From NCBI GenBank assembly GCA_902761755.1, contig CACWLP010000008.1, positions 1-64,000 on the forward strand: DNA of 64,000 nt, read 5' to 3'. Below are positions 1 to 64,000 of this stretch, in pieces (position 1 is the stretch's first letter; each line of letters starts with the position of its first letter). This DNA comes from an uncultured Eubacteriales bacterium. Lineage in GTDB: Bacteria > Bacillota > Clostridia > Christensenellales > Aristaeellaceae. The position numbers were made by a program, and so were the translations under genes. The notes beneath the pieces were generated by a model. It was not told where the DNA came from, made no database searches, and worked only from the letters and a program-made list of their open reading frames with translations.

Positions 1-74
1 CTGTTGCTCCTCGGCGACGTACACGCCGCCGCCTGCGGATTATTGATGAAGGGGCTGTGGCCCCTTCATACTTC
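1..74 (-). repeat. Stem-loop repeat family 1, copy R1 (cut by window edge)
   Basis: Read on the minus strand, this stretch matches the 5' half of the elements at 19799 and 45678: a GAAGGGGC/GCCCCTTC hairpin, a linker reading TCAATAATCCGCAG, a GGCG...CGCC hairpin and the tail CGAGGAGCA. The first hairpin has a CACA loop where the other copies have CGCA. The element lies 3' of murG and runs off the window, so its 3' half is not visible. Confidence 0.8.
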
Positions 75-100
75 CCCAGGATGCTTTGTCGACAGTCTGT

Positions 101-153
101 GCAAGGGATGAAATCCCTTGCCGCAGGGTGCAGGGGCCGCGGAGGCCCCTGCA
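101..153. repeat. Two-hairpin repeat family 2, copy next to murG stop
   Basis: Two perfect hairpins stand side by side. The first (101-121) has arms GCAAGGGA/TCCCTTGC and loop TGAAA. The second (129-153) has arms TGCAGGGGCC/GGCCCCTGCA and loop GCGGA. The same pair, with identical loops but a different second stem, occurs at 60829-60882. In both places the element ends a few bases from the stop codon of a minus-strand gene. It may act as a 3' end or terminator for murG. Confidence 0.75.
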
Positions 154-157
154 TTCC

Positions 158-1225
158 TTATTTCTTCTCGATCTCGTGGATCAGCCCCAGCACCGCGTCC
201 GTTCCGTCGGCGGGCGGCGCGTTTTTCAGGTTCCGGATCAGGTTTTCCCGGTCCCGCTGCAGATCCATCACCGCGTCGTACAGGGAATCCGCCGTCATAT
301 TTTCCTGCAGCAGCACGTGGCACAGCCCGCGCTTGCGGAAGGATTCGGCGTTGAGGATCTGGTCGCCCCGGCTGGCCCCCTTGGGGTAAGGCACCAGCAG
401 CATGGGCTTTTTCAGGGCCTGGAATTCACAGATGGCGTTGCTCCCCGCCCGGGAAAGGATCAGATCCGCGCAGGCGATGGCGTCCGGCAGTTCGTCGGAA
501 AGGAACTCGAATTGCTTATAGCCCGGCAGGGCGGCCAGGCTCCCGTCCAGATTGCCCTTGCCGGTCAGGTGCAGCACGTCCATTTTTTCCAGCAGCCTGG
601 GCAGCGCTTCCCGCAGGGCCTTGTTGACGCTCTGCGCCCCGGAGGAACCGCCCACCATCATCAGCACCGGCCTTTCCCCCGAAAACCCGGCCAGGGCGAG
701 GCCCTTTTCCCGGCTGCCGGTAAACAGCGCCGGGCGCATGGGCGTGCCGGTGCACACCGCCTTTTTCCCCAGCGCTTCGGCGCACTCCGGGAAGGTGGTG
801 GCCACCCGCCGGGCGAATTTGCTGCAGATCTTATTGGCCAATCCGGGGGTCAGATCGCTTTCGTGGCACACCACCGGCACCCGGTGCAGCCAGGCGCCGA
901 TCACCACCGGCACGGATACGAACCCGCCCTTGGAGAAGCACACGTCGGGCTTCAGCCGGCCCATGAGCCTCCCGGCCTGGAACGCCCCCGCGATCACCCG
1001 GAAAGGATCGGTAAAGTTTTTCCAGTCGAAATAACGGCGCAGCTTGCCGCTTTTCACCGCGTGGTAGGCGACGCCCTCCAGCTTTTCGATCATGCCCCGC
1101 TCGATGCCGTTTTCCGTGCCGATGTAATGCACTTCGTAGCCTTCCCGGAGCAGATGCGGCAGCAGCGCCAGATGGGGCGTCACATGCCCCGCGGTGCCCC
1201 CGCCGGTGAGTACGATCCGTTTCAT
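158..1225 (-). CDS. murG: UDP-N-acetylglucosamine--N-acetylmuramyl-(pentapeptide) pyrophosphoryl-undecaprenol N-acetylglucosamine transferase
   Basis: MurG adds GlcNAc to lipid I to make lipid II on the inner face of the membrane, the last cytoplasmic step of peptidoglycan synthesis. The 355-residue product has the usual family length. It opens with the glycine-rich loop LTGGGTAGHVTPHLAL and continues with the acceptor-domain stretch SKGGFVSVP and CHESDLTPGLANK. The C-terminal UDP-sugar domain has GGSSGAQSVN and SRAGSNAICEF, and all of these are hallmark GT28 motifs. The gene stands alone here, not in a dcw cluster. It is followed by two repeat elements and preceded by a U32 peptidase gene on the same strand. 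I am very sure of the assignment. Confidence 0.97.
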   Translation of the reverse strand: MKRIVLTGGGTAGHVTPHLALLPHLLREGYEVHYIGTENGIERGMIEKLEGVAYHAVKSGKLRRYFDWKNFTDPFRVIAGAFQAGRLMGRLKPDVCFSKGGFVSVPVVIGAWLHRVPVVCHESDLTPGLANKICSKFARRVATTFPECAEALGKKAVCTGTPMRPALFTGSREKGLALAGFSGERPVLMMVGGSSGAQSVNKALREALPRLLEKMDVLHLTGKGNLDGSLAALPGYKQFEFLSDELPDAIACADLILSRAGSNAICEFQALKKPMLLVPYPKGASRGDQILNAESFRKRGLCHVLLQENMTADSLYDAVMDLQRDRENLIRNLKNAPPADGTDAVLGLIHEIEKK

Positions 1226-1280
1226 TCCCGTCCCTCCGTTTGCGGATTCTTTCTTTTATATTATAAACAATCTGCCGCCG

Positions 1281-2507
1281 TTATTCAAGGCGGTGATTCC
1301 GGTTGGGCCCCCGGAGGAAATCCCCCGTCGCGGCGGGATGGGCGAGGGGCACAAGCACCCTCTGCCCCGCCACCGATACGGTGTCTTTCCTTTCGCCGGT
1401 GTCCGGCAGGGTGATTTCTTCCACCCGGAAGGGAAACGCCCCTGCGGGGCACAGCAGCTCCAGGGTGTCCCCCACGTAGAAGCGGTTCTTGATCCTGACG
1501 GCGGCGACGCCGTTTTCCCAGCTTTCCACCTGGCCCACGTATTCCATCTCCTGGGTGAACCCCTCCGCCCCGGCGGCGGGCGACGGCGGGCCGAAATAAA
1601 ACCCGGTGTTGAAGGGCCGGTGGCTGCACTTGCGCACCTCTTTTTCCAGTTCCGGCAGCAGCGAGCGGTATTTCTCCTCGCTCTCCGCCAGCGCGTCCAG
1701 CGCCCGGCGGTAGGCCCCCACCACCGTGGCCACGTAATACTCGGTTTTCATGCGGCCCTCGATTTTCAGGCTCCCCACCCCCGCCCGGATCATCTCCGGC
1801 AGGTGGGAAAGCATGTTCAGATCGTAGGCCGACAGCAGATACGTGCCCCGGGCGTCCTCTTCGATAGGCCAGTATTCCCCCGGCCGTTTCTTTTCCACCA
1901 GGGCATATTCCCAGCGGCAGGGCTGGGCGCATTGCCCCCGGTTCCCGCCCCGGCCCGTCAGGTGATCGGAGAGCATGCAGCGCCCGGAATAGCTCATGCA
2001 CATGGCCCCGTGAACGAAGGCTTCCAATGTCAGTTCCTCCGGCAGCGCTTCCCGCATCCGGGCGATCCTGTCCAGGGAAAGCTCCCGGGCCAATACCACC
2101 CGCTCCGCCCCATGCCCGTAATAGAACCGGGCGGCCTCGGCGTTCAGGGTGTTCGCCTGGGTGCTGATGTGCACTTTCAGCCCCGGCGCCTCCCGGCGCA
2201 GCGCCAGGAACGCCCCCAGATCGCTGACCAGGGCGGCGTCCACGCCCATCTCCCATGCCCGGCGCGCCGCGGCCAAAAAGCCGGGCAGCTCGTCCTCGTA
2301 GGGCAGGATGTTCAGCGTCAGGTAAAATTTCTTTCCCTGTCCGTGGACCAGGCGCATTTCCCGGTCCAATTCCTCCCAGGAAAAATTCCCGGCGTAAGCC
2401 CGCAATCCGTATTCCTTCAGCGCCCCGTACACCGCGTCCGCGCCGAAGCGCAATGCGGCGCGCAGCTGGGCGCTTCCCCCGGCGGGGGCCAGCAGTTCCG
2501 GCAGCAT
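1281..2507 (-). CDS. U32 family peptidase / 23S rRNA hydroxylase-like protein
   Basis: The 408-residue product begins LPELLAPAGGSAQLRAAL, the typical start of U32 proteins. It contains the family signature EAFVHGAMCMSYSGRCMLS and the cysteine cluster GGNRGQCAQPCRWEY, which in relatives such as RlhA and TrhP is thought to hold an iron-sulfur cluster. A C-terminal beta-rich domain follows from about residue 320. Known members act either as collagenase-like peptidases or in prephenate-dependent RNA hydroxylation, and the sequence alone does not decide between these. The ATG at 2507 was chosen because the family start fits there; the open frame continues upstream without homology. A consensus promoter lies just upstream at 2544-2573. 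Confidence 0.9.
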   Translation of the reverse strand: MLPELLAPAGGSAQLRAALRFGADAVYGALKEYGLRAYAGNFSWEELDREMRLVHGQGKKFYLTLNILPYEDELPGFLAAARRAWEMGVDAALVSDLGAFLALRREAPGLKVHISTQANTLNAEAARFYYGHGAERVVLARELSLDRIARMREALPEELTLEAFVHGAMCMSYSGRCMLSDHLTGRGGNRGQCAQPCRWEYALVEKKRPGEYWPIEEDARGTYLLSAYDLNMLSHLPEMIRAGVGSLKIEGRMKTEYYVATVVGAYRRALDALAESEEKYRSLLPELEKEVRKCSHRPFNTGFYFGPPSPAAGAEGFTQEMEYVGQVESWENGVAAVRIKNRFYVGDTLELLCPAGAFPFRVEEITLPDTGERKDTVSVAGQRVLVPLAHPAATGDFLRGPNRNHRLE

Positions 2508-2543
2508 GCGTCCTCTCCCATTCCGTTGATTTCGTCCGGCTCG

Positions 2544-2573
2544 ATTATATATCCGGTAAAACATACGTGTCAA
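2544..2573 (-). promoter_or_regulatory. Sigma-A type promoter for the U32 peptidase gene
   Basis: On the minus strand TTGACA (2568-2573) is followed after 18 bases by TATAAT (2544-2549). It lies about 40 bases upstream of the U32 start codon, in the gap shared with the divergent spoIIR gene. Confidence 0.75.
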
Positions 2574-2637
2574 GGCGCGCTGAACGTATAAAGCCGGCGC
2601 TTTCCGCGCATGCTGATTCCCGAAGGAGGAAAGAAAT

Positions 2638-3078
2638 ATGCGCGTATTGTTCTGCCTGATCGCTTCCGTCCTGCTGTCGCTGTCTCCCGGGGAGCGCTGG
2701 CACGTCCGGGTGGTGGCGCGAAATAATTCCCCCGCCGCCCAAACGGAAAAAATCCGGGTGCGGGACGCGGTGCTCCGCGCCTGCCCGGAAAAATTGCAGG
2801 CCCTGCCCGCCGCCCTGCCCCGGATCCTGGCTGCCGCCGGGGATATCGCCCCGGACGCCGCCCTGACGGTGCGCCCCTGGGCCCCGGCGGGGCATCCCGC
2901 CCGGCCCACGCTGTACGTTTCCCTGGGCGAAGGCGCTGGCCGCAACTGGTGGGGCGTTCTGTACGAAGACGCCGTTTTCCTGGCCGCAGAGGAAGGAGAA
3001 GCGGAAAACGCGGAAACAGCGGAGATCGTGTGGACCTGGCCGGTGGTGGACTGGCTGCTTTCCCTGCTGGGCTTCTGA
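2638..3078 (+). CDS. spoIIR: Stage II sporulation protein R-like (short form)
   Basis: SpoIIR is the forespore-secreted signal that activates SpoIIGA processing of pro-sigma-E in the mother cell. The product starts with a hydrophobic signal or anchor segment (residues 1-15). It carries the family core: WHVRVVARNNSPAAQTEK, a KIRVRDAVL stretch, and GAGRNWWGVLYE, where relatives have a very similar tryptophan-rich motif. At 146 residues it is shorter than the Bacillus protein (about 220) because the region between the core blocks is compact. The ATG follows a good AAGGAGG site. A short ylbJ-like gene follows after 44 bases. The forespore function is inferred from the family. Confidence 0.85.
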   Translation: MRVLFCLIASVLLSLSPGERWHVRVVARNNSPAAQTEKIRVRDAVLRACPEKLQALPAALPRILAAAGDIAPDAALTVRPWAPAGHPARPTLYVSLGEGAGRNWWGVLYEDAVFLAAEEGEAENAETAEIVWTWPVVDWLLSLLGF

Positions 3079-3122
3079 ACCGCCGGCAGGCGGCATAGAA
3101 TCCCCCTGAAGGGGGGATCGGC

Positions 3123-3932
3123 ATGCTGACGGCCGCGGCGTTCGGGGCCCTGGCGGGGGCCATGCTGATTTTCCCGCTGGAGGCGGCGGAGGCGGCCCGC
3201 CGGGGGCTCGGGCTGTGGGCGGCCAGCGTCGCGCCGGTGCTGGGCCCGTTCATGGCCTGCATGCTGATGGTTTCCTCCCGGTTGGGAAGCGGGCTGTGGC
3301 CCCGGGTGCTGATGGGCTGGCTGTGCGGCTCTCCCGGCGGGGCAAAGCTGATGCAGCCCGCGTCCCCCCGGGGCAGGACGGCCCTGCGCTGCGCGGCCCT
3401 CACCGGCACCATGAGCCCCATGTTTTTCCTGGGCGCAATAGGCGGCTGGCTGGGCAGCCCCGCCCAGGGGATGCTGCTGCTCTCGTGCCACGTGCTGGGC
3501 GCCTGGCTGCTGGGCCTGTGCGTTCCCGCCGATATGCACGGCAGCGCCGCCGCCGCGCCGCTGTCCCTGGCCGCCGCCCTGGGGCAGACCGCCGCCGCCC
3601 TGGCCCTCGTCGCGCTGTGCATGATGCTGGGCTGCGTGTCCGCCCGGATGGCGGCCTGCGCCCTGCCGGGCCTGCCGGAAGCGGCCCGGACCGCGCTGCA
3701 GTGCGCCCTGGAAGTAACATCCGGCGTGCGGGCGCTGATTCAGGGGCATCCGCCCCTTCTGCTGCCCGCCGTCTGCGCCGCCTGCTCCTTCGGGGGGCTT
3801 TCCCTGCTTTTGCAGAACGCCGCCTGCTGGCGCGAAAGCGGCATGGGGGCGGGCACGCTGCTTTTGCTCCGCGCCGCCCACGCCCTGATCGCCTTTTCCC
3901 TGTGCCTGCTGTTGACACGGATGCTATACTGA
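3123..3932 (+). CDS. YlbJ-like sporulation integral membrane protein (short)
   Basis: This hydrophobic 269-residue protein has about seven predicted membrane segments. It contains SPGGAKLMQPASPRGR, which corresponds to the GGAKL motif of YlbJ / nucleoside-recognition (Gate) domain proteins, and LTGTMSPMFFLGAIG, another typical block. YlbJ proteins are needed for spore cortex formation in Bacillus but are usually about 400 residues, so this copy lacks roughly a third. Its position directly behind spoIIR supports a sporulation role. The start codon is preceded by AAGGGGGG. Alternatives are a generic Gate-domain transporter. The family call is fairly safe, the function is inferred. Confidence 0.7.
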   Translation: MLTAAAFGALAGAMLIFPLEAAEAARRGLGLWAASVAPVLGPFMACMLMVSSRLGSGLWPRVLMGWLCGSPGGAKLMQPASPRGRTALRCAALTGTMSPMFFLGAIGGWLGSPAQGMLLLSCHVLGAWLLGLCVPADMHGSAAAAPLSLAAALGQTAAALALVALCMMLGCVSARMAACALPGLPEAARTALQCALEVTSGVRALIQGHPPLLLPAVCAACSFGGLSLLLQNAACWRESGMGAGTLLLLRAAHALIAFSLCLLLTRMLY

Positions 3933-3950
3933 AAAAAAGGCGGTGAAGGC

Positions 3951-4391
3951 ATGCGGATCACGGTGGAAAAGAAAAAGCGCCTCCTGACGCTGACAGACGG
4001 CGGCAGGACGCTGCTTTCCTGTGCCGTGGCCCTGGGCACCGCCCCGGAGGGCCCCAAGGAAGCAGCCGGAGACGGCAAAACCCCGGAGGGCGAATACTAC
4101 GTGTGCCTGAAAAAGATGGGCAAATACGGCCCCTCCCTGGGGGTCAGCTATCCCAACGAAACGGACGCCCGGCGCGCCGGGGCGGAGGAGACGCTCCTCG
4201 CCTGCATCCGGGAGCGGGCGGAGCGCAAAGAAAGACCGCCCTGGGGTACGGCCCTGGGCGGGGAAATATATATCCACGGCGGCGGCGCGGACCGGGACTG
4301 GACCGCGGGCTGCATTGCCCTGAGCGACGAAAACGCGAAGACGCTGTACGATCTCATTTCCATCGGAACGGAGATTCGGATCGTTCCGTAA
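3951..4391 (+). CDS. YkuD-type L,D-transpeptidase
   Basis: The 146-residue product is an almost bare YkuD catalytic domain. YkuD enzymes make 3-3 cross-links or attach proteins to peptidoglycan through a cysteine thioester. The catalytic signature IYIHGGGADRDWTAGCIAL sits near residues 105-125, with the His and the nucleophile Cys in place. There is no signal peptide or membrane segment in the frame, which is unusual for an enzyme acting outside the membrane; some short YkuD proteins share this. It follows the ylbJ-like gene by 18 bases and probably shares its transcript. A role in spore or vegetative cell wall remodelling is possible. Confidence 0.88.
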   Translation: MRITVEKKKRLLTLTDGGRTLLSCAVALGTAPEGPKEAAGDGKTPEGEYYVCLKKMGKYGPSLGVSYPNETDARRAGAEETLLACIRERAERKERPPWGTALGGEIYIHGGGADRDWTAGCIALSDENAKTLYDLISIGTEIRIVP

Positions 4392-4410
4392 AAAATGGAG
4401 TGTAAAGAAT

Positions 4411-4454
4411 GTGGGGGGAACCGCTCTTTGGAGGCCAAAGAGCGGTTCCCCCCA
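4411..4454. repeat. Dispersed palindrome family 3 (ACCGCTCTTT type)
   Basis: A near-perfect 19-base-pair palindrome with arms GGGGGGAACCGCTCTTTGG and its complement lies 20 bases after the YkuD stop. The flank CCCTTCCGAGAAAACCGC links it to three other copies at 15575, 35247 and 35856. As RNA it would form a strong terminator-like hairpin, but no T-tract follows. Confidence 0.75.
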
Positions 4455-4546
4455 CGCCCCCTTCCGAGAAAACCGCTTTTTGGGATATTTGATCGAAGGG
4501 GCTGTGCAGCAGCCCAGCAGACTGTCGACAAAGTACCCTTGGGATG

Positions 4547-4756
4547 CATCGAAGGGCCGCAGCCCTTCGATTTTTCATCCGCAGCGGCGGCATGTACGCC
4601 GCGAGGAGCATTTTTGCGAAGCAGAGCATGCCCTGCGGGAGCAAAAATGCTTTCCTTGCGCCTTTTCCGCCCGGGAGTCCCGCAGGGACAAGAGGAAAAG
4701 GCGTTTTTTGTCGATCAAATGGAGGATCCATTTGATCGATGAGGCTGTGCAGCAGT
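4547..4756 (+). repeat. Stem-loop repeat family 1, copy R2 (variant B)
   Basis: This is the main content of the 375-base gap between the YkuD gene and the VanW gene. Hairpin 1 is ATCGAAGGGC-CGCA-GCCCTTCGAT (4548-4571). Hairpin 2 is GCGGCG-GCATGTA-CGCCGC, followed by the conserved CGAGGAGCA. A GCATTTTTGC/GCAAAAATGC stem (4608-4650) encloses a small hairpin, then a CGCCTTTTCC/GGAAAAGGCG stem follows, then the palindrome CGATCAAATGGA-GGA-TCCATTTGATCG (4712-4738). The last palindrome is shared with R5 at 53319. No coding potential is visible. Confidence 0.8.
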
Positions 4757-4766
4757 CCCCTTGTTT

Positions 4767-5789
4767 TTATTCCGTCCGGTAAATGGCGATGGTCAGCGCC
4801 CCGTCCTGGGAATATCCGTCGATACGGATGGGAAAATCGTAATCGTTGCGGAAGCGGAAATTCAGCGTGGAATTGCCCACCGCGGCGTCCACGCCGATGG
4901 GCAGGTAAGACGCGCCGTTATCCCCGTGGGCCCGGCGCTGCAGCACCGTCAGCCCCGGCAGCTGCAGCACCACGTTGTACAGCGTGGAGCTCACCTGGCA
5001 GGTGCCCCCGCCGTAGCCCTGCTGCAGTTCGCCCTCCACCAGGACCCCCGCGGGCATGTAGCCTTCCGACGCCCGGTAGGGGCCGATATCGGCGTTGAAA
5101 TCCAGCCGGCCTCCCGGGGGCAGGGGCACCTGGCCCAGCTTCCGGCAGGCCACGGCGATGTTGGTCATGCGGTTCAGGTTGCTCTCATCGGTGGTGATTT
5201 TGTAGAAGGAGGTATAGGCCGCGATGGGCCGCGCGGCGTCCGCGTCCTCCGGGCTCTCGTACACCGGCAGGATCTCGTCCAGCAGCCGGGCGTCGATGTA
5301 GCCGTATTCCCGATGGTAGATCAGCTTCCCGTATCCGTCCACGAACCCGATCAGGCTCAGGCGCGCCCCCGCGTGCAGGGTGATGAACGTATCCCCGCCG
5401 CCGGGCGCGCTGGTCACCGGCGCGTCCTGGGCCGCCACGGTGGAAATAAAATGATTAAAGTCCACGCCGTAGGGCGGGGTGGTGAAGCTGTCCACCGTTT
5501 TGGGATAGTCCAGGCACACGCGCTTCACATAGCCCGTCAGGTTATCCGATTTATAGGTCACCAGGGCGAAGGTGGGGTACAGGGCGTGCACCGTCACATA
5601 CCGGTCTTTGGCGATGGTGCCGATCTGGTTGACGCCCGTCGTGCCTTCCCAGGAGGAAAACACCCGGGCGCTCACGCATACATGGGCCGTATACAGCCTC
5701 GGCAGGGAGGCCCATTCCGGCTCCGTTCCCAGGGCGGATGCCGGCAGCGCCAGCGCCAGCGCCAGGAGAAGGATCAGCGCGCGCTTCAT
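4767..5789 (-). CDS. VanW-like secreted protein, paralogue 1
   Basis: The 340-residue product has a signal peptide (MKRALILLLALALALPASALG). After that come SH3-like beta segments to about residue 190, then a VanW domain with GGRLDFNADIGPYRASEGY, GYGGGTCQVSSTLYN and AHGDNGASYLPIGVDAAV. VanW domains were first noted in vancomycin-resistance clusters, and their biochemical role is not settled; they are common in spore-forming Firmicutes and are linked to the cell surface. The gene sits 3 bases behind a close paralogue (5793-6800), so the two are probably co-transcribed and arose by duplication. No resistance genes are near, so a housekeeping envelope role is more likely. Confidence 0.88.
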   Translation of the reverse strand: MKRALILLLALALALPASALGTEPEWASLPRLYTAHVCVSARVFSSWEGTTGVNQIGTIAKDRYVTVHALYPTFALVTYKSDNLTGYVKRVCLDYPKTVDSFTTPPYGVDFNHFISTVAAQDAPVTSAPGGGDTFITLHAGARLSLIGFVDGYGKLIYHREYGYIDARLLDEILPVYESPEDADAARPIAAYTSFYKITTDESNLNRMTNIAVACRKLGQVPLPPGGRLDFNADIGPYRASEGYMPAGVLVEGELQQGYGGGTCQVSSTLYNVVLQLPGLTVLQRRAHGDNGASYLPIGVDAAVGNSTLNFRFRNDYDFPIRIDGYSQDGALTIAIYRTE

Positions 5790-5792
5790 GGA

Positions 5793-6800
5793 TCAGATCT
5801 CCTTGTAAACGGCGATGAACAGCACCAGATCGTGGGTGGAAGCGTCGATGCGGATGGGGAAATCATAATCGTTGCGGAAAATGAAGTTCTGGGTGGGGGT
5901 GCCGGAGGCGGCGTCCATGCCGTGGGGCAGGTAAGAGGCGGCGTTGTCCCCGTGGGGGTTGCGGTGCAGCACCGTGATGCCCGGCAGCTGCATGAGGGTA
6001 TCCCACAGCGTGGAGGACACCTGGCAGCTGCCGCCGCCGTAGCCCTGCTTGGTCTCCCCGTCCACCAGCACCGGCGCCAGCTTGTATCCGTTGGCCGCGC
6101 TGAAGGGCGACACTTCGTTGTTGAAATTCATTACCTCCCCGGGCTGGAGCACGTGGCTGATGAAATTGCAGCACACGCCCAGGTTCACGATGCGGTCCGG
6201 GTTGTCGTTATAGAAAGAGGAAAACACGGAAATGGGCGTCTGGGCGTCGGCGGTTTCCTCGCTGCCGGCCACGGGATAGACTTCCTTCAGGTCCCGGGTG
6301 TCGATGTAGCCGTACACCCGCTTGTGGATCACCACGGCCCAGCCGTCCTCAAACCCCGCGATGGCGATGCGCGCGCCCTCCGTGAGGGTGGAAAGCGTAT
6401 CGCTGGCGGCGTCCTTTTCCTTTTTCACTTCCACCGTCCGGTCCACGACGGTATAGTAAGGCATGGGCCAGATGGGATAATCCGGGGTCACGCCGGGGTT
6501 AGCGTTGCCGATCACGTCGATGCGCTGCCGGAGGATATAGCCCACGTCGCCGTTATCCATTTTGATTTCCACCCAGCCGGGGGTCACCATGGTGATGTTG
6601 ATTTTTCTGCCGGCCCCGTAATAAAGGGGGTACTGGGGGCCTTCCTTGTCCATTTGCTTGTAGATATGCGTATCCGCGCTGGTCCAGCGCTGGCGGCTCA
6701 CCTCGCCGTAATATATCACAGGCTTGCCCCCCGCGGCGGCCGTGGGCACCCATGCCAGGCACAGAATGAGCGCAAGCAGCATAATGCGCGTGATCTTCAC
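5793..6800 (-). CDS. VanW-like secreted protein, paralogue 2
   Basis: This is a second VanW protein, 335 residues from the chosen GTG at 6800. That start is preferred over the ATG at 6815 because a GGAGG site lies 8 bases upstream of it and it puts the signal peptide (KITRIMLLALILCLAWVPTAAAGG) right at the N-terminus. SH3-like repeats with VKKEKDAASDTLSTLTEGA cover the middle. The VanW domain has GEVMNFNNEVSPFSAANGY, GYGGGSCQVSSTLWD and PHGDNAASYLPHGMDAA. It is transcribed divergently from dnaE and followed at 3 bases by paralogue 1. Its function is unknown beyond the family. Confidence 0.86.
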   Translation of the reverse strand: MKITRIMLLALILCLAWVPTAAAGGKPVIYYGEVSRQRWTSADTHIYKQMDKEGPQYPLYYGAGRKINITMVTPGWVEIKMDNGDVGYILRQRIDVIGNANPGVTPDYPIWPMPYYTVVDRTVEVKKEKDAASDTLSTLTEGARIAIAGFEDGWAVVIHKRVYGYIDTRDLKEVYPVAGSEETADAQTPISVFSSFYNDNPDRIVNLGVCCNFISHVLQPGEVMNFNNEVSPFSAANGYKLAPVLVDGETKQGYGGGSCQVSSTLWDTLMQLPGITVLHRNPHGDNAASYLPHGMDAASGTPTQNFIFRNDYDFPIRIDASTHDLVLFIAVYKEI

Positions 6801-6960
6801 GGTTTCATCCTCCATTTTCTTCCTCTGTCAGCGCCCCAGAAATCCGCCCATGGGCCCATTCTAAGGCTATTTTGCATTATATCACTTTTTTTCGCGAAGC
6901 GCCATCCCCCAAAGGAAAAATTTACACCGAAAAGTCGCTGTTCCCGCTGTGTTCTCTTTC

Positions 6961-6989
6961 TTTACATCCCCGGGGGTTTTTGGTATACT
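6961..6989 (+). promoter_or_regulatory. Sigma-A type promoter for dnaE
   Basis: TTTACA (6961-6966) and TATACT (6984-6989) are separated by 17 bases. The dnaE start lies 38 bases downstream, behind an AAAGGAGG site. The remaining DNA between the divergent VanW gene and this promoter shows a TATAAT-like hexamer on the minus strand at 6876-6881, without a good -35 box. Confidence 0.75.
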
Positions 6990-7027
6990 GGTATTTGGAA
7001 AATTAGGCCGAAAAGGAGGAAACCGCC

Positions 7028-10000
7028 ATGGCGTTCGCGCACCTGCACCTGCATACGGAATACAGCCTGCTGGACGGCGCGTGCCGGATCAAAAAGCTGG
7101 TCCGGCGCATCAAAGAGCTGGGCATGGACAGCTGCGCCGTGACGGACCACGGGGTGCTCTACGGCGCCGTGGAATTCTATATGGCCTGCAGGGACGAGGG
7201 CATCCGGCCCATCATCGGGTGCGAAGCCTACGTCTGCCCGGACATGGAGGACAAGCGCACCCTGAGCCGGGAATACAGCCACCTGATTTTGCTGTGCGAA
7301 AACGAAACGGGCTATCAAAACCTCATGTATCTGGTGAGCGAGGCCTTCACCCGGGGGTTTTATTACCGGCCCCGGATGGACTATGCCCTGATCAAAGAGC
7401 ATCACGAGGGGCTGATCTGCCTGTCCGCCTGCATTTCCGGGGATCTGCCCAAGCTGCTTTTGGAGGAAAGATACGGCGACGCGGAAAAATACGTCCGCGC
7501 CATGCAGGCCCTGTTCGGCCCGGATCACTATTTCATCGAGATCATGGACCACGGGCTGCCGGAGGAAAAGACCGTGCTGCCCCGGCTGGTGGAAATGAGC
7601 CGGAAAACCGGCGCGCCCCTGGTGGCCACCAACGACTGCCATTACCTGCGCCGGGAGGACGCGGACGCCCAGGAGGTGCTCATGTGCATCCAGATGGGCA
7701 AGACCCTGGAGGACGACCAGCGCCTGCGCCAGCACACCCAGGAGCTGTACGTCAAATCCGAGGAAGAGATGCGCGCCCTGTTCCCGGATTTGCAGGACGC
7801 CGTGTCCCGGTCGGAGGAGATCGCCCAGCGCTGCCGGGTGGATTTCGATTTCCACACCGTGCACCTGCCCCGCTACGACGTGCCCGCCGGGGAAACGGCG
7901 GAGGGCATGCTGCGCCGGCTGTGCGAAGAGGGCTTGCGGGCCCGCTACGCCCCGGACGACCGGGCGGCCCGGGAACGGCTGGAATACGAGCTGAGCGTCA
8001 TCGTCAGGATGGGGTACGTGGATTACTTCCTCATCGTGTGGGATTTCATCAAATACGCCAAGGACCACGGCATCATGGTAGGCCCCGGGCGGGGCAGCGG
8101 CGCGGGCAGCATCGTGGCCTACTGCCTGAACATCACCATGCTGGACCCCCTGAAATACCAGCTGCTCTTTGAGCGCTTTCTGAACCCGGAAAGGGTGTCC
8201 ATGCCGGATATCGACGTGGACTTCTGCTATGAGCGCCGCCAGGAGGTCATCGACTATGTGGCCCGGAAGTACGGCCACGATCACGTCTGCCAGATCATCA
8301 CCTTCGGCACCATGGCGGCCCGGGGCGTGATCCGGGACGTGGGGCGGGTGCTGGGGTATTCCTACGCGGAAGTGGACCAGGTGGCCAAAGCCGTGCCAAT
8401 GGCGCTGGACATGACCCTGGAAAAAGCCATGAGCCAGAGCGCCGACCTGAAAACCATGTACGACACCGATCCCCGGGTGCGCCGCCTCATCGACACCGCC
8501 TCCACCCTGGAGGGCATGCCCCGCCACGCCTCCACCCACGCCGCCGGCGTGCTCATCACCCGGGAGGCGGCGACGCATTACGTGCCCCTGCAGAAGAACG
8601 ACGAGGTGATCACCACCCAATACCCCATGGGGATCATCGAAAAGCTGGGGCTTTTGAAAATGGACTTCCTGGGCCTGCGCACCCTCACCGTCATCCGGGA
8701 CACCCTGGACATGATCGAAAAGCGCGGCATCAGCTTAAAGCCCGAGGACATCCCCATGGACGACCCCGGGGTGTTCGATATGATCTGCGCCGGGGACACC
8801 GACGGCGTGTTCCAGCTGGAAGGCGGCGGCATGCGCACCTTCCTCACCAACATGCGTCCCCGCACCTTCGAGGACATCATCGCCGCCATCTCCCTCTACC
8901 GCCCCGGCCCCATGGAATCCATCCCCCGCTATATCCGGGGCAAGGATCACCCGGAGACCGTGCAGTACAAAACCCCCCTGCTGGCCCCCATTCTGGACGT
9001 GACCTACGGCTGCATGGTGTACCAGGAGCAGGTGATGCAGATCGTGCGGGACCTGGCGGGCTACTCCTACGGCCGCAGCGATCTGGTGCGCCGGGCCATG
9101 GCCAAAAAGAAAAAGGACGTGATGGCAAAAGAGCGGAAGAATTTCGTCTACGGCAGCCAGGAGGAGCACATCCCCGGCGCCGTATCGAAGGGCATCCCGG
9201 CTGAAACCGCCGAATCCATCTTCGACGAAATGACCGCCTTCGCCTCCTACGCCTTCAACAAGCCCCACGCCGCCTGCTACGCCGTGGTGGCCCTGCAGAC
9301 GGGCTATCTGAAATATCATTATCCGGCGGAGTTCATGGCCGCGCTGATGAATTCCGTCACCGGCAACGCCGCCAAGATCGCGGCCTATATCTATTACTGC
9401 CGCCAGAAAGGCATCCCCATCCTGCCGCCCCGAATCAATTCCTCCTTCCGTCCCTTCACCGTGGACGCCCAGGAAAACGGAAAGCAGGGCATCCGCTTCG
9501 GCATGGGCGGGGTCAGGAACGTGGGCGACAAAGCGGTGGAAAGCATCGTGGAGGAGCGGCAGGCCCACGGCCCCTTCCGGGATATTTTCGATTTCTGCCG
9601 GCGCGTGGGCGGCGAGGACGTGAACAAGCGCGCCGTGGAAAGCCTGATCAAGGCGGGGTGCTTCGACGGCCTGGGGGCGAAGCGCGCCCAATGCCTGGCC
9701 GTGTTTGAAAGCGCCATGGACGCCCAGGCGAACCGGCGCAAGCAGAATGTGTCCGGCCAGCTTTCCCTTTTTGATTTCGGCCAGCCCGCGGAAAGCATGA
9801 TCTCTTCCGAAACTTATCCCGATCTGCCGGAATACCCCCTCAAGGAGCTGCTGGCCCAGGAAAAGGAAATGACGGGGGTTTACTGCTCCGCCCACCCCCT
9901 GGACGAGTACGCCGATTATATGAAGCACCTGAGCTTCTCCACCGCGGATCTGGCCGCCCTTTCCGAACGGGAGGATCAGGGCCTGTCCGAAGACGGCAAG

Positions 10001-10549
10001 CGGGTCACCATGGGCGGCATCATCGTGGAAACCCACGGCAAGGCCACCAGGAAGGGCGCCATGATGGGCTTCCTCACCCTGGAGGACCAGACCGGCCAGG
10101 TGGAATGCCTGCTGTTCCCCAAGGTGTACGAGCGCTATCACCGGGAGATCGCCGCCGACCAGGCGGTGCTGGTGACGGGCAAACTGTCCGTCCGGGAGGA
10201 CGAGGACGCAAAGCTGCTGGTCGACGTGATCGAGCCCATGGGCCGCGGCGCCCCCGTGGGCGTCAGCAGAGAAGCGCCGCCGCCCATGACCGACGCCCAG
10301 AAAGCGAAAGCCGCCCCGGAAAAGCTCTATCTGCGCCTGCGCCGGGATCAGATCCCCGCGGTACGGGAAATCCTTTCCGAATTGGCAGCCGGCGCCCCCG
10401 GCCAGACGCCGGTGTACATGAACCTGCCGGAGGAGGGCATCACCCTGCTGTTCCCCCCGGAAGTGTGGGTTTCCGACTGCGAAAACGCCCGGCGCTCGCT
10501 GCTTTCGTTGCTGCCGCCGGAGGATGTGAAGGCCGTCCGCCGGGGCTGA
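7028..10549 (+). CDS. dnaE: DNA polymerase III subunit alpha
   Basis: DnaE is a C-family replicative polymerase. The 1173-residue length fits the family. The N-terminal PHP domain starts HLHLHTEYSLLDG (residues 5-17). The palm domain has MVGPGRGSGAGSIVAYCLN and the catalytic aspartate pair in MPDIDVDF (about residues 396-403). The fingers and beta-binding region follow, with YNRP-like SLYRPGPMESIPRYI. An OB fold (VTMGGIIVETHGKATRKG) lies near residue 1000. In low-GC relatives DnaE works beside PolC, which is not in this window. It is followed 26 bases later by a kinase gene that may be read from the same promoter. Confidence 0.97.
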   Translation: MAFAHLHLHTEYSLLDGACRIKKLVRRIKELGMDSCAVTDHGVLYGAVEFYMACRDEGIRPIIGCEAYVCPDMEDKRTLSREYSHLILLCENETGYQNLMYLVSEAFTRGFYYRPRMDYALIKEHHEGLICLSACISGDLPKLLLEERYGDAEKYVRAMQALFGPDHYFIEIMDHGLPEEKTVLPRLVEMSRKTGAPLVATNDCHYLRREDADAQEVLMCIQMGKTLEDDQRLRQHTQELYVKSEEEMRALFPDLQDAVSRSEEIAQRCRVDFDFHTVHLPRYDVPAGETAEGMLRRLCEEGLRARYAPDDRAARERLEYELSVIVRMGYVDYFLIVWDFIKYAKDHGIMVGPGRGSGAGSIVAYCLNITMLDPLKYQLLFERFLNPERVSMPDIDVDFCYERRQEVIDYVARKYGHDHVCQIITFGTMAARGVIRDVGRVLGYSYAEVDQVAKAVPMALDMTLEKAMSQSADLKTMYDTDPRVRRLIDTASTLEGMPRHASTHAAGVLITREAATHYVPLQKNDEVITTQYPMGIIEKLGLLKMDFLGLRTLTVIRDTLDMIEKRGISLKPEDIPMDDPGVFDMICAGDTDGVFQLEGGGMRTFLTNMRPRTFEDIIAAISLYRPGPMESIPRYIRGKDHPETVQYKTPLLAPILDVTYGCMVYQEQVMQIVRDLAGYSYGRSDLVRRAMAKKKKDVMAKERKNFVYGSQEEHIPGAVSKGIPAETAESIFDEMTAFASYAFNKPHAACYAVVALQTGYLKYHYPAEFMAALMNSVTGNAAKIAAYIYYCRQKGIPILPPRINSSFRPFTVDAQENGKQGIRFGMGGVRNVGDKAVESIVEERQAHGPFRDIFDFCRRVGGEDVNKRAVESLIKAGCFDGLGAKRAQCLAVFESAMDAQANRRKQNVSGQLSLFDFGQPAESMISSETYPDLPEYPLKELLAQEKEMTGVYCSAHPLDEYADYMKHLSFSTADLAALSEREDQGLSEDGKRVTMGGIIVETHGKATRKGAMMGFLTLEDQTGQVECLLFPKVYERYHREIAADQAVLVTGKLSVREDEDAKLLVDVIEPMGRGAPVGVSREAPPPMTDAQKAKAAPEKLYLRLRRDQIPAVREILSELAAGAPGQTPVYMNLPEEGITLLFPPEVWVSDCENARRSLLSLLPPEDVKAVRRG

Positions 10550-10575
10550 GAAACCGCCCGTAAGGAGATGAAGCA

Positions 10576-11466
10576 GTGAAGATCCAGCCACAGTTCAATC
10601 TGCGCAAAGCCGCGCTGTACGTTATCGTCATCAACGCCATGGAGATCGCGGCGGTGGTGGCGCTGGCGGTGCTGGTGCTCAACGATCGGTTCAATAAAAT
10701 GCTCAACGGCCCCCTGGGCGATATCCTGGTGCTGGCGCTGGCCATCGCCGTCACCTGGGGCGCGGTCATGGACATCCGGGAGGCGGCAAAAGCCATGAGG
10801 ATGTCCGTAAAGCTCCAGGGCCTGGATGAAACCGTCAGCCAGATGACGGATCTGAACACCGCCCTGCGGGCCCAGCGCCACGATTTCCTCAATCACCTCC
10901 AGGTGGTGTACAGCCTGATCGAAATGCGGGAATACGACGAGGCCAACCAATACATCGAGCAGGTTTACGGCGATATCCGCTCCGTCAGCCGCACCATGAA
11001 AACCGCCTGCGCCCCGGTGAACGCCCTGCTGCGGGCTAAAGTGACGGAGGCGGAAAAGCGCGGCATCCGGGTGGAACTGGATGTGAACGCCTCCTGGAAG
11101 GAACTGCCCCTGCCGGCGTGGGAAATGTGCCGGGTGCTGTCCAACCTGATCGACAACGCCATGGACGCCCTGGAGGGGACGGAGCATCCCTGCCTGTGGA
11201 TCACGCTTTCGGAGGACGTGAAGAGCTTTTCCTTCACCGTGCGGAACAACGGCCCCATGATCCCCGAAAAGAGCCGCGCCGCCATCTTCGAGGCCGGGGT
11301 GTCCGGCAAGGGCGAAGGCCGGGGCATGGGCCTCTATATCGCCCGGGAAACCATGCGCGGCGCCGCCGGGGACCTGGCCGTGGAAAGCAGCGAGGACGCC
11401 ACCGCCTTTTCCGGCTTCGTGCCCAAGGTGCTCAAAGCCGCGGAGGAAGAGGAGAAGCAGCCATGA
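10576..11466 (+). CDS. SpoOB-type sensor histidine kinase
   Basis: The 296-residue membrane protein has two predicted membrane segments (about residues 13-35 and 46-66). A dimerisation helix pair then carries QRHDFLNHLQVVYSLIE, the H-box of SpoOB/citrate-type kinases. The HATPase domain has the N-box SNLIDNAMDALEG and G-box GKGEGRGMGLYIA. It has no extracytoplasmic sensor loop of any size and no partner response regulator nearby, so its signal and target are unknown; AgrC- and NatK-like kinases have similar plans. A GTG start at 10576 follows AAGGAG. The stop overlaps the next ATG (ATGA), which points to translational coupling with the HD hydrolase. Confidence 0.85.
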   Translation: MKIQPQFNLRKAALYVIVINAMEIAAVVALAVLVLNDRFNKMLNGPLGDILVLALAIAVTWGAVMDIREAAKAMRMSVKLQGLDETVSQMTDLNTALRAQRHDFLNHLQVVYSLIEMREYDEANQYIEQVYGDIRSVSRTMKTACAPVNALLRAKVTEAEKRGIRVELDVNASWKELPLPAWEMCRVLSNLIDNAMDALEGTEHPCLWITLSEDVKSFSFTVRNNGPMIPEKSRAAIFEAGVSGKGEGRGMGLYIARETMRGAAGDLAVESSEDATAFSGFVPKVLKAAEEEEKQP

Positions 11467-12029
11467 ACGCGAAAGAATACCTTTCCATCCTTCACACGGC
11501 GGAGCGGCTCAAGGATACGCCCCGCCACTGCACCACCGCCAAAGGCCGGGTGGAAAGCGTGGCGGAGCACAGCTGGCGGCTGGCGCTGATGGCCTTCCTG
11601 CTCCGGGAGGAATTCCCGGATCTGGATACGGACCGGGTGATCCGCATGTGCCTGATCCACGATCTGGGAGAATGCTTCACCGGCGATATCCCCGTCTTCA
11701 GAAAAACCGACGCGGACCGGGAAACGGAGGATTCCCTGCTGGAAAAGTGGGTGCGTTCCCTGCCCGCCGGCGTTTCGGCGGAAATGGCGGCGCTGTACCG
11801 GGAAATGGACGCCCTGGAAACCCCGGAAGCCCGGGTATACAAGGCGCTGGACAAAATGGAAGCCCTGATCCAGCACAACGAATCGCCCCTGTCCACCTGG
11901 TCGGAAAACGAATACTCCCTCAACAAAACCTACGCCTTCGACGCCGCCGCCTTTTCCCCCTGGCTGACGGCGCTCAGGCAGGAGATCCTGCAGGACACCC
12001 TGCGCAAAATCGACACCGAGAAAGGCTGA
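11463..12029 (+). CDS. HD domain hydrolase (YfbR-like)
   Basis: The 188-residue product is an HD-superfamily metal-dependent phosphohydrolase. Its metal ligands appear as VAEHSWR near residue 35, LIHDLGE near residue 68, and later YKALDKMEALIQHN with an Asp. This arrangement matches YfbR/HDDC2-type 5'-deoxynucleotidases, which remove phosphate from dNMPs. The ATG overlaps the kinase stop codon, and mnmE begins 6 bases after its end, so it sits in the middle of a tight gene row. Substrate specificity cannot be told from sequence. Confidence 0.82.
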   Translation: MNAKEYLSILHTAERLKDTPRHCTTAKGRVESVAEHSWRLALMAFLLREEFPDLDTDRVIRMCLIHDLGECFTGDIPVFRKTDADRETEDSLLEKWVRSLPAGVSAEMAALYREMDALETPEARVYKALDKMEALIQHNESPLSTWSENEYSLNKTYAFDAAAFSPWLTALRQEILQDTLRKIDTEKG

Positions 12030-12035
12030 TTTTTC

Positions 12036-13364
12036 ATGCAGCCCACCGATACCATCTGCGCCCTCGCCACCGCGCCGGGAGAAGGCGGCATCGCCATCGT
12101 GCGCGTCAGCGGGCCGGAAGCGGAAACGCTTCTCGCCGCGCTCATTTCCCCCGCCCACGGCTGGGAAAGCCACAGGATGTACTACGGCCACGCCGTTTTT
12201 CAGGGCGAGACCCTGGACGAGTGCATGGCCGTTCTGTTCCGCGCACCCCGGAGCTACACCCGGGAGGACGTGGCGGAGATCCACCTCCACGGCGGGGATT
12301 GGGCGGCCCAAAGCGTGCTTTCCGCCCTGTACCGCCTGGGCGCCCGGGCGGCGGAGCCCGGGGAGTTCACCCGCCGGGCCTTCCTCAACGGCCGGATCGA
12401 CCTGAGCCGCGCCGAGGCCGTGATGGACCTGATCTCCGCCGAAGGGAAGCGGGCGGCCCGGGCCGCCGTGCGTCAGCTGGACGGCGGGGTGAGCGCCTTC
12501 ATCCGCACCGCCCAGGAGGAATTGCTTTCCCTGCTCTCCGGCGCGGCGGCTGCCATCGACTACCCCGAGGAGATCACCTGGGAGGAAGCGGCCGCCCGGC
12601 TGGAGACCGGGGCCCGCGCCCTGGCGGACAAACTGGACGCCGCCTGCGACGAGCGGGGCGCCCGCATCGCCCGCCACGGGCTGGAAGCGGTGCTCTGCGG
12701 GCGGCCCAACGTGGGCAAATCCAGCCTGCTCAACGCCCTGGCCCGGCAGGAAGCCGCCATCGTCACCGATATTCCCGGCACCACCCGGGACGTGATCCGC
12801 GCGGACGTGATGATCGACGGGCTGCGGGTGCGCATTTCCGATACCGCCGGGCTCCGGGAGGGCAGCGACCCCATCGAGCGCATCGGTGTTTCCCGGGCGC
12901 GCCGGGCCATCGCCGGGGCGGACGTGGTGCTGGCGGTGTTCGATTCCTCCCATCCCCTCACCGACGAGGACCGGCAGCTCCTCCGGGACACTCAGGACGC
13001 CCCCCGGATCATCGTGCTCAATCAGTGCGACCGGGAAGCCGTCCTCTCCCCCGGGGATTTCGACAGCCCCGCCGTGGTCTCTGCCGTCACGGGAGAAGGC
13101 ATCGCCGCCCTGGAAAAGCGCATCGCCGCCTTCGGAGCCGGAGCCGGGGAGAGCGAACTGACCCAGGAGCGCCATATGCGCCTGGCCCGGCAGGCCGCCG
13201 CTTCCCTCCGGGCCGCCGCGGACGCCTGCGCCGCCGGCGAACCGGTGGATCTGGCGGTGATCGATCTCCAGGAGGCGCTGGGAACGCTGGGGCGCATCAC
13301 CGGGGATCGGGTGGACGAACAGCTGCTGGACGAGATCTTTTCCCGTTTCTGCGTGGGAAAGTGA
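12036..13364 (+). CDS. mnmE: tRNA uridine-5-carboxymethylaminomethyl(34) synthesis GTPase
   Basis: MnmE works with MnmG to modify the wobble uridine of several tRNAs using methylene-tetrahydrofolate. The 442-residue length is slightly short for the family. The N-terminal TrmE domain begins DTICALATAPGEGGIAIVRVSG, with the folate-binding dimer region after it. The inserted G domain has G1 GRPNVGKSSLLN, G2/G3 IPGTTRD and DTAGLREGSD, and G4 NQCD. The C-terminus ends in FSRFCVGK, the family C(I/V)GK motif with the catalytic cysteine. MnmG is not in the window. The context with an HD hydrolase and a Rho-like gene is not the usual one (jag, mnmG). Confidence 0.96.
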   Translation: MQPTDTICALATAPGEGGIAIVRVSGPEAETLLAALISPAHGWESHRMYYGHAVFQGETLDECMAVLFRAPRSYTREDVAEIHLHGGDWAAQSVLSALYRLGARAAEPGEFTRRAFLNGRIDLSRAEAVMDLISAEGKRAARAAVRQLDGGVSAFIRTAQEELLSLLSGAAAAIDYPEEITWEEAAARLETGARALADKLDAACDERGARIARHGLEAVLCGRPNVGKSSLLNALARQEAAIVTDIPGTTRDVIRADVMIDGLRVRISDTAGLREGSDPIERIGVSRARRAIAGADVVLAVFDSSHPLTDEDRQLLRDTQDAPRIIVLNQCDREAVLSPGDFDSPAVVSAVTGEGIAALEKRIAAFGAGAGESELTQERHMRLARQAAASLRAAADACAAGEPVDLAVIDLQEALGTLGRITGDRVDEQLLDEIFSRFCVGK

Positions 13365-13412
13365 AAAAACCGCCCGGGGCTATGCAATCTGTAAAGGAAC
13401 TGTAAATTTTTT

Positions 13413-13472
13413 TGTGACGAGCCTACGAATTTTGTCACAGCCGTTGAAATGGCGGCGGATATCTGGTATAAT
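13413..13472 (+). promoter_or_regulatory. Promoter with upstream inverted repeat before the Rho-like gene
   Basis: TTGAAA (13444-13449) and TATAAT (13467-13472) are 17 bases apart. Just upstream is an inverted repeat TGTGAC...GTCACA (13413-13439) that could bind a regulator. The predicted transcript has a leader of about 195 bases before the ATG at 13675. The leader has pyrimidine-rich stretches but no hairpin I can name, and no other feature fills the 310-base gap. Confidence 0.65.
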
Positions 13473-13674
13473 CAGCCCATCGACCGGCCCCATTTTTGCC
13501 CATTGCATTCATTTTTTCAAAGCGAGGTCAAAACAGTTTTCATGAAGCGGAAGGACGGAGAATAAGGCCCCTGTTGCCAAAGGCTTATCGGTGATCGCCC
13601 CGTAAGTCTTTTTCCTTCTTTTTTCCGCCGTGCGCCGGTCTCCCATTCACCCATTGCGTTTCAAGGAGGAACCC

Positions 13675-15465
13675 ATGAGCGAAGATTTTGAAAGCTTATC
13701 CGTAGCAGAACTGCGCCAGAAGGCCAAGGAAATGGGCGTCAAGCTGGGCGCCGGCATCAACAAGCAGGGCATCATCGAAAAGCTGCAAGCCGCCGCGGAG
13801 GGAAACGCCCCCGCCGAGGAAAGCGCGCCCGCGGAGGAATTTGCCCCCGCCCGTCCCGTGCGCAGCGCGGTGCTGATCACCGATGACGAGCCGGAGGAGG
13901 ACGAGGACGATATCCCCGTGCTGACCCCCAACCCCGCCCTGGCTGCCGCGCCCCGCACGCCGCGGACTCCCGTGCCCACCGGCGCCGCCGCCCCGGCCAC
14001 CTCATCCCTGTCTTCTATTTCCGCCAAGGCCCCGGCTTTCACCATGGAAGGCTCCCGGGCCTGGCACAATCCCCGGGCGTACCAGGCTCCCGCAGCCCCG
14101 CGGCACACCGCCGCCCCGGGCTGGAACACCCGGCCCGCCGCCGGCACGGAAAGGGCCTACGGCCGTCCCGACGCTTCCGTACAGGGCGCGGCCCGGCCCC
14201 AGCCCGCCCAGCCTTCCTATCCCGTGCGCTTCGGCCCCGCCGAATCCGCCCCCCAGGAAGCGCCCCGGACGCCTGAAACCCATGCGCCCTACACCCAGGA
14301 TTATCCGCCCCGGCAGGATTATCAGCCCCGCCAGGATTACCAGCCCCGCCAGGATTACCAGCCCCGGCAGGATTATCAGCCCCGGCAGGATTATGCCCCC
14401 CGCCAGGATTACCAGCCCCGCCAGGATTATCAGCCCCAGGCGCCCGCCGGCCCCAGCATCGCCGAGATCCTGGCCGCCGGGGAATGCGGCGACGGCGAAG
14501 GCGTGCTGGACGTGCATCCCGACGGCTACGGCTTCCTGCGGGCCAGCCAGTACCGCCCCGGCAAGGGCGACGTCTACATCGCCAACGCCCAGATCCGGCG
14601 CTTCTCCCTGCGCTCCGGCGATTATGTGGTGGGCAAGACAAAACCGCAGAAGGACAGCGACCGTTTCAGCGCCATGCTCTACATCACCGAGATCAACGGC
14701 CGCGCCGCCGAAGAAACGGAGCAGCGGCCGCGGTTTGAGGAGCTGACCCCGGTATATCCCACCAAGCGGCTCACCCTCCACGCCCCCCGGGCCACGGACG
14801 GGCTGCTGCGGCAGATCGACCTGCTGGCTCCCATCGGCCTCGGCCAGCGGGTGCTGCTCACTTCCCCCGCGGGCGCCGACCGGCTGGAGCTGCTGCGGCA
14901 GCTGGCCGTGGCGGTGGACCGCAGCCACAGCAAGGCCCACCTGATGATCCTGCTGGTGGATCAGCGTCCCGAGGACATCACCTGGATGCAGGAGAACGCC
15001 CCCGGCGAGATCGTATGCACCTCCTTCGATCAGCCCCTGGAGGTACAGGGCCGGGTGGTGGAGCTGGTGATGGAGCGGGCCATGCGCCTGGCGGAAGAAA
15101 AGAAGGACGTGGTGCTCCTTTCCGACAGCCTGAACCGCATCTGCCGCGTCTGGGTGCCCCTTGCCCGGCCCCAGCCGGAGGAAGGCGCCAGCCCCACCGC
15201 CGTGACCCGGGTGAAGCGTTTTCTGGGCATCGCCCGGTGCCTCAAGGAGGGCGGCAGCATCACCCTGGTCACCACCACCGAGGTTTCCGAAGCCCGGCCG
15301 GATCACGCGCTGATGAACGAGATCCGCCGGTACATCAACTGCACCCTGGATGTGAACGCGGATTTCTCCGCCCTGAATACGGACGCCTCCCGGACGGAAA
15401 AAAGCGATCTGATCCTGAGCCAGAAGGATCAGGAGGAAGCCGCCCAGCTGCGGGAAAAAGGCTGA
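13675..15465 (+). CDS. Rho-like protein with degenerate ATPase site
   Basis: The 596-residue product is clearly built like transcription terminator Rho. It has a Rho N-terminal helix bundle (SVAELRQKAKEMGV), a low-complexity insert with seven PRQDY repeats (residues 212-252), a cold-shock RNA-binding domain (GVLDVHPDGYGFLRAS, NAQIRRFSLRSGDYVVGKTK) and the ATPase domain. Several active residues are missing. The P-loop PKAGKT becomes SPAGADRLELL (about 397-407), with Asp-Arg in place of Lys-Thr. The catalytic Glu of IDERPEE becomes Gln430 in VDQRPED. The GTGN Q-loop region is replaced, and the C-terminus stops about 40 residues early. Walker B (VVLLSDSLNR) and the arginine of SGTR (ASRTE) remain. 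It probably cannot hydrolyse ATP and may bind RNA or modulate a true Rho. The ATG follows AAGGAGG. Confidence 0.85.
   Translation: MSEDFESLSVAELRQKAKEMGVKLGAGINKQGIIEKLQAAAEGNAPAEESAPAEEFAPARPVRSAVLITDDEPEEDEDDIPVLTPNPALAAAPRTPRTPVPTGAAAPATSSLSSISAKAPAFTMEGSRAWHNPRAYQAPAAPRHTAAPGWNTRPAAGTERAYGRPDASVQGAARPQPAQPSYPVRFGPAESAPQEAPRTPETHAPYTQDYPPRQDYQPRQDYQPRQDYQPRQDYQPRQDYAPRQDYQPRQDYQPQAPAGPSIAEILAAGECGDGEGVLDVHPDGYGFLRASQYRPGKGDVYIANAQIRRFSLRSGDYVVGKTKPQKDSDRFSAMLYITEINGRAAEETEQRPRFEELTPVYPTKRLTLHAPRATDGLLRQIDLLAPIGLGQRVLLTSPAGADRLELLRQLAVAVDRSHSKAHLMILLVDQRPEDITWMQENAPGEIVCTSFDQPLEVQGRVVELVMERAMRLAEEKKDVVLLSDSLNRICRVWVPLARPQPEEGASPTAVTRVKRFLGIARCLKEGGSITLVTTTEVSEARPDHALMNEIRRYINCTLDVNADFSALNTDASRTEKSDLILSQKDQEEAAQLREKG
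14305..14430 (+). repeat. 18-base tandem repeat encoding PRQDYQ
   Basis: Seven in-frame 18-base units encode PRQDYQ (one copy ends in A) inside the insert of the Rho-like protein. The units are nearly identical in DNA, so recent slippage or expansion is likely and copy number may vary between strains. Confidence 0.9.
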
Positions 15466-15512
15466 TCGGGCGCGGATCTGGCAAAGGAAGAAACGCGATT
15501 TATAGAAAGAAG

Positions 15513-15542
15513 CCCCGGAAAAGCGGAAATGCTTCTCCGGGG
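15513..15542 (+). terminator. Hairpin after the Rho-like gene
   Basis: CCCCGGAAAAGC and GCTTCTCCGGGG pair around a six-base loop, with one mismatch, followed by TTCATCTTT. It lies 48 bases after the stop and could end the dnaE-to-Rho-like transcript. Confidence 0.5.
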
Positions 15543-15574
15543 TTCATCTTTAGCCGGCTTTCCTGGAAAGGGGC

Positions 15575-15619
15575 CTGGGGGAAACCGTTCTTTCGGGGCG
15601 AAAGAACGGTTTCCCCCAG
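15575..15619. repeat. Dispersed palindrome family 3 (ACCGTTCTTT type)
   Basis: Arms CTGGGGGAAACCGTTCTTTC and their complement form a near-perfect hairpin with a short GGGG loop. It is preceded by GCTTTCCTGGAAAG, the flank that also borders the copy at 35856. Its position between convergent genes suits a bidirectional terminator. Confidence 0.75.
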
Positions 15620-15626
15620 TAAAATT

Positions 15627-16370
15627 TTACAGCACTTTATTGAGAAAATCCCTGGTGCGCTGCTGGGCGGGATGGGAGAAGATCTCCTCCGGCGTGCCTT
15701 CCTCCACGATCTGGCCCTCGTCCATGAACAGCACCCGGTCGGCCACCTCCCGGGCGAAGCCCATCTCGTGGGTCACCACCACCATGGTCATGCCCGCCTG
15801 GGCCAGCTGCTTCATCACGTCCAGCACCTCGCCCACCATTTCCGGGTCCAGGGCGGAGGTGGGCTCGTCAAAGAGCATCACCTCCGGCTCCATGCACAGG
15901 GCGCGGACGATGGCGATGCGCTGCTTCTGCCCGCCGGAAAGCTGGCTGGGATAGGCCCCGGCCCGATCGGCCAGGTTCACGCGCTTGAGGAGCTCCATGG
16001 CCTTGGCTTCCGCCTCGGCCTTGCTTTTTTTCAGCAGCTTCACGGGGGCCAGGGTCATATTTTTGAGCACCGTCATATGGGGGAACAGATTGAAATGCTG
16101 AAACACCATGCCCATCTTCTGCCGGTGCAGATTCAGGTTCACCTTGGGGTCGGTGATGTCAACGCCCTCGAAGGTGACGGTGCCGGCGGTGGGCGTTTCC
16201 AGCAGGTTCAGGCAGCGCAGGAAGGTGGATTTTCCGCTGCCCGAGGGGCCGATCACCACCACCACCTCGCCCTTGCGGATCTCGGCGCTGACGCCCCGCA
16301 GGGCCTTGATCTCGCCGGAGCCGAAGTGCTTTTCCAGGTCCTTCACGGAAATGATCGTATCAGTGGTCAC
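15627..16370 (-). CDS. Polar amino acid ABC transporter, ATP-binding protein
   Basis: The 247-residue ATPase powers uptake through the permease encoded just upstream. It has Walker [10 protein letters not shown] (residues 37-45), the signature LSGGQKQR, Walker [15 protein letters not shown] and the H-loop VVVTHEM. It is close to GlnQ/ArtP/TcyN types. A GTG start at 16370 overlaps the permease stop by 11 bases, indicating translational coupling. Two ARG boxes in front of the first gene of the operon suggest arginine or a related basic amino acid as the substrate, which is inference. Confidence 0.93.
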
Positions 16371-17673
16371 TGCTGCGCAGCCTCCTTTCCAGGCGTCCCA
16401 CCAGCCAGGTAAAGAACATCACCAGGATCAGGTAGATCGCCGCCACCGCCAGCAGGGGCAGGAAGGGGGAATGGGTGACGCTGCGGATGATGTCGCCGCC
16501 CTTGGTCAGATCCTTTTCCGCCACGTAGCCCACCACGGAGGTTTCCTTCAAAAGCACGATAAACTCGTTGGCCAGGGCGGGCAGCACGTTTTTGAGCGCC
16601 TGGGGCAATATGATGTGCCCCATGGTCTGCACATAGTTGAAGCCCAGGCTGCGGCCGGCCTCCAGCTGGCCCTTGTCGATGCTCATGATGCCGCCCCGGA
16701 TGATTTCCGCCACGTACGCGCCGGAATTGATGCCGAAGGCCAGCACGGCCACCAGCTTGCCGTTATCCGAAGCGGCGAAGACGATGAAATACATGATCAT
16801 CAGCTGGATCAGCACGGGCGTGCCCCGGATCACCGTCAGGTATATCCGGCAGATCCTGTCTCCCAGCGATAAGAAAAACCGGGCGGGGCCGCGGCGCATG
16901 TTTTCGCCGTTCTGATCCCAGGTGGAGCGCACCGTGGCCACCACGGCGCCCAGCGCAATGCCGATGAGCACGGCGAACAGCGTGATCTCCAGCGTCACCA
17001 GCAGGCCGTTCCACAGGAATTTCCACCGGTCGCCGGTAACGAAATTCCGGCGGAAATCCTTGATGATGGGCGATACCTTCCGGTCCGGGGTGATCTTCCC
17101 CGCCATGAACTCGCACAGCGCCATCAATTCTTCGTCGGTGGCGCCGGCGGGCAGGGTGATCCGAAGGCGGATCTTCGCTTCGTCGTAGAGGGAGTCCATG
17201 ACGTATTCCAGCGTCCGTTTTCCGTCCGCCTTTTCGTAGCGCGTCCAGCCCGCCTGGCCGTTCAGCTCCAGAAATTCTGCGTCCTCCCGGGGCTGCGCGT
17301 CCTCCGCCGGGATGGCGTCCACCACGATCAGGCCCTTGTCCATGCCCTCTGCCGATATATAGGCGAAATAATTCGTCAGGGGATCACCGTCGGGATCTTC
17401 CACCTGATTCCTGCTTCCCCGCGGCTTTTCAAATCCCTTGGGCCGGCCGTCGCCCTGCTGGCTCACGTCCGCCACCTTATAGTATTTTTCTTCCCCGCCG
17501 CCCTTGGAGAACCGAGCCACCAGGCGGGTCTGGGTGAAATCGGACAGCTTGCCGTTTTCCTTGATTTTCAGCGCGTCGTCCTCGTTGATCAGCAGAAAAT
17601 ACCCGCCGATCAGCGCCCCCAGCGCCAGGATCGCCGCCGCCAGGATCAGCAGCCGTTTCGTCTTTTTCTTCAT
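16360..17673 (-). CDS. Polar amino acid ABC transporter permease with long N-terminal extension
   Basis: The C-terminal half (from about residue 215) is a normal HEQRo/HisM-type permease with [34 protein letters not shown] and the EAA-loop stretch [24 protein letters not shown]. The first 210 residues are unusual. A membrane anchor (residues 7-28) is followed by a charged, probably extracytoplasmic region of about 185 residues, rich in [12 protein letters not shown]-type loops and [19 protein letters not shown]. Normal permeases of this class have about 220 residues; this has 437. The extension is not an SBP domain I recognise. It lies between the solute-binding and ATPase genes of the operon. 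Confidence 0.88.
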
Positions 17674-17770
17674 CAGAACGCTTCCTTTGGTTCAGTGGGC
17701 GGTGCCTCCGCCCCCGGAGAACAAGCAAAAGGGGGCGATCGCTCGCTCCCTTTTGCGGATCAGAAAAGGC

Positions 17771-18520
17771 TTATTCCGCCGCACCGATGTACTTGCTCAC
17801 GATGGCGTCCAGCACGCCTTCCTCGTCCAGCGCCGCCAGGGCGTCGTTGATCGAATCCAGCAGATCGGTGTTTTCCAGGGCGATGGCGATGGCGTACTCC
17901 TCCTCGACGTACGCGGTCTCCAGGATTTTGAGGCCTTCATTGGCGGCCACGAAAGCCTTGGCGGGCTCGTTGTCGATGACCACGCAGTCCACCTTGCCGG
18001 AGGTCAGGGCCAGCACGGCGTCCGGGCCGGTCTTGTACTTGAACACGGCATCCTCACCGAAATCATCGGTGCAGTAGATATCGCCGGTGGTGGCTTCCTG
18101 CACGCCGATCTTATAGGACGCGCCTTCCGCGTGCAGATCGTCCAGCGAGGCGATGGGGGAATCTTCCTTCACGATGATCACCTGCACGCCGGTGGCGTAG
18201 GAATCGGAGAAGTTCACGCTCTGCAGGCGTTCGTCGGTAACGGTCATGCCGGCCATGCCGAAATCCACCTTGCCGGTGGCCACGGCGTTGATGATGGCGC
18301 CAAATTCCATATCCACGATCTCCAGCTTCATGCCCAGCTTTTCGGCGATGGCGGCGGCGATTTCCGCGTCGATGCCGATAACCGTTTCGCCGTCGTAATA
18401 TTCATAGGGCGGGAACGCGGCGTTGGTGCCCATCTTCAGCACAGGCAGGTCCTCCGCCAGCGCGGCGAAGCAGGGAATCGTCAGGCACAGGGCCAGAATC
18501 ACAGCAAGCAGCTTTTTCAT
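17771..18520 (-). CDS. Polar amino acid ABC transporter, substrate-binding protein
   Basis: The 249-residue secreted protein belongs to SBP family 3. It has a signal peptide (MKKLLAVILALCLTIPCFAALAED), then LKMGTNAAFPPYEYYDGETVIGIDAEIA and the ligand-binding blocks DFGMAGMTVTDERLQSVNFSDSY and IGVQEATTGDIY. No lipobox cysteine follows the signal, so anchoring may depend on the permease extension. The ATG at 18520 was chosen over an upstream in-frame start because it follows GGAGGAAAG and begins the signal peptide. It is the first gene of the operon, with a promoter at 18587-18615 and ARG boxes behind it. Confidence 0.92.
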   Translation of the reverse strand: MKKLLAVILALCLTIPCFAALAEDLPVLKMGTNAAFPPYEYYDGETVIGIDAEIAAAIAEKLGMKLEIVDMEFGAIINAVATGKVDFGMAGMTVTDERLQSVNFSDSYATGVQVIIVKEDSPIASLDDLHAEGASYKIGVQEATTGDIYCTDDFGEDAVFKYKTGPDAVLALTSGKVDCVVIDNEPAKAFVAANEGLKILETAYVEEEYAIAIALENTDLLDSINDALAALDEEGVLDAIVSKYIGAAE

Positions 18521-18586
18521 TTTTCTTTCCTCCTGTTTTCTTTCCACATCCCATACGGGACGCTGCATTTTCCTGGGAACGGCATG

Positions 18587-18615
18587 AGTATACCACCGCC
18601 CGCCCCGCCTGTCAA
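18587..18615 (-). promoter_or_regulatory. Sigma-A type promoter of the amino acid ABC operon
   Basis: On the minus strand TTGACA (18610-18615) and TATACT (18587-18592) are 17 bases apart, about 67 bases upstream of the substrate-binding protein start. Confidence 0.8.
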
Positions 18616-18622
18616 TAGGAAA

Positions 18623-18670
18623 AATGAATTTTTATTCAAATTTATTTTTAACTATGAATATTTATTGATT
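18623..18670. promoter_or_regulatory. Two ARG boxes (ArgR/AhrC operator)
   Basis: The first box (18623-18640) contains TGAATTTTTATTCA, a perfect match to the arginine-repressor consensus TGAATWWWWATTCA. The second (18653-18670) contains TGAATATTTATTGA, one base off in the right half. They are 30 bases apart, about three helical turns, and lie just upstream of the -35 box. This is the only strongly AT-rich patch in the neighbourhood. Confidence 0.75.
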
Positions 18671-18744
18671 TATTCCGGCTGTTTTTGCATAATATACATG
18701 CTGCAGCCGCCCGCCTGCCGGATTTGGGCGGTTTGCGGCCCGGC

Positions 18745-18773
18745 TTTACATCCGGGAGCGGATATGATACAAT
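18745..18773 (+). promoter_or_regulatory. Sigma-A type promoter for miaA
   Basis: TTTACA (18745-18750) and TACAAT (18768-18773) are 17 bases apart; the miaA ATG is 33 bases downstream behind GGCGGAGG. Confidence 0.7.
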
Positions 18774-18805
18774 CCGGGAAAGGCAAAAGAAAGGCGGAGG
18801 CGCGC

Positions 18806-19690
18806 ATGAAGGGCAGGCTGATCGTCATTTTGGGCACCAACGCGTCCGGCAAAAGCGGGCTGGGGGTGGAGCTGGCGAAGAAATACGGCGGGGAGATCGT
18901 TTCCGCCGATTCCCGGCAGGTGTACCGGGGGCTGGACCTGGGCAGCGGCAAGATCACCCCGGAGGAAACCCAGGGCGTGCCCCATCACCTGATCGACGTG
19001 TGCGATCCGGGGGATTTCTTCTCCATGGCAGATTTCCAGCGCCTGGCCTACGCCGCCATCGACGATATCCTGGCCCGGGGCCGGGTGCCCTTCCTGGTGG
19101 GCGGCACCGGGCTGTACGTGGACGCGGTGGCCGACGGCTATATGCTGTCCCTCCGCGCGCCGGACCTGGCGCTCCGGGCGCGCCTGGAGACTTATGAGAC
19201 CCCGGCGCTGTATGAAATGCTGAAAGAAAAGCTGCCGGATACGGACGTGGACCCCAAAAACCGCAACCGGGTCATGCGGGCGCTGGAGCGCCTGGCGGCG
19301 GACGATTATCACCCGGGCAGGCGCAGCCCCCGGTATGAAACCCTGAAGCTGGGAGTCACCTGGCCCCGGGAGATCCTGAAAAAGCGCATCGACCAGCGGC
19401 TGGAAAAGCGGCTGCAGCAGGGCATGGTGCAGGAGGTGCAGCGCCTGCTTAACGCCGGGGTGTCCCCCGAATTCCTGGATAAGCTGGGCCTGGAATACCG
19501 GTATCTGTCCCAGTACCTGCTGGGCAGATGGACTTATGACCAGATGGTGGACGAGCTGGGCCGGGCCATCAAGCGCTTTGCCAAGCGGCAGATGACCTGG
19601 TTCCGCCGGGAAGAAAACCTTCATTGGCTGGACATGAGCGCCGACCCCGTCGCCCAGGCCGCTGCGCTGATCGACGGATTTCTGCATTGA
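18806..19690 (+). CDS. miaA: tRNA dimethylallyltransferase
   Basis: MiaA adds the dimethylallyl group to A37 of tRNAs that read UNN codons. The 294-residue length is normal to slightly short. It has the P-loop LGTNASGKSGLG, with Asn where most relatives have Thr-Ala spacing as GPTASGKT. The catalytic DSRQVYRGLDLGSGKITPEE follows, then HHLIDVCDP and VGGTGLYVDAV. The C-terminal QMTWFRREENLHWLD is typical. The ATG at 18806 starts the homology; the longer open frame upstream is not coding. It is monocistronic, ending in a terminator hairpin at 19741-19770. Confidence 0.95.
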   Translation: MKGRLIVILGTNASGKSGLGVELAKKYGGEIVSADSRQVYRGLDLGSGKITPEETQGVPHHLIDVCDPGDFFSMADFQRLAYAAIDDILARGRVPFLVGGTGLYVDAVADGYMLSLRAPDLALRARLETYETPALYEMLKEKLPDTDVDPKNRNRVMRALERLAADDYHPGRRSPRYETLKLGVTWPREILKKRIDQRLEKRLQQGMVQEVQRLLNAGVSPEFLDKLGLEYRYLSQYLLGRWTYDQMVDELGRAIKRFAKRQMTWFRREENLHWLDMSADPVAQAAALIDGFLH

Positions 19691-19740
19691 TCCCCTTCGA
19701 AGAGATCCGTTTTACCGATTTTTCATCCCCAGTACGGCAA

Positions 19741-19770
19741 GATCCCCCGGGAATCATTTCCCGGGGGATC
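19741..19770. terminator. Hairpin terminator after miaA
   Basis: A perfect GATCCCCCGGGAA/TTCCCGGGGGATC hairpin with loop TCAT lies 50 bases after the miaA stop. No T-tract follows, so termination may be weak or Rho-aided. Confidence 0.6.
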
Positions 19771-19798
19771 AGACCATCAACATCGTGCTTTGAGGTAG

Positions 19799-20020
19799 TA
19801 TGAAGGGGCCGCAGCCCCTTCATCAATAATCCGCAGCGGCGGCATGTACGCCGCGAGGAGCAGTCAGAATGACTGCTTCCTCTATCAATTTCTGGCCGTA
19901 ATATGGTAAATCCGGGCATAATTGCCCGGATTTACCATATTACAAGAAATTGATGTTCCCAACGAAAGACTGCTTTAGCTGACTTTCGTTGGCAGGGTGT
20001 CGACTTTGTCGACACCCTGA
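19799..20020 (+). repeat. Stem-loop repeat family 1, copy R3 (variant A, full length)
   Basis: Six consecutive hairpins fill most of the 336-base gap between convergent genes. H1 is TGAAGGGGC-CGCA-GCCCCTTCA (19801-19822). H2 is GCGGCG-GCATGTA-CGCCGC (19836-19854). H3 is AGCAGTCA-GAA-TGACTGCT (19859-19877). H4 is a long arm from 19884 to 19954 with a perfect 21-base-pair inner stem. H5 is CCAACGAAAG/CTTTCGTTGG with a 14-base loop (19959-19992). H6 is AGGGTGTCGAC/GTCGACACCCT (19994-20018). The first five are shared in order with R4 at 45678, with paired changes in the stems. Confidence 0.85.
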
Positions 20021-20026
20021 TCCTTG

Positions 20027-22072
20027 TCAGCCCTGTTCCTCGTCTTCCGTGCGGCGGGCCCGGCGATGGCGGCGGCGAGGCTTGTCCTCAGAATCGGATT
20101 TCTGGGCTCCCCAGGCATCCGCATCCTCGTCCGCTTCCTCGGACGCCTTCGTTTCGGGGATCTGCATTTCGGGGGCCTGCGTTTCGGGAACCTGCAGCTC
20201 GGGAACCGGCGCTTCGGGCTTCGGCGCTTCTTTCGGCGTTTCCGGAACCGGGATGTTTTCCGTTTCCTCGCTGCGGGTCACCCGGTAGCCGCCCTCCAGC
20301 ATGCCGTCCGTCATTTGGTCGGCTTCCGCCACGGCCTCCTGCACGGACTTTTCGGCATCGCGGATCAGGCGCTCGTGGGGCAGCTCCGGTTCGCTGTCGG
20401 TCAGATCCGGAATGGTGGATTCCAGATCCTCTTCCCCGGCATCGTCAAAATTGCCGTCGTCCTGGCCGCCGGGCTCGGTATAATCCCGGCGCTCGGACAG
20501 CTGCAGATGATCGTAAGCGGCGTTGGAATGGCTGCGGTTCTTGATGCGCATAATGGTGCTCACCAGGAACAGCACCAGCGCCACGCCCGCCAGGATCGCC
20601 GCGGGCAGGAAAACCTTGCCGGCGATATCGCCCACCGGGGATTTGACGGTCTCTTCAGGATCCACATATTCCGGCGGCGCCACCGTCACCACCGGCACCC
20701 GGGTGGGCGCCGCGGTGGGCCGGGTATAGGAAATCTGGATGGTGTTGGATTCAAAGGGCACCACGTTGTTCAGGGAATCCTTCACCGTGGCGGAGAAGCG
20801 GAACTGGCCCGCCTGCTTGATGGTGAAATCCCAATCCAGGGGCACGCTGGCCCCGGGCGCAAGGGAATTGATGGTGTAAATGGTATCGTCCAGATAATTG
20901 ATATTGATATTCTTCGCTTCGATATTGCTGTTATTGGTGACCACCAGGTGCATGCGCACGTCTTCCCCCGCCTGGCCGATGGTCTCCCGGTCCGCAGTCA
21001 GGTTCAGCGTCAGCTTCATCACCTTTTCCGGATCGAACACGCCCACGCTCAGCTCGTTGGATTTCATGGTCTTGGTTTCGCCCGTGTTGTCCGGCAGCGT
21101 AGCGGTGACCACGAAGGTGGTGGGCTCTTTCAGGATGTATTCCGTGCTTTCCGTCACCGTGGCGCCGGCGGGGATGGACAGGTTGGTCAGGATCTCGCCC
21201 TTCTTGGCCTCGACCACGCTGACGTTGGAATAGGAGATATTGCCGTTATTGGTAAAGGTGATCACCAGCGTGGCCGCTTCGCCGATATTCACCCCGGCGG
21301 TGGGGCTGGACAGCTCCAGCTTCAATCCGGGCTTGGCCACGGGAACGGTCACCTCGTCCACCTTCTGGGTCAGCGTTTTGGTGGAATTGGCGGCCTTGTA
21401 GGAAATATCCGCGCTGCTGGTGAGGTCGGCGTTGCCGATCCGGGAGGTAAAGGTCAGCGTGGTGCGCTCGCCCGCGGGCAGGGAAGCCACCTTCTGGGCT
21501 TTTTTATCCACGTTTTCCTTCACCCGGATGTCCTTGAGCTCCACATTGCCGCTGTTATACAGCTCATACGTGACGGTAACGCTCTTCCCGTTGCGCACCA
21601 CCTCGGGGCTCACCGTGCGGTTCACCGTCAGCTCCACGCGTTCGCCGGCGTATTCGATGGCCGCGTCGGCGGTGCGGCTGTATTCCGCCGCCTGCCCGTC
21701 CGCCCCGGTCAGGGAATATTTCAGCGTATAGGTCACCTTGCCGGCGTCGAGTTCCGCCTGCGTCACGTTCCATTCGCCTTCCCAGGAACGGGATTCGGCG
21801 GATTTGAGGAGATAGGAGCCGCCGTCCCCGAAGGAAGCCACCACCTGGCCCGCAGGATCATACAGCGTCACGGGGCCGGACATATCCTGATCGGCGGAGT
21901 TGGCGATCCTGAGCGATACGTTCACTTTGCCGGGCGCCGTCAGGCTGGTGGGATTCACCTCGATGGCAAACTCCACCGGATCCTCCTCCGCAGCGGCGCT
22001 CAATACGAATACCAGCGCCAGCAGCAGCATCGTCACCGCGGCGAGCTTTATGATATTCCGGGCAAATTTCAT
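20027..22072 (-). CDS. Large surface-anchored protein with CARDB/DUF11-like repeats
   Basis: The 681-residue product has a signal peptide (residues 1-30). It carries at least four immunoglobulin-like beta domains of the CARDB/NEW3 type (repeated patterns such as YELYNSGNVELKDIRVKE, FTNNGNISYSNVSVVEA and VVTNNSNIEAKNININYL). A Pro/Thr/Val linker and one C-terminal membrane helix (VFLPAAILAGVALVLFLVSTI) follow. The last 150 residues form an acidic, Pro/Glu-rich cytoplasmic tail with VPETPKEAPKPEAPVPELQ, ending in a basic RRRHRRARR patch. The architecture suggests a membrane-anchored adhesin or envelope scaffold. The function is not known. The ATG at 22072 follows GGAGGG. It ends next to repeat R3 and appears to be a single-gene unit. 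Confidence 0.75.
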   Translation of the reverse strand: MKFARNIIKLAAVTMLLLALVFVLSAAAEEDPVEFAIEVNPTSLTAPGKVNVSLRIANSADQDMSGPVTLYDPAGQVVASFGDGGSYLLKSAESRSWEGEWNVTQAELDAGKVTYTLKYSLTGADGQAAEYSRTADAAIEYAGERVELTVNRTVSPEVVRNGKSVTVTYELYNSGNVELKDIRVKENVDKKAQKVASLPAGERTTLTFTSRIGNADLTSSADISYKAANSTKTLTQKVDEVTVPVAKPGLKLELSSPTAGVNIGEAATLVITFTNNGNISYSNVSVVEAKKGEILTNLSIPAGATVTESTEYILKEPTTFVVTATLPDNTGETKTMKSNELSVGVFDPEKVMKLTLNLTADRETIGQAGEDVRMHLVVTNNSNIEAKNININYLDDTIYTINSLAPGASVPLDWDFTIKQAGQFRFSATVKDSLNNVVPFESNTIQISYTRPTAAPTRVPVVTVAPPEYVDPEETVKSPVGDIAGKVFLPAAILAGVALVLFLVSTIMRIKNRSHSNAAYDHLQLSERRDYTEPGGQDDGNFDDAGEEDLESTIPDLTDSEPELPHERLIRDAEKSVQEAVAEADQMTDGMLEGGYRVTRSEETENIPVPETPKEAPKPEAPVPELQVPETQAPEMQIPETKASEEADEDADAWGAQKSDSEDKPRRRHRRARRTEDEEQG

Positions 22073-22262
22073 ATTGCCCTCCCTCCTTCCGAAAACGCGC
22101 ATCGAACCGCGCGGATACATTGCATCTATTCTATAGCATTTTAGTGCAATCTTGCGCCGCTGTCAAGCAAACAGCGCGTTTTCCTGTGAAAAGATATCCG
22201 ATTTTACAAGTTTCGCCGCCATTTTTGCCCATTCAAGCCGGAAAAAGCCCTGTTTTCCGTTT

Positions 22263-22943
22263 TCAGGGCGCGGCGAAGTTCAGCGCGCCGTCCATCTCCG
22301 GCACCTGCACGAAGGAATCCGGCACCGAGCCCACGATGATGGATTCGGCGATGAGCACCTGGCTGCTCAGGGACACCTCCCGGGCCGAGGAGGGGATCAC
22401 CAGGCGAACGGCGGTGTGCAGCGTCAGATAGATCTTGTGCCGCGTCTGGTTGATCCCGGCGGATTCAAACTCCGTGAAAAACGCGGCGGACACCGCGCTC
22501 ACCGGCAGTACCCGTACGGAGAGGCGCGGGCCCAGGCCGCTTAAGAACGGCAGCCCCAGGGCAGACCCCAGGGGGATGGAAACGCTCTGGGCCTCGGCGC
22601 TCTCCAGGCGGGACTGGGCCTGCATCGCCGCGGCGGTGGCCAGTTCGTTCATGCGCACCGCGTTGGCCTGCAGCATGGTGATCCGCCCCTGTCCGTCCGT
22701 GCGCACCAGGATCATATCCTCATAGGACACCGTTTCCCCCATCACGTCCCGCACCGCCTCGTGGATATACTCCACCGCCATGGCCTCCGCCCGGGCGTGG
22801 GCCAAATCCAGGATCACGTCCTCCAGGTTCTTTTCCAGCAGCAAAAACAGCCCCAGCAGCGCCGCGCAGATCACAAGCGCCCACCGCAGCGCCTTTTTTC
22901 CCTTGCTTACGCGCTTTTTGCACGTCCGGGCCATCCTTCTCAT
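22263..22943 (-). CDS. yunB: Sporulation protein YunB
   Basis: The 226-residue product has a basic N-terminus, one membrane segment (about residues 20-40) and an extracytoplasmic domain. Typical YunB features are NLEDVILDLAHARAEAMAVEYIHEAV, IPLGSALGLPFLSGLGPRL, and the C-terminal GINQTRHKIYLTLHTAVRLVIPS. In Bacillus, yunB belongs to the sigma-E regulon and its loss reduces sporulation. With spoIIR and the ylbJ-like gene it is the third sporulation-family gene in this window, which supports a spore-forming ancestry. It stands alone, with an AGGAGATG start region. Confidence 0.9.
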   Translation of the reverse strand: MRRMARTCKKRVSKGKKALRWALVICAALLGLFLLLEKNLEDVILDLAHARAEAMAVEYIHEAVRDVMGETVSYEDMILVRTDGQGRITMLQANAVRMNELATAAAMQAQSRLESAEAQSVSIPLGSALGLPFLSGLGPRLSVRVLPVSAVSAAFFTEFESAGINQTRHKIYLTLHTAVRLVIPSSAREVSLSSQVLIAESIIVGSVPDSFVQVPEMDGALNFAAP

Positions 22944-23095
22944 CTCCTCCCGTTTCCGTCCATTCTATGCGCCGCGGCTTCCGGCTTTGTCCCGCGGCGG
23001 CGTTTTTGCCCTTCCCGGGCGCGTATTTTTTCGGTTTTTTTGAAAATTTGTCTTTTTCCGGCGGATGTTTTTTGTAAATATATATATTGGAAGCA

Positions 23096-23124
23096 TTGAC
23101 TTGAAATGCAAGGTGTGGTATATT
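23096..23124 (+). promoter_or_regulatory. Sigma-A type promoter with long leader
   Basis: TTGACT (23096-23101) and TATATT (23119-23124) are 17 bases apart. About 190 bases of leader precede the ATG at 23320. The leader has GC-rich inverted repeats (for example CGGCCGTTTGACGGCCG near 23180) but matches no riboswitch class I know. The rest of the 376-base gap upstream shows only a T-rich tract near 23020-23070. Confidence 0.7.
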
Positions 23125-23319
23125 TTACGGGAAGAAGCAGGCAAATGATCCTATCGGCGCGATCGCTGCGTCGGCTGACGCGGCCGTTTGACGGCCCGCT
23201 TTCATCCGAACCCCGCGTCCGTATTCGGCCCGTTTCTTTCTGCCGTTCTCGGGATCCGGCAGCGGAATATTGTTCAGCGTCCGGCAGGCAGCCGCCGGAT
23301 GAAGTTAGGAGGATGGAAC

Positions 23320-24771
23320 ATGAACAGGCTCAATCGCTACGGCAAGGCTCTCTTATTCCTGGTTCTTGCGGCGACGCTCGTATGCGCCTGCACCGCCGTG
23401 CTGGCGGACGAGCATATCGGCGCCCACGTATGGGATGAAGGCACCAAGATCCTGGACGCCAACTGCGATCATCCCGCTCGGTATAAGTACACCTGCACGA
23501 TCTGCGGCGCCACCAAGGAAGAAAACGTCGGCGAATCGGATATGACCAAGCACGATTGGGGCGAGTGGATCATCGACAAGGCGCCCACCTGCACCGAAGC
23601 GGGCGAACGCCACCGGGAATGCAAAAATAATCCGCATCATACCGCGACGGATTATCCCAAAGCCCTGGGCCATGAATTTGAATGGATCACCGTGACGGAA
23701 GCCACCTGCACCGCCACCGGCTTCAAAAAGCAGGTCTGCAAGCGCTGCAACCTGGAAAACGCCTCCGAGGTCATTCCCATGGTCGCCCATAAGCCGGGCA
23801 ACTGGGAAACCACCAAAGAGCCCACCTGCACCCAGGAAGGCGAGCAGGCCCGGAAGTGCACCGTGTGCGGCACCAAGGTGGAAACCAAGCCCCTGCCCGC
23901 CCTGGGCCACGACTGGGGCAACTGGAGCACCGTGAAGGAGCCCACCTGCGCCGCCAAGGGCAGCCAGGAGCGCGTCTGCAAGCGCGATTCCAGCCATAAG
24001 GAAACCAAGGACATCGATCCCCTGGGCCACGATTGGGGCGAATGGGCCGTCACCAAGCAGCCCACCTGCACCGAAAAGGGCGTCCAGACCCGCACCTGCA
24101 AGCGCGATTCCAGCCACAAGGAAACCAAGGATATCCCCGCCACCGGCCACGATTGGGATGCCGGCAAGGTGACCAAGCAGCCCACCTGGACCACGCCGGG
24201 CGAAATGGTTTACACCTGCAAGAACAATCCCGCCCACACCAAAACCGTGAAGCTGGACAGCATCACCAAGCCGAACAACACCGTCTGCGCCTTCGGCCCC
24301 CGGCTGCGGGACAGCAGCACCATCCTCTATCCCAACGTAACGGATCTGTGGTATATGTACACGCCCTTCAGCGTCCAGGCCATCAAGGACGCCCCGGGCA
24401 GCAAGGTGGAATACGAGCTGGTGGCCTCCAACACGGACATCGTGGGCAAGGTGACGCTGAGCATCGTGGACGACGAGCTGACCGTGGATTACACCCTGGC
24501 CAGCAACACCATCAAGATCACCTATGAATTCTTCACCATCCTGAACCAGATCACCGATCTGAACAAGTATGAGCCCGAGGATCTGCGCTCCCTGGCCCTG
24601 CAGCGCCGCGAGCCCATGAACATCCAGGAATACTTCGGCGACGACGACCAGCTGGTGCTCTACTTCTGCAGCCGCTGCGATTATTCCTACAGCCCCGCGT
24701 TCCGGGATCTGGCGTACAACTCCGTCCCGCATCAGCAGCTGCTCCAGCAGATGCTCTCGCTGATCGACTGA
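23320..24771 (+). CDS. Secreted Cys-rich repeat protein
   Basis: The 483-residue product has a signal peptide (residues 8-29). Six modules of about 40 residues (about 78-312) follow, each built as HDWG-W, K-PTCTEKG, R-C and HKETKDI. Early modules have paired CxxC sites (CTICG, CKRCN, CTVCG), while later ones read CKRDSSH; the last has Trp where the others have Cys (PTW). Such modules occur in large surface proteins of gut Firmicutes and Bacteroidetes and are of unknown function. The C-terminal 170 residues are different, beta-rich, and contain another CSRCDY. The ATG follows TTAGGAGGA. It has its own promoter and a strong terminator at 24792, so it is a separate transcription unit. Confidence 0.8.
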   Translation: MNRLNRYGKALLFLVLAATLVCACTAVLADEHIGAHVWDEGTKILDANCDHPARYKYTCTICGATKEENVGESDMTKHDWGEWIIDKAPTCTEAGERHRECKNNPHHTATDYPKALGHEFEWITVTEATCTATGFKKQVCKRCNLENASEVIPMVAHKPGNWETTKEPTCTQEGEQARKCTVCGTKVETKPLPALGHDWGNWSTVKEPTCAAKGSQERVCKRDSSHKETKDIDPLGHDWGEWAVTKQPTCTEKGVQTRTCKRDSSHKETKDIPATGHDWDAGKVTKQPTWTTPGEMVYTCKNNPAHTKTVKLDSITKPNNTVCAFGPRLRDSSTILYPNVTDLWYMYTPFSVQAIKDAPGSKVEYELVASNTDIVGKVTLSIVDDELTVDYTLASNTIKITYEFFTILNQITDLNKYEPEDLRSLALQRREPMNIQEYFGDDDQLVLYFCSRCDYSYSPAFRDLAYNSVPHQQLLQQMLSLID

Positions 24772-24791
24772 TCCGCGCGGCAAAACCGCAT

Positions 24792-24817
24792 GCCCCGCCC
24801 ACCGGGCGGGGCTTTTC
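24792..24817 (+). terminator. Intrinsic terminator
   Basis: A perfect 9-base-pair stem GCCCCGCCC/GGGCGGGGC with loop ACC is followed by TTTTCT, 20 bases after the Cys-rich gene. Confidence 0.85.
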
Positions 24818-24833
24818 TATGTGCCGGGGCCGC

Positions 24834-24862
24834 TTGTGCTTTTCCGGGATATGGGATATAAT
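24834..24862 (+). promoter_or_regulatory. Promoter for the DUF1292-uvrC row
   Basis: TTGTGC (24834-24839) and a perfect TATAAT (24857-24862) are 17 bases apart. The -35 box is poor. The start codon of the DUF1292 gene lies 42 bases downstream behind GGAGG. Confidence 0.6.
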
Positions 24863-24904
24863 AAGTACGTTCCGGTGCTGCCGGAAAAAAGGAGGGTTGA
24901 AACC

Positions 24905-25201
24905 ATGGCCAACGACGAAGAACTGGACATCATCGAGCTGGAAGGCGACGACGGCGAACAGATCCGCCTGTGCGTGGAGCGCTATTTCTTCTACAACGGG
25001 GATGAATACGTGCTGCTCAGCGACAAGTGCGATCTGCCCGAGGGCGAAGAGCCGTCCCACTACGTGATGAAGGTGCAGCCCCTGGAAGGCGAGGGCGAAA
25101 AGGACATGGAAGAATTCGTTCCCGTGGATGAGGACCTGATGGAGCAGCTGGTGCAGGTGGCGGAGAGCGTATTCGACGACGACGCGGACGGCGAAGACTG
25201 A
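24905..25201 (+). CDS. DUF1292 domain protein
   Basis: The 98-residue acidic protein has the DUF1292/YrzB pattern: DIIELEGDDGEQIRLCVERYFFYNGDEYVLLSD, then a Pro-Glu loop, then YVMKVQPLEGEGEKDMEEFVPVDEDLMEQL. The family is widespread in Clostridia and Bacilli, and its function is unknown. The protein is rich in Asp and Glu with no membrane segment. It is usually found beside ruvX or alaS; here it precedes uvrC by 14 bases and likely shares its transcript. The ATG follows AAAAAAGGAGGG. Confidence 0.88.
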   Translation: MANDEELDIIELEGDDGEQIRLCVERYFFYNGDEYVLLSDKCDLPEGEEPSHYVMKVQPLEGEGEKDMEEFVPVDEDLMEQLVQVAESVFDDDADGED

Positions 25202-25215
25202 TCCCGGGGATCCCC

Positions 25216-27078
25216 ATGAACGAAATCATCGCGCAGAAGCTGAAGCTGCTGCCCGATTCTCCCGGATGCTACCAGATGAAGGAGAACGGGAAGATCATCT
25301 ACGTGGGCAAGGCGGTGAACCTGAAAAACCGCGTGCGCAGCTATTTTCATGGCCGCGACCACACCCCCAAGGTGGCGGCCATGGTTTCGCATGTGGATGA
25401 TTTCGATATCCTTCTGTGCCGCACCAATCTGGAAGCGCTGATCCTGGAGTGCAACCTGATCAAGCTGCACCGGCCTTACTACAACATCCTGCTCAAGGAC
25501 GACAAGCACTATCCCTACATCCGCCTGGACCTGCGGGAGCCGTTCCCCCGGGTGGCCCTGGCCCGGAGGCAGGAGGCGGACGGCGGGCGGTATTTCGGCC
25601 CCTACATCGGGGCCACGGCGGTGAGGGAGGTGCTGGAGGCGCTCAAAAAGCTCTTCCCCCTGCGCACCTGCAGCCACCGCCTGCCGGAGCACGGGCCCAA
25701 GCGCCCCTGCATGAACTATGAGATCGGCCGGTGCCTGGGGCCCTGCTGCGGCAAGTGCACGGAGGAGGAGTACCGCGCCGTGGTGCAGCGGGTGCTCCGT
25801 TTCCTGGAGGGCCGGTATCAGGACGTGACCGCGGGGATCGAAAAGGACATGCGGGCCGCCGCCGCGGCGCTGCAGTTTGAAAAGGCCGCCCGGCTGCGGG
25901 ATCAGCTGCGGGACATCCAGGGCCTTATGCAGCGCCAGCAGGCCATCCAGACCAGCGGCGCAGAGCAGGACGTGTTCGCCATCGCCCAGGACGGCCTGGA
26001 CGCCATGGCTCAGGTGATGTACGTCCGGGGCGGCAAAATGGTGGGGGGCGACGCCTTCCCCCTGCCCCGGGAAGGAAAAGAGGACCCGGGCGAAGTGCTG
26101 TTCGATTTCATCGTGCAGTTCTACGATAACGACCGCCGCCCGGCCCGGGAGGTGCTCTGTCCCGGGCTGCCGGAGGAAATCGGCGCCGATCTCACGGAAT
26201 GGCTGCGCAGGGTCCGGGGCGGCGCGGTGACCCTCACCGTGCCCCAGCGGGGGGACAAGCGGGCGCTGACCCTGCTGGCGGAAAAAAACGCCCGGGAGGC
26301 CCTGGAAAAGCGCAACGCGAAAATGCAGGTGCACTACGAGCGCACCGTGGGGGCCGTGGAGGAGCTGGCCCGGTGCATCGGGCTGGACACCGTGCCCCGG
26401 CGCATCGAGGGCTACGATATATCCAACACCCAGGGGCAGCAGAACGTGGCCTCCATGGTGGTGTTCCTGGACGGCGAGCCCGCGCCCAAGGAGTACCGGC
26501 GTTACCGGATCAAGAGCTTTGAAGGCGCCAACGATTTCGCCGCCATGAACGAGGTGCTCTCCCGCCGGTTCCGCCGCTGCTTTGCGCAGGAGGAAAAGGA
26601 CCGCTGGCCGCTTCCCGATCTGGTGCTCATCGACGGCGGGCCGGAGCAGCTTTCCTTCGCCCGGGACGCCATGCTGAAGGCGGGCGCGGACGTGCCCATG
26701 TTCGGCCTAGCCAAGCGGCTGGAGGAGATCTTCCTCCCCGGCCGGGAGGACAGCATCCTCATCGACCATCATTCCCCCGCCCTGCACCTGATCCAGCGCA
26801 TCCGCGACGAAGCCCACCGCTTCGCCATCACCTATCACCGGGGGCTGCGGGGCAAGGCGTCCGTCCACAGCGCCCTGGAGGATATTCCCGGGGTGGGCCC
26901 GAATCGGCGGCGGGCGCTGCTGCAGTACTTCAAATCCGTGAAGGCCATCAAAGAAGCGGATTTGGAAGCGCTACGGAAGGCGCCCGGCATGAACGCCCCG
27001 GCTGCGGAGGCCGTGTACGCCTGGGCGCATCCGGACGAGGGAGAGAATCAGGAGGGTCAAGGGCGTGGAACGGTATGA
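25216..27078 (+). CDS. uvrC: Excinuclease ABC subunit C
   Basis: UvrC makes both incisions in nucleotide excision repair after UvrAB has marked the damage. The 620-residue protein has the N-terminal GIY-YIG domain (DSPGCYQMKENGKIIYVGKA, residues 13-32), a zinc or iron-sulfur type cysteine set (CMNYEIGRCLGPCCGKC, about residue 165) and the UVR motif (EKAARLRDQLRDIQ). The RNase H-like C-terminal nuclease has EGYDISNTQGQQNVASMVVF and VLIDGGPEQ, and a C-terminal HhH pair with GVGPNRRRALLQYF. All catalytic parts are present. The next gene overlaps its end by 14 bases. Confidence 0.97.
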   Translation: MNEIIAQKLKLLPDSPGCYQMKENGKIIYVGKAVNLKNRVRSYFHGRDHTPKVAAMVSHVDDFDILLCRTNLEALILECNLIKLHRPYYNILLKDDKHYPYIRLDLREPFPRVALARRQEADGGRYFGPYIGATAVREVLEALKKLFPLRTCSHRLPEHGPKRPCMNYEIGRCLGPCCGKCTEEEYRAVVQRVLRFLEGRYQDVTAGIEKDMRAAAAALQFEKAARLRDQLRDIQGLMQRQQAIQTSGAEQDVFAIAQDGLDAMAQVMYVRGGKMVGGDAFPLPREGKEDPGEVLFDFIVQFYDNDRRPAREVLCPGLPEEIGADLTEWLRRVRGGAVTLTVPQRGDKRALTLLAEKNAREALEKRNAKMQVHYERTVGAVEELARCIGLDTVPRRIEGYDISNTQGQQNVASMVVFLDGEPAPKEYRRYRIKSFEGANDFAAMNEVLSRRFRRCFAQEEKDRWPLPDLVLIDGGPEQLSFARDAMLKAGADVPMFGLAKRLEEIFLPGREDSILIDHHSPALHLIQRIRDEAHRFAITYHRGLRGKASVHSALEDIPGVGPNRRRALLQYFKSVKAIKEADLEALRKAPGMNAPAAEAVYAWAHPDEGENQEGQGRGTV

Positions 27079-27475
27079 ATTGACCGAAACGGACCATCTG
27101 CTCATCTCCAAGGGGCTGGAAGTGCTTGCCGCAAATTTTGATGACGGCGTATACAACCACACCGTGGGCTGTGCCCTGCTGTGTAAAAGCGGCCATATCT
27201 ATCAGGGCGTCAACTGCGACGGCATCCACGGCGCCTGCGCCGAGTACGTTACCATGGGCATGGCCATTTCCGCCGGGGAACGGGAATTTGACACCATCGT
27301 GGCCGTGCACGAAAAACACGTGAACCGCGTGATCCCGCCCTGCGGGAACTGCCGTCAGATGCTGTTTGAGTATTGCCCGGACATCCAGGTGATCGTCAAT
27401 GATGAACAGGGCAGGCTGATCAAGGTGAGGGCCAGGGATTTACTGCCATTTGCCTGGCAGACCGTGATCTGCTGA
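27065..27475 (+). CDS. Cytidine/blasticidin-S deaminase-like protein
   Basis: The 136-residue product belongs to the cytidine deaminase fold. Zinc ligands and the catalytic Glu appear in DGIHGACAEYVTMGMAI (Cys-Ala-Glu, about residues 59-61) and in PPCGNCRQMLFEYCPD (PCxxC, about residues 92-97). The sequence resembles blasticidin-S deaminase-like and orphan Cdd proteins more than the classic Cdd. A role in pyrimidine salvage is possible. It starts at GTG 27065, overlapping the uvrC stop, with AGGAGGTC upstream. It is translationally coupled to uvrC. Substrate is not predictable. Confidence 0.82.
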   Translation: MERYELTETDHLLISKGLEVLAANFDDGVYNHTVGCALLCKSGHIYQGVNCDGIHGACAEYVTMGMAISAGEREFDTIVAVHEKHVNRVIPPCGNCRQMLFEYCPDIQVIVNDEQGRLIKVRARDLLPFAWQTVIC

Positions 27476-27568
27476 TCGGGGACAAAACCTTCCGGCGCCG
27501 CTGGAATCATTCAAGTCCGTAAAAGCCATCAGGAAAACGAAATTGAAACAGGAACCGGGAGGGCGAGC

Positions 27569-28057
27569 ATGCGACTGATACGGATTGACGATTCCCAAGC
27601 CGCCGACGCGGCGGTGCTGCTGGCGGATTTCCGGGTGACGCTGCGGGGATATAAGGGCATTGCGTCCGAACCGGACGTGCCGGACGCCCTGGAGGAAATA
27701 CAGGAATACCTGCACAAGGGCTGGCCCGTTTTCGCCGTGGAGGACGACGGCGCGCTGGCGGGGTACATGGTGCTGCGCATCGAGGAAGGCGTGCTGTGGG
27801 TGGAGCACCTCTTTGTCCGCCCCGAGTGCCGGCGGCGGGGCGCGGCGTCGATGCTGTTTGAAAAAGCGCAGGAGATCGCCCGTTCCATGGGAGAGGACAC
27901 GGTTTACAATTTCGTTCATCCCAATAACGACGGCATGATCGCCTTCCTGCGCGCCAAGGGCTACACGGTGCTGAACCTGATCGAGATCCGGAAGCCTTAC
28001 AAAGACGAAACCCCGAAAACGTCCATCCGGGTGGGAAATCATACATTCGATTATTAA
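27569..28057 (+). CDS. GNAT family N-acetyltransferase
   Basis: The 162-residue product shows the GNAT acetyl-CoA binding motif VEHLFVRPECRRRGAASMLFEKAQE (motif A; pyrophosphate loop R-R-R-G-A). The beta strand FAVEDDGALAGYMVLRI comes before it and NPNND-like HPNNDGMIAFLRAKGYTVLNLIEIRK after it. The acceptor is unknown. The ATG is preceded by GGGAGGGCGAG. It follows the deaminase gene by about 90 bases, and a run of tandem repeats begins 40 bases after its stop. Confidence 0.87.
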   Translation: MRLIRIDDSQAADAAVLLADFRVTLRGYKGIASEPDVPDALEEIQEYLHKGWPVFAVEDDGALAGYMVLRIEEGVLWVEHLFVRPECRRRGAASMLFEKAQEIARSMGEDTVYNFVHPNNDGMIAFLRAKGYTVLNLIEIRKPYKDETPKTSIRVGNHTFDY

Positions 28058-28097
28058 CCCCATCAGGCGCCCCAGGCCTACTTTCCAGGAAGCGATA

Positions 28098-28390
28098 CCC
28101 CCTCAGGCGCTCCGCGCCAGCTCCCCCAGAGGGAGAGCTGTTTCACGGCAGCACTGAAAGCTGGCTTTCAGGAAAGAAATCCTTCCCCTCGCTTGCTTTA
28201 CTGCTTCTCCCCCAAAGGACCCCCTCAAGCGCTCCGCGCCAGCTCCCCCAGGGGGAGAGCCGTTTCTCGGCAGCACTCAAAGCTGGCTTTCAGGAAAGAA
28301 ATCCTTCCCCTCGCTTGCTTTACTGCTTCTCCCCCAAAGGACCCCCCTCAGGCGCTCCGCGCCAGCTCCCCCAGGGGGAGAGCTGTCTCC
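28098..28390. repeat. Tandem repeat of about 122 bases, two and a half units
   Basis: Units begin at 28098, 28220 and 28343, the last one partial, and are almost identical. Each contains TCAGGCGCTCCGCGCCAGCT, a CCCAGGGGGAGAGC stretch, and GAAAGCTGGCTTTCAGGAAAG. They are short-spaced copies of a type of intergenic element seen in many gut Clostridia. This fills most of the 493-base gap before the DUF559 remnant. I see no conserved open frame in the repeat. Confidence 0.85.
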
Positions 28391-28475
28391 TTGTATCGCT
28401 GTGTATTATCTCCCCAAAAGGAGCGCCGCTTCACTCAATCCTCTCCCGCGCTTTGCGCCGATCATCCAACAGAAA

Positions 28476-28496
28476 ACCTCCCCCTGTGGGGGAGGT
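28476..28496. repeat. ACCTCCCCC/GGGGGAGGT hairpin element
   Basis: A perfect hairpin with loop TGT is followed by GCCCGAAGGGCGGAGAGGG. This is the common GGGAGGTGCCCGAAGGGCGG intergenic motif of gut Firmicutes. It stands right in front of the broken DUF559 gene. Confidence 0.7.
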
Positions 28497-28550
28497 GCCC
28501 GAAGGGCGGAGAGGGCGATCTTTCCACCCGGAACGAAGGGAGCATTTTCC

Positions 28551-28949
28551 GTGCCGATCCCCAAAAATAACGCCCTTCTTCCCCTTGCACGTACCCTGCG
28601 GAAAAACATGACCCCGCAGGAGAAAAAGCTGTAGTATCTGTTTCTCCGTAACTACCCGGTCAAAATCTACCGGCAGCGTATCATCGGTTCCTGCATCGTG
28701 GATTTTTACTGCGCCTCCGCCAAACTGGTGATCGAAATCGACGGATCGCAGCATTACACGAACGAAGGCTATTCCCGGGATTGGAAAAGATCCGATTATC
28801 TGGAAAGCTGCGGTTTACAGGTAATGCGTTTTACCAACCGGGAAGTGGACCGCCATCTGGAATCCGTCTGCGCTGAAATAGGCAGAACCATCCGATCAAA
28901 AACCGACCCGGACGCAAGCCCCGGCTTTGCTTCCGGCACAGACAATTAA
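28551..28949 (+). pseudogene. DUF559 endonuclease-like gene interrupted by one in-frame TAG
   Basis: From the GTG at 28551 the frame reads MPIPKNNALLPLARTLRKN MTPQEKKL, then TAG at 28632-28634. It goes on as YLFLRNYPVKIYRQRII, DFYCASAKLVIEIDGSQHY and DYLESCGLQVMRFTNREV to 28949. This is a full DUF559 domain (Vsr/PD-(D/E)xK-like fold) with the catalytic Asp, Glu and Lys-type positions. Relatives have Trp where the TAG stands (KKLWYLFLR), so a single TGG-to-TAG change explains it. The rest is intact, so the change is recent, a sequencing error, or a readthrough site. DUF559 genes often travel with repeat-rich DNA like that upstream. Confidence 0.8.
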
Positions 28950-28962
28950 AGGAGGAACCATT

Positions 28963-29964
28963 TTGAGCACATCCCGTTTCGCATTATTCGTGGATTTGGA
29001 AAACTGCGGGGCCAAGGCCCCCACCCTCAACAGCATCCTGGACAAGGTGAAGATCCGGGGCGACATCCTGCTGGGCAAGGTATACGGCTATACCGACCGG
29101 TTCAGCGACCTGAAAGAGGTGCTCCTGTCGAACACCTTCACCGTGGTGCCCTCCATCCGCTACGGCTACGCCCAGAAAAACAACGCCGACATCATGCTGG
29201 TGCTGGACGCCCTGGAGGTGGCTTATACGAACCCCCTGATCGACTCCTTCTGCATCGTCAGCGGCGACAGCGATTATACGCCGCTGGTGGGGCGCCTCAA
29301 GAGCATGGGCAAATTCGTCCTGGGCATCAGCCGCAGCGAGGTGGCCAGCAGCATTTTCATCAACGCCTGCAACGAATTCCAGTTCCTGGAGACCGTCAGC
29401 TCCTCCGTCAGCCGCAACGGCAAGCGCGTCAGCCGCAAGCCCGCCAAGGACGAACCGTTGGACGCCGCGGGCCTCAACAAGCTGCTGGAAGGCATCCTCA
29501 GCGAGCAGACCGACGAGGACGATATGTATGCCAGCGAGCTCAAGGGCGTGCTGCTGCGCCTGCGGCCCGATTTCAACGAAAAAGCCTTCGGCTGCGCGTC
29601 CTTCGGCAAGCTGCTGAACAAGCTGGCCGCCCAGTTCGGCACCATCCGGGTGAAGAACGACAATTACAACATGCTGGTATCCCTGAACGCCGACGCCCCG
29701 GACGACGCCGCCGGCAAGCGGCAGCTCACCCCGGACACCTGGCGCGCCGCCTTCACCGAACAGCTGCAGCATTACAAGGACGACGGCTTCGAGCGGGTGA
29801 ACCCCTCCATCCTCAAGGCCGACATCCAGGCCGCCTACCCCGATTATTCCGAACGCGCCATCGGCTTCAAGCGCTTCTCCGACGTGCTGCGCCAGATGGA
29901 AAAAGAAAAGCTGCTGGCCCTGGAAACGGACGAGCAGAAAAATATCCTGGTGAAAATGCTGTAA
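28963..29964 (+). CDS. NYN (PIN-like) nuclease domain protein with OST-HTH/LOTUS domains
   Basis: The 333-residue product starts with a LabA/DUF88-type NYN domain: FALFVDLENCGAKAPTLNSILDKV, then NNADIMLVLDALEVAY and FCIVSGDSDYTPLVGRLKSMGKFVLGISRS. The conserved acidic residues of the RNase site are present. Two winged-helix OST-HTH/LOTUS domains follow (about residues 165-235 and 255-330), each ending in a KRFSDVLRQMEK-like block. The family is thought to cleave or bind RNA; eukaryotic relatives include MARF1. A TTG start at 28963 is chosen because AAAGGAGG lies 8 bases upstream and the NYN domain starts right after. It ends in a strong hairpin at 30026. Confidence 0.9.
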   Translation: MSTSRFALFVDLENCGAKAPTLNSILDKVKIRGDILLGKVYGYTDRFSDLKEVLLSNTFTVVPSIRYGYAQKNNADIMLVLDALEVAYTNPLIDSFCIVSGDSDYTPLVGRLKSMGKFVLGISRSEVASSIFINACNEFQFLETVSSSVSRNGKRVSRKPAKDEPLDAAGLNKLLEGILSEQTDEDDMYASELKGVLLRLRPDFNEKAFGCASFGKLLNKLAAQFGTIRVKNDNYNMLVSLNADAPDDAAGKRQLTPDTWRAAFTEQLQHYKDDGFERVNPSILKADIQAAYPDYSERAIGFKRFSDVLRQMEKEKLLALETDEQKNILVKML

Positions 29965-30025
29965 TCTCCGCCCGTTTCTTTCGGACCGGGAGGGGCGGCA
30001 GGATCGCATTCAAACAAATACAGAA

Positions 30026-30059
30026 GCCCCGGGGAAAACGTCGACGCTTTCCCCGGGGC
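30026..30059. terminator. Bidirectional hairpin terminator
   Basis: GCCCCGGGGAAA and TTTCCCCGGGGC pair perfectly around a 10-base loop, between the convergent NYN gene and the end of the pyr cluster row. Confidence 0.75.
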
Positions 30060-30078
30060 ATTTCTTCATTTTTTCCCG

Positions 30079-30591
30079 TCACGCCCGGAGCATTTCCATT
30101 TCAATGCATTTCCATCTTTCGCCCATGACGGCATATCCGGTGGGCGGCAGATCCGGGATTTCCCGGAAGCCCGCGGCGCGGTAGCAGCGGTAAGCCGCCG
30201 GGTTGTTTTCAAACACGCCCAGGGTGAGCCGCCGCGCGCCCAGCGCATCGAAGGCGTACCCCGCCGCCAGCCGCAGCATCTCCCTGCCCAGGCCCTGCCC
30301 CCGGCGGGCGCTGTCCACGATGACGAAGCCCAGGCGCGCCACGGTCCTTTCCGCATCCGTGAACCGCAGGATCAGATGGCCCGCGATGCTTTCCTCCTCC
30401 ATCGCGGTCAGGGGATAAAACTGCCCCGCCGGGCAGTCGCCGTTGCGGAGCAGGTATTTTTCGTTCATGTCCGCCGCAGTAATGGGAAAGGCCGGATACC
30501 GGTCCGCGCTCCACTGGCGCAGCGCCTTTTCGTCCGGGATCCAGGATACGATGGTCTCCGCGTCTCCGGGGGCGTAAGGCCGCAGGATCAC
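30079..30591 (-). CDS. GNAT family N-acetyltransferase
   Basis: The 170-residue product has the RimJ/RimL-like GNAT layout: ILRPYAPGDAETIVSWIPDE at the N-terminus, LGFVIVDSARRGQGLGREMLRLAAGYAF (acetyl-CoA loop RRGQGLG) and LGVFENNPAAYRCYRAAGF. The GTG start at 30591 overlaps the degV stop codon (GTGA), so the two genes are coupled; the longer open frame is not used because it runs through degV. It is the last gene of the long minus-strand row. The target is unknown. Confidence 0.85.
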   Translation of the reverse strand: MILRPYAPGDAETIVSWIPDEKALRQWSADRYPAFPITAADMNEKYLLRNGDCPAGQFYPLTAMEEESIAGHLILRFTDAERTVARLGFVIVDSARRGQGLGREMLRLAAGYAFDALGARRLTLGVFENNPAAYRCYRAAGFREIPDLPPTGYAVMGERWKCIEMEMLRA

Positions 30592-31460
30592 CGGTCGTCC
30601 CCCAGGAAGAACACCGCCAGGGTGCCCGGCCCGGAATGGGCGCCGATGATGGCCCCGATGGGGGCGATCATCACGTTTCCCGGCTCGAAGCCCAGGGCGC
30701 GGATGGCTTCCAGGGTATATTCCGCGTCTGCCCGGCAGTCGCCATGGCCGATGAACAGGGTCTGCCCCGCTTTGGGATTGGCCCGTTCCGCCACCTTTTC
30801 CGCCAGGCGCTTCAGGGATTTTTTCCGCCCCTGCACCTTCTCCATGGGGATCAGCTTGCCTTCGTAATCCACGTGCAGCACGGGCTTGATATTCAGCATG
30901 CTGCCCATGAACGCCGCCGTGGCGCTGACCCGGCCGCCCCGCCGCAGCGTATCCAGATCCGCCACGGTGAACCAATGGTTGAACCGCTGGCGGTTATCCA
31001 CCAGCCAGCGGGCGGTTTCGTCGATGCTCATGCCCGCGGCCCGCTTTTGGATGGCGTAATGCACGAACAGGCCCTGGCCCACGGAGGCGCACAGGGAATC
31101 CACCACCACGATCTTGGCCCCGGGGAACTCCTCCGAAGTCATGCCCTGGGCCAGCAGCGCCGCCTGATACGTGCCGGACAGGCCGGAGGAAAACACGATG
31201 CACAATATCTCCTCGCCCTGCCCCGCCAGCTTGCGGAACATCTCCTGATATTCCACGGCGCTGACCTGGGAGGTGGTGGCCATCTTCCCGCCGCGTACCG
31301 CCTCATAGAAGGGATGCCAGGTGGCCTCGTCCCCGGGAACGCAGGGATGATCCTCCCCGTCCATGCGGTAGGTCATGGGCATCACGGCCAGCTTTTCCAC
31401 TTTTTCCACATATTCCTTGGGCAAATCGCACGCCGCGTCCGTTACGATCCAGAACGACAT
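30588..31460 (-). CDS. DegV family fatty-acid-binding protein
   Basis: DegV/FakB proteins hold a fatty acid for phosphorylation by FakA kinases. The 290-residue length is normal. Hallmarks are IVTDAACDLPKEYVEKV at the start, MATTSQVSAVEYQEMF, CIVFSSGLSGTYQAALLA (the acid-binding Ser loop), and ADLDTLRRGGRVS with PVLHVDYEGKLIPMEKVQGRKK. The C-terminal HSGPGTLAVFFLGD carries the conserved His-Ser-Gly-Pro-Gly. The ATG at 31460 begins the homology. It follows luxS by 20 bases. No FakA gene is in the window. Confidence 0.93.
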   Translation of the reverse strand: MSFWIVTDAACDLPKEYVEKVEKLAVMPMTYRMDGEDHPCVPGDEATWHPFYEAVRGGKMATTSQVSAVEYQEMFRKLAGQGEEILCIVFSSGLSGTYQAALLAQGMTSEEFPGAKIVVVDSLCASVGQGLFVHYAIQKRAAGMSIDETARWLVDNRQRFNHWFTVADLDTLRRGGRVSATAAFMGSMLNIKPVLHVDYEGKLIPMEKVQGRKKSLKRLAEKVAERANPKAGQTLFIGHGDCRADAEYTLEAIRALGFEPGNVMIAPIGAIIGAHSGPGTLAVFFLGDDR

Positions 31461-31480
31461 CTTTCGTATCCCCCTCCTGT

Positions 31481-31945
31481 TTATTCCGGATACCTGAGCT
31501 GCGGCGTTTCCAGCGCCGCCAGGTACCGCCGGGCGTAATATTTCGCCATATCCGGGTTCTGATCCTGATAATTCCCGCATTCCTCCGGGCTGGCCCCGGG
31601 AACGGGGCCGGAAAAATCCAGGATGAAGCGCAGCATATCCCGCACCAGGGGCAGCGCGTCCTCCGCCTCCAGGCGGCCGAACATCACCAGATAAAACCCC
31701 GTGCGGCAGCCCATGGGGCCAAAATAAATGATCCTGTCCTTCTCCGGGCCGCTGCGCAGGTACGTGGCCCCCAGGTGCTCCAGGGTGTGCACCGCCGGGG
31801 TGTCCATCACCGGCTCCAGGTTGGGCCGGGTAAAGCGCAGATCGAAGGTGGTGACGGGGCGCTCCTCCCCGCCGTCCCGGCGGCTCACGTACAGCCCCGG
31901 CAGCAGCCGGGTATGGTCCACCCGGAACGATGCGATCTTTTCCAT
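31481..31945 (-). CDS. luxS: S-ribosylhomocysteine lyase
   Basis: LuxS splits S-ribosylhomocysteine to homocysteine and the autoinducer-2 precursor. The 154-residue protein has the metal site HTLEHLGATYLR (His and His of HxxEH, about residues 53-57), the catalytic cysteine in GCRTGFYLVMFG and the third ligand Cys in ECGNYQDQNPDMAKYYARRYL. Its placement behind the pyrimidine genes rather than with methionine or pfs genes is unusual, but the spacing (63 bases after pyrB) suggests shared transcription. Confidence 0.96.
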   Translation of the reverse strand: MEKIASFRVDHTRLLPGLYVSRRDGGEERPVTTFDLRFTRPNLEPVMDTPAVHTLEHLGATYLRSGPEKDRIIYFGPMGCRTGFYLVMFGRLEAEDALPLVRDMLRFILDFSGPVPGASPEECGNYQDQNPDMAKYYARRYLAALETPQLRYPE

Positions 31946-32008
31946 GCTTCCCTCCGTATCAACAGGGTATGTTCATTATACCGCAAAGCGCGCTTTTTGT
32001 CATCCCCG

Positions 32009-33109
32009 TCACATCTGCTCCATCTCGCAGTAGGCGCACACGTACTTGGTGGGGATGCGGGTCAGCTGCCCGTGGCGCATCACCTGATGCACCGGATAGA
32101 ACAGCGGCTCCAGCCCCTGCTCGGTGGAGGAAATGCAGCGCGGGTTCCGGCATTTTTTCCCCGTGGTGATGAGCACCCTCCCGGGCCTGGGGGGAAGAGC
32201 GGTTTCTCCCATGAGCTTGAGGATCAGCGCCTTGCGCATGATCTTGCCGTACATCACCTGCTTGAAATAGCAGGCCCGGGGATCTGCGTCCACCTTCCCG
32301 TCGATCTCGTTCACCCGGGGCAGGGGGTGCATCACGATCATATCCTGCTTCGCCAGGCGCATTTTTTCTTCGTCCAGAATGTAGCTGTCCTTGAGCCGCA
32401 GGTATTCCTCTGCGCTGAAAAAGCGCTCCTGCTGGATACGGGTCATGTACAGCGCGTCCAGGCCGCCGATCTCCTCCTCCAGGGATTCCGCTTCCTTGTA
32501 AGGGATGCCCGCTTCCGCCAGTTCCGCCACGATGTTTCCCGGCACCCGCAGCTCCCGGGGAGAAATGAGGATGAATTCGTTGCCCGGATACCGGCTCAGC
32601 GCCCCGATCAGGGAATGCACCGTGCGGCCGAATTTGAGATCCCCGCACAGGCCGATCTTCAGATGGTCCAGCCGGCCTTTCTCGCGCCTGAGGGTCATCA
32701 GATCCGCCAGGGTCTGGGTGGGGTGATGGTGGCCGCCGTCCCCGGCGTTGATCACCGGCACCGTGGAGGACTGCACCGCCGCCCAGGGCGCGCCCTCCAG
32801 GGGATGGCGCATGGCGATGATGTCGGCGTAGCAGCCCACGGTGCGCACGGTATCCCGGACGGATTCGCCCTTGGCGGCGGAGGAATTGTTCGCCCCCGCA
32901 AAGCCGATCACGTGGCCGCCCAGCTCGTACATGGCGGCTTCGAAGGACAGCCGCGTACGGGTGGAAGGCTCGAAAAACAGCGTGGCCAGCTTCTTCCCTT
33001 CCATGGCCTTTTCATATTTTTCCGGGTGGGCCTCAATGTCCGCCGCCGTATCCAGCAGCGCGTCCAATTCCTCCACCGTCAGATCCGTGATGCTCAGCAA
33101 ATGGCGCAT
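32009..33109 (-). CDS. pyrB: Aspartate carbamoyltransferase with C-terminal PyrI-like zinc domain
   Basis: PyrB joins carbamoyl phosphate and aspartate, the committed step to UMP. The first 305 residues are a full catalytic chain with [16 protein letters not shown] (carbamoyl-phosphate loop), the [11 protein letters not shown] block and [11 protein letters not shown]. The last 60 residues carry [18 protein letters not shown] and VCAYCE, the four-cysteine zinc domain that ends PyrI regulatory chains (CxNxxCI ... CxYC). The PyrI allosteric domain itself is absent. This is a catalytic chain fused to the zinc domain, 366 residues in all. Zinc-mediated contacts between chains are likely, but CTP control through a PyrI is not. 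Confidence 0.95.
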
Positions 33110-33128
33110 GCCGGGCTCCTTTCTGTTC

Positions 33129-33575
33129 TTACGTGTCGATCCTGACCAGCTCGGTCAGGGCGATGTTCCGGTAATTGATATCCTCCCGCAGGGAAAAGCC
33201 CTGGGCCTCCCAGAAGGCGTTGCCCGCCTCGTTTCGCTTGAATACCAGCAGGGCGGTTTTGCTGATCCCCTGCGCTTTGAAGGCGCTGAGACAGGTCTGC
33301 GCCAGGCGCGTCCCGATGCCCTGCCGCCGGCAGTCCTCCCGGACGCACATATGGTACACATACCCCCGGCGCCCGTCCTGCGCGGCCAGGATCACGCCGG
33401 CGATCTTCCCTTCTTCCTCCGCCACGAAGGAAAGGCCGGGGTTCCGGCGCAGGAGCCTGTCAATGCCTTCCCGGGAATCGTCCCGGTCGTTGAAGCCCAT
33501 GTTCTTGCTTTGCATCCACATTTCCCAGACCTGCTCGTAATCCCCGATCTGCATTTCCCGGATCGTAACGCCCAT
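33129..33575 (-). CDS. GNAT family N-acetyltransferase
   Basis: The 148-residue protein has [18 protein letters not shown] at the N-terminus, [29 protein letters not shown] (motif A, RRQGIGT) and a C-terminal [19 protein letters not shown]. It resembles small YpeA-type acetyltransferases. It is embedded in the pyrimidine cluster, 4 bases after the HIT gene and 19 bases before pyrB. Relevance to pyrimidines is not evident; cargo-like side genes are common in this cluster. Confidence 0.87.
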
Positions 33576-33579
33576 GCTT

Positions 33580-34056
33580 TCAATCCCCTTCGGCGAGCAG
33601 CCGATCGATTTCCCGGCCCAGCGCCCGCTTCATTTCCTCCCGCTCCGCTTCCCCGGGGCGGGCCGAATCATCATACATTTTTTCCATGGGATACCACCAC
33701 ACCGGGCCCTTGCCGCGGTTCCCATACGTTTCGATATCTCCCGCCACCCGGGGGAACAGATGCCAGTGCAGATGGCTGTCCCCCATGCCCAGCAATTCAT
33801 AATTCATTTTCTCCGCGTGGAACGCCCGGGAAACGGCCTGGGCCACCAGGCACATTTCCTCCATGAACTTCGCCCGGCGGGCGGGGGCCAGATGAAACAG
33901 CTCGCTTGCGTCCCCGTGCTCCTTGTACAGAAACAGGGTGTAGCCCCGGAAATGCTGGTGGTCCCCGATCACCGCGTAGCCCGTTTCCATCTCGCGGACG
34001 AACCAGGGGTTCTCCCCGCGCCGGATCATTCCGATGCGGTCACAGATCAGGCACAC
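33580..34056 (-). CDS. HIT family protein
   Basis: The 158-residue product is a histidine triad nucleotide hydrolase or transferase. It has the N-terminal CLICDRIG (Cys pair of the HinT/Fhit-like branch) and GYTLFLYKEH. The triad is in GMGDSHLHWHLFPRV (His-x-His-x-His-Leu-Phe). Substrates in the family are AMP-lysine, Ap4A or similar. A GTG start at 34056 lies inside the end of the nudix gene (17-base overlap) behind AAAAAGGAGA, so translation is coupled. Its nudix neighbour may act on related nucleotides. Confidence 0.88.
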   Translation of the reverse strand: MCLICDRIGMIRRGENPWFVREMETGYAVIGDHQHFRGYTLFLYKEHGDASELFHLAPARRAKFMEEMCLVAQAVSRAFHAEKMNYELLGMGDSHLHWHLFPRVAGDIETYGNRGKGPVWWYPMEKMYDDSARPGEAEREEMKRALGREIDRLLAEGD

Positions 34057-34576
34057 AGGCGATCTCTCCTTTTTCCATGGCTTCCCGGATCAGCAGCAGC
34101 GTTTGGTATTCCCTTTGATTATACGTGCGTTCGCCTTCCCTGTCCAGCATCGCTTCGTTTTTCCTTAAGGCCTCCCCGATGGGATACAGCACGCAGCAAA
34201 AGCCCGCCTGCCGTTCATTGGGGGAATAGCGGCATTCGGCCTGTTCCTCCCCGACGGCGCAGGTATACAGCCGGCTGATCTGGTGCCATACGGCGTTCTC
34301 CCGGATGGACAGGCGTTTTTCCTCGATTTCCCCAAAGGGGCGGACGGTGGCGGGGATCACGGTGTATCCCGTTTCCTCCTTCACTTCCCGGATCAGGGCC
34401 TGCACCTCGTTTTCCCCCGGCTCAACGCCGCCGCCGGGGAGCTTGACCTCGCCGTACTGATTCTCCGTCAGCAGCAGCCGCCCCCCGATCAGGATGATCC
34501 CCCGGGCGGCGACGCGGCGGATTTCCGGCAGCCCTTCCCCGTAATCCCGGGCGTCCAGCGTCAGCAGCTTCCGCAT
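34040..34576 (-). CDS. Nudix hydrolase
   Basis: The 178-residue product has the Nudix box GGGVEPGENEVQALIREVKEETGY (G-x5-E-x7-REVKEE-x-G) near residues 48-70. A first strand RRVAARGIILIGGRLLL comes before it. Nudix enzymes cleave nucleoside diphosphates linked to other groups; the substrate is not predictable. It starts 7 bases after the end of pyrE and overlaps the HIT gene, forming a nucleotide-hydrolase pair within the pyr row. A second nudix gene stands between carA and carB. Confidence 0.88.
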   Translation of the reverse strand: MRKLLTLDARDYGEGLPEIRRVAARGIILIGGRLLLTENQYGEVKLPGGGVEPGENEVQALIREVKEETGYTVIPATVRPFGEIEEKRLSIRENAVWHQISRLYTCAVGEEQAECRYSPNERQAGFCCVLYPIGEALRKNEAMLDREGERTYNQREYQTLLLIREAMEKGEIACVPDL

Positions 34577-34582
34577 CGCCGA

Positions 34583-35224
34583 TCACTTCCCCATCCAGCT
34601 TTCGTCGGCCGGGTTGTCCCGGAACTGCAGCAGCCTTGCGCAGTCCTCTTTTTTGATATAGCCTTCCTCCGCCGCCACTTCCACCAGCGCGTCCAGGCAG
34701 CAGAGGCTGATGTTCTCTACGTTAGCCGCGGCCAGGCGGTCGAGGCCCTTTTTCATGCCGTAGGTGAAAATGCTGGCGATGCCCAGCACCTCCGCCCCCG
34801 CCTGGCGCAGGGCGTCCACTACCTCGATCACGCTGCCGCCGGTGGAGATCAGATCCTCCACCACCACCGTCTTCTGGCCTTTTTCGATCCTGCCTTCGAT
34901 CTGGTTGCCCCGGCCGTGATCCTTGGCGCCGGAGCGCACGTAGCCCATGGGGAGATTCATCAGGTGGCCGGTGATAGCGGCGTGAGCGATGCCGGCGGTG
35001 GAGGTGCCCATGAGCACCTCGGCGTCGGGATAGTACGTTTCGATCAGGGCCTTGAGCCCCTCCTCCACGTGGGTGCGCACGGCAGGGGCCGTCAGGGTCA
35101 GGCGGTTGTCGCAGTAAATGGGCGATTTGATGCCGCTGGCCCAGGTGAAGGGCTCCTCCGGCCGCAGGAACACGGCGCGGATGGACAACAGATCGTGGGC
35201 GATGGTCCGGGCGACGGTATTCAT
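34583..35224 (-). CDS. pyrE: Orotate phosphoribosyltransferase
   Basis: PyrE transfers ribose phosphate from PRPP to orotate to make OMP. The 213-residue chain has [17 protein letters not shown] (orotate-binding start), [17 protein letters not shown] (the flexible catalytic loop) and the PRPP motif [14 protein letters not shown] palindromic repeat at 35247-35289 fills part of the 119-base gap upstream, which also separates it from the HExxH gene and may set the level of pyrE and the genes behind it. The ATG is preceded by AAAGGAG. Confidence 0.96.
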
Positions 35225-35246
35225 GGGGAAAACTCCTTTCTTTATT

Positions 35247-35289
35247 GCGGGGGAACCGCTCTTTGGAGGCCAAAGAGCAGTTCCCCCGC
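35247..35289. repeat. Dispersed palindrome family 3 in front of pyrE
   Basis: Arms GCGGGGGAACCGCTCTTTGG and their near-complement (one mismatch, GC to AG) form a hairpin. The flank CCCCTTCCGAGAAAGCCG matches the copy at 4411. It lies within the pyr row, 23 bases upstream of pyrE. Confidence 0.75.
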
Positions 35290-35343
35290 ACCCCTTCCGA
35301 GAAAGCCGATTGGGGGGATGTTTTGTGATAAGATGATGGCTGG

Positions 35344-35805
35344 TTATTCCAGTTTTTTTAAGCCGTCAAACAGATCGTTGAATGATTTCATGGTTTTGCA
35401 TCGGCCAAAAGAAAGCTCCCTGTTTTCGCCGTATTCCAGCAGGAAGCACTTGGCCAGCTCCTCCACGGTCTGCTCCAAAGTGGTGAAAAACTGGGTCATG
35501 GCGAAATCCCGGGCGGGAGAATCCTCCGGGAACGCGGCGTCGATCAGCGTTTCCGCGGTCTGGTCCAGGGGGTACATTTTCAGGTGCATCAGCTCGTGAA
35601 CGATCACTTCCTCGATGTTTTCCTGCTTCGGGTTCACGGCGTTGAGCAGCACCACGGCCTTTCGGTCGTCGCAGTCGATTTTGATGTCCCCGGTTTTCCG
35701 GAATTCCCTGTCCTCCACCAGCTCCAGGCACGCATCCCAGGCAGGATAAATCCGCAGTTTTCTGATCCACTTTTCAAACAGCGTCTGCATTTCTTCTTTA
35801 CTCAT
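35344..35805 (-). CDS. HExxH-motif protein of unknown function
   Basis: The 153-residue protein has a zinc-peptidase-like motif, [13 protein letters not shown], at residues 66-77 (HELMH at 70-74). A preceding beta hairpin reads [19 protein letters not shown], and a mainly helical C-terminus has a candidate third ligand in [11 protein letters not shown]. The layout resembles small minigluzincin or SprT-like proteins. Its substrate and even catalytic activity are unknown. It stands between pyrF and pyrE, bordered on both sides by family 3 palindromes, which suggests it was inserted into the operon. Confidence 0.6.
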
Positions 35806-35855
35806 GCTGCATTTTCCTTAAATCTGTTTATCAAGCGGTTTTCTTGGAAGGGGGT

Positions 35856-35900
35856 CCGGGGGAAACCATTCTTTGACCTTCAAAAAATGGTTTCCCCCAG
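35856..35900. repeat. Dispersed palindrome family 3 (ACCATTCTTT type)
   Basis: Arms CGGGGGAAACCATT and AATGGTTTCCCCCAG pair around an A/T-rich centre. The flank GCGGTTTTCTTGGAAGGGGG matches the copy at 15575. It lies between pyrF and the HExxH gene. Confidence 0.72.
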
Positions 35901-35902
35901 GC

Positions 35903-38228
<2,326 letters not shown>

Positions 38229-38288
38229 AGCAGACTCCTTTATGAAAATCGTGAACCAATCCATCAACCGGATTTAGACTCTTTGCTG

Positions 38289-38876
38289 TTACAATAATTT
38301 TCGCATGACAGCCTGCCCGTTTTCCCTGGCGACTTCCATAAAGCCCGCTTTCTGATAAAGGGATAAAGGGCCTTGATAGTCAAAATCATTCCGCTGGTCG
38401 GAAAGCTTCGGGTATCCTTCAACGGCGGCATATCCCTTTGATTTGGCGTCCGCACAAACTCTGTCAATGAATGCTGACGCGATGCCCATTCCCCGGTATT
38501 CAGGCGCGATTTCAAAACATACGATGGATATCGTTTTCCCGCAGCCGATCTCCCTCGCAAACGCAGGAACAAACCCGGCATAACTCTCTCGATCCGCCGC
38601 ATTGCACCATCCGACAGATTGATCTCCGTCATACGCCAGGTATCCGTGAATCCGGTTCCTGCCAAGCATTTCTGCCGCATACCTGCGCAGCGTTTCCTTC
38701 ACGCCAAACGATGCAAATTCACTGACCATCTTTTCTATCTGTTCTTTTCCCTGATTGGGGGAAGTGCAATAGCACGGGCCGTTTGGATTGTCATCCGTAA
38801 ACGCGCGATGATCGAAAAAGTCCAGATAATCAGCGTTCAGTTCAGCGGTCAGCGGCCGGATCACGATTGTTTTCAT
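38289..38876 (-). CDS. GNAT family N-acetyltransferase (lower GC)
   Basis: The 195-residue protein has IRPLTAELNADYLDFFDHRAF and CNAADRESYAGFVP. The acetyl-CoA motif is ISIVCFEIAPEYRGMGIASAFIDRV (YRGMGIA), followed by the C-terminal GPLSLYQKAGFMEVAREN. It matches the large YoaP- or 'DUF2156-free' GNAT group by layout only. Its ATG overlaps the stop of the AAA gene (ATGA). Base composition and codon use are clearly more AT-rich than in the pyr genes on both sides, so the pair was probably acquired together. Confidence 0.85.
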   Translation of the reverse strand: MKTIVIRPLTAELNADYLDFFDHRAFTDDNPNGPCYCTSPNQGKEQIEKMVSEFASFGVKETLRRYAAEMLGRNRIHGYLAYDGDQSVGWCNAADRESYAGFVPAFAREIGCGKTISIVCFEIAPEYRGMGIASAFIDRVCADAKSKGYAAVEGYPKLSDQRNDFDYQGPLSLYQKAGFMEVARENGQAVMRKLL

Positions 38877-39403
38877 CAGGCATCCTCCTTCGACAGGACC
38901 GACACAAGATAATCCGCGTTTTCCTCAACCGGCAGTGTCCCGTCAATCCGGGTCACAGGGCGATCAAGCGTTTTAAGCCAGTCCGTGACATAAGTTTCAG
39001 GTCTGCTGTCTGTCAGTGAAAACCACTTGCTCTCTTTCTCATACAGGTCGCCGCCCGGAAGAATCCTGTTTCCGAATTTCTGGAAAGAACGGTCCCGGAC
39101 GCGCCGGCTTCGGATCTGCTTCGGAACCTCAATCAGGACGATATGGTCCAGTGATGCGATCAGCTTGTCGCCGTAATTCCCCCTCACAGCCGCAAAGATA
39201 AACCTGTGATTTGCGCTGATTTTTTCTTCCAGAAGCCGGATCACTTCTTCTTCGCTTCTCGAACCGGAAAACGGATACAAAGGATCTGTCTTCGGGAAAA
39301 AGAGGTCTTCATTGTCTATGAATTCATATCCCATCCGGTCAGCCAGCGTTTTCCCCAGGGTACTTTTCCCACTTCCGTTGAGCCCGCATATCAGAATTCC
39401 CAT
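38876..39403 (-). CDS. P-loop kinase-like ATP-binding protein (lower GC)
   Basis: The 175-residue product starts with GILICGLNGSGKSTLGKTLADRMGY (Walker A at residues 7-15). FIFAAVRGNYGDKL and DHIVLIEVPKQIRSRRVRDRSF (lid-like Arg region) follow. It resembles small AAA_17/shikimate-kinase-fold nucleotide or small-molecule kinases. The substrate is unknown. It forms a coupled pair with the following GNAT gene; both are AT-richer than the neighbours and sit between carB and pyrK. A hairpin at 39496-39520 separates it from carB. Confidence 0.8.
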   Translation of the reverse strand: MGILICGLNGSGKSTLGKTLADRMGYEFIDNEDLFFPKTDPLYPFSGSRSEEEVIRLLEEKISANHRFIFAAVRGNYGDKLIASLDHIVLIEVPKQIRSRRVRDRSFQKFGNRILPGGDLYEKESKWFSLTDSRPETYVTDWLKTLDRPVTRIDGTLPVEENADYLVSVLSKEDA

Positions 39404-39495
39404 ATCAAATCCTCTCGGTTCAGAAAACGAAAAGCTCCTCCGTATAAGACAAATCCCGATTTGCCGTTCAAGCCTCGTTCAAACCGGTCTCTTTG

Positions 39496-39520
39496 GTTCT
39501 TTCTCTGACCCAGAGAAAGA
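39496..39520. terminator. Hairpin between carB and the AAA gene
   Basis: TTCTTTCTCTG and CAGAGAAAGAA pair perfectly around a short ACC loop. On the minus strand it follows the carB stop by about 23 bases. It could weaken transcription into the inserted pair. Confidence 0.55.
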
Positions 39521-39542
39521 ACACGTCCCCCTTCCCCCATCC

Positions 39543-42500
39543 CTACTCCGCGTCGATGGTGGAGATGCCCAGGGTGATCTCCTCCAATACGTCCAGCAGC
39601 ACCCGGACGGTATCCAGGGCGGTGAACATGGTGACGTTGTTTTCCGCGGCGCACTGGCGGATCAGCGCGCCGTCGCTTTCGTGGGTGAAGGAGCCCGGGT
39701 CCCGGGTGGAGATCACGTAGTTCACATGCCCCCGGCGCAGGGATTCCAGGATTTCCTCGCTGCCCTGGCTGATCTTCTTTTTGACGCGGGTGCGGATGCC
39801 GTGGCTCTTTAAGAACGCCGCGGTGCCGCTGGTGGCCTCGATGTTGAAGCCCAGGTTGTAGAACCGGCGGATCAGGGGCAGGGCTTCGTCCTTGTCCCGG
39901 TCGGCGATGGTGACGAAGATGGTGCCGTAGTTGTTCACGTTCATGCCCGAGGACTGCATGGCCTTGTACAGCGCGCGGGTGAGGGATTTATCGTAGCCGA
40001 TGGCCTCGCCGGTGGATTTCATTTCCGGGGTCAGGTAAGCGTCCATGCCCCGGAGCTTGGAGAAGGAGAAGGCCGGGGCCTTCACGTACCAGCGCTTCTT
40101 TTCCTCGGGGTAGAGCACGGTGATGCCCTGGTCTTTCAGGGAAACGCCCAGCATCACCTTGGTGGCGATGTCCGCCAGGGGCCAGCCGGTGGCCTTGGAA
40201 AGGAAGGGCACCGTGCGGGAGGACCGGGGGTTCACCTCGATCACGTACACGTTTTCATTTTTGTCCACAATGAACTGGATATTGAACAGGCCCACGATGC
40301 CGATGCCCAGGCCCAGCCGCCGGGTGTAATCCAGCATGGTGTCCTTGGCCTGCCGGGAAACGGAGAAGGTGGGATACACGGAAATGGAATCGCCGGAGTG
40401 CACGCCGGTGCGCTCCACGTGCTCCATGACGCCGGGAACGAACACGCTTTCCCCGTCGCACACCGCGTCCACCTCCAGCTCCTTGCCGGTGATGTACTTA
40501 TCCACCAGCACGGGCTGATCGTTGCTGATGTTCACGGCGGACTGCAGGTAATGCCTTAGGCCCTTTTCGTCCGCTACGATCATCATGGCCCGGCCGCCCA
40601 GCACGAAAGAGGGCCGCACCAGCACGGGATAGCCGATTTTTTCCGCCACCTTCACGCCGCTTTCCACGTCGGTGACGGCCTGGCCCTGGGGCTGGGGAAT
40701 GCCCAGGGTTTCCATGATCTTTTCAAAGGAATCCCGGTTTTCCGCCCGGTCGATGGCCTCCACGCCGGTGCCGATGATCTTTACGCCCCGCTCCGCCAGG
40801 GGCGCGGCCAGGTTGATGGCGGTCTGCCCGCCCAGGGACACCACCACGCCTTCGGGCTTTTCCAGATGGACGACGTTCATCACGTCCTCCACCGTCAGGG
40901 GCTCGAAATACAGCTTGTCGCTGGTGGTATAGTCGGTGGACACGGTTTCGGGGTTGTTGTTGATGACGATGGCCTCGTACCCGGCGGCCCGGATGGTCCA
41001 GATGGCGTGAACGGTGGAATAATCGAATTCCACGCCCTGGCCGATGCGGATGGGCCCGCTGCCCAGCACGATGATCTTCTTTTTATCGGACACCACGGAT
41101 TCGTTTTCGTCCTCGTAGGTGGAGTAGAAATAGGGCACGTAGGATTCAAACTCGCTGGCGCAGGTGTCGATCATCTTGTACACCGGCACGATGCCCCACT
41201 GCCGGCGCAGGGCGTCGGTTTCCTCCTCGCCCATGCCCCACACGCTGCTGATATACCGGTCGGACAGGCCCATGCGCTTGGCCCGGTACAGGGTGTCCCG
41301 GTCCCGGGGATGCGCCTTCAGGATGCTTTCAAACTCCACGATGTTGCGGATCTTGTCCAGGAACAGCATGTCGATCTGGGTGGCGTTGTAGATCAGCCCC
41401 AGGTCGACCCCGTTGCGGATCAGCTGGGCAATGGCGAAAATGCGCTGGTCGCTGCCGTCCCGGATGTAGGAGAGCAGTTCCTCGCTGGGGGTATCCCGGA
41501 ATTTGGGCGAATCGATGTGCCAGGCCCCGGTCTCCAGGGAGCGCAGGGCTTTGAGCAGGCTTTCCTCGATGGTGCGGCCCACGCTCATCACTTCGCCGGT
41601 GGCCTTCATCTGGGTGGAGAGCTTGTTGCTGGCGCCGTCCAGCTTATCGAAGGGGAAGCGGGCGATCTTGGTCACCACATAGTCCAGGGAGGGCTCGAAG
41701 CAGGCGGGGGTGTTCGCCAGCCGGATCTCGTCCAGCCTCAGGCCCACCGCCACCTTGGCGCTGACCCGGGCGATGGGATAGCCCGTCGCTTTGCTGGCCA
41801 GGGCGGAGGAGCGGGACACCCGGGGGTTTACCTCGATCAGGTAATACCGGAAGGAATTGGGGTCCAGGGCGAACTGCACGTTGCAGCCGCCCTCGATGCC
41901 TAAGGCGCGGATGATCTTGAGGGCGCTGTCCCGCAGAAGCTGGTATTCCTTGTTGGTCAGGGTCTGGCTGGGGGCCACCACGATGCTGTCCCCGGTGTGG
42001 ACGCCCACGGGGTCGATATTCTCCATGTTGCAGATGGCGATGGCGGTATCGTTCCGGTCCCGCATCACCTCGTATTCGATCTCCTTGTAGCCCTTGATGC
42101 TCTTTTCCACCAGCACCTGATGCACGGGGCTGAGCTTCAGGGCGTGGGCCGCCAGCTCCCGCATTTCCTCCTCGTTGTCCGCAAAGCCGCCGCCGGTGCC
42201 CCCCAGGGTGAAGGCCGGGCGCAGCACCACGGGATAGCCGATCTCCGCCGCGGCGGACAGGGCCTCCTCCAGGGAATTGGCGATCACCGAGGGCAGCACC
42301 GGCTCGCCCAGGCGCAGGCACAGCTCCTTGAATTTTTCCCGGTCCTCCGCCATTTCGATGGATTCAAAGGGCGTGCCCAGGATCTCCACCTGGCACTCTT
42401 CCAATACGCCCTTTTTCGCCAGCTGCATGGCCAGGTTGAGCCCCGTCTGGCCTCCCAGCCCGGGCAGGATGGCGTCCGGGCGCTCGTAGCGCAGCAGCTT

Positions 42501-42725
42501 GGCCACGTATTCCAGCGTCAGCGGCTCCATATACACCTTGTCGGCGATGACGGTGTCGGTCATGATGGTGGCGGGGTTGGAGTTGATGAGGATCACCTCG
42601 TACCCCTCTTCCCGGAGAGCCAGGCAGGCCTGGGTGCCGGCGTAATCGAATTCCGCGGCCTGGCCGATCACGATGGGCCCCGAGCCGATCACCAGGATGC
42701 GATGGATGTCTGTCCGCTTGGGCAT
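39543..42725 (-). CDS. carB: Carbamoyl-phosphate synthase large subunit
   Basis: CarB makes carbamoyl phosphate from bicarbonate, ATP and ammonia passed from CarA. The 1060-residue length is normal for Firmicutes. Both ATP-grasp halves are intact: the first begins [22 protein letters not shown] with [12 protein letters not shown], the second begins [20 protein letters not shown] with [12 protein letters not shown]. Metal and ATP residues are seen in [16 protein letters not shown] and [16 protein letters not shown]. The C-terminal MGS-like allosteric domain ends [24 protein letters not shown]. It lies 68 bases behind a nudix gene that splits it from carA. Confidence 0.97.
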
Positions 42726-42793
42726 TTGATTTATCCTCCCGACTGTGCAGTGTCAAGGTTGTGCAGGATGCTCCGGCGCGGCGGAAGAAGGGA

Positions 42794-43222
42794 TCATATG
42801 CACCCTCTCCGCACGGCTTCCGCGATCAGCTTCGGCTGGATCTCCGGATACGTCCATTTTTCCACGGGCCTGTCCGTAATGAGGATCCTTTCGATTTCGC
42901 TGTGCAGCTCTTTTTCAAAGGCATGGATCTGCGCGGCATAGAGCATGCCGAAGGTTTCCCGGCCGTGAAAGTTGTCCGGCGCGGTGACCGAGTAAACGCA
43001 CACGGGCCGGAGGTCATACTGAAGCGCGCCGGTTTCTTCGTACAGTTCCCGTTTGGCCGCGGCGAGGATCTCTTCGCCCGCTTCCCGGTGGCCGCCCGGG
43101 ATTTCGTACGTATTCCTTTCCCGGTGCTTGCAGAACACCCACCGGCCGTCGGCTTTCGCGGCGATGACGGCGAATTGCAGCAGGCTGTCGTCCGCCTGAT
43201 CGTAAAACCGAACTTCCGTCAC
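42794..43222 (-). CDS. Nudix hydrolase
   Basis: The 142-residue product carries the Nudix box GGHREAGEEILAAAKRELYEETGA near residues 43-66. It has the start VRFYDQADDSLLQFAVIAAKADG and NTYEIPGG. It resembles the YtkD/MutT-like branch. A GTG start at 43222 lies 13 bases behind the end of carA. Its place between carA and carB is unusual, because the two subunit genes are nearly always adjacent. A link to pyrimidine pools, for example cleaning oxidised nucleotides, is speculation. Confidence 0.88.
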   Translation of the reverse strand: MTEVRFYDQADDSLLQFAVIAAKADGRWVFCKHRERNTYEIPGGHREAGEEILAAAKRELYEETGALQYDLRPVCVYSVTAPDNFHGRETFGMLYAAQIHAFEKELHSEIERILITDRPVEKWTYPEIQPKLIAEAVRRGCI

Positions 43223-43235
43223 TTTCTTCCCTCGC

Positions 43236-44315
43236 TTATTTCCCCGCCATGGCGGCCACGAATTGCCCGAACAGATACGCGCTGTCCTGGGGGCCGGGGG
43301 CGGATTCGGGGTGGTACTGCACGGAAAAGATCTGATCCGCTTCGTCCGCCACGCCCTCCACGGTGTCGTCCAGCAGGTTCACGTGGGTCATGTGCAGTTC
43401 CGTGCCCTTGAGCGTTTCCGGCTTCACGGCGTAGGAATGGTTCTGGCTGGTGATCTCGATTTTGCCCGTCAGCAGGTTTTTCACCGGATGGTTGCCGCCC
43501 CGGTGGCCGAACTTCATTTTGAAGGTCTGCGCCCCCAGCGCCAGGGAAATGATCTGGTGCCCCAGGCAGATGCCGAAAATGGGCAGCCTGCCCTTCAGCT
43601 GCCGCACCAGGGCGATCACGGGCTTTACGTCCTCCGGGTTCCCCGGGCCGTTGGAGAGGAACAGCCCGTCCGGGGCAAAGGAAAGGATGGTCTCCGCCGG
43701 GGTATCGTAGGGCACCACGGTGACGTTGCAGCCGAATTCGTTCAGCTTGCGGATGATGTTCAGCTTGATGCCGCAGTCCACCGCCACCACGTTGAAGCGG
43801 TGGTTCGCGGTGCGGGCGTACCATTTCTTTTTGCAGGACACCCGGGAGACCTGGTCCGTGGGCATCCGGTAATCCCGCAGGAGCGCCATGCCCTCCTCGT
43901 GGGGGGTCGCGGCGGAGGTGATGAGCACCTTCTGGCTGCCCTCGTCCCGGATCACCCGCGTCAGCTTCCGGGTGTCCACGCCCTGGATGCCGGGGATGCC
44001 GTTTTCCTCCAGGATCTCGGAAAGAGTTTTCGTATAGCGGAAATTGCTGGGGATATCGTTGTATTCCCGCACGATCATGCCGCCCATGGTGGGGGTTTTC
44101 GTTTCATAGTCCTCGTCGGTGATGCCGTAATTGCCGATGAGGGGATAGGTCATCACCACGGCCTGGGCGGTATAGCTGGGATCGGTGACGATCTCCTGAT
44201 ACCCGGCCATGGCGGTATTGAACACGATCTCGTTCACCGCGTCCACGTTGGCGCCAAAGCCCGTGCCCGCCATCTCCAGGCCGTTTTCCATCACGATCTT
44301 TCTTGGCTCATCCAT
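43236..44315 (-). CDS. carA: Carbamoyl-phosphate synthase small subunit
   Basis: CarA releases ammonia from glutamine for CarB. The 359-residue protein has the N-terminal block GTGFGANVDAVNEIVFNTAMAGYQE and PLIGNYGITDEDYET. The class I glutamine amidotransferase domain has FGICLGHQIISLALGA (nucleophile Cys), GGNHPVKNLLTGKIEITSQNHSY and QYHPESAPGPQDS (catalytic His-Pro-Glu). The ATG at 44315 fits the family start and lies 25 bases inside pyrC, so translation is coupled. Confidence 0.96.
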   Translation of the reverse strand: MDEPRKIVMENGLEMAGTGFGANVDAVNEIVFNTAMAGYQEIVTDPSYTAQAVVMTYPLIGNYGITDEDYETKTPTMGGMIVREYNDIPSNFRYTKTLSEILEENGIPGIQGVDTRKLTRVIRDEGSQKVLITSAATPHEEGMALLRDYRMPTDQVSRVSCKKKWYARTANHRFNVVAVDCGIKLNIIRKLNEFGCNVTVVPYDTPAETILSFAPDGLFLSNGPGNPEDVKPVIALVRQLKGRLPIFGICLGHQIISLALGAQTFKMKFGHRGGNHPVKNLLTGKIEITSQNHSYAVKPETLKGTELHMTHVNLLDDTVEGVADEADQIFSVQYHPESAPGPQDSAYLFGQFVAAMAGK

Positions 44316-45580
44316 ACGATCCGCCCCCCTGTCATGGTCATTGCGATGTCTCCCGCGGTTTCCCAGCCCGCAAACGGCGTGGCCCGGCCCAGGGAGAAGA
44401 ATTCCTCCGGCTCGATGATCCCCGTCTTTTCCGGGTCCACGGCGGTAATGTCCGCCCGCCGCCCTTCCGTGATGCCCCCGGGCAGGCCGAAGCGCTTCCG
44501 GGGGTTCACGCTCATGAGCTGGGCCAGTTTTTCCAGCGTCAGGATCTTTTCTTTCCGCACCAGGCGGCTGTACAGCACCCGGAAGGCGCATTCCAGCCCC
44601 ACCACGCCCATGAGGCTGCCCTCCAGCCCCTTGTTTTTTTCATCGAAGGAGTGCGGGGCGTGATCCGTGGCGATCATATCGACGGTGCCGTCCAGGATGC
44701 CCTCGATCAGGGTGTCCCGGTCCGCCTGCTCCCGGATGGGCGGGTTCATCTTGAAGCGCCCTTCCTCCTGCAGATCCGCATCCGTGAGCAGCAGGTAGTG
44801 GGGCGCAGTTTCGCAGCTTACGTCCAGCCCGGCCTTTTTCGCCTCCCGGATGGCCGCCACCGTTTCCTTGGCGGATACGTGGCACACGTGGTAGGGGCAG
44901 CCGGTCTTCGCCGCCAAAGCGAGATCCCGCCGCACCTGGGCTGTTTCGCTTTCGGAGCAGATCCCCGCGTGGCCGTACCGGCGGGCGTAGGGCCCGTCGT
45001 GGATGTAGCCGCCCCGGAGCAGCGATTCGTCCTCGCAGTGGGCCGCGATCAACTTTCCCGTCCGCTTCACCGCCCGCATGGCCAGCTCCATCACTTCCCC
45101 GCTCTGCACCCCCCGCCCGTCGTCGGAAAAGGCGCACACATGGGGGGCCAGGGCGGTGAAATCCGCCAGCTCCCCGCCGCCCTTCTGGCCCACGGTGATG
45201 GCGCCGTAGGGGTACACGGGGATCTTCGCTTCCTTTTTGATCAGGTCCAGTTGCACCTGCAGGTTTTTCATGCAATCCGGCGCGGGCTTCACATTGGGCA
45301 TGGCGCACACCGCGCCGTACCCGCCCCGGGCGGCGGCCAGGGTGCCGCTTTCGATGGTTTCCTTATAAGAAAAGCCCGGCTCCCGAAGATGTACGTGCAC
45401 ATCCGCGAAACCGGGCAACAAATAACAATTCGTGAAATCCAAAATACGGTCCCCGGGGCGGGGCGTCATCTGAGGGGACACGGCCTCCACCAAACCCTTT
45501 CGGACCGCCACGTCGGCCAAAACAAAAGCGCCGTCCCGGTACACCTGCCCGCCTTTGAGCAAGACCCGCACGCGCTTCAC
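44291..45580 (-). CDS. pyrC: Dihydroorotase
   Basis: PyrC closes carbamoyl aspartate to dihydroorotate. The 429-residue length fits the long, class I bacterial type. Zinc ligands appear in GFADVHVHLREPGFSYKETI, and the third-domain motifs in KLIAAHCEDESL, CHVSAKETVAAI and MIATDHAPHSFDEKNK. The start is a GTG at 45580 behind GGGAAGGGG. It is the first gene of the pyr row, with a consensus promoter 25 bases upstream. I see no PyrR-binding terminator/antiterminator leader, because the leader is too short. Confidence 0.96.
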   Translation of the reverse strand: MKRVRVLLKGGQVYRDGAFVLADVAVRKGLVEAVSPQMTPRPGDRILDFTNCYLLPGFADVHVHLREPGFSYKETIESGTLAAARGGYGAVCAMPNVKPAPDCMKNLQVQLDLIKKEAKIPVYPYGAITVGQKGGGELADFTALAPHVCAFSDDGRGVQSGEVMELAMRAVKRTGKLIAAHCEDESLLRGGYIHDGPYARRYGHAGICSESETAQVRRDLALAAKTGCPYHVCHVSAKETVAAIREAKKAGLDVSCETAPHYLLLTDADLQEEGRFKMNPPIREQADRDTLIEGILDGTVDMIATDHAPHSFDEKNKGLEGSLMGVVGLECAFRVLYSRLVRKEKILTLEKLAQLMSVNPRKRFGLPGGITEGRRADITAVDPEKTGIIEPEEFFSLGRATPFAGWETAGDIAMTMTGGRIVWMSQERS

Positions 45581-45585
45581 CCCTT

Positions 45586-45632
45586 CCCGTACGTTTTCAG
45601 TGCATTATACTTGATCGTACGGGTTTTGTCAA
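45586..45632 (-). promoter_or_regulatory. pyr operon promoter with inverted repeat around the -10 box
   Basis: On the minus strand TTGACA (45627-45632) and TATAAT (45604-45609) are 17 bases apart, a full consensus match. An inverted repeat, CCCGTACG (45616-45623) and CGTACGGG (45586-45593), brackets the -10 box. It may be an operator, or form a small hairpin at the transcript start only if initiation is further upstream. No PyrR attenuator is seen. Confidence 0.75.
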
Positions 45633-45677
45633 TCCCCGGGCACCGTTTTTATTCATTTGAAGTAAATTGCTCCAAGG

Positions 45678-45876
45678 AAGTATGAAGGGGCCGCAGCCCC
45701 TTCATCAATAATCCGCAGCGGCGGCGTGTACGCCGCGAGGAGCAGTCAGAATGACTGCTTCCTATATCAATTTGCGGCCGTAAAATGAGCGTATCCGGGC
45801 ATCTCTGCCCGGATACGCCATTTTACAGCAAATTGATGTGACCATCGAAAGACTGCTTTAGCTGGCTTTCGATGGT
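45678..45876 (+). repeat. Stem-loop repeat family 1, copy R4 (variant A)
   Basis: H1 to H5 of copy R3 occur in the same order. H1 is TGAAGGGGC-CGCA-GCCCCTTCA (45683-45704), H2 GCGGCG-GCGTGTA-CGCCGC (45718-45736) and H3 AGCAGTCA-GAA-TGACTGCT (45741-45759). H4 has base ATCAATTTGC/GCAAATTGAT (45766-45837) and a long inner arm with one bulge. H5 is CCATCGAAAG/CTTTCGATGG (45842-45875). H4 differs from R3 at paired bases (CT/AG versus GC/GC), as does H5 (A-T versus T-A). H6 is missing. It fills most of the 300-base gap between pyrC and the MarR gene. Confidence 0.85.
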
Positions 45877-45880
45877 TAGT

Positions 45881-46336
45881 TTACGGCTCCATGTTCCCCA
45901 GCATTTTCCGCAGCAGGGTATAGAGCTGGAACGCCTCGTCGTGGGTCAGGGAAATGCAGCAGCCCACCTGCCCGGGCACGTCCTTCACCCGGCGGCGCAG
46001 ATCCCAGCCCTTCTCCGTCACCGTCACGGTGACCACGCGCTCGTCCTGCTTGCTGCGGCTGCGCTGCAGGACGCCCTCCTCCTCCATTTTCTTGAGCAAG
46101 GGGGTGACGGTGCCGTTATCCAGGTACAGCCGGCGGCACAGATCCCCCACCGTGGCGCTGCCGCTCTCCCACAAGGCCAGCAGCACGATGTACTGGGTGT
46201 AGGTGATGCCCAGGGGCCTGAGCAGCGGATTGTAATGGTTCACCACCATCCGGGCCGCGGCGTACAAGGGAAAGCACAGCTGGCCGTCCAGCAGCAGCTG
46301 CGGCATATCTGTCAAAGGATGATCCTGTTCGCTCAT
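45881..46336 (-). CDS. OhrR/MarR-type redox-sensing transcriptional regulator
   Basis: The 151-residue product belongs to the MarR family. The start LLLDGQLCFPLYAAARMVVNHYNPLL has the cysteine (about residue 21) that OhrR repressors use to sense organic peroxides. The conserved LGITYTQYIVLLALWE block and the winged helix LCRRLYLDNGTVTPLLKKMEEEGVLQRSRSKQDERVV follow. A second Cys pair (GCCISLTHDE) near the C-terminus may form the disulfide partner as in two-Cys OhrR. It lies behind trxA on the same strand, so it probably controls the thioredoxin operon and itself. Confidence 0.88.
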   Translation of the reverse strand: MSEQDHPLTDMPQLLLDGQLCFPLYAAARMVVNHYNPLLRPLGITYTQYIVLLALWESGSATVGDLCRRLYLDNGTVTPLLKKMEEEGVLQRSRSKQDERVVTVTVTEKGWDLRRRVKDVPGQVGCCISLTHDEAFQLYTLLRKMLGNMEP

Positions 46337-46401
46337 TCCCGCGTCCTCCTTAATGTGAAAGCAGGCGGCCGGACCGCTCCGGCCGCCCGCACCCCGTGTG
46401 C

Positions 46402-46716
46402 TTACAGCTTGCTTTCGATCCAGGCGATGAGCTGCGCTTCGGGGCGGAAGCCCACGGACTGATCCACAAACTGGCCGTTTTTCAGCAGCACCAGGCAGGG
46501 AATGGAGCTGACCCGGTACGCGCCGGCCAGAGCGGGCGCTTCGTCCACGTCCACATTGTAAACGTCCACCCGGCCCGCCAGCTTTTCGCTGATGCTCTCC
46601 ACGATGGGAGCCAGCATCCGGCAGGGGCCGCACCAGACGGCGGAAAAATCCACCAGCGCCGCGGCGCTCTTCTTCGCTTCCTGTTCAAACTGTTCCGCAT
46701 TGATCTTCTTTACCAT
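46402..46716 (-). CDS. trxA: Thioredoxin
   Basis: The 104-residue protein has the redox motif SAVWCGPCRMLAPIVES (WCGPC at about residues 28-32), the cis-proline RVSSIPCLVLLKNGQ, and the final helix LIAWIESKL. It reduces disulfides with electrons from a thioredoxin reductase. It follows the reductase-like gene by 15 bases. A second, separate trxB gene is at 59489. Confidence 0.95.
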   Translation of the reverse strand: MVKKINAEQFEQEAKKSAAALVDFSAVWCGPCRMLAPIVESISEKLAGRVDVYNVDVDEAPALAGAYRVSSIPCLVLLKNGQFVDQSVGFRPEAQLIAWIESKL

Positions 46717-46731
46717 GGTTCTCTCTCCTTT

Positions 46732-47601
46732 TTATGCGTTGTTCCGTTTCATTTCGTCCAGGTACTTTACGGCGCTCAGGGCGGCCACGTTGCCCTCCCC
46801 GGCGGCCTTGATGTACTGGTAGGGTGCGCCCGTCACGTCCCCGCAGGCGAACACCCCGGGAATGGAGGCGCGCATGCTCCGGTCCACCTTCACGTGGCCG
46901 GCCTCCGTTTCCAGCCCCGGCACCAGCCGGCTCGGCGCGATGGCCTCCCGCAGCACGAACACCCCGTCCGCGGGGTATTCCCTCTCCGCGGTGCGGACGA
47001 CGCGCCCGCCCTCCGTTTCCCCGATTTCCAGCACCTTTTCCCGGATCACGATGACGCTGCCTGGCAGGTGGGTTTCCTGGGGATAAACGGGGAAATACAG
47101 AACGCGGCCGCACACCTCGGAAAGGAACGCCGCCTCGCTTTCCTCCCGGGGGCTGTAGCCGATCACCGCCGCGGTTTTGCCCCGGTAAAGCGGCGCGTCG
47201 CAGGTGGCGCAGTAGCTGACCCCCCGGCCCAGCAGCTCCTCTTCCCCGGGCAGCGGCTTTGCCTGCGTCACGCCCGTGGCCAGGATCACCGCCGCGGCTT
47301 CCAGCATTTCCTCCCCGGACTGCAGGACGAAGTAATCCCCCATGGCGTACACGGCGCTGATCCGCTTTTCCGTGATTTGGATGCCCATTTCATCCAGATG
47401 CCGCCCAAAGGCCGCCGCCAGATCGGGCCCCTTCACGGCGGGAAAGCCCAGATAATTCCGGATCTCCCGGGCTTTTTCCAGCTTTTCGCTCAGGTCCCGG
47501 CTGCCCAGCAGCAGCACCCGTTTGTTCCGGATCGTCGCCGTGACGGCGGCGGACAGCCCCGCCGGCCCCGTGCCGATGATCGCGATGTCGTAGCGTTCCA
47601 T
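46732..47601 (-). CDS. Thioredoxin reductase-like flavoprotein
   Basis: The 289-residue FAD protein has IIGTGPAGLSAAVTATIRNKRVLLLG (FAD-binding), the redox pair in VSYCATCDAPLYRGK, and FACGDVTGAPYQYIKAAGEGNVAAL (second FAD motif). The NADPH loop is AAVIGYSPREESEAAFLSEV, where classic TrxB has GGGNSA, so its electron donor may differ; ferredoxin-dependent or low-activity forms are known. It makes a short operon with trxA and the OhrR-type regulator. The better canonical trxB lies at 59489-60406. Confidence 0.85.
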   Translation of the reverse strand: MERYDIAIIGTGPAGLSAAVTATIRNKRVLLLGSRDLSEKLEKAREIRNYLGFPAVKGPDLAAAFGRHLDEMGIQITEKRISAVYAMGDYFVLQSGEEMLEAAAVILATGVTQAKPLPGEEELLGRGVSYCATCDAPLYRGKTAAVIGYSPREESEAAFLSEVCGRVLYFPVYPQETHLPGSVIVIREKVLEIGETEGGRVVRTAEREYPADGVFVLREAIAPSRLVPGLETEAGHVKVDRSMRASIPGVFACGDVTGAPYQYIKAAGEGNVAALSAVKYLDEMKRNNA

Positions 47602-47658
47602 CCCGCTGCCTCCGTGAAAATGCGCTCCGCGTCCGGTAGTTTCATTGTTTCAAATATA

Positions 47659-47686
47659 ATATTATCACATATTTGTGATCTGTCAA
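47659..47686 (-). promoter_or_regulatory. Redox operon promoter with internal palindrome
   Basis: On the minus strand TTGACA (47681-47686) and TAATAT (47659-47664) are 16 bases apart. Between them lies ATCACAAATATGTGAT (47664-47679), a palindrome with 6-base arms. This is the expected spot for an OhrR/MarR operator that blocks polymerase. The gene start is about 58 bases downstream. Confidence 0.7.
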
Positions 47687-47750
47687 CCCCTTTTTCATTT
47701 TTTCTCCCATTAGTGTATCCCGCCGGCCCGGAGGACATACGGGCTTCCGG

Positions 47751-47779
47751 TTGACATCCCGGCCGATCCCGTTTATAAT
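47751..47779 (+). promoter_or_regulatory. Sigma-A type promoter
   Basis: TTGACA (47751-47756) and TATAAT (47774-47779) with a 17-base spacer form a perfect consensus, 125 bases upstream of the phosphodiester glycosidase gene. Confidence 0.85.
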
Positions 47780-47904
47780 TTCAGGGGGTTTATGAAGAAA
47801 AAGCGGGAAACGGAAAAAAGCGTCTGAACGAGTCGAAGCCCCCCGCCCCTGCGCCGTCGGAAGGATCCGGGCGGAAGCACACGAAAGAAACGGAGTGATC
47901 AGAA

Positions 47905-48813
47905 TTGAAGCGTTTCCTTTGCTTTATGGCATTGGCCCTCCTGCTGGGCTCCTGCCTGATGCCGTCGATGGCGGAGGAAGTGCCCGTGGAAACCGGCGCT
48001 TTCCGCCTTCCCATTGACTTAAGCGGCGGCAAAGCGCCCGCGGAAGACCGCTATCTGAGCGAAACGCTGTATTCGGATCCTTCCATCCGGGTGGAGATCA
48101 CCTCCGGCCGGGTGCAGCTGGAGGAAAACGTGGGCTGCGATTACTGGGTGGCCGACGTGGTCATCGCCGACGCTTCCCAGCTGCGCACCCAGCCCGCCAA
48201 TTCCTTCGACGGCCCCTCCGGCGATATGCCCATGAGCCGGATCGTGGACCGGGTGAAGGCCGTGGTGGCCATGAACGGCGATTATTTCTGCTATTCCGGG
48301 TACGGGCTGATCCTGCGGCAGGGAAAGGTGTACCTGAACCGGCTGCGCCGCGGACGGGACGTGCTGGCCATCGACGAGGACGGGGATTTTCACGGCTTCT
48401 ACAAGCCCGGCTTTGAGGAAGTGCCCCTGGAGGTCGACGGCAAAAAGCTGATCAACGCCTTTTATTTCGGCCCCATCCTGTACGATCACGGCAAGGTCTG
48501 CGAAGATTTCAACTATCCGGACATGGGGCCCCTGAACCGGTCCCAGCGCATCGCGCTGTGCCAGGCGGGGCCGCTGCATTATAAGATCATCGCCTGCGGG
48601 AATACCGATCAGTATTTCCGGGGCATGACGCTGCAGGAGTTCGCAGAATTCGTTTCCACCCAGGAGATCGAATTTGCCTACAACCTGGACGGCGGCAATT
48701 CCTCGGGATTCTTTTTCCACAATCAGAAGGTCAACGCCATTTCCAATACCGAATTCCGCAGCCTGGTGGACATTATCTATTTCGCTTCCGCCTGGGAGGG
48801 TGACGCTCCGTGA
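47905..48813 (+). CDS. Secreted phosphodiester glycosidase (NAGPA domain)
   Basis: The 302-residue product has a signal peptide (KRFLCFMALALLLGSCLMPSMAEE) and a NAGPA/DUF2233 domain. Its motifs are VVAMNGDYFCYSGYGLILRQG, the metal or phosphate site NAFYFGPILYDHG, RIALCQAGPLHYKIIAC and NLDGGNSSGFFFHNQ. NAGPA enzymes remove GlcNAc from phosphodiesters and, in bacteria, may act on wall polymers or envelope sugars. The signal peptide has LLGSC, a possible lipobox. The start appears to be TTG at 47905. It overlaps the next gene by 4 bases, so the two act together. Confidence 0.85.
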   Translation: MKRFLCFMALALLLGSCLMPSMAEEVPVETGAFRLPIDLSGGKAPAEDRYLSETLYSDPSIRVEITSGRVQLEENVGCDYWVADVVIADASQLRTQPANSFDGPSGDMPMSRIVDRVKAVVAMNGDYFCYSGYGLILRQGKVYLNRLRRGRDVLAIDEDGDFHGFYKPGFEEVPLEVDGKKLINAFYFGPILYDHGKVCEDFNYPDMGPLNRSQRIALCQAGPLHYKIIACGNTDQYFRGMTLQEFAEFVSTQEIEFAYNLDGGNSSGFFFHNQKVNAISNTEFRSLVDIIYFASAWEGDAP

Positions 48814-49787
48814 CCGCCGCTTTTCCATGGATCCTGATCTCCGGCGCGGTGCTGGCGGGCGGAGCCTATCTTTTTCGGATGCGCGCCGCGGGGGAAAAAA
48901 TTTCCCTGGCGCTGCTGGGCATCGCCCTGGCCGCGGTGATCGGCATAGACCGGGCGAAGGCGGGCTATTTTCTGCTGATGCTGGACCGCGACGGGCCGGA
49001 GAGGGCCGTCGCCCTGGCGTATGACAAGCTGAGCATCGTCTGCGGCGCGGCGGGCGCCCTGGCGGGGATCGCGCTTTCGGCGCTGCTGGTGCGCCCCCGG
49101 CGCTCCCCGGCGAAGCTGATGGATCTCTTCGCCCCCTGCGGGGCGCTGATGCTGGCCTTCTGCCGGGCTGCGGAGTATTTCTGCGGCACCCTGCTGGGGG
49201 CGGGCAAAACCTACCTGGAGGAGGGCCATTTCCTGGCCCGTTTCCCCCTGGGGATCCAGAACCAGTGGGGCGATTGGTTCGCCGCCGTCTGCACCCTGGA
49301 AACAGCGCTGACATTGGGCGTGGCGGCGTTCTTTTTCCTGCGGAAAAACCGCCGGGGCCCCGGCGCGCTGTGGGAAGAGGCAGCCTTCGCCCTGTGCCTG
49401 AACCAGATCCTTCTGGAATCGCTGCGCGACGTGTGCATGAAATGGGGCTTCGTGCGGGTGGAGCAGCTGCTCTGCGCCGCCGTCGTGATGGGGCTGCTGA
49501 TTTTCCGCTGCATCCGCAGCCGGGGGGTAAGCCCCTTCCGCCGCTGGTATCCGGCGGGGGTGGCCCTGCTGTGCGTCGCGGGGCTCACCGGCATGGAATT
49601 TGCGGTGGACAAGGGGCTGCTGTGGCTCACCCGGCAGCTCACCGGCCTGCCCGCCCGGATGGAAAGCCCCTATCTCCCCGGCAACACCGTGATCACCTAC
49701 GCTCTGATGATCCTGTTCCTGGCGGTCATCGCCTGGATGGAGGGGATCGCCCTGCGGCAGAGCGCCCCCGCCGGCGGCAGGGATTGA
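48810..49787 (+). CDS. Polytopic membrane protein, distant Lgt-like
   Basis: The 325-residue protein has about eight predicted membrane segments. The block DLFAPCGALMLAFCRAAEYFCGTLLG resembles the prolipoprotein diacylglyceryl transferase (Lgt) core, in which an Arg within a Gly-rich stretch is essential. The general order of helices also resembles Lgt, but GRxGNF is not kept. A true transferase role is doubtful. It starts at GTG 48810 inside the end of the NAGPA gene (GTGA overlap). Its stop lies in the -35 region of the cys promoter. The coupling suggests it serves the secreted glycosidase or membrane lipid sugar chemistry. Confidence 0.55.
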   Translation: MTAAFPWILISGAVLAGGAYLFRMRAAGEKISLALLGIALAAVIGIDRAKAGYFLLMLDRDGPERAVALAYDKLSIVCGAAGALAGIALSALLVRPRRSPAKLMDLFAPCGALMLAFCRAAEYFCGTLLGAGKTYLEEGHFLARFPLGIQNQWGDWFAAVCTLETALTLGVAAFFFLRKNRRGPGALWEEAAFALCLNQILLESLRDVCMKWGFVRVEQLLCAAVVMGLLIFRCIRSRGVSPFRRWYPAGVALLCVAGLTGMEFAVDKGLLWLTRQLTGLPARMESPYLPGNTVITYALMILFLAVIAWMEGIALRQSAPAGGRD

Positions 49788-49812
49788 CAATCCGCTTTTT
49801 TTCGCATATAAT
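49784..49812 (+). promoter_or_regulatory. Promoter of the cysE-cysS operon
   Basis: TTGACA (49784-49789) and TATAAT (49807-49812) are 17 bases apart. The -35 box overlaps the stop codon of the Lgt-like gene. A leader of about 240 bases precedes cysE. Confidence 0.85.
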
Positions 49813-50039
49813 ACCACTGTGCGAAGAACGGGAAAAACGCCCGGATCCGCCGGCGGAAGAGAGAGCGCGTCATCGGCTGCAAGCGCGCTTCGTCCGGCCC
49901 CAGGCAGTGCCCCCGGGAGCAGCGAGGCAGAAACAGAAAGTATGCCCCGCCGTCCGCGCCGCGTTAAGGCGATCATCCAGAAAGCAAGAGTGGATTTTAA
50001 GCGGCATGCCCGTCTCTTCGGAGAGGGGCATGCTTTTTT
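49813..50039 (+). ncRNA. Candidate T-box leader with Cys (UGC) specifier
   Basis: A stem-loop AGCGCG/CGCGCT (49864-49869 with 49884-49889) has TGC in the 3' part of its loop (49878-49880), followed by A, as in T-box specifier loops. Near the end AGAGTGGA (49987-49994) gives TGGA, which pairs with the UCCA acceptor end of tRNA-Cys, whose discriminator base is U. Then comes an intrinsic terminator GCATGCCC/GGGCATGC with a TTCG-capped inner stem and six T (50004-50039). It lies directly in front of cysE and cysS. The core after TGGA (TTTTAAGCGG) departs from the usual ACCGCGG, so certainty is moderate. Confidence 0.6.
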
Positions 50040-50056
50040 GAAAGAGGAGGCTGCCC

Positions 50057-50773
50057 ATGTTCGACACCCTGAAACGGGACATCGACGCCGTCATGGCCCG
50101 CGACCCGGCCGCCCATTCCCGGGCGGAGGTCTTCTTCTGTTATCCCGGCTTCATCGCCGTCCGGCGGCACCGCCGGGCTCACCGGGCGTATCTGAAGGGG
50201 CATTTCCTGCTGGCCCGGTGGATCAATTTCCGCACGTATCAGAAAACCGGCATCGACATCCATCCCGGGGCCACCCTGGGCGAAGGCGTGTTCATCGACC
50301 ACGGCACCGGCGTGGTCATCGGCGAGACCGCCGTGGTGGGCGATTACTGCACCATCTACCAGGGCGCCACCCTGGGCGGCACCGGCAAGGACACCGGCAA
50401 GCGCCATCCCACCCTGGGCCGGGGCGTCACCGTGGGGGCCGGCAGCAAGGTGCTGGGGCCCATCAATATCGGGGACCACGTGAAGATCGGCGCCGGGGCC
50501 ATCGTGCTCAAGGACGTGCCGGACCTGTGTACCGTGGTGGGCAACCCCGGCCGCATCGTCCGGGGCCCCGCCGTCCGCCCGGATATCGACCTGGACCACG
50601 GCGACCTGCCCGATCCCATGCTGGAAAAGGTGGAAGCCATCGAGGGCAAGCTGGAGCAATTGGAGCAGTTCGAGCAGCAGGAAATGGAGGCCGCTCCCCA
50701 CAACTGCGCCGCCTGTCCCGTGGAGGACTGTCCCCGCAGAACCGAGCCTGAAACGCAGAAGGAGGAAAAATAA
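50057..50773 (+). CDS. cysE: Serine O-acetyltransferase with Cys-rich C-terminal tail
   Basis: CysE makes O-acetylserine, the carbon skeleton for cysteine. Residues 1-180 are a normal catalytic unit with the left-handed beta-helix hexapeptide repeats. GIDIHPGATLGEGVFIDHGTGVVIGE holds the catalytic His, and GTGKDTGKRHPTLGRGVTVGAG follows. An unusual tail of about 50 residues contains a Glu/Gln-rich coiled stretch (KLEQLEQFEQQEME) and HNCAACPVEDCPRR, three cysteines that could bind metal or be redox-active. The ATG follows AGAGGAGG, right after the T-box terminator. cysS follows by 3 bases. Confidence 0.95.
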   Translation: MFDTLKRDIDAVMARDPAAHSRAEVFFCYPGFIAVRRHRRAHRAYLKGHFLLARWINFRTYQKTGIDIHPGATLGEGVFIDHGTGVVIGETAVVGDYCTIYQGATLGGTGKDTGKRHPTLGRGVTVGAGSKVLGPINIGDHVKIGAGAIVLKDVPDLCTVVGNPGRIVRGPAVRPDIDLDHGDLPDPMLEKVEAIEGKLEQLEQFEQQEMEAAPHNCAACPVEDCPRRTEPETQKEEK

Positions 50774-50776
50774 ACC

Positions 50777-52174
50777 ATGCAGATTTACAACAGCCAATCC
50801 CGGAAAAAGGAAGAATTCGTGCCCCTGCATCCCGGCAAGGTGGGCATTTACGCCTGCGGCCCCACGGTGTACGATTATTTTCATATCGGCAACGCCCGGC
50901 CCTTCATCATCTTCGACGTGCTGCGCCGGTATCTGGAGCACCGGGGCTATGTAGTCACCTTCGTGCAGAACTTCACCGACATCGACGACAAAATGATCCG
51001 CCGCGCCAACCAGGAAGGCATCACCGTCAAGGAGCTGGGCGACCGGTTCATCAAGGAGTACTATCAGGACGCCCAGGCCCTGGGCATCCGCAAGGCCACG
51101 GTGCATCCCCGGGCCACGGAGCACATCGGGGAGATCATCCGCCTGGTAAAGACCCTGCAGGACAAGGGCTACGCCTACGAAGTGAACGGCGACGTGTACT
51201 TCGACGTGGAAAAGGACAAGGGCTACGGCAAGCTCTCCGGCCAGAACCTGGAGGATCTGGAAGCCGGCGCCCGCATCGACGTGGACGACGTGAAGCGCAA
51301 TCCCGCGGATTTCGCCCTCTGGAAGGCCCAGAAGCCCGGGGAGCCCGCCTGGGATTCCCCCTGGGGCAAGGGCCGGCCCGGCTGGCACATCGAATGCAGC
51401 GCCATGAGCATGAAATACCTGGGCGAAACCTTCGATATCCACGGCGGCGGCAAGGATCTGCTCTTCCCCCACCACGAAAACGAGGTGGCCCAGAGCGAAT
51501 GCGCCACCGGCAAGCCCTTCGCCCGGTACTGGATGCACAACGGCTTCATCAACATCGACAACGAAAAAATGAGCAAATCCCTGGGCAATTTCTTCACCGT
51601 CCGGGATATCCTCAAGGAATACGACCCGGAGGACGTGCGCATGTTCATGCTCTCCGCCCAGTACCGCAGCCCCGTGAACTTCAGCCGGGACATGATGGCC
51701 CAGGCCCACGCCTCCCTGCAGCGGCTCTATACCGCCCGGGATCACCTGGCTTTCCTGCTCAAAAACGCCGCGGACCGGCCCCTGACCGCCGACGAGGAAG
51801 CCCTGCTCTCCCGGGTGAAGGACAGCGCCGCCCGGTTCGACGCCGCCATGGACGACGACCTGAACACCGCCGACGCCATGGGCGCGATTTTTGAAATCGT
51901 GAAGGACGCCAACGTGTCCCTGAACGAGCAGAGCAGCCGGGCCGCGGTGGAAGGCGTCCTCAAAGGGCTGACCGATCTTACGGACGTGCTGGGCCTGCTG
52001 ATGAAAAAGGCGGACGCCGGGCTGCCCGCGGAAATCCAGGCCCTGGCGGACGAACGCGCCCAGGCCCGGAAGGAAAAGAACTGGAAACGCAGCGACGAGC
52101 TGCGCGACGCGCTCCTGGCCGCGGGCTACGCCGTGAAGGACACCCCCCAGGGGCAGAACATCACCAAAGCCTGA
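50777..52174 (+). CDS. cysS: Cysteine--tRNA ligase
   Basis: The 465-residue class I synthetase charges tRNA-Cys. It has YACGPTVYDYFHIGNARPF (zinc ligand Cys and the HIGH-like HIGN), the zinc site WHIECSAMSMKYLG with HHENEVAQSE, and KMSKSLGNFF for the second ATP motif. The anticodon-binding helical domain ends with KNWKRSDELRDALLAAGYAVKDTPQG. With cysE in one operon behind a Cys T-box, uncharged tRNA-Cys would raise both cysteine synthesis and charging. Confidence 0.97.
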   Translation: MQIYNSQSRKKEEFVPLHPGKVGIYACGPTVYDYFHIGNARPFIIFDVLRRYLEHRGYVVTFVQNFTDIDDKMIRRANQEGITVKELGDRFIKEYYQDAQALGIRKATVHPRATEHIGEIIRLVKTLQDKGYAYEVNGDVYFDVEKDKGYGKLSGQNLEDLEAGARIDVDDVKRNPADFALWKAQKPGEPAWDSPWGKGRPGWHIECSAMSMKYLGETFDIHGGGKDLLFPHHENEVAQSECATGKPFARYWMHNGFINIDNEKMSKSLGNFFTVRDILKEYDPEDVRMFMLSAQYRSPVNFSRDMMAQAHASLQRLYTARDHLAFLLKNAADRPLTADEEALLSRVKDSAARFDAAMDDDLNTADAMGAIFEIVKDANVSLNEQSSRAAVEGVLKGLTDLTDVLGLLMKKADAGLPAEIQALADERAQARKEKNWKRSDELRDALLAAGYAVKDTPQGQNITKA

Positions 52175-52234
52175 GGGAAGCAAACGCGCCCCCGCCCCGT
52201 TCTATGGATGAACGAAACGAAACGGAGAAAGCCC

Positions 52235-53101
52235 ATGCAAAAGAAATTGCTTGTGATCCTGCTGATCCTGTGTCTGCTCCCCGCCGCCGCCCTGGCGGAC
52301 GTACACGTGGAGGAGACCCCGCCGGAGGACTGGGCGGAAAGGGACCTGCTGCGCCTGACGGTATTCCGCACCGGCGAGGGCGACTGTATGCTGCTGGAGG
52401 CCGGCGGCGAATGCATGATGATCGACGGCGGCCCCTATAAATACCGGGAGAAGCTGCGCACGGCCCTGGAAGCCCGGCAGATCAGCCATTTCAGATACCT
52501 GTTCAACACCCATCCCCACGACGACCACATCAACGGCCTCAAGGCGCTGATGGCCTTCGGGTTCACGGCGGACGAATTCGTGTCCGTCTTCCCCAAGGAC
52601 CAGCACGACGTTGAGGAAAACCAGAAAAAGACCGTGGCCGTCATGGACAAGGCCGGCATCCCCTACCGGCAGGTCGCCTCCGGGGACGTGCTGCCTCTGG
52701 GCGGCGCCACGGTCACGGTGATCAACTGGCCCGAGGGATACAGCATCAACGCCCGCTCCGCCATGACCCGGATCGAATTCGGGGCGTGCTCCGCCCTGCT
52801 GTGCGCCGATATCATCGGCGATACCCAGCAGCATTTTCTGAAAACGCTGGACCCCTCATTGCTCAAGGCCGACGTGGTCAAGGTGGCCCATCACGGGCTG
52901 ACGCCCATGCGGAAGGACTTTCTGGACGCCGTGGACCCCGCCTATCTCGTGGTCACCAATTACAACAACGAAAAAACGGACAAAACCAAGGATCAGGCCC
53001 ATTACCGCAAGCTGCCCATCCAGTTTTCCGGCTCGGGCACCGTCATTCTGGAGTGCGACGGCACGGACTGGTATATTCACCAGACCCCGGGCCAGTTCTG
53101 A
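52235..53101 (+). CDS. Secreted metallo-beta-lactamase-fold protein (ComEC C-terminal type)
   Basis: The 288-residue product has a signal peptide (MQKKLLVILLILCLLPAAALADV) and an MBL fold domain of the ComEC/Rec2 C-terminal group. LTVFRTGEGDCMLLEAGGECMMIDGG is followed by the metal motif NTHPHDDHINGL (HxHxDH form). ALLCADIIGDTQQH and KVAHHGLTPMRKDF carry the further ligands. Such stand-alone proteins are common in gut Clostridia and may be nucleases or phosphodiesterases. The ATG at 52235 is preferred because it begins the signal peptide and follows GGAG; a start at 52208 would add nine residues. No competence genes are near. Confidence 0.85.
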   Translation: MQKKLLVILLILCLLPAAALADVHVEETPPEDWAERDLLRLTVFRTGEGDCMLLEAGGECMMIDGGPYKYREKLRTALEARQISHFRYLFNTHPHDDHINGLKALMAFGFTADEFVSVFPKDQHDVEENQKKTVAVMDKAGIPYRQVASGDVLPLGGATVTVINWPEGYSINARSAMTRIEFGACSALLCADIIGDTQQHFLKTLDPSLLKADVVKVAHHGLTPMRKDFLDAVDPAYLVVTNYNNEKTDKTKDQAHYRKLPIQFSGSGTVILECDGTDWYIHQTPGQF

Positions 53102-53245
53102 TCCGGTTTTTCCGTTCCGCATCCACAAAAAAGGGGATGTTGCAGAAGCCAATCTACAACATCCTCTTTGTTTACAGGCATATTGGTTTTCATAAAAGAA
53201 TGAGCAACAATGAATACCGGGAAATCGAAGAACCCCGGGGTGGTT

Positions 53246-53360
53246 TGGAGGGGCCGCAGCCCCTCCAAGTGTAATCCGCAGCAGCGACCTGTGCGCTGCG
53301 AGGAGCATTTGTATCTGTCGATCAAATGGAGGATCCATTTGATCGAAGGGGCTGTGCAAC
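53246..53360 (+). repeat. Stem-loop repeat family 1, copy R5 (variant B)
   Basis: H1 is TTGGAGGGGC-CGCA-GCCCCTCCAA (53245-53268). H2 is GCAGCG-ACCTGTG-CGCTGC (53281-53299), which differs from the other copies in both arms yet pairs fully. Then follow CGAGGAGCA and the palindrome CGATCAAATGGA-GGA-TCCATTTGATCG (53319-53345), shared with R2. The 290-base gap between convergent genes also holds a GGATGTTG/CAACATCC pair at 53135-53174. No coding potential is seen. Confidence 0.82.
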
Positions 53361-53391
53361 ATCCTCTATATTTTTGTTTTCTGTTCCCGAA

Positions 53392-54612
53392 TCACTCCGC
53401 CATGACCGCGTACACCTGGCGGAAGGCGTCCTTGATCTGCAGCCGATCGTTCACCAGGCCGCCCCAGGGGCTGTTCAGGTTGTACACATACTGGCCCTTG
53501 GGGGCGAAGGGCATGTCGGTGAGGCTCCAGATGGCCACCACGTTCAGGGGATTGCCCTCCTCTTCCGTATACAGGGATTTGAACATGGCGAACAGCTTGG
53601 CGTAAAACGCCGCGTGGGCTTCGGCCTGGTCCTGCTCGAAATTGCGCACGGCCATTTCGGTGATCTGCACCTTGAGGCCCGCGTCGTGATACCCCAGGAT
53701 GGCGTCCCGGATCATGTCGATGTGGCTGTCCACCAGGCAGCCCTCCTGGGTGCCGTAGCCGCCGATATAGCCCTGCATGCCGATGCCGTCCATGAGCTTG
53801 CGGGGCGTGCCGTCCTCGTTGGTCGCGAAGCTGTTGACCTCCGCGGCCAGGGCCAGGATCGCCTGGGCCTTGTCGGGGAAGTAGGCGTTATAATCGTTGT
53901 AATACAGCCCGATGTCCGCCCCCAGGGCGTCCACGGCGTTGCGGGCGTAGAAGAAGGCCCAGCTCACGTAATCGTCGCCCATATAATCCCGGAACAAGTT
54001 GGTCTGCCCCGAGCGGGAGGTGCGCAGCTGCCGGGGGTCCCCCGCGGCGTATTCGTCGGTGTTGCCGGTGTCGGCCACGGCTTCGTTCACCACGTCCCAG
54101 CAGTACACCACACCGGGGAAGTTCTCTTCAAAGTGGTTGATCACCTGGGTGATGTAGTATTCAGTGCGGGCCTTGATGGTGTCCTTGTCGGCGTAGGGCT
54201 TGGCGGAATCGTAGCCCTCGTGGAAATACCAGTCGCACATGTAGGCGTCCCACACCAGCACGTGGCCCCGGATGCCGATGCCGTTTTCCTGAGCCCAGCC
54301 CACCATCTGATCCGCCATCCAGTAGTTCATCACCGGCATGCCGTCTTCGGACGCCTTGCTGGCCTTTTCATCCAGCAGGGAATAGGCCTTCATTTCATTG
54401 GTGGCCGTCAGGCTGGAAAAATGGCGCTTCACCAGATTCAGATATCCCTGATTGTTCATCTGGTTGAAGGAAAAGCAGGTGCCCAGCCGGAAGCCGTACT
54501 GCTCCGTCAGGGCGGTCAGCGGCACGTCGTAGGAGGGGGCTTCCTCCGCCAGGGCGCTCCCGCAGCCCAGCAGCATGCCCAGCGCCAGCATCATCGCCAT
54601 CATCCGTTTCAT
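53392..54612 (-). CDS. GH10 endo-1,4-beta-xylanase
   Basis: The 406-residue secreted enzyme cuts beta-1,4-xylan. The signal peptide (MKRMMAMMLALGMLLGCGSALAEE) contains LLGC, so it may be a lipoprotein. The GH10 barrel has FSSLTATNEMKAYSLLD, GIRGHVLVWDAYM, the acid/base Glu in YCWDVVNEAVAD, YYNDYNAYF and the nucleophile Glu in VQITEMAVRNFEQ. It has no carbohydrate-binding module. It is probably a single-gene unit facing the GH51 gene a few kilobases away; the two together would act on arabinoxylan. Confidence 0.95.
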   Translation of the reverse strand: MKRMMAMMLALGMLLGCGSALAEEAPSYDVPLTALTEQYGFRLGTCFSFNQMNNQGYLNLVKRHFSSLTATNEMKAYSLLDEKASKASEDGMPVMNYWMADQMVGWAQENGIGIRGHVLVWDAYMCDWYFHEGYDSAKPYADKDTIKARTEYYITQVINHFEENFPGVVYCWDVVNEAVADTGNTDEYAAGDPRQLRTSRSGQTNLFRDYMGDDYVSWAFFYARNAVDALGADIGLYYNDYNAYFPDKAQAILALAAEVNSFATNEDGTPRKLMDGIGMQGYIGGYGTQEGCLVDSHIDMIRDAILGYHDAGLKVQITEMAVRNFEQDQAEAHAAFYAKLFAMFKSLYTEEEGNPLNVVAIWSLTDMPFAPKGQYVYNLNSPWGGLVNDRLQIKDAFRQVYAVMAE

Positions 54613-54634
54613 TGTCTTTTCTCCTTATCGTATA

Positions 54635-55276
54635 TTAAAAGCTTGAGATCCCGTGGGCGTTCACCAGGGCGTCCAGCCGCTGCCCGGAGCGGCACAGGGG
54701 GCAATCGTGGCTGTCGGTGCTCTGGTAATCCGGCAGCACGTCCTCGGCCTTGAAAATGGACACCACCGGGAACCCCTCGCATTCATTCACGCAGGAGAAG
54801 ATGGCGCCGATGCCCACCGGAATGCCGCCGTAATAGCGGATGGCCTCGATGGCCGCCTGGGCGGTGTAGCCCGTGGTGACGGACGCCGCCAGCACCAGCA
54901 CGTGCTTGCCCACGATCATGGGGGCGGAATTATCCCGGAAGATCAGCTGGCTGCCGGTGGTGTGCTCCGGCGTGACCACGTAAATGGTGCGGTGGGCGTT
55001 CATATTGGAAAAGCCCGCCTTCGTCAGCTCGCTGGCCATACAGGCGCCCACCACCTCCATACCGTCAAGGCACAGCACGGTATCCACCACGGTAGTGGGG
55101 GTAAAGGTGCCCGCCAGCTGGATGGCCGCTTCCCGGGCCTCGCTCAGGCGGTGCTTGGTCATGGTCAGGTCGATATAGTAATTGATATGGCTGTGGCTGG
55201 TGGCGAAATGCCCCCGAGCCACGCGGAAGGGCAGATTGGAATTCTTCGTGGGATATTTGATCAGCTGGATGGCCAT
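54635..55276 (-). CDS. Phosphoribosyltransferase-fold protein (orotate PRT-like)
   Basis: The 213-residue product has a phosphoribosyltransferase fold. HINYYIDLTMTKHRLSEAREAA, VDTVLCLDGMEVVGACMASELTKAG, and the PRPP-loop-like block KHVLVLAASVTTGYTAQAAIEAIRYYGG, where orotate PRTs have [10 protein letters not shown]. The loop lacks the usual paired acidic residues (Ala-Ala in place of Glu-Asp), so PRPP may not be bound in the normal way. A tail with CPLCRSGQRLDALVNAHG holds a CxxC. The ATG at 55276 begins the homology. It lies 22 bases upstream of the GH10 gene on the same strand. Function unknown. Confidence 0.7.
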   Translation of the reverse strand: MAIQLIKYPTKNSNLPFRVARGHFATSHSHINYYIDLTMTKHRLSEAREAAIQLAGTFTPTTVVDTVLCLDGMEVVGACMASELTKAGFSNMNAHRTIYVVTPEHTTGSQLIFRDNSAPMIVGKHVLVLAASVTTGYTAQAAIEAIRYYGGIPVGIGAIFSCVNECEGFPVVSIFKAEDVLPDYQSTDSHDCPLCRSGQRLDALVNAHGISSF

Positions 55277-55476
55277 ACGCACATCTCCTTCAGGCGCACT
55301 GCGCATTGTTTGCATCTATCATACCAAATTCTGCGTCCGCTGTCAATCGAAGGCCGAAGGGCGAAGGCCCGCCGGGAGCGTTTTTTTTCCGTTCCCGCCG
55401 CGCAGCTTCGCCGATCTGTGCTATAATGCTCTCAGGCAGACCGGATCCGGAAAGATTGGAAACGGAGGAAAGCACC

Positions 55477-55776
55477 ATGAAAGCAGATATCGGGCGGATT
55501 CAAAAGATGGAAGCGCTGCTGAACCGCTGCACGGCGGCTTCGGCGCGTCTGGATCAATCCCTGGAGGAAATGGACGCGCTGCGCAAGGACACGATCCGTC
55601 TGTTCCGGTATTACGGCAGCGAAGCCTGGCATGCAGACCGGGAGGCGGAGCTGCCGGAGGGCGTCAGCGCCGGAGTGCTGTCCGAAGACGCGGCCTACGA
55701 CGCCATCACCGCCCTGAGGGACAGCGCCTTCCATATGCTGAAGCTGGCCACGGACATCCTGGAAAACCGCATCTGA
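55477..55776 (+). CDS. DUF4298 domain protein
   Basis: The 99-residue helical protein begins MKADIGRIQKMEALLNRCTAASARLDQSLEEMDAL and ends FHMLKLATDILENR, with a central LFRYYGSEAWHADREAELPEG. This is the DUF4298 pattern: an N-terminal coiled-coil, a YYGSxxW turn and a C-terminal helix. The function is unknown; family members are found across Firmicutes. The ATG follows ACGGAGGAAAG. It is monocistronic, with a bidirectional terminator right after it. Confidence 0.85.
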   Translation: MKADIGRIQKMEALLNRCTAASARLDQSLEEMDALRKDTIRLFRYYGSEAWHADREAELPEGVSAGVLSEDAAYDAITALRDSAFHMLKLATDILENRI

Positions 55777-55785
55777 ACACCCACA

Positions 55786-55817
55786 AAAAAAGCGGCGCAA
55801 TCCAGCGCCGCTTTTTT
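55786..55817. terminator. Bidirectional intrinsic terminator
   Basis: AGCGGCGC and GCGCCGCT pair around AATCCA, with an A-tract before and a T-tract after, so it works for the convergent DUF4298 and LCP genes. Confidence 0.92.
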
Positions 55818-55828
55818 GTCTGCCTGGC

Positions 55829-57232
55829 TCAGCGCCAGTCGATCTGATAGTATTGGTTGATGGCGTAATCCTGCTCCCAGAAATGCCCGTGGGAGCCCTG
55901 CAGGCTCTTGGTGTAACCCACCTGATCGGCCAGGGCTTTGAGGGCGGATTCATAATTCTTGGTCAGAACTTTGGGAACGGAAGCGCTGCTGTCCCCGGCG
56001 TTTGCCCGGTCCGCCGCTTCTTCAAAGGCAGCCAGATAATCGTTGTAGATCTGTTCAAAGTCCTCCAGCGCCGCTTTCGGGCTTCCCGTCAGGGCGCCGA
56101 GGCTGTACGCCTGGGCCAGAACCATCTGGCCCTTGTGCAGCCGCTTGACCATGCAGAGCCCATCGCTGCTGAACCGGATCTCGCTGGCTTCCTCGGCGGC
56201 CACGCCGTGATAATCCTCGTTCAGCCACCGGAGGAATTTCAGGCTCATGTAGGGCAGGGGCTCCGCGCTGATGCCGAACGCCTCTTCCAGCACCCGGATG
56301 CGGTTGTCCTGATCCAGGAGGCGGAACTGGAAATCGCCGCAGGTGGTATGGGTGCCGTATTCCCCTTCCAGGGCATAGGACCCGATCTGCATCCGGCCCA
56401 GATCCTGCGCCGTCCGGTACAGGGTGGTCAACTCGGAAGCTTCGATGTTGGTGTAGAAATTGATGCCTTTGCCGTTGGCCGTTTCCCACAGGGAATTGAC
56501 CAGATTCCAGTTTCCCCACAGCTTCCCGATGATGGCGGCGATCATCTTCCGGCTGCGCTCGGTGCGGTTCTGGTCGTTACCGTCGATGTTCTTGCGGGCC
56601 CGGACGTAGTCCATGATGCCCTGGCTGTCCAGATGCTGCCGGCCGGCAGCGTACTTTCTGCCGCTGGTGCCGGTATATTCTTCCTCCAGATCGAAATCCA
56701 CGCCGCCCAGCGTGTCGCACAGCTTCATCAGCGCGCCCATATCCAACAGCACATACGCGTCGATTTTCACGCCGCCCAGCAGCCAGCGCACCGTGTTCTG
56801 GGCCCGGCTGATGCCTTCCCGCACGGAAGAAGCGCAGTTGAACGCATCGTTCATTTTATACACGCCATACACCCCCGGCACGTACACCAGCGTATCCCGG
56901 GGAACGGAAATCAGGTTGATCTGTTTCTTGGTTTTGTTGATGGACAGCACCATGATGGTATCGGTATGGTAAACCAGCAGCTCGGGGATGCCCAGTTCCC
57001 GGGCCCTCGCCGGCTTGCTGCTTGCCGCGCTGGGGCCGCTCTGCCCTTCGGTGCCGTGCTCGCTGCCCAGCAGCAGGATATTCACCACGTCGTCGGCGGA
57101 CCGGCCGGGAACCAGCTCCTGCGGGTCCACCAGGGGATGGGTGCTTTTATTCACTTCAGCCGCGCCGGGCGCCGCGATCCCCAGGATCAGCAGGGCCGCC
57201 AGCAGCGCCGAAAGCAGTTTGTTTCGGCTCAT
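55829..57232 (-). CDS. LytR-CpsA-Psr family protein
   Basis: The 467-residue protein has a signal or anchor segment (residues 5-25) and an LCP domain. The motifs are VVNILLLGSEHG, TDTIMVLSINKTKKQINLISVPRDTLVYVPG (the phosphate and Arg site), YKMNDAFNCA, GGVDFDLEEEY and YVRARKNIDGNDQNRTERSRKM. LCP enzymes attach teichoic acids or capsule chains to peptidoglycan. A C-terminal region of about 170 residues is not LCP and ends in YTKSLQGSHGHFWEQDYAIN. It has its own promoter and is divergent from the GH51 gene. Confidence 0.92.
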   Translation of the reverse strand: MSRNKLLSALLAALLILGIAAPGAAEVNKSTHPLVDPQELVPGRSADDVVNILLLGSEHGTEGQSGPSAASSKPARARELGIPELLVYHTDTIMVLSINKTKKQINLISVPRDTLVYVPGVYGVYKMNDAFNCASSVREGISRAQNTVRWLLGGVKIDAYVLLDMGALMKLCDTLGGVDFDLEEEYTGTSGRKYAAGRQHLDSQGIMDYVRARKNIDGNDQNRTERSRKMIAAIIGKLWGNWNLVNSLWETANGKGINFYTNIEASELTTLYRTAQDLGRMQIGSYALEGEYGTHTTCGDFQFRLLDQDNRIRVLEEAFGISAEPLPYMSLKFLRWLNEDYHGVAAEEASEIRFSSDGLCMVKRLHKGQMVLAQAYSLGALTGSPKAALEDFEQIYNDYLAAFEEAADRANAGDSSASVPKVLTKNYESALKALADQVGYTKSLQGSHGHFWEQDYAINQYYQIDWR

Positions 57233-57285
57233 TCGTTTTCCTCCTCGCTTTTCCCGGCCGGCAGCGCACCGCCGGCCGCCCCGTT

Positions 57286-57314
57286 ATTATAGCATAAGCC
57301 CGCAGTCTCTGCAA
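57286..57314 (-). promoter_or_regulatory. Sigma-A type promoter for the LCP gene
   Basis: On the minus strand TTGCAG (57309-57314) and TATAAT (57286-57291) are 17 bases apart, 54 bases upstream of the LCP start. Confidence 0.75.
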
Positions 57315-57340
57315 CTCTCCGCTCCGGCCCGTTTTTCCGC

Positions 57341-57369
57341 TTGTCAAGCCGGACGGTTTATTGTATCAT
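57341..57369 (+). promoter_or_regulatory. Sigma-A type promoter for the GH51 gene
   Basis: TTGTCA (57341-57346) and TATCAT (57364-57369) are 17 bases apart, about 40 bases upstream of the start codon. Confidence 0.68.
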
Positions 57370-57408
57370 CAAAGCGGTCCACTCAAACGTACGGAAAGGA
57401 TGACCCGA

Positions 57409-59016
57409 ATGAAAAAGGCCTCGCTGACGCTGCATCCCGATTACCGGATCGGCGAAATCTCTCCCCGGCTGTTCGGCGCGTTCCTGGAGCCCATCGGCTC
57501 CATGGTGAACGGCAGCATGTACAATCCCAAACATCCCTCGGCAGACGGGCAGGGCATGCGCCGGGATTTCTACGAGGCGCTGAAGGCGGCGGAGCTGCCC
57601 TGCGTACGCCTGCCCGGGGGCAATTTCGTTTCCGGCTGGCAATGGAAGGATTCCATCGGCCCCCTTTCCCAGCGCAAGGTGCGCCTGGACCCGGCCTGGT
57701 TCCAGTTTATTCCCAACGAGGTGGGCCACGACGAATACCTGCAGTGGGCCGAAAAAGCCGGCGCCGAGCCCATCTATACCGTCAACCTGGCCACCGGCAC
57801 CTTGCAGGATGCGGCAGACTGCGTGGAATACACCAACTTTGAAGGCGGCACCTGGTGGTCCGACCTGCGGAAAAAGAACGGCCATTCCGCGCCTTACGGC
57901 GTCAAAACCTGGTGTCTGGGCAATGAAATGGACGGCCCCTGGCAGATCGGATCCCGGGAAAAGGACCCCCGGGGCTACGGCGTAATGGCTCACGAAGCCA
58001 GCAAGCTGATGAAATGGATCGATCCCAAAATCGAAACCGTGGCCTGCGTTTCCTCCTCGCCCTTCCTCAGCCACTATCCGGACTGGGACATGCAGGTATT
58101 GGAGGAATGCTACGGCACGGTGGATTATATCTCCCTGCATCATTATCATTCCGCCCCGCCGGACATGCCCGAAGCCCTGCTGGCGGGCTGCCTGGCCTAT
58201 GAAGACTACATCCGCACCGAGATCGCTCTGTGCGATTTCCTCAAAACCAAGCTGCGCACGAAAAAAACCATGATGCTGGCCCTGGACGAATACGGCAGCA
58301 TGCTCCGGCCCCGGGGAGAAGCGCACCTGGGCCTGGCCGGGCGGCAGAACGCGGAAATGTTCGGCCTGTTCCGGCCCGACCGCGCCTACGTCCGCCACGA
58401 CCCGGACGACTGGTCGAGCCGCCGCATGCCGCCCATGCAGGGAGAAATGCTCTCCGCCCTGGGCACCGCCGGCACCATGCTGGTGATGCTGCGCCACGCC
58501 GACCGGATCAAAATCGGCTGCGCCACCGGCGGCCTGGGCTGCCTGGCCCGCACGGACCGGGAGCACGTGTGGAAGGGCGCCGCCTACTATCCCTTTACCC
58601 AGATGATCCGTTTCGCCCGGGGCGTGTCCCTGGCCTGCCCCGTACGGTGCGATACCTACGACGTGCCCGGCTACGCCATCGACGATATGAACCAGTACGG
58701 CGGCTTTTCCGGCGTTCCCACGGTGCAGGCCGCCGCGGCGCTGAACGAGCAGAAAGAGGAGCTGAGCGTGTTCGTCCTCAACGCGGACCTGCAGGAAGCG
58801 CAGCAGCTGCGCATGGATCTGCGGGCCTTCCCGGGCTGGCGCCTGGCGGAGCATACGGCGCTTTTCGCCCCCGAACAGGATGCGGTCAACACCTTCGATC
58901 AGCCGGAGCGGATCGCGCCCCGGGCCTGCCCCGATACCGCCCTGGACGGCGGTTTCGTTACGGCCGCGCTGCAGCCCGCATCCTGGAACGTATTCCGTTT
59001 CACCCGCGGAAACTGA
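57409..59016 (+). CDS. GH51 alpha-L-arabinofuranosidase
   Basis: The 535-residue enzyme releases arabinose side chains from arabinoxylan or arabinan. It has no signal peptide, so it works in the cytoplasm on imported oligosaccharides. The barrel starts GEISPRLFGAFLEPIGSMVNGSMYNP and has LPCVRLPGGNFVSGWQWKD, the acid/base Glu in TWCLGNEMDGPW, VDYISLHHYH and the nucleophile Glu in LALDEYGSML. The C-terminal beta domain closes with SWNVFRFTRG. The ATG at 57409 is chosen because GGAAAGG lies about 9 bases upstream; an ATG at 57400 would leave no space for the ribosome site. The GH10 gene nearby would supply its substrates. Confidence 0.94.
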   Translation: MKKASLTLHPDYRIGEISPRLFGAFLEPIGSMVNGSMYNPKHPSADGQGMRRDFYEALKAAELPCVRLPGGNFVSGWQWKDSIGPLSQRKVRLDPAWFQFIPNEVGHDEYLQWAEKAGAEPIYTVNLATGTLQDAADCVEYTNFEGGTWWSDLRKKNGHSAPYGVKTWCLGNEMDGPWQIGSREKDPRGYGVMAHEASKLMKWIDPKIETVACVSSSPFLSHYPDWDMQVLEECYGTVDYISLHHYHSAPPDMPEALLAGCLAYEDYIRTEIALCDFLKTKLRTKKTMMLALDEYGSMLRPRGEAHLGLAGRQNAEMFGLFRPDRAYVRHDPDDWSSRRMPPMQGEMLSALGTAGTMLVMLRHADRIKIGCATGGLGCLARTDREHVWKGAAYYPFTQMIRFARGVSLACPVRCDTYDVPGYAIDDMNQYGGFSGVPTVQAAAALNEQKEELSVFVLNADLQEAQQLRMDLRAFPGWRLAEHTALFAPEQDAVNTFDQPERIAPRACPDTALDGGFVTAALQPASWNVFRFTRGN

Positions 59017-59072
59017 CCCGCCGCGGCCCCTTTACCTGCCTGATTTGGTCTTGTTTCTTCCAAAATTAGGCA

Positions 59073-59101
59073 TTGTATCCAGCCGGGCAGGGTGGTACAA
59101 T
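59073..59101 (+). promoter_or_regulatory. Sigma-A type promoter
   Basis: TTGTAT (59073-59078) and TACAAT (59096-59101) are 17 bases apart, 68 bases in front of the small gene. Confidence 0.65.
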
Positions 59102-59168
59102 ATTACGGGCGCGTAAGAAGCGCGCTTTACATCACAGGCAGCGCGGTACGCGCGAAAGGAAGAGTACC

Positions 59169-59396
59169 ATGAAGAAGATCATTTGCAAAGTGGAATACGA
59201 CACCGAAAACGCCGAGCTGATCCAGAAGAAGGTTTTCGGCGCTTACGGCGATCCTGCGGGCTACGAGAAAATCCTCTTTAAGACCGCGGACGGCAAGCTG
59301 TTCCTGTACGGCAACGGCGGCGCGGAATCTCCCTACGCGGAAGAGACCATCAAGCGCATGTCCGCCGCCAAGGCCGAGGAATGGCAGAAGGCGTAA
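59169..59396 (+). CDS. Small conserved-looking protein of unknown function
   Basis: The 75-residue product reads KKIICKVEYDTENAELIQKKVFGAYGDPAGYEKILFKT at its start and ends GAESPYAEETIKRMSAAKAEEWQKA. It has one Cys, a beta-hairpin-like middle (KILFKTADGKLFLYGNGG) and a helical end, with no membrane segment. It has a good AAAGGAAG site, its own promoter and a clear intrinsic terminator, so it is very likely a real gene. I do not recognise the family. Similar small proteins are seen beside metabolic genes in Clostridia, but I cannot name a role. Confidence 0.75.
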   Translation: MKKIICKVEYDTENAELIQKKVFGAYGDPAGYEKILFKTADGKLFLYGNGGAESPYAEETIKRMSAAKAEEWQKA

Positions 59397-59410
59397 GCCC
59401 ACGGCAGGAA

Positions 59411-59446
59411 AACAGCTCCGGGACGGTTGCCCCGGAGCTGTTTTTT
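59411..59446 (+). terminator. Intrinsic terminator
   Basis: AACAGCTCCGG and CCGGAGCTGTT pair around a 10-base loop, followed by a T-tract; it is 15 bases after the small gene. Confidence 0.9.
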
Positions 59447-59488
59447 GTTTTGCTTGTTTCTGACCGGAAATCCCCGTCCGTCATCGCC

Positions 59489-60406
59489 TTACGCCTGGCC
59501 GTTTAAGTACCGGCAGGCGGCCAGGGCGGCGGCGGAGCCGTCGGCCACGGCGGTGGTGAGCTGGCGCACGGCCTTGCTGCGGCAGTCCCCGGCTACGAAG
59601 ATCCCCGGGGTGCGGGTGCGGCAGTTTTCGTCGCTGTCAAAATATCCCCAGGCATTCAGGTCCGCCAGGGCTGCGAAGGGCCCGTTCTCCGGGATCAGCC
59701 CGATGGCCACGAACAGCCCGTCGCAGGCAAGGGCCGTTTTTTCTCCCGTCCGGGTGTTTTCCGCCTCCAGGCCGCGGAATACGCCGCCCTCCGTCAAAAG
59801 GCGCAGGATCTTCATATCGGTCAGGAGCTTCACGTTTTCCCGGCTGAACAACAGCGCCTGCAGCCGCTCCTCCCCGGTGCACGCCGGCAGGTCCTGCACC
59901 ACGGTGACGGACGCGCACTTGTCCGAAAGCAGCAGCGCTTCCTGGAGCGCCGAATTGCCGCCCCCCGCCACGCATACGTTTTTGCCGGTGTAGAAATCCC
60001 CGTCGCAGACGGCGCAGAAGGAGATGCCTTCGCCCACCAGCTCGTTTTCCCCTTCCAGGCCCAGCATCCGGTGCTTCACCCCCGTGGCGATCACCACGGC
60101 CTTTCCGTCGAACCGGCTGCCTTCCTCCGTCACCACGGTCTTGTATTCGCCGTGATCCTCGATGCCCGTCACAGTTTCGATTTCGATTTCCGCGCCCTGG
60201 GCCAGGATCTGCTCCAGCATCCGGTCGGCAAACTCGTTGCCGCTCATCTGCAGCGTGCCCGGATAATTCTCCACCTTCGGGGAATGGGTGATCTGCCCCC
60301 CGAAACCGCCTTTTTCGATCACCAGCGCGCTTTTCCCGTTCCTCAGGGCGTACAGCGCCGCCGTCATGCCCGCCGGCCCGCCGCCGATCACGATGATATC
60401 GTGCAT
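59489..60406 (-). CDS. trxB: Thioredoxin-disulfide reductase
   Basis: TrxB transfers electrons from NADPH to thioredoxin. The 305-residue protein has the FAD motif IIVIGGGPAGMTAALYALRNG, the redox pair in GISFCAVCDGDFY, the NADPH loop VCVAGGGNSALQEALLLS, and FVAGDCRSKAVRQLTTAVADGS. All elements of the canonical enzyme are present, unlike the reductase-like gene at 46732. The ATG at 60406 begins the homology; the longer open frame upstream runs through a tandem repeat. It lies about 480 bases downstream of nrdD on the same strand and could feed the fused thioredoxin-like domain there. Confidence 0.95.
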   Translation of the reverse strand: MHDIIVIGGGPAGMTAALYALRNGKSALVIEKGGFGGQITHSPKVENYPGTLQMSGNEFADRMLEQILAQGAEIEIETVTGIEDHGEYKTVVTEEGSRFDGKAVVIATGVKHRMLGLEGENELVGEGISFCAVCDGDFYTGKNVCVAGGGNSALQEALLLSDKCASVTVVQDLPACTGEERLQALLFSRENVKLLTDMKILRLLTEGGVFRGLEAENTRTGEKTALACDGLFVAIGLIPENGPFAALADLNAWGYFDSDENCRTRTPGIFVAGDCRSKAVRQLTTAVADGSAAALAACRYLNGQA

Positions 60407-60428
60407 GTGCTTGTGCCTCCTCTTTGGT

Positions 60429-60664
60429 TTTCCGGGGGCTTCTTCAGCCCCCGAACCCCTGAACCAGGGGGATCCTCCCCCTGGACCCAATCTTTTTATG
60501 CTGTTTGATATTCCCGGGCAGGCGACAAAGCCGCCTTGCGATGTGCCTCGGAGTTTCCGGGGGCTTCTTCAGCCCCCGGACCCCCGAACCAGGGGGATCC
60601 TCCCCCTGGACCCTACCTTCTTTTGCTGTTTGATATTCCCGGGCAGGCGGCAAAGCCGCCTTAC
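60429..60664. repeat. Tandem pair of about 125-base repeats
   Basis: Units at 60429-60553 and 60554-60664 share TTTCCGGGGGCTTCTTCAGC, ACCAGGGGGATCCTCCCCCT, and TGCTGTTTGATATTCCCGGG with a GGCGGC-type hairpin. Each holds a GGGGGCTTCTTCAGCCCCC hairpin and a CCAGGGGGATCCTCCCCCTGG palindrome. Together with the structure at 60634 and the family 2 repeat at 60829 they make up the 484-base gap between trxB and nrdD. Confidence 0.85.
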
Positions 60665-60759
60665 GGTGCGCGCAGCGCACCGGGAAAACAAGCGAGATAC
60701 CCGAGAAAAACGCGAGCGCTTTTCTCGGGTATCTCGCTGTTTTCCTCCGCCCGGGAATA
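60634..60759. other. Four-way-junction-like nested inverted repeat
   Basis: An outer stem TATTCCCGGGC/GCCCGGGAATA (60634-60644 with 60749-60759) encloses three hairpins. They are GGCGGC-AAA-GCCGCC (60646-60660), CGGTGCGC-GCA-GCGCACCG (60664-60682), and a long arm of about 26 pairs with one bulge (60683-60745). The last has GCGAGATACCCGAGAAAA opposite its complement. The result would be a compact cloverleaf-like fold in RNA or extruded DNA. It is not a tRNA: no anticodon loop or T-loop motifs are present. Confidence 0.75.
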
Positions 60760-60828
60760 CAATGGATTTCTTTCTATACAGGCCGTTATTGCCTGGATAC
60801 CGCGTTTCCCTGCTTGAGAGGGTGGGAT

Positions 60829-60882
60829 GCAAGGGATGAAATCCCTTGCCGGGGAGGTACAGGAGGGCGCGGAGCCCTCCTG
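60829..60882. repeat. Two-hairpin repeat family 2, copy next to nrdD stop
   Basis: Hairpin one (60829-60849) is identical to that at 101-121 (GCAAGGGA-TGAAA-TCCCTTGC). Hairpin two (60860-60882) has arms CAGGAGGGC/GCCCTCCTG around the same GCGGA loop. Compared with the copy at 129-153 the stem changed on both arms. It ends 8 bases from the nrdD stop codon and probably sits at the 3' end of its mRNA. Confidence 0.78.
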
Positions 60883-60890
60883 ACTGTCCG

Positions 60891-63317
60891 TCAGTTCTTC
60901 CGCATCAGCCAGCCCTTGATATCGCTGACGCCGCGGAATTTTTCATACCCGTCGGCGCCTGCCAGCACCAGGGTGGGGGCCTGTTTCACTTCGTACTGAG
61001 CCACCAGCTCCGGCTCCTCGTTGGCGTTGACGGCGGTGTACCGGACGCCGGCCTTATCCAGCAGGGCCATAGCGGCCTTGCAGTTGGGGCAGGTGGGGGT
61101 CTTGAAGAGGATCACGCTGCCGGTCTGCTTTTCAGCAGGCGCTTCCGGGGCGGTCACAGGCTCCGCGGGGGCGCAGCAGCCGGGCTCCCGGGCCGCTTCC
61201 AGGGCGGCGTCCTGCAGGGTGGGCCGGGGGCCCTGGTGGGTCAGATGGCTGTGGCCGATATCGTACACCTTGCGGTCCTTGAATTCCTGGGCCTTGCCGT
61301 CGTTCCAGTTCTGCACCGGGCGGTAATAGCCGGTGATGCGGCTGTACACCTCGGTCTTCTGGCCGCAGATGGGGCAGGTATACTGTTCGCCGGTCAGATA
61401 CCCGTGATCCCGGCAGACGGAATAGGTGGGGCTCATGGTGTAGTAAGGCAGCTTATAGTTTTCCGCGATCTTGCGCACCAGGTTGGCCGCGGCTTTCCAG
61501 TCGGGCAGCTTTTCGCCCAGGAAGGCGTGGAACACGGTGCCGGAGGTGTAGAGGGTCTGCAATTCGTCCTGGATATCCAGGGCGGAGAACACGTCCTCGG
61601 TATAGCCCACGGGCAGGTGGGAGGAATTGGTATAGTAGGGCGTGCCGTTCATGTTGGCGGTGATGATATCCGGATATTCTTCCTTATCGTGCTTGGCGAA
61701 GCGATAGGTGGTGGACTCGGCGGGGGTGGCTTCCAGGTTGTACAGGTCGCCGTACTTTTCCTGGTAATCGCTGAGGCGCTCCCGCATGTGGTTGAGCACG
61801 TCCCGGGTGAAGGCCTGGGCCTCGGGGGCGGTCAGATCCTTATGCAGCCACTTGGCGTTGAGGCAGGCTTCGTTCATGCCCACCAGGCCGATGGTGGAGA
61901 AGTGGTTGCTGAAATTGCCCAGATACCGCTTGGTGTAGGGGTACAGCCCCTGGTCCAGCAGCTTGGTGATTACGGTACGCTTGGTTTTCAGGCTGCGGGC
62001 GGCGATATCCATCAGGCTGTCCAGCCGCTTGTAGAAATCCTTTTCGTCCGCCGCCAGGTAAGCGATCCGGGGCATATTGATGGTGACCACGCCGATGGAG
62101 CCGGTGGATTCGCCGGAGCCGAAGAAGCCGCCGCTCTTCTTGCGCAGTTCCCGCAGGTCCAGCCGCAGGCGGCAGCACATGCTGCGCACGTCGCTGGGCT
62201 CCATATCGGAATTGATATAATTGGAGAAATAGGGGGTGCCGTACTTGGCGGTCATTTCAAAGAGCAGCTTATTGTTTTCCGTTTCACTCCAGTCGAAATC
62301 CCGGGTGATGGAATAGGTGGGGATGGGGTACTGGAAGCCGCGGCCGTTGGCGTCGCCTTCGATCATGATTTCGATGAAGGCCTTGTTCACCATGTCCATT
62401 TCTTTCTGGCAGTCGCCGTAGGTGAAATCCATTTCCTTGCCGCCCACGATGGCCGGCAAATTTTTCAGGTCGTTGGGCACCACCCAGTCCAGCGTCACGT
62501 TGGAGAAGGGCGCCTGGGTGCCCCAGCGGCTGGGGGTGTTGACGCCGTAGATGAAGGACTGCACGCACTGCTTGACTTCCTTCTGGGAAAGATCGTCCAC
62601 CTTCACGAAGGGCGCCAGGTAGGTATCGAAGGAAGAGAACGCCTGGGCGCCAGCCCATTCGTTCTGCATGATGCCCAGGAAATTCACCATCTGGTTGCAC
62701 AGGGTGGACAGATGGGAGGCGGGAGAGGAGGTGATCTTCCCCGGCACGCCGCCCAGGCCCTCCTGGATCAGCTGCTTTAAGCTCCAGCCCGCGCAGTAGC
62801 CGGTGAGCATGCTCAGGTCGTGCAGGTGCAGCGCGGCGCTGCGGTGGGCCTCGGCGATCTCCTCGTCATATACCTCGCTCAGCCAGTAATTGGCGGTGAT
62901 GGCCCCGGAATTGGACAGGATCAGCCCGCCCACGGAGTAGGTGACGGTGGAATTCTCCTTCACCCGCCAGTCGTTGATCTGCAGATAATTGTCCACCAGG
63001 TCCTTGTAGTTCAGCAGGGCGGAATTGATATTGCGCACCTTTTCCCGCTGTTTGCGGTACAGGATATAGGCCTTCGCCACGTCCGCGTAGCCGGATTCGG
63101 ACAGCACCTTTTCCACGCTGTCCTGAATGTCCTCCACGGCGATCTTCCCGTCGCGGATCTTTTTATCGAAATCGCTGGTGACGTGCAGGGCCAGCAGGTC
63201 GATCACCGTGGGATGATACTGCTTGCCGATGGCGTCGAAGGCCTTCGTGATGGCCGCGCTGATCTTGCTGATGGAAAAATCCACTACTTTCCCGTCCCGC
63301 TTGAGCACCTGGTACAT
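60891..63317 (-). CDS. nrdD: Anaerobic ribonucleoside-triphosphate reductase with fused C-terminal thioredoxin-like domain
   Basis: NrdD makes dNTPs from NTPs without oxygen, using a glycyl radical formed by NrdG. The 808-residue chain has an N-terminal ATP-cone (YQVLKRDGKVVDFSISKISAAITKAF) and the ten-stranded barrel with SMCCRLRLDL-like RSMCCRLRLDLRELRK. The zinc site is CPICGQKTEVYSR and the radical loop RITGYYRPVQNWNDGKAQEF. Residues 733-808 are an extra thioredoxin/glutaredoxin-like domain with FKTPTCPNCKAAMALLDKAG and a cis-proline QAPTLVLAG. The linker is Ala/Pro/Glu-rich. The ATG at 63317 follows AAAGGGGA. Tandem NrdR boxes lie upstream and nrdG follows the same direction in the 5' part. 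Confidence 0.96.
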   Translation of the reverse strand: MYQVLKRDGKVVDFSISKISAAITKAFDAIGKQYHPTVIDLLALHVTSDFDKKIRDGKIAVEDIQDSVEKVLSESGYADVAKAYILYRKQREKVRNINSALLNYKDLVDNYLQINDWRVKENSTVTYSVGGLILSNSGAITANYWLSEVYDEEIAEAHRSAALHLHDLSMLTGYCAGWSLKQLIQEGLGGVPGKITSSPASHLSTLCNQMVNFLGIMQNEWAGAQAFSSFDTYLAPFVKVDDLSQKEVKQCVQSFIYGVNTPSRWGTQAPFSNVTLDWVVPNDLKNLPAIVGGKEMDFTYGDCQKEMDMVNKAFIEIMIEGDANGRGFQYPIPTYSITRDFDWSETENNKLLFEMTAKYGTPYFSNYINSDMEPSDVRSMCCRLRLDLRELRKKSGGFFGSGESTGSIGVVTINMPRIAYLAADEKDFYKRLDSLMDIAARSLKTKRTVITKLLDQGLYPYTKRYLGNFSNHFSTIGLVGMNEACLNAKWLHKDLTAPEAQAFTRDVLNHMRERLSDYQEKYGDLYNLEATPAESTTYRFAKHDKEEYPDIITANMNGTPYYTNSSHLPVGYTEDVFSALDIQDELQTLYTSGTVFHAFLGEKLPDWKAAANLVRKIAENYKLPYYTMSPTYSVCRDHGYLTGEQYTCPICGQKTEVYSRITGYYRPVQNWNDGKAQEFKDRKVYDIGHSHLTHQGPRPTLQDAALEAAREPGCCAPAEPVTAPEAPAEKQTGSVILFKTPTCPNCKAAMALLDKAGVRYTAVNANEEPELVAQYEVKQAPTLVLAGADGYEKFRGVSDIKGWLMRKN

Positions 63318-63417
63318 AGAAAAGAATCCCCTTTCGTGGCGTGTTAAGCGTTGCTTCTGCCCGCATGATTCAGATAAAAACCGGAGCAGATATAACGTTA
63401 TCACATCCGAAATGGGA

Positions 63418-63474
63418 TGTCAATATGTTGTGGATAATTTAATAATTTGGGGTTTTCAAATCTATATGTTGTGG
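63418..63474 (-). promoter_or_regulatory. Two tandem NrdR boxes upstream of nrdD
   Basis: On the minus strand CCACAACATATAGATT (63459-63474) and CCACAACATATTGACA (63418-63433) both match the NrdR box core CWATATWTWG apart from one base (T to C). They are 41 bases apart, four helical turns, as NrdR tetramer sites need whole turns. The second box overlaps a TTGACA -35 element; the -10 box is not clear (GATAAC or TAACGT). NrdR would repress nrdD when dATP is plentiful. Confidence 0.75.
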
Positions 63475-63529
63475 TTTTTATTCACCGGAAAGCACATAAA
63501 CCCCACCGGAAAGCACAACCGGCACGCGG

Positions 63530-64000
63530 TCAGTCCACCCCCCTGAGCGCAGCGGCGGGCACAAAGCGCCGGGCGACGGCCAGGTATTCGCGCATCTGAT
63601 CGGCGGAGGGGGCGTGCAGGCCCTCAAAGGGCACCGAATCCCGGTCGGTAAAAGCCTGGAGGAAGTAGCGCTTCGCCCCCGCGATCCACCGGCCGATCTG
63701 CTCAAAGTCCCCCGCGTCGTGGAGCTCCGCCACCACGGTGGTGCGGAATTCATAATCCGTATTCCCCGCCATGAGCAGGGAAACGCTCTCCCGGATGGGC
63801 GCAAGGTCCATCTCCGGCAGCCCCGCGGTGCGGGCGTATTTTTCCGGGCTGTTCTTGATGTCCATGGCCACATACTGGGCCAGGCCCGCTTCCAGCACCC
63901 GCCGCAGCACGTCGGGGTGCGCGCCGTTGGTATCCAGCTTGACGGGAAAGCCCGCGTCCCGGATGCGGGAGAGAAAATCCGGCAAATCCCGTCTCAGGCA
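63530..64000 (-). CDS. nrdG: Anaerobic ribonucleotide reductase activating protein, partial (C-terminal part)
   Basis: Only the last 156 residues are in the window, since the frame runs off the end. LPDFLSRIRDAGFPVKLDTNGAHPDVL and AQYVAMDIKNSPEKYARTAG are typical of the second NrdG type (radical SAM barrel with KLDTNG). RTTVVAELHDAGDFEQIGRWIAGAKRYFLQAFTDRDS closes the barrel. The CxxxCxxC cluster that binds 4Fe-4S would lie upstream of the window. It would form the glycyl radical in NrdD, which is encoded next on the same strand; the NrdR boxes in the gap show a promoter for nrdD alone. Confidence 0.88.
   Translation of the reverse strand, partial: CLRRDLPDFLSRIRDAGFPVKLDTNGAHPDVLRRVLEAGLAQYVAMDIKNSPEKYARTAGLPEMDLAPIRESVSLLMAGNTDYEFRTTVVAELHDAGDFEQIGRWIAGAKRYFLQAFTDRDSVPFEGLHAPSADQMREYLAVARRFVPAAALRGVD

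Follow-up and report, generated by a model that had tools for sequence, protein, structure and literature searches.

The two hairpin arrays R3 and R4 of the window (the whole 64-kb stretch of DNA analysed) belong to a single repeat family of ~250 bp. We read this family as a non-autonomous transposable element (MITE) whose most likely movers, acting in trans, are DDE transposases of the IS1182 family, which would recognise its CAGACTGTCGACAAAG-like ends and duplicate whole terminator-like target hairpins; we give this reading a probability of roughly 0.86. The sequence evidence behind it comprises the ends, the hairpin targets, the duplication of whole hairpins, one insertion with three empty sites, and insertion sequences (ISs) of the same genus that have like ends and duplicate their targets likewise. 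Of the identities proposed in the earlier note on this DNA, that of a non-autonomous mobile element is borne out by the ends held in common with IS1182-family ISs, the hairpin target duplications and the empty sites. An IS1182-type MITE is a known kind of element, of which the whole-hairpin duplication and the unusually structured interior make the present family a variant.

R3 and R4 lie where they had been placed in that note and carry their hairpins in the identical order, with 88% identity over 201 columns, and the paired stem changes quoted there for H4 and H5 are present in the sequence. The boundaries, however, had to be redrawn: R3 is a complete copy, running from 19770 to 20019, whose right end is formed by a sixth hairpin, and R4, which had been called a full copy, retains its five hairpins and has lost both terminal parts (Table 1). 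The predicted fold energies are -134.8 kcal/mol for R3 and -112.9 kcal/mol for R4. The insertion site of R3 is half decayed, its left hairpin being complete and the right copy being reduced to ATCC at 20020-20023, and R4 stops 3 nt before a MarR-family gene on the minus strand (45881-46633) reaches its stop codon position. R1, R2 and R5 are partial relatives, with modules missing or different; R1 is abutted by a hairpin at 101-121, R2 is flanked on both sides by imperfect hairpin repeats (4498-4515 and 4741-4760, by eye), and the right hairpin of R5 (53318-53346) is the alternative right hairpin of R2.

Table 1. Copies of the element in the window, with the parts and neighbours of R3
Feature	Position	Strand	Remarks
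R1	3..99	-	left part of a copy, truncated by the contig start
R2	4518..about 4740	+	copy with a different right part
ORF with IPP transferase domain, miaA-like	17504..19690	+	R3 lies 3' of this ORF
R3, target terminator-like hairpin, left copy	19741..19769	.	read from the sequence
R3, complete element	19770..20019	+	ends CAG...CTG, 250 bp, six hairpins; nhmmer model 2-250
R3, hairpin H1	19800..19823	+	fold
R3, hairpin H2	19836..19854	+	fold
R3, hairpin H3	19855..19882	+	fold
R3, hairpin H4	19883..19955	+	long stem, GGCC bulge; fold
R3, hairpin H5	19959..19992	+	fold
R3, hairpin H6 = right terminal repeat	19993..20019	+	fold
R4	45682..45877	+	H1-H5 kept, both terminal repeats lost
R5	53223..about 53346	+	short, eroded copy

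The window also holds a separate palindromic repeat (GGGGGAACCGCTCTTTGG...) at 4414-4452, 15578-15616, 35249-35287 and 35859-35897; in the relative locus L115 the element has inserted into a palindrome very like this one, and such a palindrome is also found beside L134. Direct repeats, tandem or spaced, occur at 14278-14455 (18 nt), 28097-28389 (about 122 nt) and 60429-60671 (about 125 nt spacing). As the earlier note had supposed, no Rfam class corresponds to the array: there were no gathering-level matches in the window, and four chosen loci gave sub-threshold ones only.

The genome from which the window comes (G000) is a draft of 2.2 Mb in 46 contigs, 73% complete. R3 matched it in 51 rows, which fall into 40 places, and 18 of these places are no more than 100 nt away from a contig end; the assembly breaks at the repeat, so that the true copy number is probably higher. 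Among 60 genomes, including this one, R3 found matches in 32, distributed as 29 of 29 in the genus, 1 of 7 in other genera of the family and 2 of 24 in other families of the order, and the further copies in related genomes on which the earlier note had made its claim depend are therefore many. The core pattern occurs in at least 110 stretches of the GTDB collection; the 80 matches listed are MAGs titled Clostridiales, Clostridia or Christensenellaceae, with one Synergistales, several being named from rumen or reticulum. The element core is also present on two viral contigs. In five relatives, an exact end pattern was found at 13 places in 3 genomes. When 291 genomes of the class were searched for exact matches to the 16-base end, only the window's own genome had any, a search that says little about range because relatives carry end variants.

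Terminator-like hairpins as insertion targets

Most intact ends directly adjoin a terminator-like hairpin, and in many cases an A-tract lies outside on the left and a T-tract outside on the right (by eye). The same sequence stands in direct repeat on both sides in 34 of the 61 full copies for which both flanks were available, against none of 300 control pairs of flanks taken from different copies. Repeats anchored at the element ends were found in 35 of 67 copies, with lengths spread over 18-38 bp; 33 of these 35 duplications are palindromic, and 27 of 35 are centred to within 2 nt, the palindrome criterion without centring holding also for 161 of 1320 random flank windows. The other 27 full copies have no flanking repeat at the threshold used, and among these a hairpin is present on one side only in L001, L112 and L121 and none is visible in L118, L147 and L155. 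L060 and L139, which occupy one shared site, have a short flanking repeat that is not a hairpin. Where both an end pair and flanking repeats were found, 41 of 47 elements measure 140-350 bp. This outcome differs from stem-loop removal without duplication, of the IS1272 type: the hairpin stands on both sides of the element and is single at three empty sites.

These empty sites were found with the right flank of the copy L222, of genome G006, as the query against 14 genomes. Near-full-length matches were obtained in G026 (93%), G003 (82%) and G011 (77%), the count being restricted to such matches and leaving aside nine genomes with partial matches only; the three genomes have one hairpin and no element at this site, while G006 has the hairpin on both sides. 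R3 itself is absent after the orthologous miaA-like gene in all 24 of the other genus genomes compared (131-420 nt each), four more having no usable match. Some copies stand in opposite orientation between homologous flanks of different genomes (L013 versus L197 and L256, and L236 versus L204), owing either to independent insertions at one terminator or to flipping between palindromic duplications. Five copies (L003, L005, L160, L201 and L209) have an extra, GGGCCGAAGCGCC...-like hairpin module inside H1 or between H2 and H3, as if it had been inserted into the element's own hairpin.

The location of the copies was scored at 106 sites, with neighbour strands taken from a rough codon-score call, pieces of one element merged and orthologous sites kept separate; 86 elements with too-short flanks and 19 unscored ones were set aside. 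The sites comprise 44 convergent, 56 codirectional and 6 divergent ones, and this position at gene ends fits the targeting of terminators. The earlier suggestion of a 3' end element holds as to location, 100 of the 106 scored sites lying 3' of at least one neighbouring gene on this rough gene-strand call. At the codirectional sites, the genes run along the element's plus strand in 16 cases and against it in 40 (p=0.002), a split of 6 to 25 where an end is missing and of 10 to 15 in full copies. Two copies (L024 and L069, in two genomes) lie just upstream of a tmRNA-like start, presumably that of ssrA.

Transposases usually make short, fixed-length duplications, and a fixed stagger would be expected from a DDE transposase acting on B-form DNA; here the stagger is as long as the hairpin, whatever the hairpin's length. 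We propose that the transposase joins both strands at the feet of the target hairpin, so that after gap repair the element would stand between two full hairpins. The length of the duplication varies with that of the hairpin, and the simplest target would therefore be an extruded cruciform or a folded hairpin and not B-form DNA cut at a fixed stagger; this agreement in length suggests that targets are chosen by DNA structure. The host gene should in this way keep a terminator, which would make gene ends a mild landing place, and the giving back of the terminator suggests a route to tens of copies with little harm.

IS1182-family insertion sequences with like ends

The exact left-end 16-mer was found in 13 viral stretches, with an adjoining hairpin in 8. 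A 36-base query from one of these matched six plasmids, all of Staphylococcus, over 20 bases, and a 36-base query had no match among phage records; in the two plasmids inspected, the end lies ~120 bp before an annotated IS1182-family transposase. Within the genus, a search for the IS1182 transposase gave matches in 15 of 29 genomes, in 2 of them above the cut-off, and found none in G000 (73% complete). Both are complete ISs, namely L370 (in G027; 1544 bp, open frame of 479 aa, flanked by a perfect hairpin duplication of 33 bp) and L369 (in G020; 1540 bp, with one TAA in its gene and a perfect 22-bp hairpin duplication), to which the IS1182-family model NF033551 gives 431 bits and, for the part after the stop, 358 bits, respectively (cut-off 270). 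An IS1182-family IS of Staphylococcus simulans likewise has a perfect hairpin duplication, of 27 bp. Twelve occurrences of the end were found at 10 loci. Six of them have a downstream direct repeat of 21-36 bp, L330 and L332 having one flank in common, and two of these six belong to short forms (L331 and L327, described below); in five others the remaining sequence is no longer than 162 nt, and one, L368, is without a flanking repeat. The duplication lengths given for IS1182 in ISfinder vary widely, and single whole-hairpin cases may be recorded there.

The ends of the MITE match those of the two same-genus ISs (1,540 and 1,544 bp), and the likeness is confined almost wholly to them: blastn of MITE copies against both ISs gave 15-19 nt matches at the ends only, plus one internal match of 14 nt, and the MITE model was found nowhere in either. 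The left ends of the MITE match IS right ends and once an IS left end, and one MITE right end matches an IS left end. In a comparison of 24-nt ends, which took only the 36 CAG left ends and 44 CTG right ends of 60 copies and therefore favours the first three letters, the IS ends scored above 300 shuffles against the MITE left ends; against the MITE right ends, the IS left ends exceeded the shuffles and the IS right ends came near the shuffle maxima, no better. From these like ends and like duplications we infer mobilisation in trans.

Shorter and longer forms also occur. A viral contig carries, from L331:3761 onward, a 697-bp form with a 36-bp hairpin duplication, which we read as an IS1182-type IS with an internal deletion, and another, from L327:463 onward, a 192-bp element with a 31-bp hairpin duplication. 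The sequence at L052:1499-2982, of 1483 bp, is bounded by the element's ends and has a hairpin duplication, and a 352-aa frame resembling APH-family phosphotransferases (Pfam E 3.1e-9) takes the place of a transposase in it; this gene speaks against an autonomous element, and the element ends may thus carry cargo.

Paired changes and the conserved fold

Double changes are present in 45 of 64 predicted pairs among 60 aligned copies. In a tree-based null of our own writing in the manner of R-scape (59 rows, 237 columns, 40 simulations, the misaligned L030 dropped), 13 of 62 structure pairs reached E<0.05, which places the covariation above the phylogenetic background against which the earlier note had proposed to judge it; nine pairs outside the structure also reached E<0.05, of which eight fall within H2, a hairpin with two alternating stem types, and one lies at columns 169/171. 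RNA hairpins cannot be told from DNA hairpins by covariation alone. The reasons considered below for the internal stems staying paired are conditional.

In eight groups of copies both flanks are common to different genomes, although some of these copies may have inserted separately into one site. Ten orthologous comparisons, which are non-independent and for which the flank values are best local matches, gave an element identity of 74-100% in ungapped columns. It exceeds that of both flanks in L197/L256 (100% versus 91 and 85%), in L202/L208 (100% versus 95 and 93%), in L226/L061 and in three comparisons among L273, L209 and L201 (in one of them barely), several of these better-conserved copies being without ends; it is about equal to the flanks in L060/L139 and lower than the better flank in L064/L066, L071/L070 and L024/L069. 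The stem pairs in the same non-independent comparisons comprise 668 unchanged, 20 double-compensated, 21 one-sided and 20 broken ones. The structure is thus kept in place at several sites, with conversion and palindrome correction as possible readings. Selection for structure, as claimed in the earlier note, is on this ground plausible, some orthologous copies being better conserved than their flanks, and stands beside palindrome correction, conversion between copies and a need in transposition as alternatives.

The elements could tentatively be regarded as a structured RNA with a host function, a 3'-UTR stabiliser or regulator spread by transposition, whose hairpins are kept for the RNA fold. 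The covariation beyond the tree-based null, the orthologous elements more conserved than both flanks, several of them without ends, the sites at 3' ends and the codirectional bias of 16 to 40 would all agree with such a role, but the three comparisons in which the better flank surpasses the element in conservation do not, nor do the 20 of 61 changed stem pairs that are broken between orthologues in non-independent comparisons. The strand test, on which we base no conclusion, does not agree with it either: G-U pairs outnumber A-C pairs by 128 to 22, with two pairs supplying 83 of the 128 and a sign test of 24 to 8 that ignores phylogeny, and this excess favours the strand opposite to that favoured by the orientation bias.

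Double, single G-U and broken changes are about equally common among orthologues (20, 21 and 20), and paired changes occur in all major stems, as would be expected if they were mutational and arose without selection, by template-switch quasi-palindrome correction or by conversion between copies. Correction of imperfect palindromes is established in bacteria. We nevertheless hold this explanation to be rather doubtful as a full account, as the loops, the linkers and the 4-nt bulge of H4 are strongly conserved too and correction leaves them unexplained. Conserved loops and linkers would instead be understandable if the internal hairpins were needed for transposition itself, as binding sites or for DNA folding, and young copies with perfect duplications do keep the whole hairpin array; what makes such a need somewhat unlikely is that hairpin duplications also occur at copies with modules missing or replaced (L045, 156 bp; L038, 164 bp; L036, 175 bp) and that the IS shares only its ends with the MITE.

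For the MITE and its probable IS1182-family mover, a fuller history may be sketched, which we put forward as speculative. One branch of IS1182 transposases would attach the ends of its element to extruded terminator hairpins at their 5' feet, each insertion copying a whole intrinsic terminator; the six-hairpin MITE would so have come to occupy the ends of genes throughout a clostridial genus of the rumen, and its older copies would have been taken over as 3' UTRs selected for their fold. With many copies, both young and old, the family could be used to test whether mobile hairpins become working mRNA 3' ends.

Other movers and known systems

Cas1 duplicates a palindromic repeat. A different long-duplication enzyme, whether an IS1202/ISNCY-type transposase or a Cas1-like integrase acting as in casposon insertion, is nevertheless a very improbable mover: the element is present in 29 of 29 genomes and Cas1 in only 3 of 29, while ISNCY_2 matched weakly in 5 of 29 and over the cut-off in 0 of 29, so that in most of these genomes, which are incomplete, the element was found without such a mover. 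There is, besides, an IS1182 IS whose ends and duplications resemble those of the MITE. The multi-copy ISNCY_2 match of G018, which we take to be IS481/IS3-like, has ends unlike those of the MITE. A further pattern, CAGAGCATCGACAAAG, was found in 18 viral stretches; none of the four inspected had an adjoining hairpin, so that these matches are probably due to chance.

Group IIC introns resemble the present MITE in inserting next to terminator hairpins. To our knowledge, they differ from it in making no target duplication and in possessing a conserved domain V, and none of the intron families in Rfam matched the window. The IS1202 subgroup is similar in its unusually long target duplications of 16-28 bp, which speak for a mover of that type, and differs in its ends (TGT...ACA) and in belonging to another transposase family, a hairpin target not being reported in the accessible part of its description (PMC10132070). 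BOX, RUP and SPRITE of pneumococcus are likewise small, intergenic, hairpin-rich and thought to be MITEs, BOX being modular and SPRITE terminator-like; their sequences and ends are different, and the accessible text of the two sources reports no duplication of a terminator hairpin (PMC3049150, PMC10969869). MITEPye1 of Paracoccus yeei is closer, with IS1182-like terminal repeats, an intergenic location and the ability to fold, but it is 159 bp long, has 4-bp direct repeats and occurs at 1-3 copies per chromosome, and neither a hairpin duplication nor a covarying hairpin array is reported in the accessible part of its description (PMC11578231).

IS1272/TnSha1 of staphylococci, for which PMC4923244 gives the assignment of IS1272 to the IS1182 family, has a transposase of the same family by model (NF033551 for the ISs of the genus), and its targets, as far as the accessible text of the source describes them, are stem-loops, several of them confirmed as terminators (PMC4923244). 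In that system the stem-loop is deleted or replaced, the IS1272 target hairpin being partially deleted (PMC4923244), and no target duplication is described in the accessible parts of the sources (PMC5678879, PMC4923244), whereas here the whole hairpin is duplicated. Duplication was drawn by Wan et al. in 2017 as a hypothetical 'pathway b', and in the accessible open-licence literature whole-terminator duplication has no report beyond that branch (PMC5678879). The present copies thus supply the published IS1272 model with natural cases of its duplication branch, which is hypothetical in the accessible part of that source (PMC5678879), and what they add to the known systems is this natural evidence together with a six-hairpin MITE whose older copies, some of them without ends, persist at gene ends.
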